Shown here: in pieces, positions 1 through 64,000 of the stretch | How the letters are laid out: every line of letters begins with the position of its first letter | Position numbering within the stretch: position 1 is the stretch's first letter | Assembly (NCBI GenBank): GCA_900095095.1 | Contig: FMBT01000465.1 | Span: 24,573 to 88,572, forward strand | DNA: 64,000 nt | DNA from: Fragilariopsis cylindrus CCMP1102 | Taxonomy: Eukaryota > Bacillariophyta > Bacillariophyceae > Bacillariales > Bacillariaceae | Reading direction: 5' to 3' | Translations under genes and position numbers: made by a program | The notes under the pieces: generated by a model | Databases searched by the model: none | What the model saw: the letters and a program-made list of their open reading frames with translations, nothing else | Told to the model about the DNA's origin: nothing

Positions 1-453
1 CGATCTCTAACACAGTTTTCTATTTTCTATATTAAAAAAGATATTTTTTGTCGGACAGACGTACATACCGGTAATCGAATCTTTCTCCTTGAGCGACAGG
101 CATGAAGAGCTCGTGTAGCGTCGCGCGAAGAAGAAGAAGAATCAATCGCGTCAAAAGCAAAAAAGATCTACCGATGTAATTCTCTCACTTGTACATCACT
201 GGCTTCACGTTTGTGACAACAACAACAACAACAACAACAACAGCGATGAACCGAACATAAAACACAATGATCGCAAAGCACAGAGCACGAAACAACATAG
301 CACAACAACACAACAACAAAGAATAACGCAAAACGCAAAAAGTAAATTAAAAAGTCTACGAGTATTGCATACTTCGTAAAAAGAACGAGAGAAGAAAGCC
401 AACCACATAAGTCACACAACATCCCAGACATCATCACAACCAGACAAACAATC
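1..453. other. 5' flank with a CAA/ACA microsatellite
   Basis: There is no convincing gene here. A CAA/ACA run lies near 216-243 and an AGA run near 128-140. The purine-rich stretch just before the ATG at 454 is probably the leader of the glutamine-synthetase-like gene. Minus-strand open frames are low-complexity products of the repeats. Confidence 0.5.
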
Positions 454-2121
454 ATGGCATCAAAAAGTAGTAATAACCAAAACCAAAAAGAACAAGAACA
501 AGAACTTTTGTTAGTATCGTCGGCCTATACGACTGCACTTCTTCGTAGTTTACACTTTAGCGGAGTGAAATTTCTTCGATTTTTTACTGTTGATGTTTGT
601 AACAACGTACGATGTAAAGTCAAACCAGTAGATCATCTACTCTTAAAAAAGAATAATCATAATAATAACGTAGCATCATCATTGGATTATCAAGTATCAG
701 TTGCAGAAGTTTGTTATGCAGGACTTCCATACTATTCGGATCATATCATTGATGGGACTGGTATGAATGCAAAAAATGTACTAGTCATTCAACCTGATTT
801 AACTAGTTTTCGTATCCTACCATATGCACCGAAATCAGCGATCGTTATGGGAAATTTTTACGACCAATATACGAAGGAACCAAGTCCATTTTGTACACGT
901 AGTTTACTAGGTAAAGTTGTCCATGATGCAGTAGAAAAACACAATATTACATTTGTAAGTATAGAATATTGTATAATATAGTACATCCCATATCGTGATG
1001 TGTGCTTCGTGTATACGCAGTGAGAAATTAATATATTCTACATTATACAGCGATCTAATGGAATATATACTTTTTTTTTATTCCTTTCCCCCCTTATGTA
1101 TTATTCTTACTTATTCCATTGCAAATAGTCGGTTGGGATTGAACTTGAATTTTGTTTAGTGGATTCAAAGACGGAACAATTTGTTGATAAGTCTGTTTTT
1201 GCTAATACAATTACATTGAATGAACAGGAAGCATTTTTAAATGATTTATATAATCAATTACAAGAGCAATATATAACAATTGAATTAATCCATGCTGAAT
1301 CTGGACCTGGTCAAATTGAAATCGTATTGGAATATATTAAAAATGATCCTGTTCAGGTTGTTGACAATGTATTACTAGCAAAAGAAACAATACATGCAGT
1401 TGCACACAAATATGGTTTAAAGGCATTATTTATACCTAAATATGATTTCTTAAAAGCAGGGAATGGTTTGCATGTACATATGTCAATTTATGATTCAATT
1501 ACTGGTGAACAAATATTCTGTAACAATAGTTCATTAACTCAAAAAGGTTCTGCATTCGTTGAAGGTATATTAATACATATGAAAGGCCTGTTAGGATTAA
1601 CGATGCCAACAGTGAATTCATTCCGTCGTGTCGGTCCAGGATGTTGGACAGGTAGTCAAATTGGATGGGATTTAGAAGATAAAGAATGCGGTGTACGGGT
1701 ATGTTCCAACATAAAAACGAAAGAATGGGATAATGTTGAATATAAATTTTGTGATGGATCATGTAATCTATACCTTGGTTTAGCAGCGTTATTATCAAGT
1801 GGCCTGGATGGTATATCCAAAGCATTCAAATTACGACCATCATTACGTGAATTAGAAAAAGTAGCAGTCGAAAATAAAAGTGAAGGAGGAGGAGAAGGAG
1901 AAGGAGAAGAAACGGATCAACCGTCTTCCTCTACTACTGCAGACCCCATCCCCGTATCATTGATAGAAGCACTCGGTGCATTAGAAGAAGACAATCATCT
2001 CATAGATCTTATTGGTCCACGACTAAGTAAAGCATATTTAGCGTTACGATATGATGAAGCCCAACGGTCCTCAGGAATGTCATTGGAAGACGAAGTAAAA
2101 GAAGCTCTTGCTCGTTCATAA
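454..2121 (+). CDS. Glutamine synthetase-like protein (GSI/FluG-type), two exons
   Basis: Exons are 454-954 and 1129-2121. The 174-nt intron has donor GTAAGT and acceptor TAG and falls in phase 0. The joined protein has 497 residues. Residues ~1-167 are the beta-grasp N-terminal domain. Exon 2 opens with the catalytic domain: GIELEF (E172, E174, metal site), HAESGPGQIEI (metal glutamates), GNGLHVHMS (catalytic loop and His), NSFRRVGPG, and VEYKFCD followed by NLYLGLAALL. The family ligates glutamate to ammonia or another amine using ATP. The class is closer to prokaryotic GSI and FluG-like proteins than to the GSII or GSIII expected for the main assimilatory enzyme, so the substrate is uncertain. 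In the E-x-R motif (E357-x-R359 of bacterial GSI) the Arg is replaced by Lys. A Glu/Gly-rich insert lies near residues 412-425. Splicing is supported because it restores the GxExEF motif. Confidence 0.9.
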
Positions 2122-3383
2122 CATGTATCGTCTATAATTTCGACGTTTAGGGCATATACACATTTGAAAAATTGGCGTCTCGTATACCATTTAATGGCAC
2201 CTATATTCTTCTATACTATCACAAGAAAAATAATCCTACGGATTTTTACATTTCTTATCCGTCAATTCACTCATTTATTTGTCTTTGTAACTTCAGAAGA
2301 TCTTTTCGCAGAACGCTAATTTTCTGCTTCCAATCTTCTGCTTCTAGTGGTGTTGATGTAGTAAAGTAGATTGTTTGATTTGATGTCTGGATTATGACCA
2401 TAATATGCACACGCAAATAAGCCGAGCCTAAGCAAAATCGAATGAATCGAATATTTCACTTTTTCTTGCCGTGCTTTTTGAATCATAATCGCTAGGCTAG
2501 TAGTCTCATTGACCGACGTTCCAGTAATTATGTATCACAACTATTAGAACATCACACAATTCATTTGATTTTTATCTTATTCTTCACTTGTGACTCCCAA
2601 CCTCCCTCCCTTTCCTTTGTGGATGTGAAAAAAAACCGCTCAAAGAAATTTGTCGTTCGTCTACTACAGTATAAGAATTGATGCAATCGAGTAGATCGAG
2701 TACTAGGATAGGGTAGGGTAGCTCTCTGGTATCTTAATCAAAAGTATAAATTTGCCATGAAAATCGCCAGCATATGACTGAGGACGGCAACTATCTTCAA
2801 AAACGTACAAATATGTATTTTTTTCAGTATATGCGGTAGATAGGCATCTAAGGAATAAAGATGAGCAAGATAATATATCATGCTTTCCTTTTCATGCAAA
2901 TGACAATGTTATCTAAAAAGTGAGAAAGAAATTCATTCAATAAAATCTTGGGTTAATAATGTTCATTGAATATAAAATCTCTTGTTAATAATGTTCTTTT
3001 CTTTTCTTGTCTTTGTTTCGTTAATTTCTAAAGTGTGACTGACGACTGACGACTCACTCGACTCGAAATTCACTCTGATTAAAATAATAATCTTGGCACG
3101 CTAGTTACCGTGTGTGAGTGCTAAATTAATACTTTGTTTTGTTTTTTGCCATAAAGTGTGACTGCTGTAACGGAAGTAAATTTACTTCCGTTGAATACTG
3201 TATCGGCATGTAATTTTTAGTTTTCCTACTTCTGTAACGTAAAAGTCATTACAAACCGTCCATTGTTGAACAGGTGAGATGTGCGAACTATTAACTATTC
3301 TAATAGTATCTCATCGAACAAAACAAACGGCATAGCAACAAAACGTCATAACAAAATAAGAAGTAAACAGCATTAGCATAATA
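2122..3383. other. Intergenic, no gene seen
   Basis: This stretch of about 1.26 kb has no supported coding or RNA gene. It is AT-rich, with a small repeat of ACGACTGACGACT type near 3039-3062. It should contain the terminator of the upstream gene and the promoter of the next. Confidence 0.5.
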
Positions 3384-4814
3384 ATGGTCAATCATCGTCG
3401 AAGCAACAATAACATAATGGAACGCGTAGAAAGAACAAAATTTAGCGTACGTAGTCTTCTTATACGATCTTTAGTATTGCTACTACTTCTTTTTGTATCT
3501 GGATATACAGTAATCAATGTCGGTCGTGGTATTAGTAGTAACAAATCTATCGAGAGACAACATAAAAACAATCGTACTTCTTCTTCTTCTTCTTCTTTAG
3601 AAGTAATACCATCATCATCATCATCGTCGTCGTCCAGTACTAACAGCAGTAGTAGTATTGTTGTCGTTGGTGATATCAAAACACAAACGCAAACACAGAT
3701 GAAAAATATACAAATTGAAAATTATCGGAAGGGTGTTGGATTAATGTTGAATATACATCCAACACATCATGCTGGTACAACATTTTGTCAATTAATTGGA
3801 CGGAATGGTATCAATAATTCAATGTCACCAAGTTTTGCCTGTATGGGTGATAAAGATAATATTATGTATAATACTACTACTACAATTACAAACTTAGATG
3901 ATATTCATAATAATACATATCATAATGAATATGGGGGGGATGGTAAATTCCCATGGTCGTATAATGAAACAAATAATAATATCAATTCAATACGAAAATA
4001 TTTTTCGATGATATCATGGGAATTTGATGGTAAAAATATTAATAATACAAAAAATAAACTGCATATATTAGAAGATACAAATTGGGATCATCCACGTCTA
4101 GTGAGTGTAATAATAACAAGAAATCCAATATCCAGATTATTAGCAGGTGATGGCATTGTATCGAAATCATATCCAGGATATGATGGTCGTCCTGTTAGTA
4201 CATTAAGTTATGAAGACTGGTGGGAATATGTAACAGATGAAACAATACCAAATACAAATAATTTCTTTCTAAGAATAGTAAGTGGTGATAGATGGATAAA
4301 AAATAATAGTAAAAAACAACAAGAATTAAAGGAGGATACAAAATTGAAAAAGAATTTAACTGAATCAGAAATACAACAACAACGACCAACAATATTTCTT
4401 AATCAATCAAGTTATGAACATGCTATTAAGGTATTGAATCGTTTTACTATTGTACTTGATATTGAATGTTTAAATGAGGGAATGATGCAATTAGCAAAGT
4501 TATTACATTTAAATACAACTAAAATTAATGATATAGTTACTGTAGATTATAAAAAACGTCATAAACACGATGATCTTGACACTACTACTCATCCTGAAAA
4601 TGAGAATGATAACAATAACAACAGCACTACCACTGCTGCTACCGCTACCACTACCACTGCTGCTGCTGCTACCGCTACCAAAAATAATATTATTCGTGAA
4701 CGGATAGGATATGATGATGTATATAATTATTTATTAGAAAAGAATAAATGGGATATATTATTATATGAATATTCAAAGAATATTAGTTTAGTTCGTTGTG
4801 ATGATCTTGTATAG
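3384..4814 (+). CDS. Type II membrane sulfotransferase-like protein
   Basis: Single-exon frame of 476 residues. A cationic N-terminus is followed by one hydrophobic segment (~24-46), the layout of a type II Golgi membrane protein. A Ser/Asn-rich stalk follows (~60-110). HPTHHAGTTFC (125-135) resembles the 5'-phosphosulfate-binding loop of sulfotransferases. VIITRNPISRLLAG (242-254) resembles the 3'-phosphate-binding strand and helix (RxPxxR). Many N-x-S/T sequons fit a lumenal domain. A Thr/Ala/Asn low-complexity insert lies near 410-435. The inferred role is PAPS-dependent sulfation of a glycan or protein in the secretory pathway. The two loops are the only strong evidence; a nucleotide-binding glycosyl-modifying enzyme of another family is the alternative. 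Confidence 0.65.
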   Translation: MVNHRRSNNNIMERVERTKFSVRSLLIRSLVLLLLLFVSGYTVINVGRGISSNKSIERQHKNNRTSSSSSSLEVIPSSSSSSSSSTNSSSSIVVVGDIKTQTQTQMKNIQIENYRKGVGLMLNIHPTHHAGTTFCQLIGRNGINNSMSPSFACMGDKDNIMYNTTTTITNLDDIHNNTYHNEYGGDGKFPWSYNETNNNINSIRKYFSMISWEFDGKNINNTKNKLHILEDTNWDHPRLVSVIITRNPISRLLAGDGIVSKSYPGYDGRPVSTLSYEDWWEYVTDETIPNTNNFFLRIVSGDRWIKNNSKKQQELKEDTKLKKNLTESEIQQQRPTIFLNQSSYEHAIKVLNRFTIVLDIECLNEGMMQLAKLLHLNTTKINDIVTVDYKKRHKHDDLDTTTHPENENDNNNNSTTTAATATTTTAAAATATKNNIIRERIGYDDVYNYLLEKNKWDILLYEYSKNISLVRCDDLV

Positions 4815-5145
4815 ATAGTAAGCTAAAAAATAAAGAATACAATTTATAACGCTTTTTATCGTTATATTTTATAACAAGGACTAATCATATATATGTCCAG
4901 TCTATTTTATCCATTTGCGATTACTACTACTGCGATGGGTAAGGGTAGAACATGAAAAACTCTCTCTTGATTTATGGAAACCTAAGATATAAATATTTTT
5001 GTTACATTCGCGAATGAATGATGACGGTGTGTACGGGTGTTTGGTTAGTCGAAGTATATTGTGCATACCGTACAAGAATGAAACACAATAAACAGTATCA
5101 TTGAAGTAGCACAACACAGCACACGCTATTCATTAGTTCAAGTGT

Positions 5146-6417
5146 TTAATCTAATAGTAAATAATATATTATGCGTACAGTTAGTACGTACCAAGTATTG
5201 AATACAACTGTTGCAATTGATCCACCGAGTAATGCTCCACCAATTATATCAGCTGGATGATGAAAGTTGTCATGAACACGCGATATGCCTTTCGAGGAAA
5301 AAGAAAACAAAAAGATATATTATAAGAATAGATAGAAAAGCAACTGTGAGATATAATAAAGAGAGAGAGAGAGGGGGGGAGAGAACCCGAATAACAGAAA
5401 AAAACAAGACACAAGAAAATAGAACAAAGAAGACGATAACTTACAAATAAAGAATGCGAGTAGCATAGGTGTATAACAAACAATTGAAACGATTCGTACA
5501 AGTTGAATGGGAAGATGATGACGTCGTCGTCGTGAAGATGTAGTAGTAGTAGTAGTATTGTTGTTGCTACTGTTGTTATTGTTGTTGTTATTCTTATTCA
5601 TATTGTAACATGAATTACTGATACCATAGACTCTTTCTAAATAATAAGAGAATACTAATAATCCACAGACACTGAAACTGGCATGTCCTGATGGGAAACT
5701 CAGTCGTGATTGACGTTCTTGATTTCCTTCACATGATTGTTGTTCATAAGAATCTTGATTGGGTTGACACATCTCATAAAAAATTGGTCGTAAATACCCA
5801 CAATATAATTTGGCAATATTGGTCAATGATTGTGTTACTCCAATCGACATTAAATACACACATAGTGTTTTATGTATGTCATTATCATCATCATCATCAT
5901 CATCATCATCATCGTTTTGCTGTTGTTGTTGTTGATGGTGTTGGTGTTGATGATATCGGTGGTAGTATTTCCTCTTATTCCTACATATAATCAGTAATTG
6001 GAAACAGAATGGTAGTACCAAAGCACAAAAAAACATAAGTAATGGTGAAACTGTTTCATTGTCTGGTTCTTTTAGATTATACATTTGATTCAATACATAT
6101 TCTCCTGATGATGATAGTTGATATGGAATTCGACGTTTATATGGATTAAATAGACTAGATTCTAATAAAATACCAATTGGTACTGGTATAAAACAACAAC
6201 CTAATTCAATTAGTCGCAATTTGATAGTAGAACTTGTAGTAGTACTTGTACTGGGCGGATTACCATCGACATCGACGTTGTTGTTGTTTGCTGCGTTTTC
6301 GTCGTCGTCATTACTACTACTACCATCGATATCAAGAGAAGATGCATCCGCATGATCAACAATAGGAAGAATAATAGTGTCACTATTGTCTCCTAGATTT
6401 TGAATATACGATGACAT
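5146..6417 (-). CDS. PAP2-type lipid phosphate phosphatase, two exons (paralogue of 43662-44996)
   Basis: Exons run 6417-5445 and 5288-5146. The 156-nt phase-1 intron has donor GTAAGT and acceptor AAAG. The product is 371 residues. It has an acidic/Asn-rich N-terminus, several hydrophobic segments, then the PAP2 signature: KLYCGYLRP (C1), SFPSGHAS (C2), and in exon 2 SRVHDNFHHPAD (C3 with the nucleophilic His). Family members dephosphorylate lipid phosphates such as phosphatidate at membranes. His-, Gln- and Asp-rich triplet runs sit in a loop before C1, and Asn/Thr runs lie between C2 and C3. The C-terminus past NTWY is less certain, because a GTACGT donor follows that could start another intron. 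Without splicing, C3 would be lost, so the intron call is strong. Confidence 0.88.
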
Positions 6418-7694
6418 GATGCTATTGCTATTGCTGTTACTATTGCTATTGCTGTTGCTGTTGCTGTTGTTGTTTCGATTATAGCGTGGACGAATAATGA
6501 TGATTGTAGTTGTATTGGCGTTTTGCTATTTGTGTATTATTTGGATAGTTCTTTTCCTTTTTTGTGATGATACGTCGAAGTAGCTCTGCAGTAGGTTGTT
6601 TTTGTTCGCTTGTTCGCTTTGCTTTTGATGTGTTGGTGGCGCCATCAGTAAATACACACTATTAACGGCTCAGCTGAAGTACAAAGCAACAAATGCGCGA
6701 TACAGGCAGGTAAAAAGAAACCACAAAATATTCATTCGTGCTTACGTGGGTGGGTCCTACGAGAAATCGTGATTTTTTTTTTAAAACAGTAATTATTTAT
6801 TTCCTTTCAGTATGTGTATGGTCTGCAGAATACTATTATAGTATATAGGACATTGCACTTTTATCACCTAACCTTGTCCAATTTTCTACCTATTATTCCT
6901 CAGATATATAGACATAATATATACTAACCATACCAGCTCTAGTAATAATAGAAAAGAAAAAGTCGAACACAAGCTTCTCCAAAAATTGATTGATTAAATA
7001 ATTTGTTTGAAAATAATCATTGTTAGTAATAGGAATAAGAGGAGAGGGGAATAGAGGAAGATACAAGAAAAAAGTGTATGGTAATGTATTACCTAGCTTG
7101 TTCAAATTTCTATTTCTGTATGTAAAATACTAGCTCACGAGACTCAATTGAGATACAATGAGATTTGAAGAAAAAAATCTAAGCTCAGCTAGAAATTGAT
7201 CTATAAAAGAGATATGGCTGAGCTTAGCAGAGCATACTCAAGAAACTATCAGAATGATTGTTGGTATATGTATATAAATACCAGTATTAGTATAGTTATT
7301 AACCTAATTAGAATGCATAGCTAAGGTAGAGAGAAACAAAGATCAGTGGATGATTGACCCATACACGTTAGAGTAGTGCTGTAATGCATTTTCTGTGCCG
7401 GAATGAACGTGTTCAAAATTGCTTTGAGGGACTAGTGAGTCGTGCTTCTTTGTGCTGTATTTAATGCCTCCAATTAAAAAAATGTTTGACGTTGTACTTA
7501 ACACCAGTCCCACATGAGATTGTCGTACTAGTAGCGCTTCAAGTAGCGCTTCACAAACTCACAAACGCAATTCATTCAGAGGGTCACGTTACTCTCCCGA
7601 ATCCAGTGAGAAATATCTACATTCAGCAAAACCGATTATTAGATCGACATACCGGTACCGACACTCTCATAACACAAAAAAACAATAAGCAAAA
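6418..7694. other. Intergenic between divergent genes
   Basis: No gene is supported. Next to the PAP2 start there is an imperfect TTGCTGTTGCTATT hexamer-type repeat (~6420-6470), probably leader sequence. The rest is AT-rich and must hold promoters for both divergent neighbours. Confidence 0.5.
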
Positions 7695-8246
7695 ATGGGT
7701 AACTGTCAACAAAAGCAAACACAAACACAAACGCAATCAAAGAATGGAGGTGAGAATGATGATGATAATGTCAAGCAAGACAGTAACAACCACTTCACTC
7801 CACCATCAAACACATTAACATCGTTAAAGGCGGATAAAGAGAAGGGGTATTCATTTAGTATACCAAAAAATGCATGCTTTAATGGTAGTAGTGGAGAAAG
7901 TTGTAGTATTAGTAGTAGTGGAGATGATATGGAATTTGGTGATAGGAAATTTGTACCTGTGGATAGTACACGATGTTTATTAACACATAAGGGAAAGACC
8001 GAAGCGATCTTAATTCGCAATGATCACACCCAAACGATACAAATTTGTTCCTTCACACCACCCGGGAATGAATTAGGAAATGGTCATCCATTATTTGAAT
8101 GGGGTGTTATTGGTAAAACAAATATTAGAACAAGATGTAATGGTTATACCATGACCACGGCCATCAACAATGGAAGTAGTTATTCTGTTCGGGGTGTGCT
8201 TGTTGCGTCGTCGACGAGTAGTCAACAACAAATCAGTAACGTCCAC

Positions 8247-8277
<31 letters not shown>

Positions 8278-8741
8278 TGGTAGTAACAACATTAAATAGT
8301 GATGGGGAAAACAAAACATGTGCAACATTTTTTGAAGGAATAGATGATACATGGGAATGTCATACAATGTCTGGTATCGATCCTGTGATGATGGTATGTT
8401 TCATCGTTGCACTCGATACATTACGAACAATGAATAAACAACGTAATGGATCTATTATAAATTTTGGATCGGCAACACACAGAAGGATGATTCTTAGTAG
8501 AGGTGGTAGTAGTAGTAGTAGTAGAACTAGGAGTGTTAAGACTAGTCGAACTGCTAGTCTCTTAACATCAAATACATCAACGTTGAATAATTCGTCCGGT
8601 CAGTCGGCATTCGGTAAGATGCTAGAAAAAAGTTCTTCCTCAAAACGTAACTCGATCGGATCATGTTCTGGCGCATCATGTCTACAACAACAAGATATGC
8701 CAAGAAGAACTAGCTTTATCAACAACGCACGGGCCGCTTAA
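7695..8741 (+). CDS. LURP-one/tubby C-terminal-like protein, predicted N-myristoylated
   Basis: 348 residues in a single exon. The protein begins MGNCQQ: Gly2 fits N-myristoylation and Cys4 fits palmitoylation, so membrane attachment is likely. After a Gln/Thr/Asn-rich linker, residues ~84-255 look like a tubby-C-terminal-like (LURP-one-related or scramblase-like) beta barrel. The clearest piece is the hydrophobic helix GIDPVMMVCFIVALDTL (227-243), the buried helix of that fold. A poly-Asn insert lies at 185-193. The C-terminal ~90 residues are Ser/Arg-rich and probably disordered. Function is not predictable beyond membrane or lipid association. The end of the coding sequence and its 3' flank are duplicated ~1.4 kb downstream, beyond the BTB-like gene. 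Confidence 0.7.
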
Positions 8742-8873
8742 TCACAAAATAAAGTAATAATAATAATAGTAAATCTTCCAAATTACAACGATATATCTTA
8801 TATTTTATTTTATAAAACAATTGCTATATCGTACCAATACTTTGCTTCTTTTGGATCATCACGTTCGTATTCA
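8705..8873 (+). repeat. Duplicated 3'-flank block, copy A
   Basis: This block holds the last codons of the LURP-one-like gene, its 3' flank and, read on the minus strand, a broken copy of the Sel1 gene's C-terminus. In that copy the WYDIAI coding survives and is followed by a premature stop. It matches 10135-10343 with scattered differences. Shared stretches include atcaacaacgcacgggccgc, cgatatatctta and ggatcatcacgttcgtatt. Confidence 0.85.
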
Positions 8874-9314
8874 GTTAAAATAATTTCCGCAGGCATTACA
8901 CTTCTTTGATTGCTCAAATAACAGGATCGTTATTATATTTCTTTCAATTTATATTTATACGATACAATCTTACGTCTTTCTCCTTCCTTTCGTGTTGGTT
9001 AGTCGCTTTGTGGTGTATGTCCATTAATTAAAGCTACTCAGTTTTTTTATAAAGCTAACTACTTACTGATAGCGTATATGTTTGAGGTTTTGTGTTGTCC
9101 CTTTTTCCACGTCACCACTTCTTCGCGTACAGTACACGTGTAGGTAGAATCTCTGCACGTCGACAAGGTTGAAGGTTAAAAGATGCCGTCGTCCTTGCAT
9201 GCCGTTAAACCTCTGTTTGCTGTATACCATAACTCCGATGGCATTTAGTTGTCTTTCTTTGAAATACCTGCAGTATGCTCTCATAAAAGCATTGCAATAT
9301 CAAGAATATATAAA

Positions 9315-10130
9315 ATGGACGATGTTTCAAAGATGAGGGAAGAGCTGACGGATCTTGTCTTTCAAGCGCACCGTTCTCGTCAAATTGCTACGGATAAAAA
9401 TGTTATAATTATCTCGGCACGAGGAAGGCTAGTAGGAGGAAATGTGACAATCTTTCGCATGATTCCATTTCTGAATCAAACCCTATTTCTGGACAACCAA
9501 GATTCCCACGAAAAAGATGATGAAGGCAACATTCTACTTGATATTCACCCTGAATCTTTCTATGCCTGTATTGCGTATGCGCATAGTGCCTTCATGCTGC
9601 AATCTTTACTCCTGACAAAACTGTCCACCGGTAGTGGTAGTGGAAGCGTTCAAGAGCTCATCTGCACTGCTGACCATCTTGGGATTAATATTCCTACTAT
9701 ATCTACGATGGATGAATTGGTAGACCTCGAGAAGGACCTGCGCAACGGGAAGTATGATTGTGAGGAGGGTCCCGATCGTGGGGGAGCACGTGATGCTGCA
9801 GCCAAGCTTTGTTTTTCTATTGCGAAGGGAAGCATTCCAATGTTATCTTCGAATGAAAACAATAAGATCAAGCAGAAAGTGGTAACAGACACTTTATTTA
9901 TTGTATCTCATCAAAGAATCTTTGGCCCAAGACTCCGAACTCATCTATGGATGGAATTCGAAAAAGTTATTACCTTGACTGATAAGCAAAGAAGCAAACA
10001 GTTTGCAGAATGGGTAAGTGATGATGGTTTAAAGTACGACTTCTATTGTGCTGGCTGCAACGACGAAGATTCGGGAACAGACGGATCATCAATCCACGAG
10101 GAGGATTACCAACCGATGTACGATTATTAA
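9315..10130 (+). CDS. BTB/POZ-like (T1-type) domain protein
   Basis: 271 residues from the ATG at 9315, preceded by TATATAAA. The frame is open upstream to 9249 but has no other ATG. Residues ~25-115 fit a BTB/T1-like fold: a VIIISARGRLVGGN strand and turn, a fixed-length spacer, then GNILLDIHPESFYACIAYAH, recalling the KCTD pattern of dG-x-hhhDRdP followed by an aromatic helix. The rest has no recognised domain and ends in an acidic tail. KCTD-like proteins oligomerise and often serve as ubiquitin-ligase adaptors, but no partner domain is visible. Base composition is less AT-biased and has fewer triplet runs than its neighbours. The gene lies exactly between two copies of a duplicated block, so it looks inserted. 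Confidence 0.6.
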   Translation: MDDVSKMREELTDLVFQAHRSRQIATDKNVIIISARGRLVGGNVTIFRMIPFLNQTLFLDNQDSHEKDDEGNILLDIHPESFYACIAYAHSAFMLQSLLLTKLSTGSGSGSVQELICTADHLGINIPTISTMDELVDLEKDLRNGKYDCEEGPDRGGARDAAAKLCFSIAKGSIPMLSSNENNKIKQKVVTDTLFIVSHQRIFGPRLRTHLWMEFEKVITLTDKQRSKQFAEWVSDDGLKYDFYCAGCNDEDSGTDGSSIHEEDYQPMYDY

Positions 10131-10134
10131 TATG

Positions 10135-10343
10135 AGGACTAGTTTTATCAACAACGCACGGGCCGCCTAATCCCCCAAAAAAGTAATACCAATAATAGTG
10201 AATCTTCCAAAATCACAACGATATATCTTATACTCCAAATCTCTACTATATTCTATTCTATTTTTTTCTATTCATAATAACCTAAATCAATGGCTATATC
10301 GTACCAATGCTGTGCTTCTGTTGGATCATCACGTTCGTATTCC
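10135..10343 (+). repeat. Duplicated 3'-flank block, copy B
   Basis: Partner of 8705-8873. It starts just after the BTB-like stop codon with a relic of the LURP-one gene's last codons, then the same 3' flank, and runs into the intact C-terminal codons of the Sel1 gene. Confidence 0.85.
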
Positions 10344-10841
10344 TTATATAAAAACCAAGCAGCTTCTTCACTACCTTGATCGGGTGCTAATGCCACTGCC
10401 TCCTTCCATAATTGTCTTCCACGAATGGCATCTTTTTTCTTATTTACTACCCCGAGTCCATGTATTAAACACCAACCTAAATTAAATAGTAGTAAGGCAT
10501 TGATTCGACCATTTAATATCGAATTTTCATATAATTGTACGGCATCCATATAATTATCGGAGGCTTCGAATAATGCAGCTTTTTTATTGATACCAGCAGG
10601 ATTACCCAGTGAGGCACAATAATTAATTATTTGTATCCCTAATTCACTACTTTGAATTTTTTTGGGTATCCCTGTACCTGTTCGTATAATACCACCCATT
10701 ATAGCGAGACCATCGATATGATGTTGTAAGGCAGCAGCCGAATGAAATTTTGCGGATAATCTTGCATCACTTCTACTAGCACTATTAGCACTAGTCCTAG
10801 CACTATTACTGTTACGTGGACTACTGTTACTACTACCAATA

Positions 10842-10876
<35 letters not shown>

Positions 10877-11401
10877 GGAATATCCATTCCATAATAATAA
10901 TCCATAGGAATGTTGTGCTGCAGGACAACCGGTATGAATTGCTTTATCTTTAAAATAGGAACATCGTTCAGAAAAACTTATATTGGGTTCTAGCGTAGCC
11001 TCACCTTCTGAAAATGAAAATAGTGGGGTCGTATTAGTATTATTATTATTATTGGTACTGTTATTATTAGCACATGTTGCAGCATTAGTAATTGTTGTTA
11101 GTGTTATTTCGTCTCCTTTCCATAGTTCTAATGCCACCAGTTGGATTTCTTTATATATTTCATTATATAATTTATTATTTTCTTCCAATGAAACTGCACT
11201 GCCGCCGCCGTCATTGTCGGTTGTTGATGTAATAATGGAGTGTTGCCTTGCCGTCGTCGTCCTTGTTGTTGATGTTGTTGATGATGATAGATTCAAATTA
11301 ATTATTATGAAACCAGAAGAAGAAACAGTCAGTAATAATAACAATGTTATTACTACGAACGAACAAATCATATTAGTACCATTATTATTCGTAATGTTCA
11401 T
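10268..11401 (-). CDS. Secreted or lumenal Sel1-like repeat protein
   Basis: 377 residues, single exon. An N-terminal hydrophobic core (residues ~12-36) looks like a signal peptide or anchor. A Thr/Ser-rich linker follows. Helical Sel1/TPR-like repeats are recognisable as AAQHSYGLLLWNGY and later as ALLLFNLGWCLIHGLGV, LWKEAVALAPDQGSEEAAWF and AQHWYDIAIDLGYYE. The CTT/CGT triplet run near 10845-10875 codes for a poly-Thr stretch. Sel1-repeat proteins are scaffolds, for example in ER-associated degradation; no enzyme domain is seen. Its last ~20 codons also occur as a broken copy at 8822-8873. Confidence 0.75.
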
Positions 11402-12075
11402 TGTTTGATGGAGGATGTCCGACGTACTGTATACAATAGTTGCTAGTTGCTAGTTTTGCTAGTTTGTTGTTGTTGTTCCTCTGCTGTTATTTGTGGTTTG
11501 TATTTCCCGATCGATATTGACGGGCGTCAAACAATGCAGGAGAAATGTTTTCTATATATAAGTTCAATCAAAACGCCCGTCGATTTTATTTAGTAACTAA
11601 CTATTGTTGTATAGTATAGATGCAACCAATGCGGGAGCAGAATGCTTGGAGGATCAATCTCGTTTTCTAGGAGAATAATGAAATAAAAAAAAATTAAAAT
11701 ATCATCGCCTGTGATGATGATGTGATGTGCTTTGTTTTATCTTGTAGTAAACTTTTCTATTTATTTTTTTCGTTCCTCGTTATATCAGAACCAAATGAAA
11801 GGATTTAAATATATCGTATCGTCTGCGCTACTATAGTTGACTTCTGACGTACAGTATATGTGTCCTACTGTACAGTAGGAAAGGTCAATGCCTATGGGGG
11901 AGTCTGTCTTCGTGGAGAGTAAGATGGATGAGAGATCTACAGGTTGTCGTCGTCGTCAAAGCTTTTCTAATGTCAATACAAATAATCATGCATACCAATG
12001 TAACGTTAGTCAAATTTTAAAAATAAAATCGAGTGAAAGTCAAGAATTTCCCTAGCCCCCGGCCCAGCAAATCCG

Positions 12076-12142
12076 ACTGACTAATTGGACTCGGCCATTC
12101 TTGATCACTACCAAGAATGAAAACAGATGATAACAAAACAAT
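12076..12142 (+). repeat. Direct repeat (partner 13880-13943)
   Basis: Both copies share cttgatcactaccaagaatg and the following aacagat-ataacaaaacaa, with a few mismatches. They flank the MITE-like element at 12442-13108 at unequal distances, so they are not its target duplication. Probably a separate degenerate repeat family. Confidence 0.7.
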
Positions 12143-12149
12143 TTTATTC

Positions 12150-12290
12150 AAACGGATGAAACGGCAAAAAACACCATGAAACGTCCATGCCATGACGTTT
12201 CGACGTACTAATACACCGTTTTACGAAGAGTAACGGCAAAATACCAGAAAAAGTTTATTGCTTCCGTTTCGAAAGAAATACACCGTGTTT
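12150..12290 (+). repeat. Dispersed repeat (inverted partner 20935-21110)
   Basis: Blocks such as ggatgaaacggcaaaaaaca, cgacgtactaatacaccgtt, gttttacgaagag and gtttattgcttccgtttcga recur on the opposite strand at 20935-21110. No coding capacity. Likely a relic of a non-autonomous mobile element. Confidence 0.75.
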
Positions 12291-12441
12291 CTGAGAGAAT
12301 AATGAAACAAGAGAGATTTAGATATATCGCCTGTGATGTGATGTGCGATACAGTTCCCTTTCTAAAAGGGTCTTGTCGAATACTTCGATTGGATAGCGTC
12401 ACTACCATTGATCTTGTTATTGACGATTTGGGTATTTTTCC

Positions 12442-13108
12442 TTAAGGTGGTATCATCAAGATCAGCTTGAATTTTTGACCGTATTAGCGCGATAACAGTA
12501 AATAGCGCGCTTCACTCAAAATAATAATCAAAGATTGATATTTCTGGTACACTCACTTCCTCCGTGCAACGCTAAATGCATACGCGCAATGGTGAGGAAT
12601 TATTAAAATCCGCGCATTATTGTGCTAAAACACTGTACAGCGCAGTGTGTAGTTTAGCACACACAAATTAAAAATCAATAACCAAAATTAGTTTTTTGTG
12701 CTCTCTTTCGTACACTCATACAAGCATCCCTAAGCACCCATTTGTTTCAGGACTGCTATGAAAAGATAGACCTTTTATGTAGATTATTTCTATGCCCTAC
12801 TTTGGGGTGCTAGGTACGAAAATGATGTAGATAAACTAGTTTGAACTATTTTGGAAAGAAATGACTAAAAACCACCTTTTTGAATTTTCAGAAACATACA
12901 GCACCTAGTACACGCGCTTAACACCAATCAAATTGGACATAGAAAGATTCCTTTTGAGCAGATGAAGGTCGTCGTATATAGGACGGTACATATAGGTGAA
13001 AAGTGACAGAGTAACAGGTCCAACCAAAATGGACATGAATTGCCATTTTCCCCGTGCTTTTACGCGTTGTAGCGCAATTTTCGGCGCAGGCTGATGATAC
13101 CACCTTAA
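12442..13108. mobile_element. MITE-like element 1, TTAA flanks (piggyBac type)
   Basis: The element is bounded by TTAA on both sides. Its terminal inverted repeats start GGTGGTATCATCA; the right end reads TGATGATACCACC before TTAA. The 667-bp span, including both TTAA, is non-coding. The interior is clearly similar to 18073-18707 in the same orientation, for example the shared tctatgcc-tactttggggtgctaggtacgaaaatgatgtagataaac segment. TTAA target duplication is the hallmark of piggyBac transposases, and a decayed piggyBac-like transposase lies between the two copies. Confidence 0.85.
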
Positions 13109-16100
13109 ACATTGTTGCATGGAAATTATTTATTTTTAACACACTTTTACTAGTTAAAGTAGTGATAGACAAAATTCATGTGTCAAGAAAATTACCAAAA
13201 AACTGCGAGGAAAAAGATTTTTATTTTATTTGCTTTGTTTTAAATGCGCATTTACTAGTAACATTATTTAGGTGTTATTTAAATAATACTTCAAATACAT
13301 GAATGATTTTATCATTGGTCACAGCTTCATTCAATGTGTTGAGTGTTGAGACTGCTTTTTGAATCTTCTTGTAGCATCACTGAACGCTATCTATAATACT
13401 ATCATCAGGATTGTAGGTAGTCTTGAGGTCAATCTTGATTATGGTGATTTCCAGAGAGATGCCTTTAGAAAAAAGGGAGATAGCAGCCTTGATGTGCTGA
13501 TAATGTTGTGTTGCTATGTAGCCAAAAATGAGTCATTGGAAATCTTTTAGGTTGATGAGTAAGCTATCCTCAAAATTTGTATGTGAATGCCATCACACTG
13601 TTCCGCATGTATTCTATGTACTCCTTGTAGATGTGTACGTTTTTCTTCTAGGTAAACTTAGTTGCATGTGTGCGTCAACAGTGACACATTCTGCCTAACT
13701 TTCCCTAGATCCATAAGCCAAACATGTGGCTTCTTCTATTTCTGTCTTGGTAATAACAGTAAGATTATCACTAATTTTTAAATTTTATATTTATCAACCA
13801 TCATAAGAAAAATATAATGGCATCATCTGCCAACTTAGAAGTTTTTTCCAATGCTGGACTTGCTATACCAATAGGTATTGCACTAATTGAACTAGGCCAT
13901 CCTTGATCACTACCAAGAATGAGAAACAGATCATAACAAAACAATACAATACAAAACAAAAGGGGGTCCAAATGAGATTCAATTGGTAACCTAGCTAGTA
14001 ACCTGGAGCAGGAGGCAGGCGGATCAGTGCAATTGTGCAAATTGGGACTGCTCCGCTTTGGAAAAAAGCGGGTACCCCTTAGCACGTAAAAACACACTAT
14101 TAAATAATTTCCATACCCGCTTCCTTAAAAAGCGGGAGGGGTACCCACTTTTGATACCCGCTTTATAAAAAGTGGATGAAGCGGAAAAGTGGGTATTCAA
14201 AAACTCGCTCTAAAAAACCTGATTATTTAATTTCTAGAAAACCCCAAAAAATTATTAGTGCCACAAGGCCCTGGTACAGATATATATGATTCCTTCCAGG
14301 CTGGTAGTTCTTTAGTTCTTTAGTTGTTGTTTAAAAGCCTTTTGGCGATAATGGAGAGCCCTAGCACTGATACCTGAAACTGGTGTTTGAGGTGTACCAG
14401 TTACTGTTGCAGTAGGGGATGTAAATGGTTGTCTATCTGAATCAGTCCTTACTTTTCTTCCGTCCACAGAAGAAGATGTAGTAATATCCTTGACTGGGTT
14501 AGGAGTAGAGCCATACCCTCTCTTCCTTATAGGAGCACCTCTTTGAAGGAGTGAATGGGTCAGATTATGGATACACTCTTTCAATGGCATTACATCCTTG
14601 GTAGGATGGTATTTTGCGCGTATTTTACACTTGTTAAAAGGACGCAATAATTTCCATCTAAAAGAAATGAAAATCTTTCGAGGTGTGAATGTATATGACG
14701 TGAGTGCTAAAATAAGTTAAAATCCGGCACATTAGCAACTTGAACCACCATCTCAACAACAAGGGCAGTTACGTTGATTCTTCTCAGTACATAAATATTT
14801 TGGGTATTTAAAATATAAATAAATTGCGCAGAAAACCACTGAGATTATTCCTTCGCTCTTTTACTAGTGCCGGGTTCGATCCCTGCACCTCTTAGAGAAT
14901 TTTCAAACACTGATGGGCCATTTTAAATTTTTACCGGCTTATTACAGCTTAGGTGCGGCCCATACAAAGCCAATGGGACTTCTATTGAGTATATAAAAAG
15001 ACACGTGCCCTTATTCGGAGACTCACTGTGTCTCAAGATGGGGTGATAAGTCCAATTTTAGGGGGAGAAACACCCCTAAAAAGCACCCCAAAAAGTTGTG
15101 CCATAGCTTGAAAGCTGTTAAACAGATAGCGACAAATTTTGTAGGCATTATTAATATTCATATTGAAATAACGAGCAGCTAACTTGGGGGACCATCCATA
15201 CAAATGGCGTGTTCCGGCTCAAGGTGGGTTCTTAATATGCTTACGGGACTCAATGCGCGATACCTCGCGACAAATGGAAAATTCTTTTGGAAATAATTAG
15301 GTATTGAAATGAAAAATTCCCATCATCATGACAATGGGAATGTATTGAAACGAACCTCCATGGATATCCATCTATTTAACATACGCTTATAAGATGAAAT
15401 ATATGTATTTTTGTACTGTTAAGAGAGGAAAAAGTTTGGGTGTGATTTGGTCATCTGGGGAAAATTCCATGAAGATTTATATGGGTTGCAGGCAGATTTT
15501 CGAATCGCCACAAGAGGTGCATAAGAGAGGAAGATTAAATATTAATAATGGACTAATAGATAAAGTGCTAGTACAGATGTCTCTTATACTATTATATTAG
15601 TGAATGCGATAATTCTTATTGTTATTGGTATATTAAGAGAGCACCCAATATCAACAGGCATATTGGACATGTTTTTTTTTCGAAAAATCCGATCATGTGT
15701 GTCTTTTACTAAGAGAGAGTTTCAGTACTTAAAATAGATCCAATTCAACCCAAACTTTTTGTCCTTGTTAAGAGTACCAAGATCTATATTTTGTCTTATA
15801 AGCGTATATTAAATAGACTGATATCCATGGAGGTTCGATTCAATACAATCCCATTGTCATGTGTTAATAAGGAATTTTCCATCTATTTACACTGCATAGG
15901 TGCGCGTTAATTTATTATTTTCAACTTTGTCGGCGTACACCATATGGGGGAAATTCTCCTTGGATAAGTACCAGGTCACTGCATCCACTACCTATACCAG
16001 TCGATAATTTGGAATGTGTAGAATCGACAGGGTCAGGTAGTGTATGTGTAGAAGGTTTGAGGAGCTACCATACAGTTAAAAATTCCCCCAATTGATGGTA

Positions 16101-16173
16101 CTTCACTGCATAGCGCATGTTGTAGGAATAAAACGGTCTGTGTGCGGACGGGATTTTGTAACACAGTGGGCTG
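13109..16173. other. Repeat-rich intergenic region
   Basis: No supported gene. A 111-codon minus frame at 14312-14647 (Ser/Thr/Pro-rich) is unrecognised; it may be a relic of the element that carries the transposase. Near 14045-14215 short blocks such as tacccgctt recur in both orientations. GGTTCGATCC at ~14873-14882 resembles a tRNA B-box, but no tRNA folds around it. A fold-back repeat occupies 15204-16207. Confidence 0.5.
13880..13943 (+). repeat. Direct repeat (partner 12076-12142)
   Basis: Second copy of the 12076-12142 sequence in the same orientation, with several substitutions and a one-base insertion before aaacagat. Confidence 0.7.
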
Positions 16174-16207
16174 TCACGAACCACCTTGAGCCGGAACGCG
16201 CCAAATG
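15204..16207. repeat. Long imperfect inverted (fold-back) repeat
   Basis: The left arm at ~15329-15395, containing cctccatggatatc and acgcttataag, is the reverse complement of ~15787-15860. The outer left block tgttccggctcaaggtgg (~15211-15228) is matched in reverse complement near 16181-16200. The arms are discontinuous, with unmatched sequence between. The outer right arm overlaps the 3' end of the piggyBac-like transposase relic, suggesting an insertion or inverted duplication that truncated it. Confidence 0.65.
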
Positions 16208-17805
16208 CGATTCAGTTGATAGATCATACTTAGCTTCAGCTCCATTTTCCCTTTATCAATCAAATGATAGGTTTCACAGTAATCCTTTTGTTGAATAGGA
16301 CAATCAACATCACTAAATTCCCTGTCCCTCCTCTTGGTTTGTCTGTCTCTTTTCTTCCTTCTCATCCCACCTCTTAATACAACTGGAGAATGGAAATTCG
16401 AAAGCTTCTTGACAAAGTTGTTGTCTCCCAAACAGTATAAAGCAATTGCTTGGTGTTGTGTTGGTACATATAAGAGACTCATGACTACCATTGAGAACCG
16501 CCTTTGCTTTGACAGCAGCCTTCCAAGTGGACCAGCACCAGTTCAATCCAATTGACAAGTTCTTGCCATGTTGATACCCCAATTGTTTCAACCAACTTGG
16601 GCCATAGCATCACTCATGTATGCAGAGTCCATTACAACACAATGCCCTTTATGCTTAAATGATTCAGGCATAAAATCATACAATGATACCATTGTTCTTC
16701 AACTTCTTAACAGTATGCCTGTTATGTATGTTGATATCTTGATCAGCTTTACCACCATACACTCTAGCATACAACTTGTATGAACCTAGAGGACCTTCAG
16801 TTATGCAGACGGTATGAAGAGTAGCACCAGTTCAAATTGGTTTGGGCACTGGTCCAATGGTCATGACACTATGATACCAGTCTGCGATCCGACTTTCATC
16901 AGTTTTAATCCATTTTGAAGGGTTGACACAGTAGAAGAAAAAAGGAAGAAACAAATACAGTTTAGTAATCGATTCGAAAACATAGTAACAACAACACCAC
17001 GTTACATACCTGAATATAGCAATCTTCTAACTGCCCATGGATCTGCCACAACTTTTGCATCGTCATAAATATCATCCCAATCACCATCTCCCATAGGGTC
17101 CCAATTGTCACTGTAGTGCAGACAGCTAGTTAGATCTACTAATGCATTATTGGGTATTGATTTTTGTATGGGTGGTACTGCATTGAACATTTCCCTTCTA
17201 CAAATCATTTGATTTATCCATCAACTGCCAGTAAGCATTTTAGCAAGCAATGTACCATAGAATCTTACTACATGATCAGGTTGAATGGTATCATCTTGAT
17301 AGAATTTCAGTTTCCATCCATCTTCAACCACTTTCTTTGTCATCTTAAAACGGATCTCTCCTTCCACATCCCTTAATGAGTTTAACTCCTCATCAGTTAT
17401 ATTTACCAGCTCCTCCTTCTCTCCTTCCATACAATCGGATCGATTGTTCTTCCACCCTCATCAACACCTTCTTCCAACTCAACTTGAGTCCATTCAGCAA
17501 GTGTACCTAATACCATTGCCAGCATCAATGATATCATCACCAACAAAGATAGCTGCATATGGAAGCTGGTACTCGTCTATACTGGAGAAGTCGTTATCAG
17601 CATAGGTAGAAACAGCTTCATAAGACATGAGATAGTGATCATCATCATCTCTACTGTTTAATAATAAATTCCATTTTTGATCAGCTTTAGAAAATGAAAT
17701 GATTACACCATCATGTAGCCTATTGCCTTTGTAATCTTGCCACCAGTACTCAGGGACCTTCATGGACAGTCCAACCAATGATTCGGCCCATTCTAAACTG
17801 ATCAA
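16174..17805 (-). pseudogene. Decayed piggyBac-like transposase (DDE_Tnp_1_7 type)
   Basis: Read on the minus strand, several frames carry consecutive pieces of one transposase. 17805-17494 is an N-terminal Tudor/chromo-like piece (LVGLSMKVPEYWWQDYKG). 17430-17002 is the middle. ~16920-16690 has KWIKTDESRIADWYHS and an in-frame stop. ~16695-16590 has GHCVVMDSAYMSDAMAQV. 16491-16174 has VKKLSNFHSPVV and the CPIQQKDY...HLIDKG stretch. These are hallmarks of piggyBac-derived transposases in stramenopiles. Stops and frameshifts rule out activity, and the C-terminus is cut near the fold-back repeat. It lies between two TTAA-flanked MITE-like elements, which such an enzyme could have mobilised. Confidence 0.75.
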
Positions 17806-18072
17806 TGGTCTTGTACTGTAAAAGAATGGTTATATTTGGTGTGGTTTTGTAATATTATGAAAAGCGTGGTAAAGTACAGTGAAAGAACTAGTGACTAAAA
17901 TATGCTAAAATATGGTAAATAATTAAGATAATTATTTTTTTAGTAAATTTGCTACTTATTTTTCCCACGACTCACCACTGACCCATATTTTCTATTCGCG
18001 CGATCACAGAAAAGTGATACAATACAACAACTAAAAATTAAAAATCACATTATTTTGTTCCTAAACTACTTT

Positions 18073-18707
18073 TTAAGGTGGTATCATCAAGATCAGCGCG
18101 AATTTTTACAGTATTAGCGCGATAACAGTAAATAGCGCGCTTCACTTCAAAATAATAAAGATTGGCATTTTTGCGCGTTGTTTTTCTAAAACACTGTATT
18201 TCCTCCGTGCGCGTTTACCGGTGCACGGAGGAAGTACACAGCGCAGCATGTTTTAGCACAAAAAATTAAAAATCAGAATAAAAAATTATTTTTTGGTTGG
18301 CTCTTTCGTACACTCATACAAGCACCCCTAAGCATCCATTTGTAGGGGGACTGATAGAAATCGTTAGATCTTTTCATGTAGATTATTTCTATGCCTTACT
18401 TTGGGGTGCTAGGTACGAAAATGATGTAGATAAACACTTTTGAACTATTTTGGCGAGAAATGACTAAAAACCAACTTTTTGAGTTTCAAAAATATACAGC
18501 ACCTAGTACACACGCTGAACACCAATCAAATTGGGCATAGAAAGATTCCTTATAATTAGATGAAGCTACTGGTAACCAGTTTATAGCTTAACTTGATTTT
18601 TTGACAGAGTACTAGGTCCACGGAACAAGGTAGTTAAATTTGCATTTTCCTCGTGCTTTTACGCGTTGTAGCGCGATTTTCGTCGCACGCTGATGATACC
18701 ACCTTAA
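18073..18707. mobile_element. MITE-like element 2, TTAA flanks (piggyBac type)
   Basis: 635 bp including both TTAA. Same terminal inverted repeat as element 1 (GGTGGTATCATCA) and the same orientation. The interior resembles 12442-13108 with substitutions and small indels. It has no coding capacity. Subterminal AGCGCG motifs occur near both ends. Confidence 0.85.
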
Positions 18708-19202
18708 ATCTGTTGTGTGTATACTTTTATTTTGAAAACTTAACAGGTTCTAGTATTAATAACATTTCTGAATAATTAGTTGGTTTACCGGTGATTCTAA
18801 CTCCTACTTTATATCAACGAAGTCATACTTGGACAAATTAATCGGTACGTGATCATCAATTCACTTGATATGTTTTTTTTTTTCTTCATACTGTTAATAA
18901 AAGAAAGCTAGAAAAATGATCATATGAATAATATAGATAAGTAACGTCAATCATTAATTATTACGGCCACAACAAAAAGAGAAGGTTGATGCAGTTTATG
19001 AGGCCTTGTAAGAAGCGTTTTCTACATCCCATGAAATATCAAATATATAATAAATTAAAACTGATAGAAGATGTAAGAGATCCGTACACTTACATACTTA
19101 TCTTTATCAGCTTCATCGATCTGATTTCGTTTCTATTTTTCGTGGCTTGCTTCGATTTTATTTTTATTTCATACCTCGTACAGCGGATCGTTGTTGTCGC
19201 AG
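18708..19202. other. Intergenic, no gene seen
   Basis: AT-rich, with no supported gene. It lies between the second MITE-like element and the 3' end of the minus-strand gene. Confidence 0.5.
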
Positions 19203-20633
19203 TTAGGATGTGACCGCCTTGATAAAACCTTTTAGTTTGAATGCCTTCAAACCACCGTTCCGCATTTCATCGGTATCGAAGTCTTCATCATTGCACGCAT
19301 CGATCAAATCATCCATCGATACAATATCCTGTTCGACCAACCAAGCATGGAACTTATCTGGTGTTACTTTAAGGCAATCCTTCTTCATTACCAAAAATTC
19401 CAACAATGAGTAAGAAGATGTCGGTGGAAACGTCGGTTGCGACACCCGTCCGATTGTTCCTTCTACTTGTGGGGAATGTTGCCGAAGAATTGGAATTTCC
19501 TGCACGTCTACGCTGTTCTTCTCGGATTGAGCGGATGCACCTGTCGATACGACTTCTTCTTGTTTGGACGGGAGTAGGGGCTCGGAACGAGATTGTGATG
19601 CCGAAAACAACAACAGATGTTCTGCTGCTGTTTTTTCTATTTCCCCATCATTATCGTCCAATCTCATCCGTCGCTTTTTAGGGGTGAAGAACTTCCGAGC
19701 GTTAGTCGAATCAGAATCGATGGAGTGAGAAATATTGTCAACGAAAAGATTATTCGAAAGATGCCCGGTTGCGGCGGCGGCGGCGGCGGCATCTTCCCCG
19801 TCGATTGAATCGCACACATCATCATCAGGAAATGCAAAAAGGCCAAGCTTGAAGAAAGCAGAAACTAAAGACCCTGCTAATGTTTTATATTTACAACCTT
19901 CCACCGGATCTGTTTCCAAGTCGACAAGATCGGCAATCCTCAAGAAAAATTGTTCACCTGATACAAAACTGAAGTTGGATCGTACAACATCCAGAAATTC
20001 ATCTGGATTCGCGTCGTCGTTTGCGTGGAGTAAGAATTTGATCATAGGATCAATTACCTCAAATCCCGCAGAAGACTTCACCTTGCGGACTAATTTTCCC
20101 ATCTCGTCGTAGAATCTTTTTTCGGAATCCACTAATTTTCCCATCTCGTCGTAGAATCTTTTTCCGGAATCCTCGTTCGATTTTGCCTGATTTAAGATTA
20201 AACTGCTGTGACTGTTGAGGTTAGTTTTGACCAAATTGTCATGACGGGCAGATTTACCCTCGAGTATATTCTCCTGACTCTTGATATTACTAAGGATCAA
20301 ATTGCTGATATCCGATCGCTCAATGCGGGCTCTATTGTCGTGCTGTTCAATCGCCTTAGCCAAATATTCAGTTTTATTCGACATGAAGGGACTCTCTTGA
20401 TGTTGCATTATCGCCAAGTCATCCTTCACTAACTGTGCATCTTCAGTTGCAACTTTATTGGTATCTCCGGTTTTTACCGCGTGTTTTTGACGTCTTTTAG
20501 TATTATTACGATCTTGATTCAAACTCCTAAGAGACCCATGTTTCTCATGTGTTTCCGATGATGGTGTCGTCGAAAGTAGAGTTGATTGGGACTCGTGAGT
20601 ATCCCATGGGGATAGGGATGATGGATTTTGCAT
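19203..20633 (-). CDS. Unknown protein with tandem 14-residue duplication and SAM-like C-terminus
   Basis: 476 residues, single exon, unrecognised overall. The N-terminal ~190 residues are polar and rich in charged helices. Two adjacent copies of KRFYDEMGKLV lie near residues 157-182, from a 42-bp tandem duplication. A more hydrophobic central part (~185-270) could be globular. A Ser/Lys-rich linker with a PKKRRMR-type basic cluster follows, a possible nuclear signal. The last ~65 residues (helices around LVMKKDCLKVTPDKFHAWL and LKAFKLKGFIKAV) look like a short helical bundle, perhaps SAM-like. An Ala run is encoded by a GCC repeat. GC content is higher than in neighbouring intergenic DNA, supporting coding. 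No function is assigned. Confidence 0.6.
   Translation of the reverse strand: MQNPSSLSPWDTHESQSTLLSTTPSSETHEKHGSLRSLNQDRNNTKRRQKHAVKTGDTNKVATEDAQLVKDDLAIMQHQESPFMSNKTEYLAKAIEQHDNRARIERSDISNLILSNIKSQENILEGKSARHDNLVKTNLNSHSSLILNQAKSNEDSGKRFYDEMGKLVDSEKRFYDEMGKLVRKVKSSAGFEVIDPMIKFLLHANDDANPDEFLDVVRSNFSFVSGEQFFLRIADLVDLETDPVEGCKYKTLAGSLVSAFFKLGLFAFPDDDVCDSIDGEDAAAAAAATGHLSNNLFVDNISHSIDSDSTNARKFFTPKKRRMRLDDNDGEIEKTAAEHLLLFSASQSRSEPLLPSKQEEVVSTGASAQSEKNSVDVQEIPILRQHSPQVEGTIGRVSQPTFPPTSSYSLLEFLVMKKDCLKVTPDKFHAWLVEQDIVSMDDLIDACNDEDFDTDEMRNGGLKAFKLKGFIKAVTS
20089..20172 (-). repeat. 42-bp tandem duplication within a coding region
   Basis: 20089-20130 and 20131-20172 differ at one base by eye. The length is a multiple of three, so the frame is kept and 14 residues are duplicated. 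The near identity points to a recent event. Confidence 0.9.
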
Positions 20634-20934
20634 CTTAGAAATATCGATAGAGGTAGCTTCGTGTTTTTTTTCTCTTTGAACTTGTACCGATTAAAATAAT
20701 TATGAGAGTTTCCAACTGTCGAACAAGTCTAGCAACGGGGTCGTTACTGGCAGTATTTTCGCCATTTTATTCTTCACTGCTGAATTGGGCGATTAGAAAC
20801 AGATTTCAATCAAAACGGACAGCGATCGCTCATTGTCGTTGTTGTTAGCTTGTTTACGGTGTATTACCTCGAAATATTTCAATCGAAACGGACACTGATC
20901 GCTCATTGTCGTTGTTGTTAGCTAATCTACGGTC

Positions 20935-21110
20935 TACCAATCTTCGTAAAACGGTGTATTTTTTCGAAACGGAAGGAATAAACTTTTCATGGAATTTCAT
21001 GGAATTTTGTCGTTTCTCTTCGTAAAACGGTGTATTAGTACGTCGAAACGGAAGCAATAAACTTTTCATGACGTTTCATGGTGTTTTTGCCCGTTTCATC
21101 CGTTTTAATT
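20935..21110 (-). repeat. Dispersed repeat, inverted copy of 12150-12290, with internal duplication
   Basis: This is the reverse complement of the repeat near 12.2 kb. Here the motif cgtaaaacggtgtatt followed by cgaaacggaag occurs twice in tandem (near 20944 and 21020). Another pair at ~20823 and ~20901 shares gatcgctcattgtcgttgtt. Probably a mobile-element relic; non-coding. Confidence 0.75.
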
Positions 21111-23265
21111 AAAATTAATAAGACACTTCGACAAAAAATCAATGCATGCGCGATCTGATGGCTAGATCAACTCTCAAGAACAGATTATTTTTGACACGAA
21201 CCCATGTATAATTTTGTACCACGAAAAAGAAGTAATAAATAATTATTTAGATTGGGTCCATAGGTGACATTTATGGATTTATCAATAAATATCATTTGGG
21301 GCTAAGTACTGTATGGCATTATAATATTATTTTAAAACACTCATAATTCGCCATAGGATAAAAATTGCTAAAAATGGAGGGCATAAGTTTATGATGTCCA
21401 TATACTTATGGCCTTTCCATTTCTTAAACCTTCAAAAAAATTTAAATTTTTTTTGTACTGACATTTTTTGTCAAGGCCTAGTTTGCTTGGAAATGAAAAA
21501 TTATAACAGATATTTAGGTAAGAAAACTTTAAGATTACGTGTTCTCCAGCGAGAGTGAACTGAATTGGGGTGAACGAAAAAATAGTTTCATATTTTTTTT
21601 GTCTTTCTTTCACTCATTTTGGACTCTATTTTCAGTCTCTTTTTTTATTCCTCTCCCAAAAAAGGACTGAGAACACCCTGTATTATTCCACTATTTATAG
21701 TGGAATGCCTCACAAAAATTAGACAACCAACAACAACAACAACAACAACAAACAACAAACAACAATAGAAATGACAGCCACAATATAGTAATTATATTGA
21801 CACCAATAAATTTCAAAGATGAATGAAGAAAACAATGAACATAATATGAACAGCAGCAGCAGCTTTAAAATGGATAGTAGTAGTAGCAGCATTAGCATTA
21901 GTAGTAGTGAAAAACAACAATAATTTGACATTGTGCTAGATAGCTTCTTTGGACCTGATCCTCCCCCCTCCAGATCACTGCACATTTGGGTCTGTGCTCA
22001 AATTAAAAAAATAGCGCATTCCGTGATGGAAAAGCACTTGAACAATGCTTATAAGTAGTTCTACTACGGGTCACACCAATATTGATTTGAGAATTTGTAG
22101 GGGAATCTTGTCTTGGGACCAATGCAAATGGAAGAGTGCGCTGCCAGAGTTGATGATGTATGTTCAATATGATATTGTCTACTACCCAAACAAATGAGCG
22201 ACAAAGAACAAATAGAAGAGCAAGCATGACTTTTAATTTAACACCTCCCATGTGTATTATTTTAGTGAGGCTTTGGCTGTTTTACGTAGGGTACAAGTAC
22301 CTGTACAAAAGAAAAGTAGGGGCGGGCCAAAATTTATGCAGATATTAAAAAATCAATATGTATTCAATATAATTGAGCCGCATTAATTTCTCCAATTTTT
22401 ATGCAAATTGTAATTCTTGGTTTAGTAGTAATCATTAAATATTAGCTAGTAAGGGAGCTAATATATTATGCAGTAGAAGACTAGAGTGTTTAGAATTTCT
22501 ATCTGTATTGTGATGTTATCAGGTAAGTAGGGAAACTAGCTAGTAAAAACCCTGATGTGTATTATTGCATCCTATATGGCAGTACATAGTTGTTTGCTGT
22601 AATGATATATAGGTGTTTGGATCTTTTTGATGTGCGATTGCAACGGCTTATATAGTATTGTACTGTTAATTTTCTATGCTAGCTATATAACTGCTTTTGT
22701 AAATTGTGACTGTGGTAACATAACAACGTCCATGCTTGTGGTGCATGTGATAACAGTATGATGCTACTTTTATGCCCTTGTGACACGCATCTCTTATGTA
22801 CTGTATTTGTAACAGCTTGTTACTTTTATGCCTCTCAACATTTGACTGATTGGTTTGATGACTTGCTTAGTATGTGAATCATTAGTTGTGGCTGGGATCT
22901 TCTTTCCTAGGTGCAAACTGGAGCCTTTACTACATAGAAGCATGCTAGGAAAATTTATGGTTTTATCTTGTGTTAGTGCTGCTAAACAGATAGGACATAG
23001 TTCTTTGTGGTGGGCGGGAGGATGGTGCTTTGTGAAGTAATCTTTTTAACTGGAGCACACTCAATGTCAAATTGAAATCCTTGGAGCACCCAGCACTCTG
23101 ATACAACTTCGCGCCATCACAAACAATGACACAAAGCACACCAACTCACCAGTTACCCCTCTTACTAATTAAAAGAGCCCTTGTACAATAATAAGCCAAA
23201 ATACACACAATTAGGTCAAATACCTTTAAAGATAACCAATTGTTCACCTTCTACTCGTACCGACT
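21111..23265. other. Intergenic, no gene seen
   Basis: About 2.1 kb without a supported gene. A CAA run lies near 21727-21760. Open frames here are short and low-complexity. Confidence 0.5.
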
Positions 23266-23757
23266 ATGGATGCATTGGCACAACAACTGACAACTCGTAC
23301 TGAGAAAACGATTGTAATGGTGAAGCAATGGGACAATGCAACACCCCATATGTGTAAAACACTGAAGAAATGGATGAAGAAGGAATTCTATACCCGAGGA
23401 TGGGAGCTACGAAATCAACCACCTAATTCACCCATCACAAATACAAAGGATTCTGCAATGTTCCCTTCCATGGCAAAGATACTAACAGCATATCAAGGTA
23501 TGTACAATCGGTCCCATTATCTACAGGGAGAAGAACTTTGGAGGGGAATTCAACATGTGTACAACAATTATCCACTATCTACTCTATCTCGTGCATACAT
23601 GCATCATGCTCAAATTGCTAATGCCATTATTGATTGTGAAGGTGGTGATGAATTTGTGATGGCATCGAGATCTGGTTGTCTCTATTCCATTATTTACAAT
23701 CTGGGCGTAAACAAAAATCATACTTATTGTCCACGGCTGTTAAACTTCAAAACTTGA
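23266..23757 (+). pseudogene. Tc1/mariner-type transposase fragment (C-terminal half)
   Basis: 163 residues from an ATG. VMVKQWDNATPHMCKT resembles the second catalytic-Asp motif of Tc1/mariner/IS630 enzymes (D-N-A-x-x-H). NQPPNSPITNTKDSAMFPSM resembles the motif around the third acidic residue (PpnSPd-N-x-x-D). The first catalytic Asp and the N-terminal helix-turn-helix are absent, so the enzyme is truncated. No terminal inverted repeats were found around it. An imperfect ACTTGGA tandem repeat follows at ~23764-23792. Confidence 0.7.
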
Positions 23758-23990
23758 AAACAGAACTTGGAACTTGGAACTTGGAACTTAAACAAGTAAG
23801 TAGAATTAAACACCACTATGACAAACACAATCAAAAACACGACTATAGATTTAACTAAAAAGTAGCCTCTACTCTATATCTAAAGAGGAAGACAAGACGA
23901 CAGAAAAATATAAATTGTGTACAGTCAATTGACCTAAACCTTTTGTATCGATCTGCTAGTATTCAGTATCCATTTGGGAGAACGAAAAGT

Positions 23991-24143
23991 ATGTCTGAGG
24001 TCAAGGCGACATATGGATGTCCTTGTTGTGGCAATATCCTTAGGAAGTGGGGATTTTGTTTGACGCACATGGAAGAATGCTGTCCTGAACAGATCAAAAA
24101 CAAGAGAGAATTACAGCAACACTGTGCTAGTATATTATTATAA
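23991..24143 (+). CDS. Small Cys-rich zinc-finger-like ORF, probably truncated
   Basis: 50 residues from ATG 23991 (open upstream to 23943). The pattern YGCPCCGNILRKWGFCLTHM, then EECCPE, gives a plausible zinc site (CPCC, then C-x3-H and CC). The last codons and stop are read through a block that also forms the 3' end of the secreted Cys-rich gene at ~27.05 kb, in another frame. This suggests the original gene was cut by that duplication. It may instead be a first exon of the PIN-domain gene; no clear splice pair was found. Confidence 0.35.
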   Translation: MSEVKATYGCPCCGNILRKWGFCLTHMEECCPEQIKNKRELQQHCASILL

Positions 24144-24212
24144 AGTGGAAAACGGACGTCCCGCCCCCCTCATCGTCACCAGCAGCGTACGATATATTCT
24201 AGAAGTAGAGTG
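24124..24212 (+). repeat. ~90-bp direct repeat, left copy
   Basis: Matches 27053-27142, including gacgtcccgcccccctcatc, accagcagcgtacg and agaagtagagtga. The GC-rich core stands out against AT-rich surroundings. Confidence 0.85.
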
Positions 24213-24400
24213 AATCAATATCAAAACAACAAACCTACTGTGCAATCGCAACAAACACCAACACCGCATCCATCCATCCCAAACACAGATCGTTCCTAAC
24301 AATCCCATTTAAAAATACACTCGATATCTTCATGGCCAGATCAAACGAGTAGAGGAATCTCGATACTTCATGGAATCACGGCCATAACAACAAACGATAA

Positions 24401-25305
24401 AACGCAGAAAATTTACGACGATGGGCCAAATATATCGTGGAACAATCCAGCAGAGCGGCGCATCACTTTCATAAACAACCTAAAGCCACAACCGCTCCAT
24501 TTCTCCTGCCATACGCACCGACAACGACAACCTGGATTGTTGTTCTCGATACTTGTGCAGTCCTCGAATTCTACGAATCAGTGTGTGGTATAATTCATTT
24601 AGCGAGACAAGCCCACCAACAACAACAGCATCGTCAACACATTGCTTCTTCTGATTCTTAGGTATCGCTAGCAGTAAAAGTACAAGCCGTATCACTATCT
24701 TGATACCATATGCCGTATGGAATGAATTGGATTATCGGTCAAAGAAGAAAAACAAGAATCAAGAATACAAAGCACGGAGAGCGAGCCGGATGTTGATGAA
24801 CGAACTGAAAGAACAGCAGGAGCAACAGCAACGTTCAGTGATTATCGGTACTCGCAGCGCGGCTGTAAGATCTCAGAGTGTGATGGAAATGAATCAAGCC
24901 GTGGAATGGTTCTTACAATCGACTATGACAGCATCAGAAACAAAAGAGGCAGCAGCAGCAGCAGCAGTAGTAGCAATGAAAATTTGGAACGATGATCGCA
25001 TTTCGGCTTGTGCTCTCTATGAGAAGAATCAGTTATTGATATCGAAGGCTGTCAGTAGTACCGATGGTGGAAACTCAATAGGTAGTGTCGTATTGATCAC
25101 GTCTGACAAGGTATTATCGGGAAAAGGCATTGCGAATCAACTGTTGGTGTACTCTCCTACCGATTTTTTACGGTACTATAACACACCACGGATGGTTGGA
25201 TTACAGTCAAGAATAGAAAGCAACTTCGACAAGAAAGTTTACAAAAGCGACAATAGTGGTAGAGGAAAACTAACCGCGATATATAACTCGATGGACGACC
25301 GCTAA
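24401..25305 (+). CDS. PIN-domain (PIN_4/Swt1-like) protein, 5' end unresolved
   Basis: Exon ~24401-24587, a 74-nt phase-1 intron 24588-24661 (GTATAA...TTAG), and exon 24662-25305. Splicing joins VLDTCAVLEFYESVC to GIASSKSTSRITILIPYAVW in frame, the normal PIN spacing between the first Asp strand and the Glu helix. All four acidic positions are visible: the Asp of VLDTC, the Glu of WNELD, an Asp of NDDRI and the Asp of ITSDKVL. PIN proteins of this group are endoribonucleases in RNA quality control. No in-frame ATG exists between the stop at 24398 and the PIN start. So an upstream exon, a non-AUG start or 5' damage must be assumed. Gln- and Ala-rich inserts lie between the Glu and the third Asp. 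Confidence 0.7.
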
Positions 25306-26181
25306 CAAAAAAGTACTGGAGCAACTACTCAGTCCCCTTCTAAATAAATGGTGATATAAGAAGGGACGATAATCCAACGATGCTACATATATTCACGCAG
25401 CGTTGTTGTGGCGGGAAGACTAAAAGTTGCGTGCGAGTGTTGTATTATGTTGCTCTCTTCCTCCCTCTCTCTCTCTATCTCTTATGATTAATTACATAAA
25501 CCTGTCCGTTTTTACGATGATCCATTCATTATATTGTAATATACTGCATACTAGCTATCTTTGAATATTCGATTTGATCTAATTTTGATAGAGCGAAATG
25601 TGGTTGTTGAATGAAATTAATCATACTCGCTATGAGCTCGCCGGTCCCAGTCACTAATGACTCGTGACCATTTGCTACAGTACTTATATATATTGATGAT
25701 ACGGGACATTGTACACAATATATATAGCATAGATCTACAACAATGATTGTAGAATTGTAGATAGCAGAGATAGATGATGATAGCGGCATATATTAAATAC
25801 CGTAGGTTGGGATGACATTCAATATATATATCTACTGGATAGCAGAGATAGATGATGATAGTGGCAGATGTTTAAATGCCGTATGCGTATACGACAATCA
25901 ATTTGAAGTTCAAGATTCATCTCGTCCCAGTTCCGAACACAAAGAACAACACACCATTGCGATCGATGATATCTATAATATATATATATCGGACATTACT
26001 GACTTACTAAAAAGTATGACCTGACAAGTGTTATTATTAATGACACCTGTACCGCTTTACGATTTTGTGTGCTAACGTACTCCTTATGACATAAAATAAA
26101 GCGTACTTCGTATTGAAATCACTACAGTACAGTACACAAAAAATACTGGATACACATCAAAACACGAACAGAACCAATTTT
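25306..26181. other. Intergenic with a short duplication
   Basis: No supported gene. tagcagagatagatgatgat occurs near 25759 and again near 25840 with similar flanks, a local ~80-bp duplication. ATAAAATAAA near 26092-26101 lies upstream of the Cys-rich gene. Confidence 0.5.
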
Positions 26182-27060
26182 ATGATGGCAACATTTTGGA
26201 TCCTACCAATTACGATGCTTTTAGCATTGATGGTACTCTTATTGCCCCAAAGTGTCATGGGGCAAGGCGGTATAGCGTCTAACGACCTCGTCCACGACAC
26301 CCAAGTTGGGGCAAGCCTGCAAAGAAAAAGGGAACTGGATCACGGGTCGTTCCCCCTATATGCGCCGGTGTCCCCCGTAATTAAGCTGTGTGCAGACAAG
26401 GCGGATACTTTTAAACTCAAAAGAAAGACAAAGAGTTGTGATTTTATTCAAGGAAAGAGTAAGAAGAAGCGCAAGAAGTTATGTAAAAAGAAAAAAGTAG
26501 CCAACGCTTGTCCCAGAACATGTAACTTGTGCGTCTTAACGAAATGCCCTAAAAAATCTGGGTCGAAAAAGTTTAAGATTGTTCCGTCTTGTAGTGACAA
26601 TCTTAAGTGTAACTATGACTACATCTTCACTGGATGTAATTGGGATGAGATTCGGTGTTCAGCACCGCAGACATTGAAATTCTGCGATAGCGGAGTGTGG
26701 GAAACCCTAACCCTAAAGAAACCACAACCAATATGCAGTCCCGACGAAGAAGTGTCAGAAGGTTTTCCCTTCGGGGAAGCATGTAAGCCATGCCCTAAAG
26801 TAAAACCGGCTGGTAAAGCATGTCCAAAGGATGCACCTGTAAATCAGTCTGATTGTTCCAAATACAAAAAACGCCTTGATGGTCGTCGTTGCAAGTATGA
26901 TTTTAGGTACATAGGATGTAACCTAGACGAAGTGAAAGAACGGGGATGCACACCATTTAGATCGTTCGAATGCACGGAGGAAAAGAAATGGCAAGAGTCT
27001 GTTGCGGACCCAAAACCATGTGGTTTAGAATTGGCACCTCCAGTGAAACCAGTGTGCTAG
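26182..27060 (+). CDS. Secreted Cys-rich protein with ShKT-like motif and two related Cys modules
   Basis: 292 residues from ATG 26182 (a second ATG follows directly; the frame is open upstream without ATG). The N-terminus is a clear signal peptide ending near VMGQGG. A first Cys cluster (LCADKADTF...CDFI...LCKKKK...ACPRTCNLC) fits a ShKT-like spacing, with a Lys-rich insert. Then come two related ~75-residue modules, each with CPK, C(N/K)YD(Y/F), a (T/I)GCN(W/L)DE motif and a final aromatic W-x-E/W-x-x. The inferred role is extracellular or wall-associated. Enzymatic function is not suggested. The last codons and 3' flank recur at 24124-24212. Confidence 0.75.
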   Translation: MMATFWILPITMLLALMVLLLPQSVMGQGGIASNDLVHDTQVGASLQRKRELDHGSFPLYAPVSPVIKLCADKADTFKLKRKTKSCDFIQGKSKKKRKKLCKKKKVANACPRTCNLCVLTKCPKKSGSKKFKIVPSCSDNLKCNYDYIFTGCNWDEIRCSAPQTLKFCDSGVWETLTLKKPQPICSPDEEVSEGFPFGEACKPCPKVKPAGKACPKDAPVNQSDCSKYKKRLDGRRCKYDFRYIGCNLDEVKERGCTPFRSFECTEEKKWQESVADPKPCGLELAPPVKPVC

Positions 27061-27142
27061 TCTGTTATTAACAAGTGGAAAACAGACGTCCCGCCCCCCT
27101 CATCGTTACCAGCAGCGTACGGTATATTCAAGAAGTAGAGTG
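27053..27142 (+). repeat. ~90-bp direct repeat, right copy
   Basis: Partner of 24124-24212. It begins inside the last codons of the Cys-rich gene and covers its 3' flank, so this is probably the original location. Confidence 0.85.
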
Positions 27143-27238
27143 ATTTTTTTAGTTTTGCATATCACATATACATTCTACAAAGAAAGAAAGAAGGAAGAGG
27201 GAAAATTATAAATAGCATTAATAATAATAGTACAGTAG

Positions 27239-27649
27239 CTAGCTGATCTTATATTCCATTAAAGCAAATAGCACGTATGATACACGTAGCATCATAATCC
27301 ACGATAGGGAGGATAAGTAGAAGAAAAAGAATGATGATGATCCATTTTGAGATGATGGTGCTGATGATGATGCACCATAAGTACTTCTGCTGCTGCTGCT
27401 GCTGCTGCTGATCGTACTGGTATTGGTATCCGTCGTAGCATTATAATTATTCGTATTGTCAATTTTAGAACTCATTGATAATGATGATGATAATGATAGT
27501 GAGGGTGAGGGTGGTTGACTATTACTACAAACTGTACTCCAATCATACCAATTAACTTTTTTACATTCGGATCCAATTATACACATATTTTCATTTCTAT
27601 TACAAGGTGATCCTATTGAAAAACCTGTAGTTGGAATCGACAACGACAA
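27239..27649 (-). CDS. Possible terminal exon of a GPI-anchored Cys-containing protein
   Basis: The minus frame lacks an ATG but looks protein-like: SPCNRNENMCIIGSECKKVN and WYDWSTVC give a compact Cys pattern. A Ser/Thr/Asn-rich stalk follows, then a hydrophobic C-terminus (FFFFYLSSLSWIMML region) that would fit a GPI signal or membrane anchor. Upstream exons were not found; minus frames at 27752-27946 and 28094-28336 are unconvincing. The Ser run is encoded by a GCT/TGA-type triplet repeat, so part of the openness may be repeat-driven. Confidence 0.3.
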   Translation of the reverse strand: MSLSIPTTGFSIGSPCNRNENMCIIGSECKKVNWYDWSTVCSNSQPPSPSLSLSSSLSMSSKIDNTNNYNATTDTNTSTISSSSSSSRSTYGASSSAPSSQNGSSSFFFFYLSSLSWIMMLRVSYVLFALMEYKIS

Positions 27650-28021
27650 CGTCCAGTAGTAGTAGTTGTTGTTGTTGTTGGCGTCGTTATTATTATTGTT
27701 GTTGGCATCGTGATAATAAAGTAGTCATCTCATTTTTCGCCTTCGTTCGGATCAATCGTGCACACTATTGCGGCACGATTGTCGATTGCTTTTTTTTTTT
27801 AGAATATTCGATTGATTGATGATACAATTATTCTTAAACGTGCTCGACACGACGACGTGAACTCGGTGTACCTCGAGCAACTGTGAATGGATCATACCGT
27901 AGACTACTTCGAGTACGAAGTACTTGTATGAAGCAATCTGGAACATCCTCGAGATTTAAAAAAAAATCGAAAATCAAAAATTCACACACAACAGCGGGCG
28001 CGCGATTCATTCATGCGAACC

Positions 28022-28041
28022 ACTCGACTCATGAGTCGAGT
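28022..28041. repeat. 20-bp perfect palindrome
   Basis: actcgactcatgagtcgagt equals its own reverse complement. A related half, cgactcatga, follows at ~28050. It could be a protein-binding site of bZIP type (the core contains two TGAGTC half sites) or chance. Confidence 0.6.
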
Positions 28042-28664
28042 CGAACCATTCGACTCATGAATCAAATATTTCCACAGAGAAGATCATCGTATTTTAAAAT
28101 GCTTCTTTGACTTTTTTAACAACGCAACGAATGAATAAATCCTTTCCTTTCCAATTTTTGGCACTGTAAACAACAACGACAATATGTAGGGTTCTGGATA
28201 TCCCAGAGATTTCTCTCCCGGTGAAGGAGAGAAAAACCATCGTTTCTAGTTTAACAGCCCTCCAGTTCCATTTTAATGCCGGACGGGTATACTTAAATTG
28301 TTTGTTGTAGCAACCTCCATCTTTGTGTTGAAGCATTCCTCCTACACGCTCAATGTGGAGCCCGATGACACGGCCACGACTTCGAATTTAATGGTAAAAA
28401 TAATCTTAGCGAGGCGATGGTATCCTATACAAACAATACATTTGTTTTGCCTCCATCCTCATATATAACATTGACAGCATCAAATACGACTACAAGTACA
28501 AGTACGATTTCACATGGTTATCAGAAACATGCTTATGATTCTCATCGTCGTTGTCGTCTATCTCCTCCAATTACCGATTGTCTAGACGAAGATAGTGTTC
28601 CTCGACGGTATCGCATTTGATGCAATTGGACAAGTAAAAAGGATGTCGTATCTTGTCATGTCGT

Positions 28665-29322
28665 CCGAAGTCCTGTCAGACGTACGTGATATTTATGCAT
28701 TACATTATATTATTTCCTCCTGTAATAGTTCTTCCTATTGTGACTTTCGTATCAGAAAAAAACTTTAGTATCAGAGGGGAAAAAAAATCCACTCATTTGT
28801 TGTTCTTTACGAATACAATTGTGTTCTTTTCTGTACTGTATGCAATTGTTCTTCATAATGTGTGATACATTCACACTTCTCATTTCAGTTTTACACTTCT
28901 CACTTCAGTGTTCTCATTTTGTGTTCTCTTTCATATCTTGTCATGTTGTCTGCTATTGGTCTGACATCACTTCTTGCCGTCTGCTATTGTTCTTCATAGA
29001 ACAACATTTCTCACTTCAATTTTACACTTCTCATTCCAGTGTTCTCATTTCATGTTCAATGTTCTCGTTTTGTGTTCTCATTCAGATAGGTATAGTACTT
29101 CGTATTGTGACTCTAGTATCAGAAAAAAAACTTAGTATCAGGAAAAAAAACCCACTCATTTATTGTTCTTTACGAATACAATTGTGTCCTTTTCTGTATC
29201 GCCGGTATGCAATTGTTCTTCATATGTGTGATACATCATTCACACTTCTCATTTCAGTGTCTCACTTCAGTGTGTTCTCTTTCATACCTTGTAAAAAGTC
29301 CTGTCAGACGTACGTGATATTT
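28665..29322 (+). repeat. Local direct duplication (~230-bp units)
   Basis: agtcctgtcagacgtacgtg occurs at ~28668 and ~29298. Sequence starting tgtgact and continuing through tgttctttacgaatacaatt to the cacttctcatttcag block occurs at 28740-28890 and 29106-29259. Phrases such as ttctcattt and cacttca are repeated in between. Non-coding. Confidence 0.75.
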
Positions 29323-29828
29323 CATTCGTGCCAACATTAAATAGTACGGCAGACCAAGTAATTATGAATGATACTGAACAACGCCACGCCCTCTTACAGT
29401 ACTTGTACGGTGTGAATCAATCGTCGAGCGTACGTAGTATTTGCTGTAAACAAAATGACTAATCTATTATAGATAATCTCGATCACTAACTTACTATTGT
29501 ACGGCAGTACGTCTTACTGTATTTGCTGGGATCTGTTGTATTGTTGTACCCTAGTACCGCAATGGCTTATGGTAGAATAAATATCTACGTACTCGTACGG
29601 GGTCGTACAAACAAGAATCGAGGGAAATCGTATCGTCACTGTTAGCTGTTCGCAGTTCGCATTCCGTTCCATAAATTGTTTTTATGTAGTCTTTATGATT
29701 TAAAAAGGTATTTGGAATGTCCATTTATTTTGTATTATCTATGGTATTATTTATGTATTATATAATAATATTATTATGGTATTATAATGTTATATATACT
29801 AGTCGTATATTATATACAGTACGACTAA

Positions 29829-29866
29829 TCGCCAGGTAATATACGGTATATAATATTATCTGGCGA
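29829..29866. repeat. Stem-loop, 14-bp arms
   Basis: tcgccaggtaatat (29829-29842) pairs with atattatctggcga (29853-29866) with one mismatch and a 10-nt loop. A short unpalindromic flank follows. It may be an AT-rich structural element or a relic of a small transposon. Confidence 0.65.
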
Positions 29867-31109
29867 GTAGTTGTCGATGTATATATTTATATTTTTTATT
29901 TATTGTATACATTGTGTACAGTATGTGTTTATTTCTTCGCTATTCTTCGCTTTTCAGCTTACTGTATGAAAAATACCGTATTATTGCATAGTACGTCTCG
30001 GGATGACCAGTTTGTATATATGTGATTTATAATATACGCCTATTAAGGTTTTCACTATCAGCGGAATAATGTATCGAAAATAATAGTCTAATTGACTATC
30101 GTATCAAAAATTTATAGTCTAATTGATTTTTAATTGTTCTTTTGATAACTTGAAGTACGACTATCACATTATATTTGTGACCGCGTGATACAACGCTAGA
30201 TTGTACGTATTAGTTTTTTAGTATGAGTACTCTCTGTGACTCGAGTTTTCTTTGAATACAGTATGTATTTTCCAACGCCTTCAATTTTAAATAGCGTAAA
30301 AGAATTTTCTGGCGAAGCAAGGTGTGATACAGTGACCGCGGTTTGCGTAAGCAGTCATAATTAATACTAGTTAGTAATTTTGCATATCAGTCCCGCCTAA
30401 TCACAACCCCTGGACCGTTATTGTATAAAATATTGTGTTTTATACTTAATTTACCTTATTTCCTTATTATGAAAATATATTGTCTTATTTTCTATAATTG
30501 GAGGACATAAAAAGTTATATAACTTCTAATAATTTTCGTTTTCATTAGCGGATGCACGGTCCTGCCCTTTAGCGCGAACGTGAGTCGTATGGGATTATGG
30601 CATTCTACTTAGAAGGATTTATTGATGGTTTTTGTCTTTATTCGTGCAATGACTTCTCAAGCAAAGCAAAAGTAATAAGCCCCACGAATATATTCAACCT
30701 AGAATGCACTAGTACTGGAACTATTAAGGCAATTATATAAGTATATATATTGAAAGAAGTCGTGTTGAATTCTCAAGTACAGTATTCAGTGGAGAATAGT
30801 CGTGGCATGACATGTAAGGCGCATTGTATCACATTGATTTCAGATTTTTGGATGAATCGACACTGATTTTTCAAACGAAGTAGCACCACGACAGAGGCGA
30901 TCTATCGCTGGTATACGGTATGTAGCAACGTAAAATCATTAAAATAAAAAACGAACAGTTCGCTTTTTTTGCATACAAAATTACGTACTTTCATAAAATC
31001 ATAAAAAAAAATCTTGATCATTCGCTTCTGTTCTCATAGTACATACAACACATAAAATAATACATCTCAACAAACAAAACTTTTAATAAAACAGATAAAT
31101 CTTTCAACC

Positions 31110-32459
31110 ATGCAGACCTTCCAACAAGAACAACCACTTGACTTTGAAAACCTTATGGAACGACAACGTCAATTGATGAAAGAAATGACATCATTGTCAT
31201 CACAAGTTGCTAATAAATCCAAATTGGATAATAGCAATCATACCGCATCCACAGAAGAATCTTCTTCTTCTTCATCATCACAACTTGATGATGCATCCGC
31301 GGCATCATCAGAAAAAGAAGAAGAATGGATTTCTAATTGGCAATTCGAACGTGTGCCATCAAATAAAAAATTAATGACGACGACGACGACGACAACGGTT
31401 GTCGAAACTACTGCCAAGGCCGATGTCGTTTCACCTTCGGCAGCACCTTCGACTGCTGCTGCTGCTATCTCATCCTCAAGCTCAAGCAATACTGATAATA
31501 ATAATAATACTACTACTCCTGAAGGTGGTGTATTTTATTTTGAACGTATCCTTCCAGCAGCTACTGACGTTACTGTTTCAACTGCTGCCTCTGCCTCATC
31601 ATCCTCCCCTAATTATAATCTTGACAATCTTACTGTCGAATATAATAATAATATTGGTGGTCATGATGATGACGATGATGATGATGATATGCTATTCGAT
31701 ATGGGCCTTGAAGACAATGATGATTTATTCGCTGATTTAGAATCAGCGGCTGTCGTCGGTACTGATGATAGTGAAATCTCACTTGATGATTTAATGGACA
31801 TGGATGTTTCTGCCATTGACAATCACAACAAGAGCAAGAATGCATCTTCTGCCAATAACAATTACGATGGCAGCAGCGAAAATGATGACATGATGATGGA
31901 TGACGTCGAAGAAGACAATGAAGAAGAAGGTGGTGACGATCATCGATTCTATTACACATCACCAATCGCAAGTAGCAGTCCATCAACACCTCCTCATCCT
32001 CTCAAGACATTTTCGTATCATAATTCTCCAACAAGCACTATTATACAACCACCGTTTGTTGTTGGTAGTAATAATAGCTCATTACGATCAGCAACGACAC
32101 GTCCAGCATTAAGTGAAATGCGTAAAATTATGAATAATTTTATGAATGAGGATAATGATACTACTACTACTAGTAGTACTACCACAACGCTTCCATCATC
32201 ACTATCACTACAGCAATCACAATCACAATCAAGACTGCCATGTGCAAGAGGTATGGATGGCATGTATTTAGATACATTACATAAATTACATGAAAGTATG
32301 CAACGATCAAAAAGGACACGTCAATCATTAAGTATTCAAACACAACATACACAAGAATATGCACGTAATATGTGTGTGTCACAAATAATTCAATCAGTAG
32401 AAGATTCAAGTCAACAAGTCGATACATGCCTACAAAGTGTTGTTGTTGGCATGAGATAA
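31110..32459 (+). CDS. Acidic low-complexity protein, unknown
   Basis: 449 residues, single exon. Residues ~10-40 (DFENLMERQRQLMKEMTSL) form a likely amphipathic or coiled-coil helix. The middle 300 residues are Ser/Thr/Asp/Asn-rich, with Asp runs near 190-215 and 270-285. The C-terminal ~80 residues (from CARGMDGMYLDTLHKLHESM to the end) are order-like and helical, and the most likely conserved part. No known domain is recognised. Codon-scale triplet repeats explain most of the disorder. It may be a nuclear or regulatory disordered protein. Confidence 0.6.
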   Translation: MQTFQQEQPLDFENLMERQRQLMKEMTSLSSQVANKSKLDNSNHTASTEESSSSSSSQLDDASAASSEKEEEWISNWQFERVPSNKKLMTTTTTTTVVETTAKADVVSPSAAPSTAAAAISSSSSSNTDNNNNTTTPEGGVFYFERILPAATDVTVSTAASASSSSPNYNLDNLTVEYNNNIGGHDDDDDDDDMLFDMGLEDNDDLFADLESAAVVGTDDSEISLDDLMDMDVSAIDNHNKSKNASSANNNYDGSSENDDMMMDDVEEDNEEEGGDDHRFYYTSPIASSSPSTPPHPLKTFSYHNSPTSTIIQPPFVVGSNNSSLRSATTRPALSEMRKIMNNFMNEDNDTTTTSSTTTTLPSSLSLQQSQSQSRLPCARGMDGMYLDTLHKLHESMQRSKRTRQSLSIQTQHTQEYARNMCVSQIIQSVEDSSQQVDTCLQSVVVGMR

Positions 32460-34019
32460 AGTATAAAGATAAATATAAATATAAATGAATTTGTATATAA
32501 ATTTGAAATGTGCAGAAAAAGAATTGAACACATACCCATTGTAATATTATTATATTAGTACATGCATATTAAACAATATCATTCATTCTATCTATTCTAT
32601 ATCTTATATTCTATATATAATCATAGATTACTATTCGAAATAGTATAAATGAATTGAACAATACAATAAATACATACTGTATGCAATATAATGCTGTAGA
32701 TAAGCAATAACAAAAACAATAGGAATATGCCACCGAGACAGCTACAGAAAATCAAAATCAAATAATGAATGAATGATTACCATCAAAGTTAGGCGTTAGG
32801 CATTCTCAAATTTATTAAAATCTACTTTCCTTCTTACCATGGGTAATGCCTTCTTACAGTATATAGATACAAGTACTTGTGACTACTTACTTAACGTACT
32901 ACACTATTATTTTTTTTAATTTTAGAGCGCGTTCGGCAAAAAATAATAGTCATTCACAGATGGCAACTTTTGGCAACTCGCGGCATGCAGGAAAAAGTTA
33001 AGAATCTTCTTTTCATCTTTTGAATTGACAAATTATTTTCTCACTATTTAATATTTATGCTTGACGCGCTAAAAGAGTCATCGTTGTATCCCGCCTACGC
33101 ATTCTTTGGACGAAGAAGACTCGAAAGGGGAAGATTCTTTTGCTTTGATGTCTCAATGATCAGAAGACCCATCATGCATTACAATATAATTGGTTGGGGA
33201 CATATACAGTAGCTAGCTGAGGAAACACTGTTAGGAACATAAAATAATAATCAGTAGGAACATAAAACTATATTATGCATCCATATCATATTATATTATA
33301 TTCGTCACCATGATTATGTTACATCCATTATCGTTATCACTTTATACTATCACTGAATCACAATACCTCTACACAATTAATAATGATGACATTGATGATG
33401 GTAATAATAGTACCGTTACGGTAGAAGAAGACAAAAAATCTATTCAAACAACAACATCTTCATTCGCTGACGAAGACAAAAGTGATGATGATAATACTCC
33501 TCTACTTTCATTATCACGATGGGATGCTGATAGTCGTAGCAGTAGCAGTAGCAGTAGCAGTAGCAGTAACGGCGGTCCTCCAACTTGTCCTATTCGAAGT
33601 AGAAGAAAGATAATGTAAATAACAATAAATAACAGCAATGTAAATAACAACAAACAACAACAATGTAAACAGCAGTAACAATGTAAGAAATAATAACAAT
33701 ATTATGAGTAACACAATGCGACCAAAGATAATATCGCACAAAGCTTCTGCCTACTCTACTACATCAACTCAAGCACAAGCATAGCCAATTACCAGTCGCC
33801 AGTTGCCAGTTGCTAGTAACCAGTAACCAGTAACCAGACAAAACAATAATAATGTATATAGTGTAATATAATGTAATAACATACCATTTAAAATCATATA
33901 AAATAGCGTATTTGAATACTGTACATATGTCCTACTGTAAAACAGTATAGTTAGTATTGAGTATAATTACATTATAGCATATATATTTATATATATATAT
34001 TATATTTATATATTCATCA
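32460..34019. other. Intergenic with one weak small ORF
   Basis: AT-rich. A tandem GTAAATAACA-type repeat lies near 33615-33700, and ccagt(t/a)(g/a)ccagt-type repeats lie near 33790-33838. The only possible gene is the small frame at 33310-33618. Confidence 0.5.
33310..33618 (+). CDS. Small low-complexity ORF, doubtful
   Basis: 102 residues from an ATG in a reasonable context (caccATGa). Rich in Asp, Ser and Thr, with a Ser run encoded by AGC/AGT repeats. No domain and no splice partner. It may be real, but the repeat content would keep the frame open by chance. Confidence 0.25.
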   Translation: MIMLHPLSLSLYTITESQYLYTINNDDIDDGNNSTVTVEEDKKSIQTTTSSFADEDKSDDDNTPLLSLSRWDADSRSSSSSSSSSSNGGPPTCPIRSRRKIM

Positions 34020-35156
34020 TTAATAATCTATTCCTTTGTACGTAAGGACAAGACCAACTACAATGGATAAAATAAGAACACTCACAACTGTTAGTAATGG
34101 CAATCGAACTGATTTGATTAATAAACCAGCCTGATAAGATTGTGGTGAGAAAAATCTTTGTCCAACGCTGTTGTACTACAAAAGTACGTGTAAGAAGAGG
34201 AGAAAGAAGAGAAAGAAGAAGAAGAAGAAAATAATGTTAGACGATATTAAAAATAAAAGAACGAAAATCGATATACTGTACGACGTGTGCTACAAAACGT
34301 CAGTAAACAATGTACACAATGCACAGTACACAAAGCAAAGGCAAATAACGATTATAACTAACTAACTTACACTATCTTCTGCTCGTTGGAAACCAACAGG
34401 GTCAATTAAACAACACAATATTGCAATCTTAACTGGAATAATATCTCCCATAACATCCTTTAATGATTTATCGGCTGGACGAATAAAGAATGATGGTGGT
34501 TTTCGACCAACATTAATCCTTTCTGGTTCATAACTATCGGGTACAATAGAAATAGTATCACCCACATGTATTTTCCCTTTTTCGCTAGCATCCTTATCAT
34601 TATCATTCTCATTATTATGAGGTAATATTTCACAATTAATTCCACAGGACCCCCATGTATTATTCATTAATCCAGGACGTTTACATTGTGCCTCACGATA
34701 TTTACATGGAACATTTCGTCGATGAACAAACAATAATGAATTACCTAATTTAATTTTAGAACCGACCATATTATTTAGTTCATTTTCAGTTATACCCCGA
34801 ATGACAACATTACGACGTAATTCATTTAAGGATTGTAATGGTCTCATTCCTGTTCGTTCAAAGGCAGTTTCAATGGCATCTGCTGATACAATTGTTATTT
34901 GACGTCCAGGTTCTTGCATAAATTTAGCGGAATGTGTTCCATTTTGTAATGTTGTCGCGTACCGATCACCATCGATACCAATACCTGGAATTAATGTTAC
35001 AACCTGCCGTGATTCCATAGGCTTAACTGATTTCGATGAAATATATAATGCTTCAATCTTTCCTCCTATTGTTGGTGGCGGTGGTGGTGATGCAGTTACA
35101 GGTGCTGCTATTGGTGACGATGACGACGACGACAATGCCTGTTCTTCCATAGTCAT
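34020..35156 (-). CDS. MOSC-domain protein with C-terminal membrane anchor, two exons
   Basis: Exons 35156-34371 and 34175-34020. The 195-nt phase-0 intron has donor GTAAGT and acceptor TTTTGTAG. The product is 313 residues. Ser/Pro-rich start; MOSC domain ~30-240: PGIGIDGDRYA (58-67), EPGRQITIVSADAIETAF, ELRRNVVIRGITENEL and KIKLG, with conserved-type Cys at NVPCKYREAQC (C151, C158). MOSC domains bind molybdenum cofactor or carry sulfur in Moco sulfurases and mARC-type enzymes. Exon 2 adds a hydrophobic helix (LLTVVSVLILSIVVGLVLTY) two residues past a basic pair, then a short tail, so the protein should be tail-anchored. No other redox domain is present. The substrate is unknown. Confidence 0.88.
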
Positions 35157-35690
35157 GATGATGTATTCTTTAAGAATAAAAATAGGACGACAAGAGATGA
35201 TATAATTTCGGATGTTAGACTTTCTTCCTCAAAAGTAAGTGTCCGACTACCTGCATTTTGCAGCTACGAATCTTCTTTATTTCTTGATTACCTTGATGAA
35301 AACAGAAAGTGATACTGCTGTATCTTTCTGGTCTCTGCTTATGATGCTATTCGACTATCGTTTGGTTTGTACTTGTATGTGCTCATTCAACGCAGTCTAT
35401 TCGCTCAACAGAAGAATTCGACAATTCGGTAGAGCAGTAATTGACTTAATCGCAGATCAGAATTTAAATTTACACTTTCTTATTTGGGGGGGGGGGGGGG
35501 GGGTGAAGTTATTTATTGACCATTGTCTCCTTCATGCGGAAATCACATAAATAGTTTAGAGCGCGTAAAATACATGATTTCGGGGGACGACGGAGAGGAT
35601 AATTGAGGGGTACAATTCTGAAATTCATATGCTGCTAACGCACTGCCGCCCCCAATTATCAGCTGGTCACGTGCTTTAGAGAAGTTTGTG
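35157..35690. other. Divergent intergenic region with an 18-G run
   Basis: It separates divergent genes, so it holds two promoters. A G homopolymer spans 35486-35503. No gene is supported. Confidence 0.5.
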
Positions 35691-37025
35691 ATGATTCATG
35701 ATATTTCATTCGATTCGATTCTTTTAGCATCGCCATCGCTTGCATTTGCACATCATGCTTTAGCGCTAGTACTTCTATTTTCCACAAATCATCACGACCA
35801 GCAGTACTACCGTAGTAAGAAAGAGAGAGAGAGAGAGAGAGAGATAGCGATGCTGATACCATTACGTTTAATAGCAACAACTGCAATCGCTAATACTATT
35901 ATTAAAATGAGCACAGCATTACAAGCAGCGTCGACGTTGGCGACGACAATTGCGTCTTCCGACATTGGTACACCGGGCAAAGCTTGGGGTGTCACCGAAA
36001 TCAAACAATGGAGAGATACACGAGTGAAAGTACGAAGTTACTTAGAGGATGTGGTACCAAGAATTGAATCTATTCGTAAAAGTAATGAAGAATTATATGA
36101 TGTGGTCCAATATGGTGCATTATTACCAATTACTGATGATGATGACGAATCAGCAACAGCATCAGAATCGAGTTCGTGTTCGTCGTCGGAATTCCCTTTA
36201 TTTGCTATTAAAACTAAAAATTGGTCCAAAGAGAAACCCAATGTATTAATTACAGGTGGTGTACATGGCTATGAAACGAGTGGTGTGGAGGGTGCATTAT
36301 TATTTCTGGAAAGTAAAGTTCCACACTACAGTCAACATTTTAATATAGTAGTGACACCCTGTATTAGTCCCTGGGGATATGAACGTATCCAACGTTGGAC
36401 GTCGAAGGGTGTGGATCCGAATCGATCCTTTAATCCCGATGGTGACATTGTAGAGGGTCGATCCTTCAATCCCGAGGCAGCCACTGAAGAATCGGCAGCA
36501 TTGATAAAATTCTTGAGAGGTGATATAAAAACTTTAATGGGAGATAATAATGATTGGATCTGTCATATTGATTTACATGAAACCACTGATTCGGATGAAA
36601 CGGAATTCCGTCCCGCCAAGGCGGCACGTGATGGACGTATTTGTGATCCCAATGAGAAAGAAGAAATTCCGGATGGATTTTATTTAGTACAAGATGAAAC
36701 AAGTCCAATGGAGACGTGGTTTACCGCCATGATTGATGCGGTACGGAAGGTCACACATATCGCACCCACGGATCAGGATGGATTATTGATTGGTGAAAAA
36801 ATATCACAAGAGGGTGTCTGTGTCATCCCTCGGAAGAAAGATTTAGGGTTATGTGCGGGTGTCACCGATGCACCCTATCGGACCACCACCGAGGTCTATC
36901 CGGATAGTCCCAATGCCACACCCGAACAATGTAACGAGGCACAGGTCGCATGTATTACAGGTGGTCTGGATCATATCCTATCTGTGTTAGAAAATAAAAA
37001 GAAACGAAAAAATGAGAATGAATAA
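35691..37025 (+). CDS. M14-type metallocarboxypeptidase/deacylase
   Basis: 444 residues from ATG 35691. The ATG at 35850 (391 residues) lies just after a GA microsatellite that otherwise codes an Arg-Glu run, and it may be the true start; it gives MLIPLRLIATTAIANTII as a targeting or signal sequence. Zinc-binding HGYE lies in ITGGVHGYETSG (H193, E196 in the longest frame). DPNRSFN is the substrate-carboxylate motif, and the third ligand is the His of CHIDLHETTDSDET. The likely catalytic Glu is in TTTEVYPDSP. This matches M14/AstE-AspA-like enzymes that cleave peptides or acyl-amino acids. An acidic and Ser-rich insert lies at ~150-167. Specificity is not predictable. Confidence 0.88.
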   Translation: MIHDISFDSILLASPSLAFAHHALALVLLFSTNHHDQQYYRSKKEREREREIAMLIPLRLIATTAIANTIIKMSTALQAASTLATTIASSDIGTPGKAWGVTEIKQWRDTRVKVRSYLEDVVPRIESIRKSNEELYDVVQYGALLPITDDDDESATASESSSCSSSEFPLFAIKTKNWSKEKPNVLITGGVHGYETSGVEGALLFLESKVPHYSQHFNIVVTPCISPWGYERIQRWTSKGVDPNRSFNPDGDIVEGRSFNPEAATEESAALIKFLRGDIKTLMGDNNDWICHIDLHETTDSDETEFRPAKAARDGRICDPNEKEEIPDGFYLVQDETSPMETWFTAMIDAVRKVTHIAPTDQDGLLIGEKISQEGVCVIPRKKDLGLCAGVTDAPYRTTTEVYPDSPNATPEQCNEAQVACITGGLDHILSVLENKKKRKNENE

Positions 37026-40000
37026 ATAAATAATAATATTAAAAGATAGTGATTTTTACTAGTTAGTTCCTACGATATTCATTCAGTATCGGCAAAGATG
37101 AGAGAGGGAGAACATAATAGATTACTCGTGTGTCTACTACGTGTGCAGTATGGGGTCGCGTCATGTCACCTTAGACTACAGAACTCATTAAACCTAAAAG
37201 ATGCGCCATTTTTTGAATATGTTATACAAACTTCTTATAAAAACTATTTTTGTTTTCATTTGAAAATTGTAAGTATAGTTTACTTTAAAAAAAACACTTT
37301 CAACGTCAACACACGGCAGTTGTCATATTATTGTTTGTTTTTCCTTCGATGATCAAATTAAATACTTCCTTCTAGTGCTTCTTCTTGATTTTGAGACCAA
37401 GGTTTGTCTGTGTGTTGTTAATTATTATCCAAATAGAATAAAATAAATGGTTTTATTCTTCCACTAAATGGTCTCAAGGACAACAGGTCATTTGGTAATG
37501 ATTGTCTATAGTACAAGAATTATTGATGGTTCCATTATATTAAGGTCTCTGCTATGCTGTCTTGTGAACAAATAATAGAAAAACGAATCTACAACTTTTC
37601 TCTTCAAACATGCACAGGGAGCTACTGTGCGTCCGTCCCTTGGCAAGAATCTCATTCTGATAAACATTTCCCTGTCCATGTGCATCACACCCTCTCTCAC
37701 AAACATCCAGCCTTCATGATATGACAGTGAGCTGCTACTGCTGCTACTGCTGCTGCTGCTGCTGCTGCTGCTATCATACATAGTGGAATGTTCTCTCCTT
37801 GTCCCACAACAGAAATTGAACACAACATATGATGGTGCACAAGTTGATGTAGACTTCCGGAAGTACAAGCTAATGTGAAACAAGCCAAAGACTATATTAA
37901 TAAGAATACAGACTAGAGATTGGAGTAGTTAATGTTTCTATCAATTGAATGTCTATCGCTACAATAATTGTGATCTTTATCTCTACTGTCTAGGATATGC
38001 AGTAGTTCTTCCAGGTTGTAAGATTAAAAGTTTTGCTTTGTCAGCTATTTTGGATTGATTGATAGGTCAGGAGGGCAAACCCACCAGAGCACACTATAAG
38101 CAAGTGAGTATTGTTGCCACTAATATTTCTGTTCTTGCCATGGACAAAAGAAAACTGGTTGCTCAACCAGCTTTTATGCAGGACCCCCCCCCCCCCCTGG
38201 TTGGGGAGCAAATGTATCCCCTCTGGCAGGAAAATGATCTTGCCCATGTGTACCCCTCTCTCACATGCATCTCTACCCTTTATATTATATGACAGTAGAT
38301 AGTGAGATGACATCATACATAGAGGAATGCTTTCCCATCCCAGTGCATCCCCCACCCAAGTTGACAACATGGCTTTCAAACTTACAGAATAATTATGTAA
38401 AACAAGCCAAATATGTTGAATTAGAGTAGAGATGTGATTGATTAGTGTGAAAATTATTTCAGTGTAGAAAATACTGTCTAGTATGTAATAGGATGATGCT
38501 TGTGTAAGCATTTGCGACATTATTTGTGAGATTAAAATTGTTTGGTCTACCTGTTTTGGATCAGGATGCATTTCCACCAGGTTTTGAAGGAAGATTAGTA
38601 CTATCAAATTAGTACTATCAAACTGAGAGTCCCATGGTTGATGAGATTCAACAACTAGCAACCCTTTGTTAAGATAGCTCTGGACAGAGGTACTGTAATA
38701 AAACCAAACATTGATCTCAAGGCACACAAGTTCTGGAGAAAATCTAAACCATACATAGAATGTGCGTTGCTCCCCCATAATACTTGCTGTACGGCTTAGC
38801 ACTAAGCATCCACACAATGACTGTCCCCTTTTCTTAGTCAATCAAGCCTCTCCCCAAAATAGATGCTCTTAAGAATCTTTTAGTAATAAAAGTTGCTGCT
38901 TATCTTATAGTAGCTGCCATGTCACCCCATCCTGTCTAAATGCTTGCACACTAAAGGTTGATCAACTCACCACTCTCACACCCAACCAGAACCCCGTATT
39001 CTAGCCCATGAATATAACAATAACCCACCACTCAGTTATATTTATAGATGATTCTTGATGAGGCAGGAAAATAACAGCCAAAGAGGGAAACCCAATGATC
39101 AATGGGGTATAGGATGATCATAAGAACCCAGACTATCCATTCACTATAGTACCACTATAGTGGATTTACCAACTCATACTAAAACTATGTGTTTGAATAT
39201 TCTTTCCACCAAATGGTGGCCCTTACAGAACAACAACAGGCCGCCACCATAGCACAAGGAATCTTGCAACTGTTCCTGTTCCTGCTTGCTACAAACAAAA
39301 CTAGAAGATCACTGGACTTGTATGTGGGACTCCCTCATTCACTTTTCCCTCATTCACTTTTCTCTTGAACATACACATGTATCTACCACTTGCCCACATT
39401 GTGGAATTTTCACCCAGACTCGACCTTGTCTCATCTTCATTTTATCCACACACCACCATCTACCTTTCTAGCTCTGACTGCAGAGCTCACATGGGAATAC
39501 TCTGATACAGAATTGTATACAATGTACATGCTTGCTTCCCACAAGCCACTTGAACCTTCTGTATAAGCCAAATAATAATCAGGTAGTTGTTGAAATGAAT
39601 TAACGAGCCTCTTTGTTTCCCCCTATTAAGCCTGCTAAGCCTTTCAATACCTACTATATTATCATAATCCACACATGGGCTGTAGCAATAAAACCCAACA
39701 GTTTACCAGCTATCTGACCTCCATCTTGTGGATATCAAAAGACACAATTTCCCGCATGGTCAAGACAAGGGGCAGAAGAAAGTGTATGGATGAAAATTGT
39801 TAACCTCACATCAGTTCAAGCAAGCTAAGGGCTCTACAATTTTTTTAGGTGAGAGAGAGAGAGAGTGCCAATTGGTTTGGAATTTAGGAAGGATTTTTCG
39901 TGGCTTTACTAGTACATTATTCCAAGAAAGTGATTCAAGTTGTGGACACTGATCCAATTTGCTCTAACTGACATTTGAAAGATCACACATCAAACTGTAG

Positions 40001-40966
40001 TGAGGGCGGATGCATCTCATTCATGAGTTCAGAGAGATGTTCTGTGGGAAACACTGTTGTCATAAGCACCACCAGAGAATTATGAAATGTGATGCACCTC
40101 TAGTCAAAGAATGTTGCTCCGGGGGCGGGGAAACTCAAAAATAATGTACTCAATAAACATAAACCATCCAAAATACTAGAGACCAATGATGATGCATATA
40201 TATAGTGAAAATAGAGGTACTGGTGTATGCACGAGGAAGTATCTAAGAACAACAAACAGTAATATTATAATGCTAAGAGACATAACCTGTAAATGTGTCT
40301 AGCTACCTAAAAGTACACTTATTTGTAATCGCGAGGAGTGTATTTGTTAAAAAAATGTATTTGTTCACGCGAGCACTAGTAGACTGACTGAAATTACAAA
40401 AGAATAGCAATATTTATATTTCTTCGTTAATTAATTATTATTTAAGCTTACTTGAGGAGAAGGTTCGTTGGGTGTTGTGATTATTATACAGGTGAATATA
40501 AATATAAGAACCAGTCAATTTTCAAAATCGACCCACCAAGTGTGTCACTGTGACGACCTAATTCAGTGCTGAAAGTCGTACTTTGCACAACACATTCGAA
40601 CATACTTACTTACTGTACAAAAGTATATCAATAATACATACAGTACTGTATAAAACTCATGCAGTAAGAACGACGACGTTGTACGACGACGTGCTTTTGT
40701 GCATACCGCTACTGTACATTACATGGGAACTTAACTTAATCGTAGATCACCATATCTATTTTGTTTGTCGCTCAGGAACCGTCCGTACTGTTAAAAGCAA
40801 ACAATACTAGTAATAAAATCTGCAAAAAAGGAGCGAAGTGAAGGCGTTACGAAGGTCTGTTCAGGCGGGTACAATAGGTAGGCAGGTAGGGAGGTAGGCA
40901 GGGAGATACGACGGAAAAAACACAATATCATTCAACACATCCTACTTGAGTCAGCTACACTTAGCT
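37026..40966. other. Long intergenic region with diverged repeats
   Basis: No supported gene in ~3.9 kb. Diverged direct repeats lie at 37640-38570. The run of 14 C (38184-38197) lies inside a 266-codon minus frame (38041-38841) with no recognised domain. GAGAGA lies near 39850-39865. Sequence near 39200-39245 (accaaatggtgg...acaacaacaggcc) echoes 37455-37495. The region looks like decayed repetitive DNA. Confidence 0.5.
37640..38570 (+). repeat. Diverged tandem repeat, ~560-bp spacing
   Basis: Colinear matches recur with an offset of ~560 bp: ccatgtg near 37675 and 38243, cctctctcaca near 37691 and 38258, atatgacagt near 37719 and 38286, atcatacata-tggaatg near 37771 and 38309, acaagccaaa near 37880 and 38402, actgtcta near 37985 and 38473, ttttggat near 38046 and 38555. 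Identity is low, so this is an old duplication. Confidence 0.55.
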
Positions 40967-42162
40967 ATGAATTCGAATATGAATACTGTATCGAATATGA
41001 GTGTAAGTAGTAGTAGCAGTAGTAGTAGTGCAATGAATTCGAAACTTAAAACGTATACACCATTACAGATGGATCCACATTCAGTGGATGAATTATTAAC
41101 AGAAGAAATGGGAAAATTATCATTCCAGGCACGGAATGCAATATATGAAGAAATTCATGGTGTTGGTAGTTTAGCTCCAGAAGAAACACCGGAATTAATT
41201 CAACGATCACTAATAGAAATGTCAAATGAAATTGATCGTATTAAACATAAATATACAGCATACGTAGAGGCAACAACAACAACAACAACAACACCAACAC
41301 CAATGAAGACATCATCATCGTCGTCGTCAGAAGAAGAAAGAGGAACGACAGATACAACAACAATAGCAGGAGGAACAACACCATTATACGTACAAGATAT
41401 TGATATACGATTACGATTTTTACGATGTGAATTATTTAATATATCCAAGGCAGCAGTACGGATGTTAACCTATTTAGATTTAACACGTGAATTGTTTGGT
41501 AAAGTTGTATTGAAACGACCAATTCAATTATCTGACTTAGGAAAGTTAGAAGTAGAAATGCTACGACTTGGTGATGCACAACCAATATCATTTCGAGATA
41601 GAAGTGGTCGTAGACTTATGGTGGCTATGAATAATTTCGGTCTTCAATATCCCTTAGAGGTTCGGGTACGTATACGTGTACTATTACATATTCGTTTCGT
41701 TTCGTCCATCTTCTTCTTACTGCATTTGCTCCCTGGATATTTATAAAGTTCTTTGATCCATATTCTTATGACGATTCTTTTTCCTATTTCTTCTTCTTCT
41801 TCTCCTTCTCCTTCTTCTATCTAAAAACACACAGATCAGGGTTACTTTATATATGTATTGGGCTCTGGGCGAAGATGAAGAATCTCAAAAGAAGGGTTTG
41901 ATTGGGATTGTTTGCTGGCCATCAGCGTCAGAGGCATTATCACCAGATAAATTCGCTATCGTGTACTCTCCCCGGGATGTGCCCAGGCATATCCATCTTA
42001 GTAAACGAATGTTTGATTGTTCACCAATACGGATTGCTGGTATACATATGTGTTCCCCCGATAAACCAATTTATCATATGATACGATCTGGACTAGCATT
42101 GAGTATGGGTGACTCACGATCAAGACTAAAATTTCATTGCGGTAGGTTTTTTTTCCATTGTG

Positions 42163-42196
<34 letters not shown>

Positions 42197-43000
42197 TTAA
42201 ATATACCTTTTTGTTAAAAATCTTTGGAAAAATAACAGTAAAATACCTTTCTCATTATTTTCTGTATCATAATAATTTCCTTTTTGTTTATGGACTCGGC
42301 TCTTGCAGGAGATAGCATGGAAATACAATATCATCTCCAGGGATATGGTATCCCTGTGGATCAAATTCCCATAACAGACACCGGAAATATTAAAACAAAA
42401 AATCTTCATCAATGGATCAGAGTACGAAAATACCTTGAATCTTCTAGGAATGATCCATATCATGCAGGGCTGAGTTCCGACTCGGAAGGTAGTTTTAAAC
42501 CCACCGACAGTATGTCAGAATATATCGACTGTCCAAACATGAACGATGTTATATTTCGAACGAAACACGCGTATTTGTGTCATCCTGGTAATGCTACCTT
42601 TCGAGGATTAATTGAATCTAGATTCCATGAACACTTCAATGCAAAAACAACGGATGAGAAGGTAGCGGTAACATGGTCGATTATTAAGGAGGTAGATAGG
42701 AGGAATGGCCGATTCCTTGTTTGGGACATAAATGGTTGTTGGAAAGAATTGAAAGATAGGTCGCAAATCCGAACAAAGGTGGCGGGTGCAATGAAGGATC
42801 ATAAACGTCGAATAAAAGCACGAAGTAATCACCAAGTAAATCATAGCAGCACCTCCGTGTTTCAACTACAAGATACCAAAAATAAGAAGAGAAAGGTTGG
42901 AAATAATTATCAACAGAAACTGACATTAGGTGGTGTCGGTAGCGGTGGTGGCGATGTAAGAGGAGGATGTTTTGACCTCTCTAAATTTGGTTGCTTATAG
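40967..43000 (+). CDS. CRAL-TRIO-like / DUF6824 fusion protein, three exons
   Basis: Exons 40967-41665, 41835-42141 and 42309-43000; introns of 169 and 167 nt (GTACGT...CACAG, GTAGGT...TTGCAG). Product 565 residues. After a Ser-rich start, KLSFQARNAIYEEIHGVG marks the N-terminal part of the CRAL-TRIO-like family common in diatoms; LRFLRCELFNISKAAVRM and RDRSGRR follow. Exon 2 gives IRVTLYMYWALGEDEESQKK; exons 2-3 join at LKFHCG|DSMEIQYHLQGYGIPVDQIP, typical for the lipid-pocket end. Exon 3 adds a DUF6824-like domain: NDVIFRTKHAYLCHPGNATF, EKVAVTWSIIKEV, NGRFLVWD, WKEL and R-x-K. The C-terminus is basic (NHQV...KNKKRKV). CRAL-TRIO domains bind small lipids; DUF6824 is often in regulatory proteins. 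A lipid-responsive regulator is an inference. Confidence 0.88.
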
Positions 43001-43661
43001 AATGATCAAGTTGGTTGATTGGATGGACTACTTCTATTCTCTCATACAATTATGAGGTGTTCAGTTTATTGTTTTAAAATAGGGGAAGGTAGAGGAGAGA
43101 ATAATCCCGCTTTGCGGCCTACAAAGATATCTAACTATATTTTAGGTCCATGATGATGGTTCATAAATTTCATATACGTTATAATAAACGGTACAAAATT
43201 ATTAGCTACAATATAAACATAACAGAGAAGATCAACACTCTCGTCATGTCTTGACTACGTGCACTCCTTTTCTTGATTTCAATTTTAGCTAGTTTTCTTT
43301 TCGATGAAAACGAACCGCGGAAACTGATGCATGTCACTCATTCGATGATTTCAATCACTCACTGGTAATCTGACAGGGTCGTGATGTCGAAAAAAATACT
43401 GAAACTCCGCGATCATGACTGCGTAATGTTTTTTATTGAAGAACTCTGGCTATTCGCTTAATATCTATGTAGAAAATGCAGTCTTTGGTCTTTTTTGATT
43501 TATAATATTTATATGTACGCATCTTCCGCAAGTAGTTCCTTATCGTGATGGAAACCTGAACATAAATAGAATTAAAAACAGAGCAATGATTACGAAAAAT
43601 AAAGTATGCAATGCGGTAAGAAAATGACAATTTAATATTTTGCCCAGTAAATGAAATGATT
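43001..43661. other. Intergenic between convergent genes
   Basis: No gene. Holds the 3' ends of two convergent genes. gacgt/atcatgactgcg-like words are present but nothing is supported. Confidence 0.5.
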
Positions 43662-44772
43662 TTATAATGAAATAGCGTACCAAATATTGAAAACTAATGA
43701 TGCAATAGATGCGCCTAAAACAGCACCACCAACCACATCTGCGGGAAAATGTCTATTGTCAACAACACGGCTTGCTGCTATAAAAACAGCAAATAACATT
43801 GGTGTGTAACAAAAAAGTGATACAAGTCTTTGAAGGCCTGTTTTTGCATGATCCTGTATTTGTTGTTGGCGTCGTCGCAATTTGTTCCTCCGTAATAAGT
43901 TTTTTTTGGTTGCTATTGTTGGCTGTGTAAGAATTGTACGGAAACACTGTTCTAAATATAATGATAATAAAAGCATCCCACAAAAGCTCCCACTAGCATG
44001 ATTCGATGGAAAACTTATTCTTTCACCTTTTGCTTCATACTCGTCCATACAACGGAACTCACCACCCCCACCACCTTCACCGTTACTACCACTAGCATCG
44101 TAATAGGGTTGACAGATATCTAAAAATATTGGTCGCAGATATCCCACATAGTATTTGACAGAGCAAGTTATAACTTCCGTTATTCCAAATCCAACAGAGT
44201 AGACACAGATTGTTTTATGGATCGCATCCCATCGATGGAATAGTCCTATATCAATGCTGTTACTATCATTACCTGATCTATTATTGTTGTTGTTGTTGTT
44301 GTTATTGTTATTGCTATTGTTGACAGCAGTCGCAGTCGCAACAGGATTACTACCAGGAGGAAGGATCCATAGAAACCATACGATAAATAATTGTAACATT
44401 AATGGTAAAATTAGGGCATATAATTTACATTCTGTACTTGAAATTGTATCACCTAGAAATTTTTCACTGTTAACAAGATTCCAAACAGTATCTGGATATG
44501 AGTATAATGATTCTTCTCTGGTATCTTCGTCGTTGTCGTCGTCGTTACCGCCGGCGTTGTATTTAATGGTACTTCTACCACTACTTGCAGTATTTATTCC
44601 GATTCCTCCTGACATTCCCAAATGTTCATATGGTATAGGTCGTTCTCTTGGTTGATAGTAGATATAATCTAGATACAAAACGATCAATAGACAAGGCCAG
44701 AAACAAACATTCAATTCAATGAATCTGTATGATGTAAAATATTCCTTCCACGTGCAGCAATGCATCGTACCG

Positions 44773-44806
<34 letters not shown>

Positions 44807-44996
44807 ACTCGTGATCATGATCATGATCATCACCATCACCACCACCATCATCGTCATCGTCAATCATCGCGTCGTGATATATATGTATATCCTCCGCACT
44901 ACTGCTGGTCAGAGAAATACGCTCGAGTTCTACCGGTTCGGTAACAAAATTGCCGCTACCATATGTCGTCGTTGTTGTGCTGCTTCTGTGATTCAT
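43662..44996 (-). CDS. PAP2-type lipid phosphate phosphatase, intronless paralogue
   Basis: 444 residues, single exon. An acidic N-terminus (Asp/His runs from ATC/GTC repeats), hydrophobic segments, then C1 KYYVGYLRP, C2 SFPSNHAS and C3 SRVVDNRHFPAD, followed by VVGGAVLGASIASLVFNIWY. It is a clear paralogue of 5146-6417. Unlike that gene it has no intron before C3, and C2 reads PSNH rather than PSGH. The central Asn run (encoded by TTG/TTA repeats) lies at the loop where the paralogue has His/Gln runs. Function as for PAP2 enzymes: hydrolysis of lipid phosphates at membranes. C3 is intact, so it is probably active. Confidence 0.88.
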
Positions 44997-45750
44997 CGTG
45001 ATATTTTTTTGCCTACTACAAGGTACCGTACATAAACTGTACTGCGTACTGGATTCTTTTTCTTTTTACTGGATTATCTAATTCGATTGAGATTGCCACT
45101 CGCCAACGTGGTTAAACTCAAATATATATCGCTCTCTCTATCGTCTATCGTAACAATATATTAAGGGAAGTTGTAATTCTTTGAAAAATAAATTCGAAAA
45201 TAAAGAATTTTAAATTGAGTGATTGTATCGCCAAAACTGAACACATACTCGTGAATGGACAGTCGTGTGGTCAGTCCTTGATCAGTCATTCACTAGTTAC
45301 TCGTGTCTTACTCCTTCACCATGAATATTATTATCATTCGCTTACCCTTGTTACCGGTATATTGGATGCACCCCCCCTCAGCAGCAGATAATGTATAATT
45401 GATAGGAAGGCCGAAGAATTTAAGAAAAAACCGTCCGTAACAGGGAAACCGTCAAAAATCGCACATGAATAAATAGTAGTAAACTGTAGTCAATTAAATT
45501 CACTAAATGTTTTTTAATATAGTCTAATTCGCTAAATAATATTGTAATCTTGTTTATCTCTAATAGCGCTCATCACCAAATTCGACGAGCTACTCTACCG
45601 GACTTACGATACGATTCCAGAATATGTATCTGCATTCTTTTTTCTCTACGACTAGTAGACAACACCTCATTTGTGGTCTAAACTTACTAATCTTTTGGTT
45701 GTGGCACTATATATGGTGCTACGAAGCTAGCCCTCCGTTGATCCGCTGGC
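44997..45750. other. Intergenic, no gene seen
   Basis: AT-rich region between the PAP2 start and the 3' end of the large minus-strand gene. No supported gene or RNA. Confidence 0.5.
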
Positions 45751-48700
45751 TTATACGAAATGCGTATCTCCGTCATCGCTGTAGATGGTACTAGTGTTGG
45801 TGTTTATTGTGTGATGATGGCGTTGCATCAATTTTTCGATTTTGCCCCAGTTGCTTTTGTTGAGTTGTGGTCCACCGATAATACCCTCTGGGTCACCAAT
45901 AATACCAGTGGGATTGCCCTTCGTCCTTGCTTGAAATCGTCGTTCACGATTGTGTTTCTTAAACTGAAAAAAATCTCGCCACATGGGAGACGAATGATGA
46001 AAAAGATTCGCATCCGATGCTCTAATTATTTGTTCGTCGTCAGAAGATGAAGACGAAACAGATAACGATGAGCTACCATCCGTTTTCTTCTTTAAGCAGT
46101 GATCGGGAGCCCATAGTCCCCTGATAGTATCCCAATGTAAGTTTTTCGGTTCGTGACCCTTAGGCTTCTCGTATGTTCCGTCATCCTTTTTTCGCGGCTG
46201 CCGTTTTGGCAAGAGACATCCGTCGCGTGTACGACGTGCTTGTCTTTCCACAAATCGATTTTTGAAATTTCGACTTCTAAAATGTCCTGTCTGATCAGGA
46301 TCGTAGTTGATCTCATCAATATCGTGTCCTGCAGAATACCCGTCGGCGTCATCGTGGTCACCCCCAACGAAGTCGTCAGATCGCTTTCTCTTTTTAAGGG
46401 ACGCAGATCGTAAAGAACCATCAGTTGTACGACTAGAAATAGTTTCATCCTCATCCTCATCGTCACCATCACTACCTGCACCTTCATTTAGACGTTCAGG
46501 TGGTGCCCACAAACCTCGAATTTTGTTCCAGGACAATCCAGCAGGTCTTGCTCCATCCGGCATCTTATAGTATCCATCTGCCCGCAAATACTTTTCCTTT
46601 CCGCCCTTTGGAATAAGACAACCATCTTTGGTTAGACGTAGTTTTCGTTCTGTTTCGCGGTTAAACACTTTGTAATGAGTATCATCATCGTCATAATCAT
46701 CACCATCGCCACCTATGCCGTTTTTCAGACTTTCAGATGGTACCCATAAACCTCGAATTTTGTGCCAAGATAATCCAAAGGGTCTATGTGTGTATGATGT
46801 GACGGTGGTTTGATTTAATTCAAAATTTAGAAAGGATGAGGGATTTCTTTGCACACAGATAAAGAAAATATAAAAGTCATGTATATAGTAGTTTTGGAAG
46901 ACTTACCTTGCTCCATCCGGGCGCCTATATGTTCCATCATCCTTCAAATATCTTTCCTTTCCATCCTTTGGAAGAAGACAACCATCTTTGGTTCTACGTT
47001 TTGCTCGATCTATTCCACGGTCTTTCGACCCTCTACTAGAAGGAGTACCACCATCACCATCATCATCATCACCACCGTCATCACCACTATCATCGCCTCT
47101 ATTATTATCATTCAATCGGTCAGGTGGTACCCACAAGCCTCGAATTGGGTCCCAAGATAAATTTGCGGGTCTGTATGTGTATTATGTGATGCGATGGTGG
47201 ATTCAATTAGATTCATGGTATTGAAAAAAAAGTGAGAAAGGAAACATAGATAAATATGCAAGTTATGAACAGTATACAGGCAGTAGTAAATATACCGCTG
47301 CTCTTTTTTGAGATATATTTACCTTTTTCCAGCCGGTATATCATAGGTTCCATTACTCATTAAATACTGTTCCTTACCACCCTTCGGATGAAGGCAACCA
47401 TCGCTGGTTTGACGTAGTCTTCTTTCCGTACTTCGGGACATCCCATTACCTTGTTCAGGATGGTAGTGGTAGCTGTCGGATGCCATTATATTTTTATTAT
47501 TTTTGATGTTCTTCTTCTTATCGTCCCCACCACGATCAATACTACTACCATCGCCTAAGCTCAATCGATTAATGGTAAGAATTCGTCGTCCCGAACTACT
47601 TCTTTTCCGATCACCAGCATTAGCAGGAGAACCATCCTTTAGAGAAGTAGAGTCACACTCATCATCTTTCCTAACGACAGGAGAAGCTACAAGGTGGTGG
47701 TCTGCATATTTACGTTTCTTAATGGGTTGCCTGTTGAACTGCGAACGACCACTATCAATACCACTAACACCACCACTACCAATACTACCATTATCACCTC
47801 CACGTTCTTCTCGTCTACTTTTAATTTTTCTTAGTACGTCAACTGATACACCACGATAAAATAATCGTTTGGTGGGATCATTTGAAGATTCTGCTTCCTC
47901 AATAGATCTATGTTGAAATGTACGACAATTTTTACCAAGAATTGGTGATATGATATTAAATTGACCAAATGCATTCAATATTGATACCATTTTAGTCATA
48001 AAAGTTGTTTTCTTTAATATCTGTGTCACAAAATCTGATTCACTATATACATGAAAACTATTTCCATCTGTACTCCATGAAACAATTTTATCAATACCTA
48101 ATTGTTTTGATGAATTTAATAATCGACATAGTTGTATAGGAAATGTCAATTCACCATTATCATTCCTTTTTTTGTTCGAATTACAACTATCAGTTAAATC
48201 AATTTCATCTAATGATGATACCGTTAAGTATTCATCATAAACAAATTCATTACCATTATCATCATCATCGTTATTTGTTGTTGGTGGTGGTGGTTGTAAT
48301 ATTAAATTTAAGTCTCGACGTATCATCTTATTATTAAAGAACTTTGACCCTTTTCTATATTTCAAATCATGCTCTTTTTTCCCCATTTTCGACTTAAATT
48401 TCAAATCATACTCATTTTCCCCCATTTTTGACTCCTCATTACCATTATCATCATTGCCAAGCTGTTTCTTCTTTGTCAGCAGTACCTGCTGTGCTTTCTT
48501 GTTGTTCTTCTTCTTCCCTTTGGCATCATTCTTTGTGTCGGCAGCAAACTTGTACAAACCAAGTTCTTTCAATTTATCCTCATTGCGTTTGATTTTATTC
48601 AAACGTAGCTTTTCGTATGCACTCAAACCACCTTGGTTATTGTTGTTCTTATTGATGGGGTCATTATCATCATCGTCGTCGGTATCATCCGAATCCGAAT

Positions 48701-50237
48701 CCGAATCCGAATCATCACCACTTTTATAATCAACTGATTCATCCGAATCTAACTTTAACATATCTTGACTATCCTCCTCCTCCTCCTCGTCGTCATCGTC
48801 CAGTAACTCGGAATGGATAGAATCATCTTCATCATTATTCTCATTATCGACTTTTGTTTTTGTTTTTGTTGTTGTGGTTGGTCTAAAAATAAAACCAAGA
48901 CTGTTTAATTTGGATACTTTTCTCCAATCGACACGTGTCATATCATGATATCCCGATTCTAATCTTCGACAATTACGATTAATGGCGGTACATAAACGAT
49001 AAACTTGATTTTTATATTGTTTAGGATTTTTTTTTTTCTTCGAACGGAATTTACAATATTTTTTATGTTCTGATCGAATATCTCGAATAAATTTTCCCAG
49101 TATCGGATGATTAGTTGAGATATTACAATGACCACAATTCTTATAAAATTGTATCATCATACCATATCCTTCCTCCCATGATCGTGGTGTACGAACATCA
49201 GTAGTAATAGATGCTAGAACATTATTAGTGGATTTATGATTATTTTTATTATAGACCAAGTAATTCCTGGGTACTAATTTTTTCTTATCAGTTTTAGTAC
49301 TTGTTGTTGTTGTTGTTGTTGTTATTGTTGACGCATGTTTTTGCGATGCCAGTTTTTGTCGGTAGGTATGCGAATCCGAACTATTCTCCCATTCCCATAA
49401 ATAATGTCGACCAATTTTTATATTCGGATCATTGTATTCTTCAAAAGGATTATCATCATTCTCATTATCTAATTCGTCGTCATCGTCGTCGTCGGAAGCA
49501 GAAGTAGTAGAAGCAAAAGTAATACTTCTTTTTTTTCCTTTCTTTGCTTTTACTTTTAGTTTATTAGTAGTATTTTTATTTTTATTTGTCGTTGTGGCGG
49601 TTGCTGCTGCTGCTGCTGCTGCTGCTGCTTGGACACGCATACAGGTCGTTTCGTGTCGTTTAATACCATATTTACTGAACATCTCATTACAAAACCTACA
49701 TTTTCCCATATCGGGAATTGCTGTTGCTGATTTTTTTAGAGTGCCGTTGCCATTGCCGTTCTTGTCACTCACAGTTCTATTATCAATACTGCTACAACTT
49801 TTATCTGTTAAAAATACTTTTTTGCCACCGGAAGATGTTGCTGTTGCTGCTGTTGCTGCTGTTGCTGCTGTTGCCTCAGTAGAATTTGAATTTGCAGAAT
49901 TTGAATTATTATTTGTAGTAGGCGGTGGTGGTGGTACTGCTGCTCTTGCTGGTGGAGCAGGAACCGCCATATAATGATTCGGAACAATTCGACGTCGTCG
50001 TTGACCATTCATTGCTAATCGTACACTGGAATAGGGTACATACTCAATCATATTGGTAGTGGTCCATTTAATTGAGACATATTCTTCTTCATCTTCTGAA
50101 TCGTTCTCATTTGAATCATCAGAATCGTCATCGTCATCTGAATCAGGTTTACGTATATCACCGATATACATTGCCATATGATCTGTTTTACCTTGTGTGA
50201 CCCAAACAAGTTCACCTATTCCTATACCTGATGCCAT
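45751..50237 (-). CDS. Multidomain nuclear-type protein: Tudor-like, C2HC finger, HA-like, HSF-like domain and tandem GLW modules; three exons
   Basis: Exons 50237-47323, 47170-46907 and 46783-45751; introns of 152 and 123 nt, both phase 2. The product is 1403 residues. In order: Tudor/PWWP-like barrel (~8-85, ELVWVTQGK...YVSIKWTTTNM); C2HC finger (C180, C183, H195, C199); helicase-associated-like domain (~352-450, WEEGYGMMIQFYKNCGHCNI to LNSLGFIF); acidic linkers; YEKLRLNKIKRNEDKLKELGL (~540-560), a motif seen in other nuclear proteins; HSF-like DNA-binding domain (~698-800, FPIQLCRLL to LFYRGVSVDVLRKIK). From ~945, four modules follow, of form [R/K]xTxDGCLxPKxGKExY ... DGTYxxPxG, then xLxWxxIRGLWxPxxxL, plus one degenerate copy. 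DNA or chromatin binding is inferred. The HSF-like recognition helix lacks the usual Arg. Confidence 0.85.
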
Positions 50238-51270
50238 GATTATTTATTTATTTCTTCTTCTTTTTCTTCAATTTTTCGAGATTTCTGATAAACTTGCTTT
50301 CTTTTGTTTCTTCCTGTTACTGACTGACTGACGTGTGATGCATGCATACGTTTTTTCGAAGAATCTACTACTGATTGCTTTCTTTCTTTCTTTCTTTCTT
50401 TACTTGGCTTTACTACTGTAGTACGGCACCAAAGAAGATGACGACAAGCGAACGAACTAACGTTACTGTACAGTACGTAACCTTGCTCTTGCTTTCTAAT
50501 CGTGAGTCACTACTCGTGAGAACTCGTGAGAACTCGTGAGAGGGTTCTCAAAACTACTAACAAAAATGTATTTGATTTTTTATTGAAACCTTCTTATTCG
50601 CTCTTGCTTTTCTAGTAGTCGTAGACTACAGTACAGTACGTTACTTGGCCTGGCCTCGTTTATTGATACTGCTACTGTAGGCGAATGATAAATTTAAGTA
50701 ATGCAGGAAATACAGTACATTAGAGCCAAGATAATAAAACTTCAGGTAAGTGTAAAGGTACACAGGTAGTGTACTGTAGTGTGTTAGTAGTAAGGGATGA
50801 TCGCCATGTGTGCGACTAACTTTTTGCGTATTTAATTTAAAAAAGAGTTCTTTGGTGGTAGCGTGTTGACGCTACCAGGAATTGCGCTTATAAAGTGTGC
50901 CGTACAAACGACACCAACGCTAATGACATTTTTATGTTTTCTTGCTTCAATAGGCGATGAAGAAGCAATGTTAGTTTTGGGTGGTACAAAATATAAAAGC
51001 ATAAGTCTTTCTTACAAAAAACAATTGATTAAACCAAAAAAATTAAAAAGTATAATTGTGTTTAATGAAAGTAAAGCGATTTTTTTCTGAATTGCCATAA
51101 TTGAATATAAAAACGCCGTACAAACTTCTTGTACAATGACATTAAGTAACATTCTTCGATACGCGAACCTACTTGCACTACAAGCAACACACATTAACTT
51201 TTCTATTTGGGGGTTTTCGTGAGAACTAGTGGTTATAATTAATAATCCCCCCAAATTAGCATAGAGGGGC
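50238..51270. other. Upstream region of the large gene; short tandem repeats
   Basis: A CTTT run lies at ~50383-50402. GAACTCGTGA is tandemly repeated near 50513-50542. ctacagtacagtacgt-type words recur. No gene is supported; frames at 50863-51305 are short and unrecognised. Confidence 0.5.
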
Positions 51271-52129
51271 TTTTTGATCAGAAATGAACACAAAAAATGT
51301 CTCATTTGAAAGGGTTGCAGGTAACAGCACCAAATAGGTTGGGTGCACTATCATCCACATAGTGTACTAGAACATTGTGTGTGCCTCCTACAACTTTTCT
51401 GCTTATGTAGTTGCGGAATAAAATAATGTGTTTCGCTTTTATGGTAGGCACACAAATAATAACAAGATTTTTGATCAAAATGAACCACAAAATATCTCAT
51501 ATAGAAGAGTTCCATAGGACAACACTAGATGGGTCAGAAGAATTGTGTTTGCCTCCTACCACATTCCTGTTCCTGTGGTTAAGGAATAACATTCATTTTG
51601 CTTTTATGACAGGCGCACAATCCAAATAACAAGATTTTTGGTCAAAATGAACCACAAAATATCTCATTTGAAAGGGTTGCAGAAGACAACACCAGATGAA
51701 TCGGGTGCACTAACATCCATTTGATAGTGTACTAAAACATTGTGTGTGCCTTCTACAACTTTTCTGCTCCTGTAATTGCGGAATAAAATGCATCTTGCTT
51801 TTGTGGTTGCTTGCACCCAAAACATACTTTTTGATCAGAAATGAGCCACAAAATGTTTCATTAGAAAGGGTTGCAGAGGACAGCACCAAACAGGTTGGGT
51901 GCACTAACATCCACATAGTGTACTAGAACATTGTGTTTGCCTTTCTATTCCTGTTGTTGAGGAATTAAATTCATCTCGCTTTTGTGGCAGGCACAAAAAC
52001 TACAGCATGATTTTTGATCAGAAATGAACAAAAAATATCTCATTTGAAAGGGTTGCAGTCAACAACACCAGATGGGTCAGGGGAACAAGCATCCACATTG
52101 TGTAGTACTAGGCTAGATCATTGTGTGTG
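51271..52129 (+). repeat. Satellite-like tandem array, five units, plus orientation
   Basis: Units begin with TTTTTGATCA(G)AAATGA near 51271, 51468, 51634, 51828 and 52011, a period of ~166-197 bp. Each contains a form of tcatttgaaagggttgcag, acaacaccagatg, catccacatagtgtactag, attgtgtgtgcctcc and gcggaataaa. The fifth unit is cut by the 5' LTR. Non-coding. Confidence 0.9.
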
Positions 52130-52498
52130 TGTTGCGGATTCAATTTATTTGGAGTCCCGTGAGGTTTTTGTGGTAGTCGCGGATCATATGCATTATGACA
52201 TCTGTGCACGTCGCTTCCTCACAATAATAAAACATGTGAAGTTATCTAGTTGTGTGGCTGACAATTGACGAGAGGCGATGTGTTGTGTTTACATTGTGCA
52301 AATGAATATCATTGCACCTCTGTACACTGCACCTCCACTGTCATGTCGTCACTACTCATTATTTATTAATTATCTATGCAATAGGGAAATATATAAATAA
52401 CTAAGTTAACTAGCAAACATACAGTCTCTTCAAGCATTACATAGCCATAGCAATCACAAGTACCTCAGATCGCAGAGGGTGTCTATTGTATTTCAACA
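52130..52498 (+). repeat. 5' LTR
   Basis: 369 bp, TGTTG...CAACA. It contains ATATATAAATAA near 52389-52400, a likely TATA signal. Start and end were fixed by comparison with the 3' LTR; the shared gtg just before TGTTG could shift the start by three bases. Confidence 0.93.
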
Positions 52499-52590
52499 TA
52501 ATTAATAAATAATCAAAGCCATTGATCCGATCTAATCGAATCAATAACAACCATCGATACAGTCAAATATACCAGATATCAACTCTAACG

Positions 52591-54867
52591 ATGACTCAAA
52601 ATAACGAATCCAGTACTCCTCCAAGTGGTACTGCCGACAACAAGGCAACAGCCGCAACGACTGATACCACATCAGGGAAGGCAGCTGGATCAAAGAAGAA
52701 ACAACAACAGAAGAAGGGTAACAACAACAACGCTTCTGCTAAGAAGAAACAAACGGCTACACCGAAGTCTTCCTTCAAAGGTTTGGCATCCGGCAACAGC
52801 TCCATGAAAGGCATTGTAATTGCTGATGGTAATGGTAACAAGGCTGGTCAGTTTCGTGTGTTTCAGAAGAGCCTAGCTGGTACTGCTGCCGAGGCAGCAG
52901 CCTATGGGCTTGATTCAGCTATTCTGGATCTAGAACCTAAATTGAGGACCGATTTCATCACACCGAAGGAAAGTCCGGAAGTGCATTCCAATCTGACTCC
53001 AATCCTGGATGAAGATGGTGCAGAAACTGGTGGTAACACACTAATATGTTTCAATCCTGCTCTTAAGGAGCAAATGGACGCTGAATACCACACGCTGTTA
53101 AAAATCCAGTCGTCGAACTGGAATCAATACAGTAGAATTGTGGAAGGTTATTATCGCATTGCCATTGGAAACATTGACAGCAACGTGCTAACATACTGTC
53201 GTATGGACAAACGTATGGCTGATGCAGAAAAGAAAAAGGATTTAATAGCATTCCTGCTCATCCTTAGATCTGTTTGTGCGCAGAACCAAAGCAATGTGAA
53301 GGTTGATCAAGAATTCAAGAACCTGCACTCTCTACATTCAACATTCGGTTATAAACAAGTGAAGAGTGTTTCTGATGCAGACTATGCAGAAGAAGTTATG
53401 GACCGATACGAATCGGCTGTATTCACTTGTGGTAAATTTATAGTGGGTCAAACCATCTATGATAAAGTATTATCAAGATATCATACTCCATGTACATTCA
53501 AAGAATACCACCTCCTTACTGAAGAGAAACAAGCTCCTATCGATGATATTGTCAAAGATAGAACAGTTGCCAGGTTAATCATCAAGAATTCGCTTAACAG
53601 CAAAGCCCGTGCAGAACTAGTGAAAACATATTCTGTCAACAACAGCTCATGTTATCCTAATACTGTGAGCGAAGCATTATCTTTACTGGAAACATTCAAA
53701 ATGACACCAGCTGATAATAACAATACCAATCAAACAGAGGCTGAGACAGCTATCGTGTCCTATCACGAAACTATCGACCCTGTTATTGAAAATGAAGTGG
53801 AGGATATCATTCCAAATGATGCTCCCACCCATGAAGAACCAACCATCGACGACGTCGTTGTTGAAGAAACTGAGGAGTGTACGGACACTAATCAAGCTGA
53901 TTTCAATGCAACAGTTATGGCTTCCATTATTAGCGAAGCAACAGCTGAAGCTGATGAGGAAATGTTCATCGGTGCTAGTTTTGCAGGACTGCAGGATGCT
54001 GATGAGGCTTATGACGACAACGAACCCGACCTATTGTGCTTTGCACAGGTGGTCGATCAAGCAGCCAATGCTGAAGAATCTTCATCTGAAGAGTCCAATC
54101 AACGGCGGGATAGGATATTGCATGAACGACCTAGTTATGCGATCAACCACAAACAAGATTTTGAATTAGTGGTATATCTAACAGCTCAAAGAGTGAACAA
54201 TTCAGGCGATCATGTCCGTATTCGACACTATGAAGTAGATAATCCGGGCCTCATTAGTCATGAATATGGAGGTACAACACCAGAAGCTATTGTGGACTAC
54301 TCAGATGTACTTCGTTTAAAGCTACAGACTGCAGGGATCAAGGACGTCGAGAATCTGCTTGATATCTTTGAAGAATGTAGTACCAATGATGCCTCATCAA
54401 GCATCCGGCATCTGATGAACACAGTATGTCAAGTACCACTTCACACCAGCACAGTGCGTTTCCTGAAAGAGGAAACATACAGACACAAAGAACATCTTCG
54501 ATACAACAGTACAAGATATGATGTTATGTGTGGTGAAATCGGCAGAGATGATGCACCAATCCATTACCCTGCAGCTCATGTTCTACTGCATCATACTATT
54601 GTTGCAGTGGCATCATACCAACAAAGGCGCAAGCCTACACGTTGGATCAACAAGGTAACTCGAAAGATGACAGAGTGTCACATCAATTCTCGTGAACAAC
54701 TTGAAAATGTGATTAGAAATAACACAATCAATGATGTATTCCAACAATACAACAAGCCTTCCTTCCACAAGATGACAATCAATGGATTTAAGCATATTCT
54801 GGGTATAGAAGTGAACCAAGGTTACATTGCAGGTTACACTCAGGATTTTCGTCAAGGCCGGTCTTAA
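52591..54867 (+). CDS. Copia Gag-like protein
   Basis: 758 residues from ATG 52591 (open upstream without ATG). The N-terminus is Lys/Asn/Gln-rich, and the middle (~150-390) is a helical region typical of Gag (FNPALKEQMDAEYHTLLKI onward). The C-terminal half has an acidic segment (NEVEDIIPNDAPTHEEPT) and a second ordered part with KPTRWINKVTRKM near the end. No CCHC zinc knuckle is visible, which is unusual for Gag. It ends 14 nt before the Pol ATG, in a different frame. Expected to form the particle that packages element RNA. Confidence 0.85.
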   Translation: MTQNNESSTPPSGTADNKATAATTDTTSGKAAGSKKKQQQKKGNNNNASAKKKQTATPKSSFKGLASGNSSMKGIVIADGNGNKAGQFRVFQKSLAGTAAEAAAYGLDSAILDLEPKLRTDFITPKESPEVHSNLTPILDEDGAETGGNTLICFNPALKEQMDAEYHTLLKIQSSNWNQYSRIVEGYYRIAIGNIDSNVLTYCRMDKRMADAEKKKDLIAFLLILRSVCAQNQSNVKVDQEFKNLHSLHSTFGYKQVKSVSDADYAEEVMDRYESAVFTCGKFIVGQTIYDKVLSRYHTPCTFKEYHLLTEEKQAPIDDIVKDRTVARLIIKNSLNSKARAELVKTYSVNNSSCYPNTVSEALSLLETFKMTPADNNNTNQTEAETAIVSYHETIDPVIENEVEDIIPNDAPTHEEPTIDDVVVEETEECTDTNQADFNATVMASIISEATAEADEEMFIGASFAGLQDADEAYDDNEPDLLCFAQVVDQAANAEESSSEESNQRRDRILHERPSYAINHKQDFELVVYLTAQRVNNSGDHVRIRHYEVDNPGLISHEYGGTTPEAIVDYSDVLRLKLQTAGIKDVENLLDIFEECSTNDASSSIRHLMNTVCQVPLHTSTVRFLKEETYRHKEHLRYNSTRYDVMCGEIGRDDAPIHYPAAHVLLHHTIVAVASYQQRRKPTRWINKVTRKMTECHINSREQLENVIRNNTINDVFQQYNKPSFHKMTINGFKHILGIEVNQGYIAGYTQDFRQGRS

Positions 54868-54881
54868 CAACGGAAGATCGA

Positions 54882-57800
54882 ATGCCATATGAACCGTACG
54901 ACACTGGATGGATCAAACCCATCTATGGATTGATTTGCCTAACTTGGCTTATATACAACCAAGGATGCCTACCTACTGTCGTTTCAGCAATGTGTTTCAA
55001 CAACATATTCATTCCAATGTTTGGAATTGCCTACAAGCTACTCCAAGCAATCGCTAACTCTATCTTGACAGTCGGTACTGCCATAGTTCAAATTGAGTCT
55101 TGTGTTTTCCGTCATTTCAACTATATTGATCCAATTTTCAATTGCATTCAACGATTTGAACGTTTGATGTCTAGTGTTCGAATACACACTAATCCATCGA
55201 TGGCCATACGCCCTTCAGGCATATGTAGAAGACATAATTCCAGCAACAACAAGAGTTCCTCAGGGAGGCACTCTGGTATGTACCATGCTAGAAAGCGACT
55301 TGCAACCAAGCGTTCTATAATAACGCAACCATGGGCCGATTACTGGCCCACTCAAACCCAGGTCCGATCCAATCCTCGGACCCAGACCTGGTACCAAAGG
55401 AGACCATTACGATATAAAACCCGTAATGCTCTGCCCGCTCCGACTATACCTCAATCATTCTATCCTATAGATGATCCATCTTATCTCGACGTCACATGGT
55501 ATGACGCCATCTCTCCTTACTGGACTGGTGGTATGATTTGGAATAGTGCTTATGTACTCAACCACCAAGTTGTATCTGTTACTACTGATCCTATCTTTGT
55601 TTCTAATTTGTCTCCGACACTTGAAATGTCCGGGACAGTTCAACCACCGGAAGCAAGGAGTGGGGGTAAGAATGTTGGCCCACGGACCACCATTGCTCTT
55701 GATAGTGGATCTAGTATTCACATATTTAAGGATGCCTTCCTGCTAGCTGACATACTCTCTGATGACAGCAAATCCATCGCTGTTCGAACCACCGATTCGA
55801 AGTTCCAAGTTAATGACATAGGACGTCTTTGTGATGACCTCAACACACTGCCTCTTCCTCGTGATGGGTATTACTACTATCCAAATGGAGTAGCTAACCT
55901 TCTATCACTGGCCATGCTTACTGAAACTAAAAGGGTAGTGATGGACAGTGCGATTGACAATGCTATATATGTATTCAACGATGATGGCTCGTACATACGG
56001 TTTGCTAAGACATCCAATGGCATGTACTGTATTGACATCGGTACGGATAGCAATGATCATGTTGTAATGGCACATCAAACTGTCAAAGGCGAGAGCGCAC
56101 AGTTCTCAGCAATTGACTGCAGAAGAGCTGCCAAGGTTAGAGAACTACAACAAGTACTGGCATGTCCTAGCGACATTGACCTGGCCAATGCAGTGGAGCA
56201 CAACATCATAGGCTACAACAGGTTCACCAGAAGGGACATTCGTATTGCAAAGAAGATCTATGGTCCAGACGTCCCATCCCTGAAAGGAAAGACTGTCAAA
56301 CGGCCAAGCAAGATGCCGGAGAACGATACTTCAGAACTCCCATCATTCATACCGAAAGAATACACTGATGTCCACATATCAATCGACCTTATGCATGTGA
56401 ATGGAGTCAAGTTCCTAATAGCTCACTCCAAGCACATTGGACTGCTACAAACGTACTGTGTAAGAAAGAATAATCGTGAAGCCATACTGGCGTGCATTCT
56501 AAAAATAGTACAGTCCTACAAAAGTAGGAGTGTATTTAAGGTCGTAACGATTGAAGCTGACGGAGCATTCAAATCCATCAAGCACGAGCTTGAAGGAGAT
56601 CCATACAATATAACATTATCAACATGTGATGCTGACAGGCATGTGGAGACTATTGAAAGGCAAATAAGATTCCTCAAGGAGAGGATCCGAGCCGTTAGGC
56701 TAATGATGCCGTACAAGAAACTTCCAATGAGGTTCACCATTGAAATGGTACACCAAGTTGCCCAATTGATTAACTCTCTACCTAAGAGCAATGGAATACA
56801 TGCCATCCTATCACCAAGAGAAATCGTTAGTGGTAAGAAATTCAGATGTCCTACTATCAAAATAGGGCAATACGTCCAAGGTCTCACGGGTGGTACAAAC
56901 AGTACTGATCAAGAGAGGTCAATCGATGCTTTGTACATCGGTAGGGCTGACAATGGCAGTGGACACAGCGTGTTCAAACTAAGCACCAAACAAGTCGTAT
57001 CGGTCAACAGGGTTGTAATAATACCTACAAGTGAGGCCACCATTACAGCTGTCAATCACATTGGCAATGAGGAAGGACAGCCAGAAGGCTTAGAATTCTC
57101 TGACATGAATGGCAAGATCACACTTGATGACTTCGCTGCCAATGATAATAATGATGATGACAGCAATGCGTCTGATGCTGACTTTAAAATGGATGAAGAA
57201 TATCAAGATGAACTTGACAAAGAAAGGAAACTGGAACTTAAAGATAATCCAGATAATGATGCAGACCCTGACTCAACAGGGTTTGGTTCGGATGACCCGG
57301 ACTCGCAGATAGACTTCTTTCAGAACCCAATACAACAACACAATCAGGGTGTAGAACCTGTCATCTTTGACAATAGGACCCGATCAGCCAACAATCCAAC
57401 AGTGGCTCTTACTACTACTACACCAGCTGCAAAGCAGGAGTGTGGCAGCGATAAGAAGAAGAAGTATCCCATCATCAATGACGGTACACACTTGATAGAA
57501 GAAGATCTCGATGATGACCTAATACAAGACAATACTGTAGTACCTAACAACGACAAAGTCATTGATGCTGCAGTAGAGGAACCATCCGTTCCGTCCGAGC
57601 TTGTGTCGGACCTAGGTTCATATTGGGCGTTCGCCCAATCATCACATGCTTATGTTCTCAACACCATTGCCTCTTACAACAACATCGAAGCATCCAAGTC
57701 TACTCCACAGTATGGTTTTAACAGAGGCCTGAAGGAATTCAAGGATCTTGGGTATGAAGCAACAGTGAAAGAGCTTGATGATAATCTTTTAGGAATGAAT

Positions 57801-58202
57801 GCAGTAAAAATGCTTAATCCATCTGAAGTCAATCAACACATACGTTACGAGGCTCTCAACTACCTCATGTTCTTAAAAAGAAAGCGCTGTGGAAAGATCA
57901 AGGCCAGAGGCTGTGCCGATGGCCGGCCACAAAGAGAATACATCACTAAGGAAGAGTCTAGCTCCCCGACAGTGTCGATATATGCATTGATGACATCATG
58001 TTTAATGGATGCGATAGAAGGCAGATATGTTGCCACATGCGACATCCCGGGAGCATTCCTACAAGCTGACTGGCCAGCAGACCATGACTGCTGGCTCAAA
58101 TTCGATGGAGTAATGGTCGGTATGATATGCAAAATAAACCCCGAATACAAGAAGAATCTCGTACCTGGCAAGAATGGAAAGAAACACTCTATGCCAAGCT
58201 GA
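54882..58202 (+). CDS. Copia Pol, part 1: protease, integrase and start of reverse transcriptase
   Basis: 1106 codons from ATG 54882. An unusual N-terminal extension (~1-230) has hydrophobic stretches at ~12-70. Protease: IALDSGSSIHIF (D274). A degenerate GAG-pre-integrase region follows (~360-465). Integrase core: D502 in SIDLMHVNG, D560 in IEADGAF, and E592 in ETIERQIRFLKER, a block typical of diatom copia elements. The acidic linker (~720-900) is followed by the RT start with CADGRPQ and ATCDIPGAFLQ, whose Asp is the first catalytic one. The frame is lost at ~58184, and the last codons to 58202 are out-of-frame sequence. Confidence 0.9.
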   Translation: MPYEPYDTGWIKPIYGLICLTWLIYNQGCLPTVVSAMCFNNIFIPMFGIAYKLLQAIANSILTVGTAIVQIESCVFRHFNYIDPIFNCIQRFERLMSSVRIHTNPSMAIRPSGICRRHNSSNNKSSSGRHSGMYHARKRLATKRSIITQPWADYWPTQTQVRSNPRTQTWYQRRPLRYKTRNALPAPTIPQSFYPIDDPSYLDVTWYDAISPYWTGGMIWNSAYVLNHQVVSVTTDPIFVSNLSPTLEMSGTVQPPEARSGGKNVGPRTTIALDSGSSIHIFKDAFLLADILSDDSKSIAVRTTDSKFQVNDIGRLCDDLNTLPLPRDGYYYYPNGVANLLSLAMLTETKRVVMDSAIDNAIYVFNDDGSYIRFAKTSNGMYCIDIGTDSNDHVVMAHQTVKGESAQFSAIDCRRAAKVRELQQVLACPSDIDLANAVEHNIIGYNRFTRRDIRIAKKIYGPDVPSLKGKTVKRPSKMPENDTSELPSFIPKEYTDVHISIDLMHVNGVKFLIAHSKHIGLLQTYCVRKNNREAILACILKIVQSYKSRSVFKVVTIEADGAFKSIKHELEGDPYNITLSTCDADRHVETIERQIRFLKERIRAVRLMMPYKKLPMRFTIEMVHQVAQLINSLPKSNGIHAILSPREIVSGKKFRCPTIKIGQYVQGLTGGTNSTDQERSIDALYIGRADNGSGHSVFKLSTKQVVSVNRVVIIPTSEATITAVNHIGNEEGQPEGLEFSDMNGKITLDDFAANDNNDDDSNASDADFKMDEEYQDELDKERKLELKDNPDNDADPDSTGFGSDDPDSQIDFFQNPIQQHNQGVEPVIFDNRTRSANNPTVALTTTTPAAKQECGSDKKKKYPIINDGTHLIEEDLDDDLIQDNTVVPNNDKVIDAAVEEPSVPSELVSDLGSYWAFAQSSHAYVLNTIASYNNIEASKSTPQYGFNRGLKEFKDLGYEATVKELDDNLLGMNAVKMLNPSEVNQHIRYEALNYLMFLKRKRCGKIKARGCADGRPQREYITKEESSSPTVSIYALMTSCLMDAIEGRYVATCDIPGAFLQADWPADHDCWLKFDGVMVGMICKINPEYKKNLVPGKNGKKHSMPS

Positions 58203-59420
58203 CTAAAGCAGTGTATGGTACACTACTTGGTGCTAAATTATTCTACGACAAGCTTAGTAAGCAATTAGTGGAATGGGGATATGAACCAAATTGCTATGAT
58301 GGATGCACATTCAATAAGATGGTTGATGGCAACCAAGTTACAATCCAATTCCATGTGGATGACTTGAAGATATCACACGTCAAGCAATCTGTTGTGGACG
58401 CGGTACTAACCGACCTCAACAAGCAATTTGGTACAACAAGAAAGCCACTTGCTGCTAGCACCGGATTGGTCCATGACTATCTTGGTATCACTATTGATTA
58501 CAGTGAAAAGGGGAAGGTAATCTTCACCATGTACGACTACTTGGAGGATATCCTGGAGGAAATGCCTAATGATATGAGGGGAACATCACCTACACCAGCA
58601 AGTAGCAACTTGTTTGATGCGGATGAAGATTCACCACTGCTTAATGAAAAAGAAGCAGATTTCTTCCATCGAACAACAGCGAGGCTACTGTTTGCTTCAA
58701 AGAGAGCGAGACCAGATCTACAGGTAGCTGTAGCATATCTATGTACTCGAGTGAAAGCTCCAACACAGTCAGATTACCGGAAAATTAACCAGGGTGATCA
58801 AATATTTACGACTAACCATATCCATTCCACTCGTGTTGGGATGGGATGGTACTGGAAAACTATTATGGTCAGTGGATGCATCGTTTGCAATACACAAGGA
58901 TATGAGAAGCCATACCGGTGCTGTATTAACACTGGGACAAGGCGCCCTATTGGCAATGTCAATCAAGCAAAAGATCAACACCAAGAGCTCTACGGAAGCA
59001 GAATTAGTTGGGGTCGATGATGCAATGAACTTTGTTGAATGGGTGCAGTTATTTGTAGGAGAACAGCTCAAATCAATTAACAGCGATTCAATTTTGAAGA
59101 AGATTGGGTCTGAAATTGTGATACAACAAGACAATACAAGTACAATTCTGTTGGCAAGAAATGGTAAACAATCTAGTACCAAAAGGACTAGGCACATCAA
59201 CATTCGGTATTTCTATGTAACAAGCAAGATCAAGGATGGAAGTATGAGTGTTATATATCATCCAACTAAGGAAATGGTATCCGACTATTTGACCAAGCCC
59301 CTACAGGGTTGCCTATTTAGGACTCACAGGAATTCTATTATGGGACATACAGAGGAATCCATTGCCAAGTATCACAAGGCATATTCGGATGCCAAGAAGG
59401 GTGGGTCTCCACCTAATTGA
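58127..59420 (+). pseudogene. Copia Pol, parts 2-3: reverse transcriptase core and RNase H, frameshifted
   Basis: From ~58185 the RT continues in the -1 frame: AKLTKAVYGTLLGAKLFY, then FHVDDLKISH with the catalytic Asp pair (FHVDD instead of YVDD), and DYLGITIDYS. Near 58789 a second shift moves coding back to the original frame, giving IKYLRLTISIPLVLGWD and RNase H: WSVDASFAIHKDMRSHTG, INTKSSTEAELVG and later QDNTSTILLARNG, ending at 59420. Each shift is explained by one base, an A lost in an A run and a C gained at aacca. No slippery site is evident, so these are mutations rather than recoding. Confidence 0.88.
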
Positions 59421-59486
59421 ATATTATTTAAAGGTATGTATATTCGATACATTAACATACTGTTCTATATATCAAATATAGGAGTG

Positions 59487-59852
59487 TGTTGCGGATTCAA
59501 TTTATTTGGAGTCCCGTGAGGTTTTTGTGGTAGTCGCGGATCATATGCATTATGACATCTGTGCACGTCGCTTCCTCACAATAATAAAACATGTGAAGTT
59601 ATCTAGTTGTGTGGCTGACAATTGACGAGAGCCGATGTGTTGTGTTTACATTGTGCAAATGAATATCATTGCACCTCTGTACACTGCACCTCCACTGTCA
59701 TGTCACTACTCATTATTTATTAATTATCTATGCAATAGGGAAATATATAAATAACTAAGTTAACTAGCAAACATACAGTCTCTTCAAGCATTACATAGCC
59801 ATAGCAATCACAAGTACCTCAGATCGCAGAGGGTGTCTATTGTATTTCAACA
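59487..59852 (+). repeat. 3' LTR
   Basis: 366 bp, nearly identical to 52130-52498. Differences seen: G to C near 59633 (gagaggcg versus gagagccg) and loss of gtc near 59703. A strong polypurine tract before it is not obvious (only ggag). Confidence 0.93.
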
Positions 59853-60331
59853 CTCTATGTAGATGCTGGTGCACCCAAACCATCTGGTGTTGTCCTCTGC
59901 AACCTTTTCAAATGAGTTATTGTGTTGTACATTCTGGTCAAAAATCATGTTGTTGTGTGTGCCTTCCACACCAACAATTCCGGATTTCATTCTGCAACCA
60001 CAGGAACAGAAAAGTTGTAGGAGGCAAACATAATGCTCTAGTACTCTATGTGGATGCTAGTGCACCCAACCCATTGTATCTGGTGTTGTCCTCAGAAACC
60101 CTTTATATGAGATATTTTGTATTCATTATTTTTTTGATCAAAGATCATATCATGTTGTTGTTTTTGTGCCTTCCACACCAGCAAAATGAATTCTATTCCG
60201 CAACCACAAGAACAGAAACAATGTTCTAGTACAATATGTGGATTTTTGTGCACCTGACCCACCTGGTGTTGTTCTCTGAAACCCCTTTATTTGAGATCTT
60301 TTGTGGTAAATTTCTGATCAAAAATCATATC
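59853..60331 (-). repeat. Satellite-like array, three units, minus orientation
   Basis: Units at ~59853-60041, 60042-60229 and 60230-60331 are the reverse complement of the units left of the element. Matching blocks include ctctatgt-gatgctgg-gcacccaa, tctggtgttgtcctc, ttgatcaaa-atcatat and gaacagaaa. The last unit is partial. Confidence 0.88.
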
Positions 60332-61299
60332 ATCAATTGTCCAAAATACATACATTTATTTCATTATTTAAACATACCACCAGGTAAATTAGAAGACAGA
60401 ATTGGTTCACTGTCCTCACTAGGACATATTGCATGCGAATGGGAAGCCTCATCATCCCAACCCACCATTATTTTGGATGTAATTGTAGTTTACCCCTGTT
60501 TTCCAAAATTACTCATATAAAAACCAATCAAGGACCGTACTTAGAATAGGCACTGTTGGTTGGAAAATGATCCCACACCAATTTTGATAGGAACATCCAC
60601 ACACATACTCATAAAATAAACTATTTATCTTGACTGGACCACATACAGTAAGATATGAGCCAAATGGGTGTTCAACTACTGTACATAGATTACACCAGTA
60701 AAAAGAAATTGGTTGACACACACTTTTTGGTAAATGTTTGCCTCGCAATGTCATTTTGGACATGAGCATGGGTATGGGTATATGGGGAGATGTATGTGTA
60801 TGTGTATGTGTATATATGTATGAGCATGCTCATGAGCATGAGCATGAATATGAGCATGGGCAGTTGGTGACGAGGCTGCTGCTGAATGCATACAAACTCC
60901 CTTTTCTACTGCAGTTATTATTGATATTTGTTCCTGACAATTATACTATTAATACATACATCAGCACAGGTAAAGATGCATTAGTTCCATGTTGTAATGG
61001 ATCTTGCATCCAGTCAAAGAAATGTCTTCTTCTGTGCACCATCATATATATTACCATGTATATTTTTCTGTAAAACTCCTTATTAGAATGGAATATTTGC
61101 CTTGAAATGTGGTGGGGCAGCCTTCACCTGGAATAATTTCCTCCATTAGTATGGCCTGATAAGCTAAGGAGGGAAGAAGGGAGGAGAGATATGTCTATGC
61201 CATGTATGCATGTACATAACAGGCTAGCTAGTGGTAGGACCAGCACTACTAGGTAAAATGACACCTGCCAAAACCCTTGAAAAATCTGTGTTGTAACAG

Positions 61300-61347
61300 A
61301 TTATCTTACTGAGCACTTAGCCATGGAGTGGAACCAACTAGGAGTGG

Positions 61348-61399
<52 letters not shown>

Positions 61400-62360
61400 G
61401 GAGAAAAAAAAGGAAGAAAAACACAATATGGACACATAAAGCAGGGTAGGACTAATGAGGTGGTAGGACCAGCATAATATGTCTTGCCAAAAAAAATATG
61501 ATGTAAATTAGTAGAATGAGAGAAAATCAAAAGCTTACACGTAGCTATGGAGCGTTGGAACCCACTGTCAAGAGAGGGAGGGCGCAGTAGCAGTAGGAAT
61601 TGCCAGTCAAATTTTCTTCCTAATCAACACTGTACTAATAAATAAAAAGATAAATGGTACCAGATTAATGCAGGAGGAAAAAGAGATGACAAAAAGACCA
61701 TGGATGTAGTATACAGTGAGCGTGGACTTGACTAGCACCAGTATGGAATTGTTGCAAATTCTTGTGTAAAATCAGGATGAGAGTGAGATGTTGATCTAGT
61801 CAGCATCAGAATAGCCCACAATACTTAGCTATGGAGTGGGACCCAGTATCAAGAGAGAGGGAGATCATAGGTTTATATAGAGGGCTAGAGTAGCAGGACA
61901 AGAACACAACTTGTATGAAGTTCTTGTCTAGATCAGATGAATGACAGCAACTAGTAGCTCCTCCTTAGCAGCAGAGTGGGAAAATACCATCAAGAGAGTT
62001 AGAAAGGAAGAGGAGGAAAAGAGAAAGATAGGGTGAATGTATGGGTGTACACAGCAGACTAGTGGTGGTCTTACCACCAACTACTATGACTAGAAATGCA
62101 AGAGATAGTCGGCATAATAGGTTGTACTTAAAAATGTATAGTGGAACCCACCACTAAAATAGAGAGAGAGAGAGAAACAGTACAACACAGGTAGTGGGCA
62201 GGACTATACTAACTAGCACAATTAAAAAGACTTGTGTGAAATTACTGCAAATTCTTGTTCAAAAGAAGGAGAGTGGCAATGATGGTGGTCAGTAGCTCAC
62301 AACACTTATTTAGCCATGGAATGGAACCAAACCCCCACCATCAAGAGAGATGGAGAGGTA
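61300..62360 (+). repeat. Degenerate tandem repeat with TAGC(C/T)ATGGAGTGGAACC core
   Basis: The core recurs near 61318, 61543, 61829, 62140 (partial) and 62311, usually followed within ~30 bp by atcaagagag and a GA-rich tract. Between cores, gcaaattcttgt and gtggtaggaccagca-type phrases recur. Spacing is ~170-310 bp. Non-coding; an old satellite or repeated element. Confidence 0.6.
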
Positions 62361-62854
62361 GAAGATATAGAGATAGAATGAGATGTGAGTGTGAGTGTGA
62401 GTGTGAATGTGTGTGTGTGTGTGTGTGTGTGCGTGTGTGTGTGCGGGAGAGAGAGAGAGAGGGTATGGTACATGGTGCATGGTGCATGGTGTGAATGTGG
62501 CACATGGCGCAGTGCAGTCCTAGTGTTGAAAAGTTATGCACACAATATAATGGCCAATTAACAGAACCAAGGATTTTTCTTTATCTTTTTAAATTCATGA
62601 TTTGATGTATTGATTGTGGGGTGCAATGCGTATGCTCTGTGCATTGTGAGCAGCACACTTTCCTGCTGAGCAGAGCAGGGCAGTGCAGACAGTAAATATT
62701 TTATTATCCCTGTACTAGTACTCAAAAGTTAGAGCCTACTAGTATAGTAGTTCCTACACATACTGTGCATGTATTATTATTAGTGTAGAATACCAAACAG
62801 CTACAAATAATAAAAATAATACTGAATAATGATTACAAGATGATGTACGACGTA

Positions 62855-62870
62855 CGAAGTACGTACTTCG
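62855..62870. repeat. 16-bp perfect palindrome
   Basis: cgaagtacgtacttcg is self-complementary. It lies ~190 bp upstream of the BED-finger gene and could be a dimeric factor site, or chance. Confidence 0.5.
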
Positions 62871-63059
62871 CACCTGTTGTTTAAAAGGCTTAATTGTTGT
62901 ATTGAGATTGCTTATTCAGTCGAAGCAAGTTATTATATTCATTATCCTTCTTCTCTCTCATTCTTTTCATTTTAGTAACATACACAACAGCAGTGTGGTA
63001 AATGGGGATGGGCTGGGTGTTTATTACGTATATCGTATATCGGCTGCATCAATTATATA

Positions 63060-63854
63060 ATGTCGTTGCCTAATAACAATAATATCAACAACAACTATGC
63101 TGCTAGTGGTCACGACGATGAAGCTATAATCCCTGCATCATTCACTGCTGCTGCTGCTACTGGTGGTAACGATGGCGGTAATAGCAGCAGCAATGACAAC
63201 GAAAACGTCGACAACAATAACGCAGCTATAGTCACAACCACAGCTACAGAATCAATAGAAGATTATATCAATGGAAGCGACTACGAGTACGACAATGACG
63301 ATATAATGGATGGTGATGCCAATGATGATATTGATATTGATATTATGGATTTTATGGATAATAGAAATAAAAATAATAGTAATACAAATAATGATGATGC
63401 AGCATTAATTAATATTAATATAGAAGAACATGGTCATATTAATGATCCAATTGTACAACCTGCACGACGTAAAATCAACAAAATAGCAGCAGCAGCAATA
63501 GCAGCAGCAGCTGCAGCAACAATAGAAACGAATACAAATACAAATGATGGAACTACAATAATACCAAAAAAGTACAAGAAAAACGAGAAGATTAATATTG
63601 GTATAGTATATGAAAATAGTATCATCAGTCGATTATATATACCCGATCGTATTTATCGGAAAGAATTATGGTATCATATACGATTAGTAGCACCATCCCC
63701 TACATCCGAATTACCAATTGGACAATATAAATGGAGATCCAAAGATGCTATTGCAGCCTATTGTTTAAAATGTAAATGTCAATTTACCTATAGTATTGGT
63801 ACATCTAAAACTATTACCAGACATTTAATCTCTTATCATAATTATAAAAACTAA
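63060..63854 (+). CDS. BED-type zinc-finger protein, possibly continuing past the window
   Basis: 264 residues from ATG 63060. The N-terminal two thirds are Asn/Asp/Ala-rich. The C-terminal ~60 residues fit a BED finger: W of YKWRSKDAIAAYC, then CLKC (C-x2-C), and RHLISYH (H-x4-H). BED fingers bind DNA and occur in hAT transposases and derived host regulators; no transposase catalytic domain is seen within the window. The stop follows a five-A run at 63846-63850. In the frame beyond it, Lys/Thr/Asn-rich coding-like sequence runs to the window edge. So the stop may be an indel, an intron start or the true end. Confidence 0.6.
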   Translation: MSLPNNNNINNNYAASGHDDEAIIPASFTAAAATGGNDGGNSSSNDNENVDNNNAAIVTTTATESIEDYINGSDYEYDNDDIMDGDANDDIDIDIMDFMDNRNKNNSNTNNDDAALININIEEHGHINDPIVQPARRKINKIAAAAIAAAAAATIETNTNTNDGTTIIPKKYKKNEKINIGIVYENSIISRLYIPDRIYRKELWYHIRLVAPSPTSELPIGQYKWRSKDAIAAYCLKCKCQFTYSIGTSKTITRHLISYHNYKN

Positions 63855-64000
63855 AACTAAAGCTAAGAATAATAATAAGGTAGTGACTAAAAATACTAAT
63901 ACTACTAATACTAAGTCGAAAACTAAAATGGAAGAAGCAGTAGGAGCTACCAAGGCAAAGCAGAAGAAAAAGAAGAAGGATCAACAGCAGCAGCAACAAT

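Follow-up and report, generated by a model that had tools for sequence, protein, structure and literature searches.

A three-exon gene of Fragilariopsis cylindrus encodes a mosaic protein with an HSF-like domain and an undescribed module, and carries traces of its assembly

Results

A 1403-residue mosaic protein is encoded on the minus strand

We analyzed a 64,000-nucleotide stretch of the Fragilariopsis cylindrus CCMP1102 assembly (contig FMBT01000465.1, positions 24,573 to 88,572; hereafter the window), focusing on one gene on its minus strand. The gene is real: the spliced protein of 1403 residues proposed in the first-pass annotation is reproduced exactly by three exons and two GT-AG introns, and a second haplotype copy, on contig C517, has its parts in the same order. 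The features of the gene are as follows.

45751..50237, minus strand: whole gene, 1403 amino acids, three exons
47323..50237, minus strand: exon 1, 2915 nt
47171..47322, minus strand: intron 1, GT-AG, phase 2, 152 nt
46907..47170, minus strand: exon 2, 264 nt, phase 2 at both ends
46784..46906, minus strand: intron 2, GT-AG, phase 2, 123 nt, with a homologous intron in a gene on contig C303
45751..46783, minus strand: exon 3, 1033 nt including the stop codon
49906..50282, minus strand: N-terminal cassette, a 45-nt leader and codons 1 to about 110, in common with C714 and partly with C500 and C108
49968..50231, minus strand: predicted Tudor/chromo/PWWP-like barrel, residues 3-90, with an acidic loop at 31-52; no Pfam match
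49641..49700, minus strand: C-x2-C-x11-H-x3-C finger-like motif, residues 180-199; zf-C2HC_2 below cut-off
48882..49202, minus strand: helicase-associated (HA)-like domain, residues 346-452; PF03457 below cut-off; dN/dS 0.05 between haplotypes
48648..48824, minus strand: acidic stretch, residues 472-530, with D or E at 30 of 59 positions
47838..48143, minus strand: HSF-like winged-helix domain, residues 699-800; PF00447; recognition arginine missing
47110..47432, minus strand: module 1, residues 936-992, split by intron 1
46723..47010, minus strand: module 2, residues 1026-1080, split by intron 2
46729..47010, minus strand: module cassette (half-module 2a, intron 2 and half-module 2b), in common with the Myb-like gene on C303
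46486..46656, minus strand: module 3, residues 1103-1159; best model pLDDT 85
46090..46251, minus strand: module 4, residues 1238-1291
45754..46005, minus strand: C-terminal tail, residues 1320-1403; residues 1292-1403 have no amino-acid difference between haplotypes

Near the gene lie a DUF6824 protein (42242-43000, plus strand; 46.2 bits), a PAP2-type phosphatase (43662-45065, minus strand; 84.8 bits) and, just upstream, long frames resembling a Ty1/copia-type element (52513-59420, plus strand), one of the three matching RVT_2 (37.9 bits) and the other two having no Pfam match at E ≤ 0.001.

The barrel, the finger-like motif, the HA-like domain, the HSF-like domain and the first half of module 1 (half-module 1a) lie in one uninterrupted frame of 974 codons, so these parts are independent of splicing, and the most surprising part of the domain combination does not hang on the choice of gene model. 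Half-module 1b and modules 2 to 4 are joined to the protein only through splicing. Long low-complexity linkers separate the parts, and a sequence scan found basic clusters consistent with nuclear import.

The two haplotype copies differ unevenly along the gene

A search of the 67.9-Mb assembly (818 contigs) gave 128 HSF matches at E ≤ 0.001, many of them paired with a match of the same or nearly the same score on another contig, which suggests that the assembly holds both haplotypes. Visual comparison suggests that the same PAP2-type neighbor begins on the 3' side of the C517 copy as well. Ungapped identity between the two gene regions is 94.9%; across the 1385 codons that can be compared, a dN of 0.038 and a dS of 0.100 give a dN/dS of 0.38. 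Divided by part, this ratio is ∼0.05 in the HA-like domain, 0.19 in the HSF-like domain, 0.27 in the barrel and 0 over residues 1292-1403; it is high, on few changes, in residues 276-345 (0.75), module 3 (0.78) and the linker between modules 1 and 2 (>1). After a 1-nt gap at 45752, the edge of the compared C517 slice, was removed from the 17 gaps found, 15 of the 16 coding indels are multiples of three. The sole exception is one base fewer in C517, in an A-run at 49038 within the HA-like region, which leaves C517 with two separate frames, one of 425 and one of 597 codons. Homopolymers are a common place for assembly errors, and the difference is either a truly broken allele or such an error.

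The same data could describe a recently assembled or decaying chimera, made of real domains whose combination has little selected function and with one haplotype already broken. The broken C517 frame, the relaxed dN/dS of some parts and the low-complexity linkers would all fit, but the overall ratio, and still more the much lower values in the HA-like domain, HSF-like domain and tail, argue against it, as do the preponderance of indels in threes (though triplet repeats partly favor that outcome) and the homopolymer setting of the one frame-breaking difference. We consider decay a rather unlikely account of the gene.

Two of four copies of an unmatched module are interrupted by introns at the same place

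The first-pass annotation had described an array of an unrecognized module of ∼60 to 80 residues. The array stands, as four copies of a unit for which profile and fold searches of Pfam and the PDB found no match, but the unit itself is 54 to 57 residues long; the earlier length presumably included linkers. Single-sequence searches for viral or prokaryotic relatives, whose reach is close relatives, found none of the module in viral contigs or genome contigs. One weak match on C306 (E 0.006, 33%, in a 58-codon frame) was set aside as chance, there being no frame of at least 90 codons at that place on that strand.

One phase-2 intron interrupts module 1 and another interrupts module 2, both at the identical place in the unit. 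This bears on whether the locus might hold two transcription units, with exon 1 a gene of its own and the module region another, for which it can be said that retention of intron 1 leads immediately to a stop codon. Against two units, intron 1 splits module 1 exactly, in the phase and at the place of intron 2 and of the C303 intron, and both intron positions are retained in C517; we think it very improbable that the gene is two. Exon 2, at 264 nt and with phase 2 at both ends, can be skipped in frame, which would bring half-modules 1a and 2b together as a single module.

The N-terminal parts resemble known domains with modest confidence

The N-terminal barrel had been called Tudor/PWWP-like by eye. 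An AlphaFold2 model from the single sequence (pLDDT 64) predicts, with modest confidence, a five-strand fold, and fold searches, Foldseek among them, returned matches led by Tbtudor, the MRG chromodomain, PWWP and the PHF1 Tudor, so that the resemblance to Tudor, chromo and PWWP folds holds at that level; no Foldseek match reached E ≤ 0.001, and residues 1-90 match no Pfam family at E ≤ 1. The region would share a five-strand barrel with the royal-family readers (PHF1/PHF19 Tudor, MRG chromodomain, PWWP), and its aromatics Y24, Y53, W58 and Y66, kept in the barrel copies on C42, C714, C500 and C108, are candidate cage residues. Unlike them, it has a long acidic loop and no Pfam match, identity is at most 19% in the matches shown, and W12 is not kept in the C500 and C108 copies. 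A single-sequence search, reaching close relatives only, found no barrel relatives in viral contigs.

Of the C2HC finger named earlier, the C/C/H/C spacing is present, but the score (19.5 bits for the segment, 12.4 for the whole protein) falls under the curated Pfam cut-off of 27, and BED and C2H2 models score near the C2HC model.

The HA-type assignment fared similarly. Similarity to PF03457 is detected (E 1.2e-5 for the segment, 3.2e-4 for the whole protein), but the corresponding 25.9 and 21.4 bits lie under the curated cut-off of 28.4. A profile built from this genome's own HA sequences scored the segment at 14.9 bits and the whole protein at 10.0, a thin margin over the best shuffle (9.1; 1000 shuffles, 500 of them of the HSF segment, as for the HSF profile below); this profile holds four sequences only, the repeat-finding pattern having yielded no further ones. 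In the genome at large, 150 of 583 HA candidates were scored, and all of these reach at least 62.7 bits. The region shares with HA proteins the W-x-GHCN-x-LG core pattern and differs from them in its score below cut-off, its single copy and a long basic insertion.

The HSF-like domain lacks the recognition arginine

The HSF-like fold proposed in the first-pass annotation was borne out. PF00447 scores 28.7 bits for the segment and 23.6 for the whole protein against a Pfam cut-off of 22, and an own-genome profile, built from 13 other HSF loci, reaches 45.3 and 41.2 bits, respectively, where shuffles give at most 8.7 over all 1000 and 4.6 for the 500 of the HSF segment. The Pfam match spans model positions 1-64 of 100 (residues 699-758), and the own-genome alignment covers residues 698-753, ending short of the recognition helix. 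In that helix the SFxRQLN motif is shortened or changed in both the window and C517, and its arginine, which we take to be the DNA-reading residue of HSF, is absent from both. Among 25 other HSF loci, taken from the best scorers of the 128 matches and including several haplotype pairs, the position holds R in 19, S in 2 and K in 2, and is uninformative in the remaining 2 (L054 and L068), where an exon border comes ahead of the helix.

The score above the Pfam cut-off would suit an ordinary heat-shock transcription factor that recognizes specific sites like the heat-shock element and has further domains, and so would the HSF expansion, which is described as seemingly specific to diatoms in PMC4827209, where the family is also called strikingly expanded in diatoms. 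However, with the recognition arginine absent, the sequence gives no support to an HSF that works by sequence-specific binding, and the Pfam match is confined to the first part of the model. A crude heptad scan for an HR-A/B oligomerization region after the domain gave a score of 1 against a shuffle mean of 2.5, with 482 of 500 shuffles scoring at least as high, although this is a soft point: the scan discriminates poorly, with 12 control HSF loci scoring −3 to 8, most of them 2 to 4, and several ordinary HSF loci only 2 to 3. Judged by its sequence, the domain is probably not that of a classical heat-shock factor, and we rate the ordinary-factor explanation as unlikely. Its likeness to the HSF family covers ∼60 positions at the start of the DNA-binding domain, and it departs from that family in the missing arginine and in sitting midway in a 1403-residue mosaic.

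We also scanned 19 of 26 HSF loci for Pfam families at E ≤ 0.001, leaving out repeats or near-identical partners (L058, L059, L061, L063 and L067) and the truncated L054 and L068; three of the scanned frames (L007, L057 and L064) are incomplete, running into the end of the locus. Within these single exon frames, 17 have no further family and 2 have DUF6824, one of the 19 has three HSF domains, and none has the domain combination found in the window.

Two blocks of the gene's DNA recur in non-allelic genes

Neither of the following copied DNA blocks had been noted in the first-pass annotation. The first is the N-terminal cassette. The window matches C714 at 41/43 positions of the leader, 239/270 of codons 1-90 and 54/60 of the next 20 codons, dropping to 14/46 beyond codon 110. 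Upstream of −45 the match is 21/47, a figure to be read with caution, the haplotype partner C517 also being low there (32/49); both come from a fixed-length slice, and C517 similarity otherwise runs to about 51240. With C500 and C108, codons 1-90 agree at ∼78% (178/228 and 179/228), fading over the next 20 to 40 codons. The 3' border of the block coincides with, or is close to, a CCA-type proline repeat in these copies. At the protein level, the similarity of the C714, C500 and C108 genes to the window (592, 575 and 580 residues read, respectively) is limited to the first ∼90 residues, and C500 and C108 share one extra match of 22 residues when the low-complexity filter is off. The one Tudor_3 match, in C714, is weak (14.7 bits against a cut-off of 25.8), and the portions of the C500 and C108 genes that were read have no credible Pfam family.

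The second block is the module cassette, which recurs in a C303 gene with a Myb-like domain (21.1 bits, under the cut-off of 24.4). In a three-way alignment of intron 2, the window matches C303 at 110/114 positions (17 gap columns) and C517 at 114/122 (10 gap columns); the pairwise value for the window and C303 is lower, 105/122. In the exon 3 part, the window matches C303 at 54/55 and C517 at 52/55, and in the exon 2 part C517 is much nearer (102/104) than C303 (91/104). Window/C303 similarity stops sharply past the half-module. The simplest reading of the intron and the exon 3 part, from these alignments, would be a recent exchange between non-allelic genes, the alternative being shared descent with slow change. 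The hint of recent exchange would also suit a recently assembled chimera.

A different source of the copies would be mobile elements, the barrel being an integrase-type SH3 and the cassettes having moved with retrotransposons. The Ty1/copia-type element just upstream of the gene and the presence of RSV integrase among the structural matches of the barrel point that way, but the higher-ranked matches are mostly Tudor/PWWP, and the intron inside the module cassette speaks against a copy made from spliced RNA. We regard a mobile-element origin as quite unlikely.

Discussion

The mosaic is real: the gene includes an undescribed module, and how it was assembled has left clear traces. The most reasonable reading, from the basic clusters and the nature of the domains, is a nuclear or chromatin role, and with moderate confidence we propose that the product is a nuclear, chromatin-associated regulator built by cassette shuffling. 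In this mosaic regulator the N-terminal barrel would read a histone or a similar methylated tail, the HA-like and HSF-like domains would make weak or nonspecific contacts with DNA or protein, and the four modules would bind a partner multivalently. The protein would owe its assembly to cassettes copied from one non-allelic gene to another, and skipping of exon 2 could yield a shorter, intact module array. Among the literature matches listed, judged by titles and the beginnings of abstracts, we found no description of this architecture.

More tentatively, we speculate that the parts of this genome's nuclear regulators are in active exchange, such that ectopic recombination or conversion carries copies of leader-bearing reader barrels, and of half-modules with their intron, between non-allelic genes and new chromatin factors with new tails are still arising; the ∼55-residue module would then be an undescribed stramenopile regulator domain whose copy number could be tuned through skipping of a symmetric exon. 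A parallel is offered by the brown-algal ROCO genes, whose phase-2 repeat exons are described in PMC11378527 as shuffling. As in the LRR exons of those genes, the repeat units here go with phase-2 introns and are able to duplicate or shuffle in frame; unlike them, the module is split midway by its intron, is not an LRR and has a copy in a Myb-like gene.

The locus matters in three respects. An HSF member that seemingly no longer reads DNA and is yet retained in a multidomain protein is a case of regulator evolution, the cassettes are direct DNA traces of assembly by domain shuffling, and the module is a new small domain to characterize. To our knowledge, the role of so many diatom HSF copies is largely open.

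Some further observations concern the surroundings and the other HSF loci. A frame at 5320-6525 (minus strand) resembles a PAP2-type phosphatase by eye only. Upstream of the gene, at 51270-52130, overlapping matches of one C517 stretch indicate repeat units of ∼180 nt, which are absent from Tandem Repeats Finder output. Further altered HSFs occur in the genome: L055 and L059 (C509 and C55) have S at the position of the recognition arginine, the frame L060 (C311:22585-25728) has three HSF domains of which the aligned one has K there, and a 753-codon frame at C701:25043-26245 has three HSF matches, the aligned one likewise with K. DUF6824 is joined to HSF in two genes, L004 and L006 (C513 and C343).
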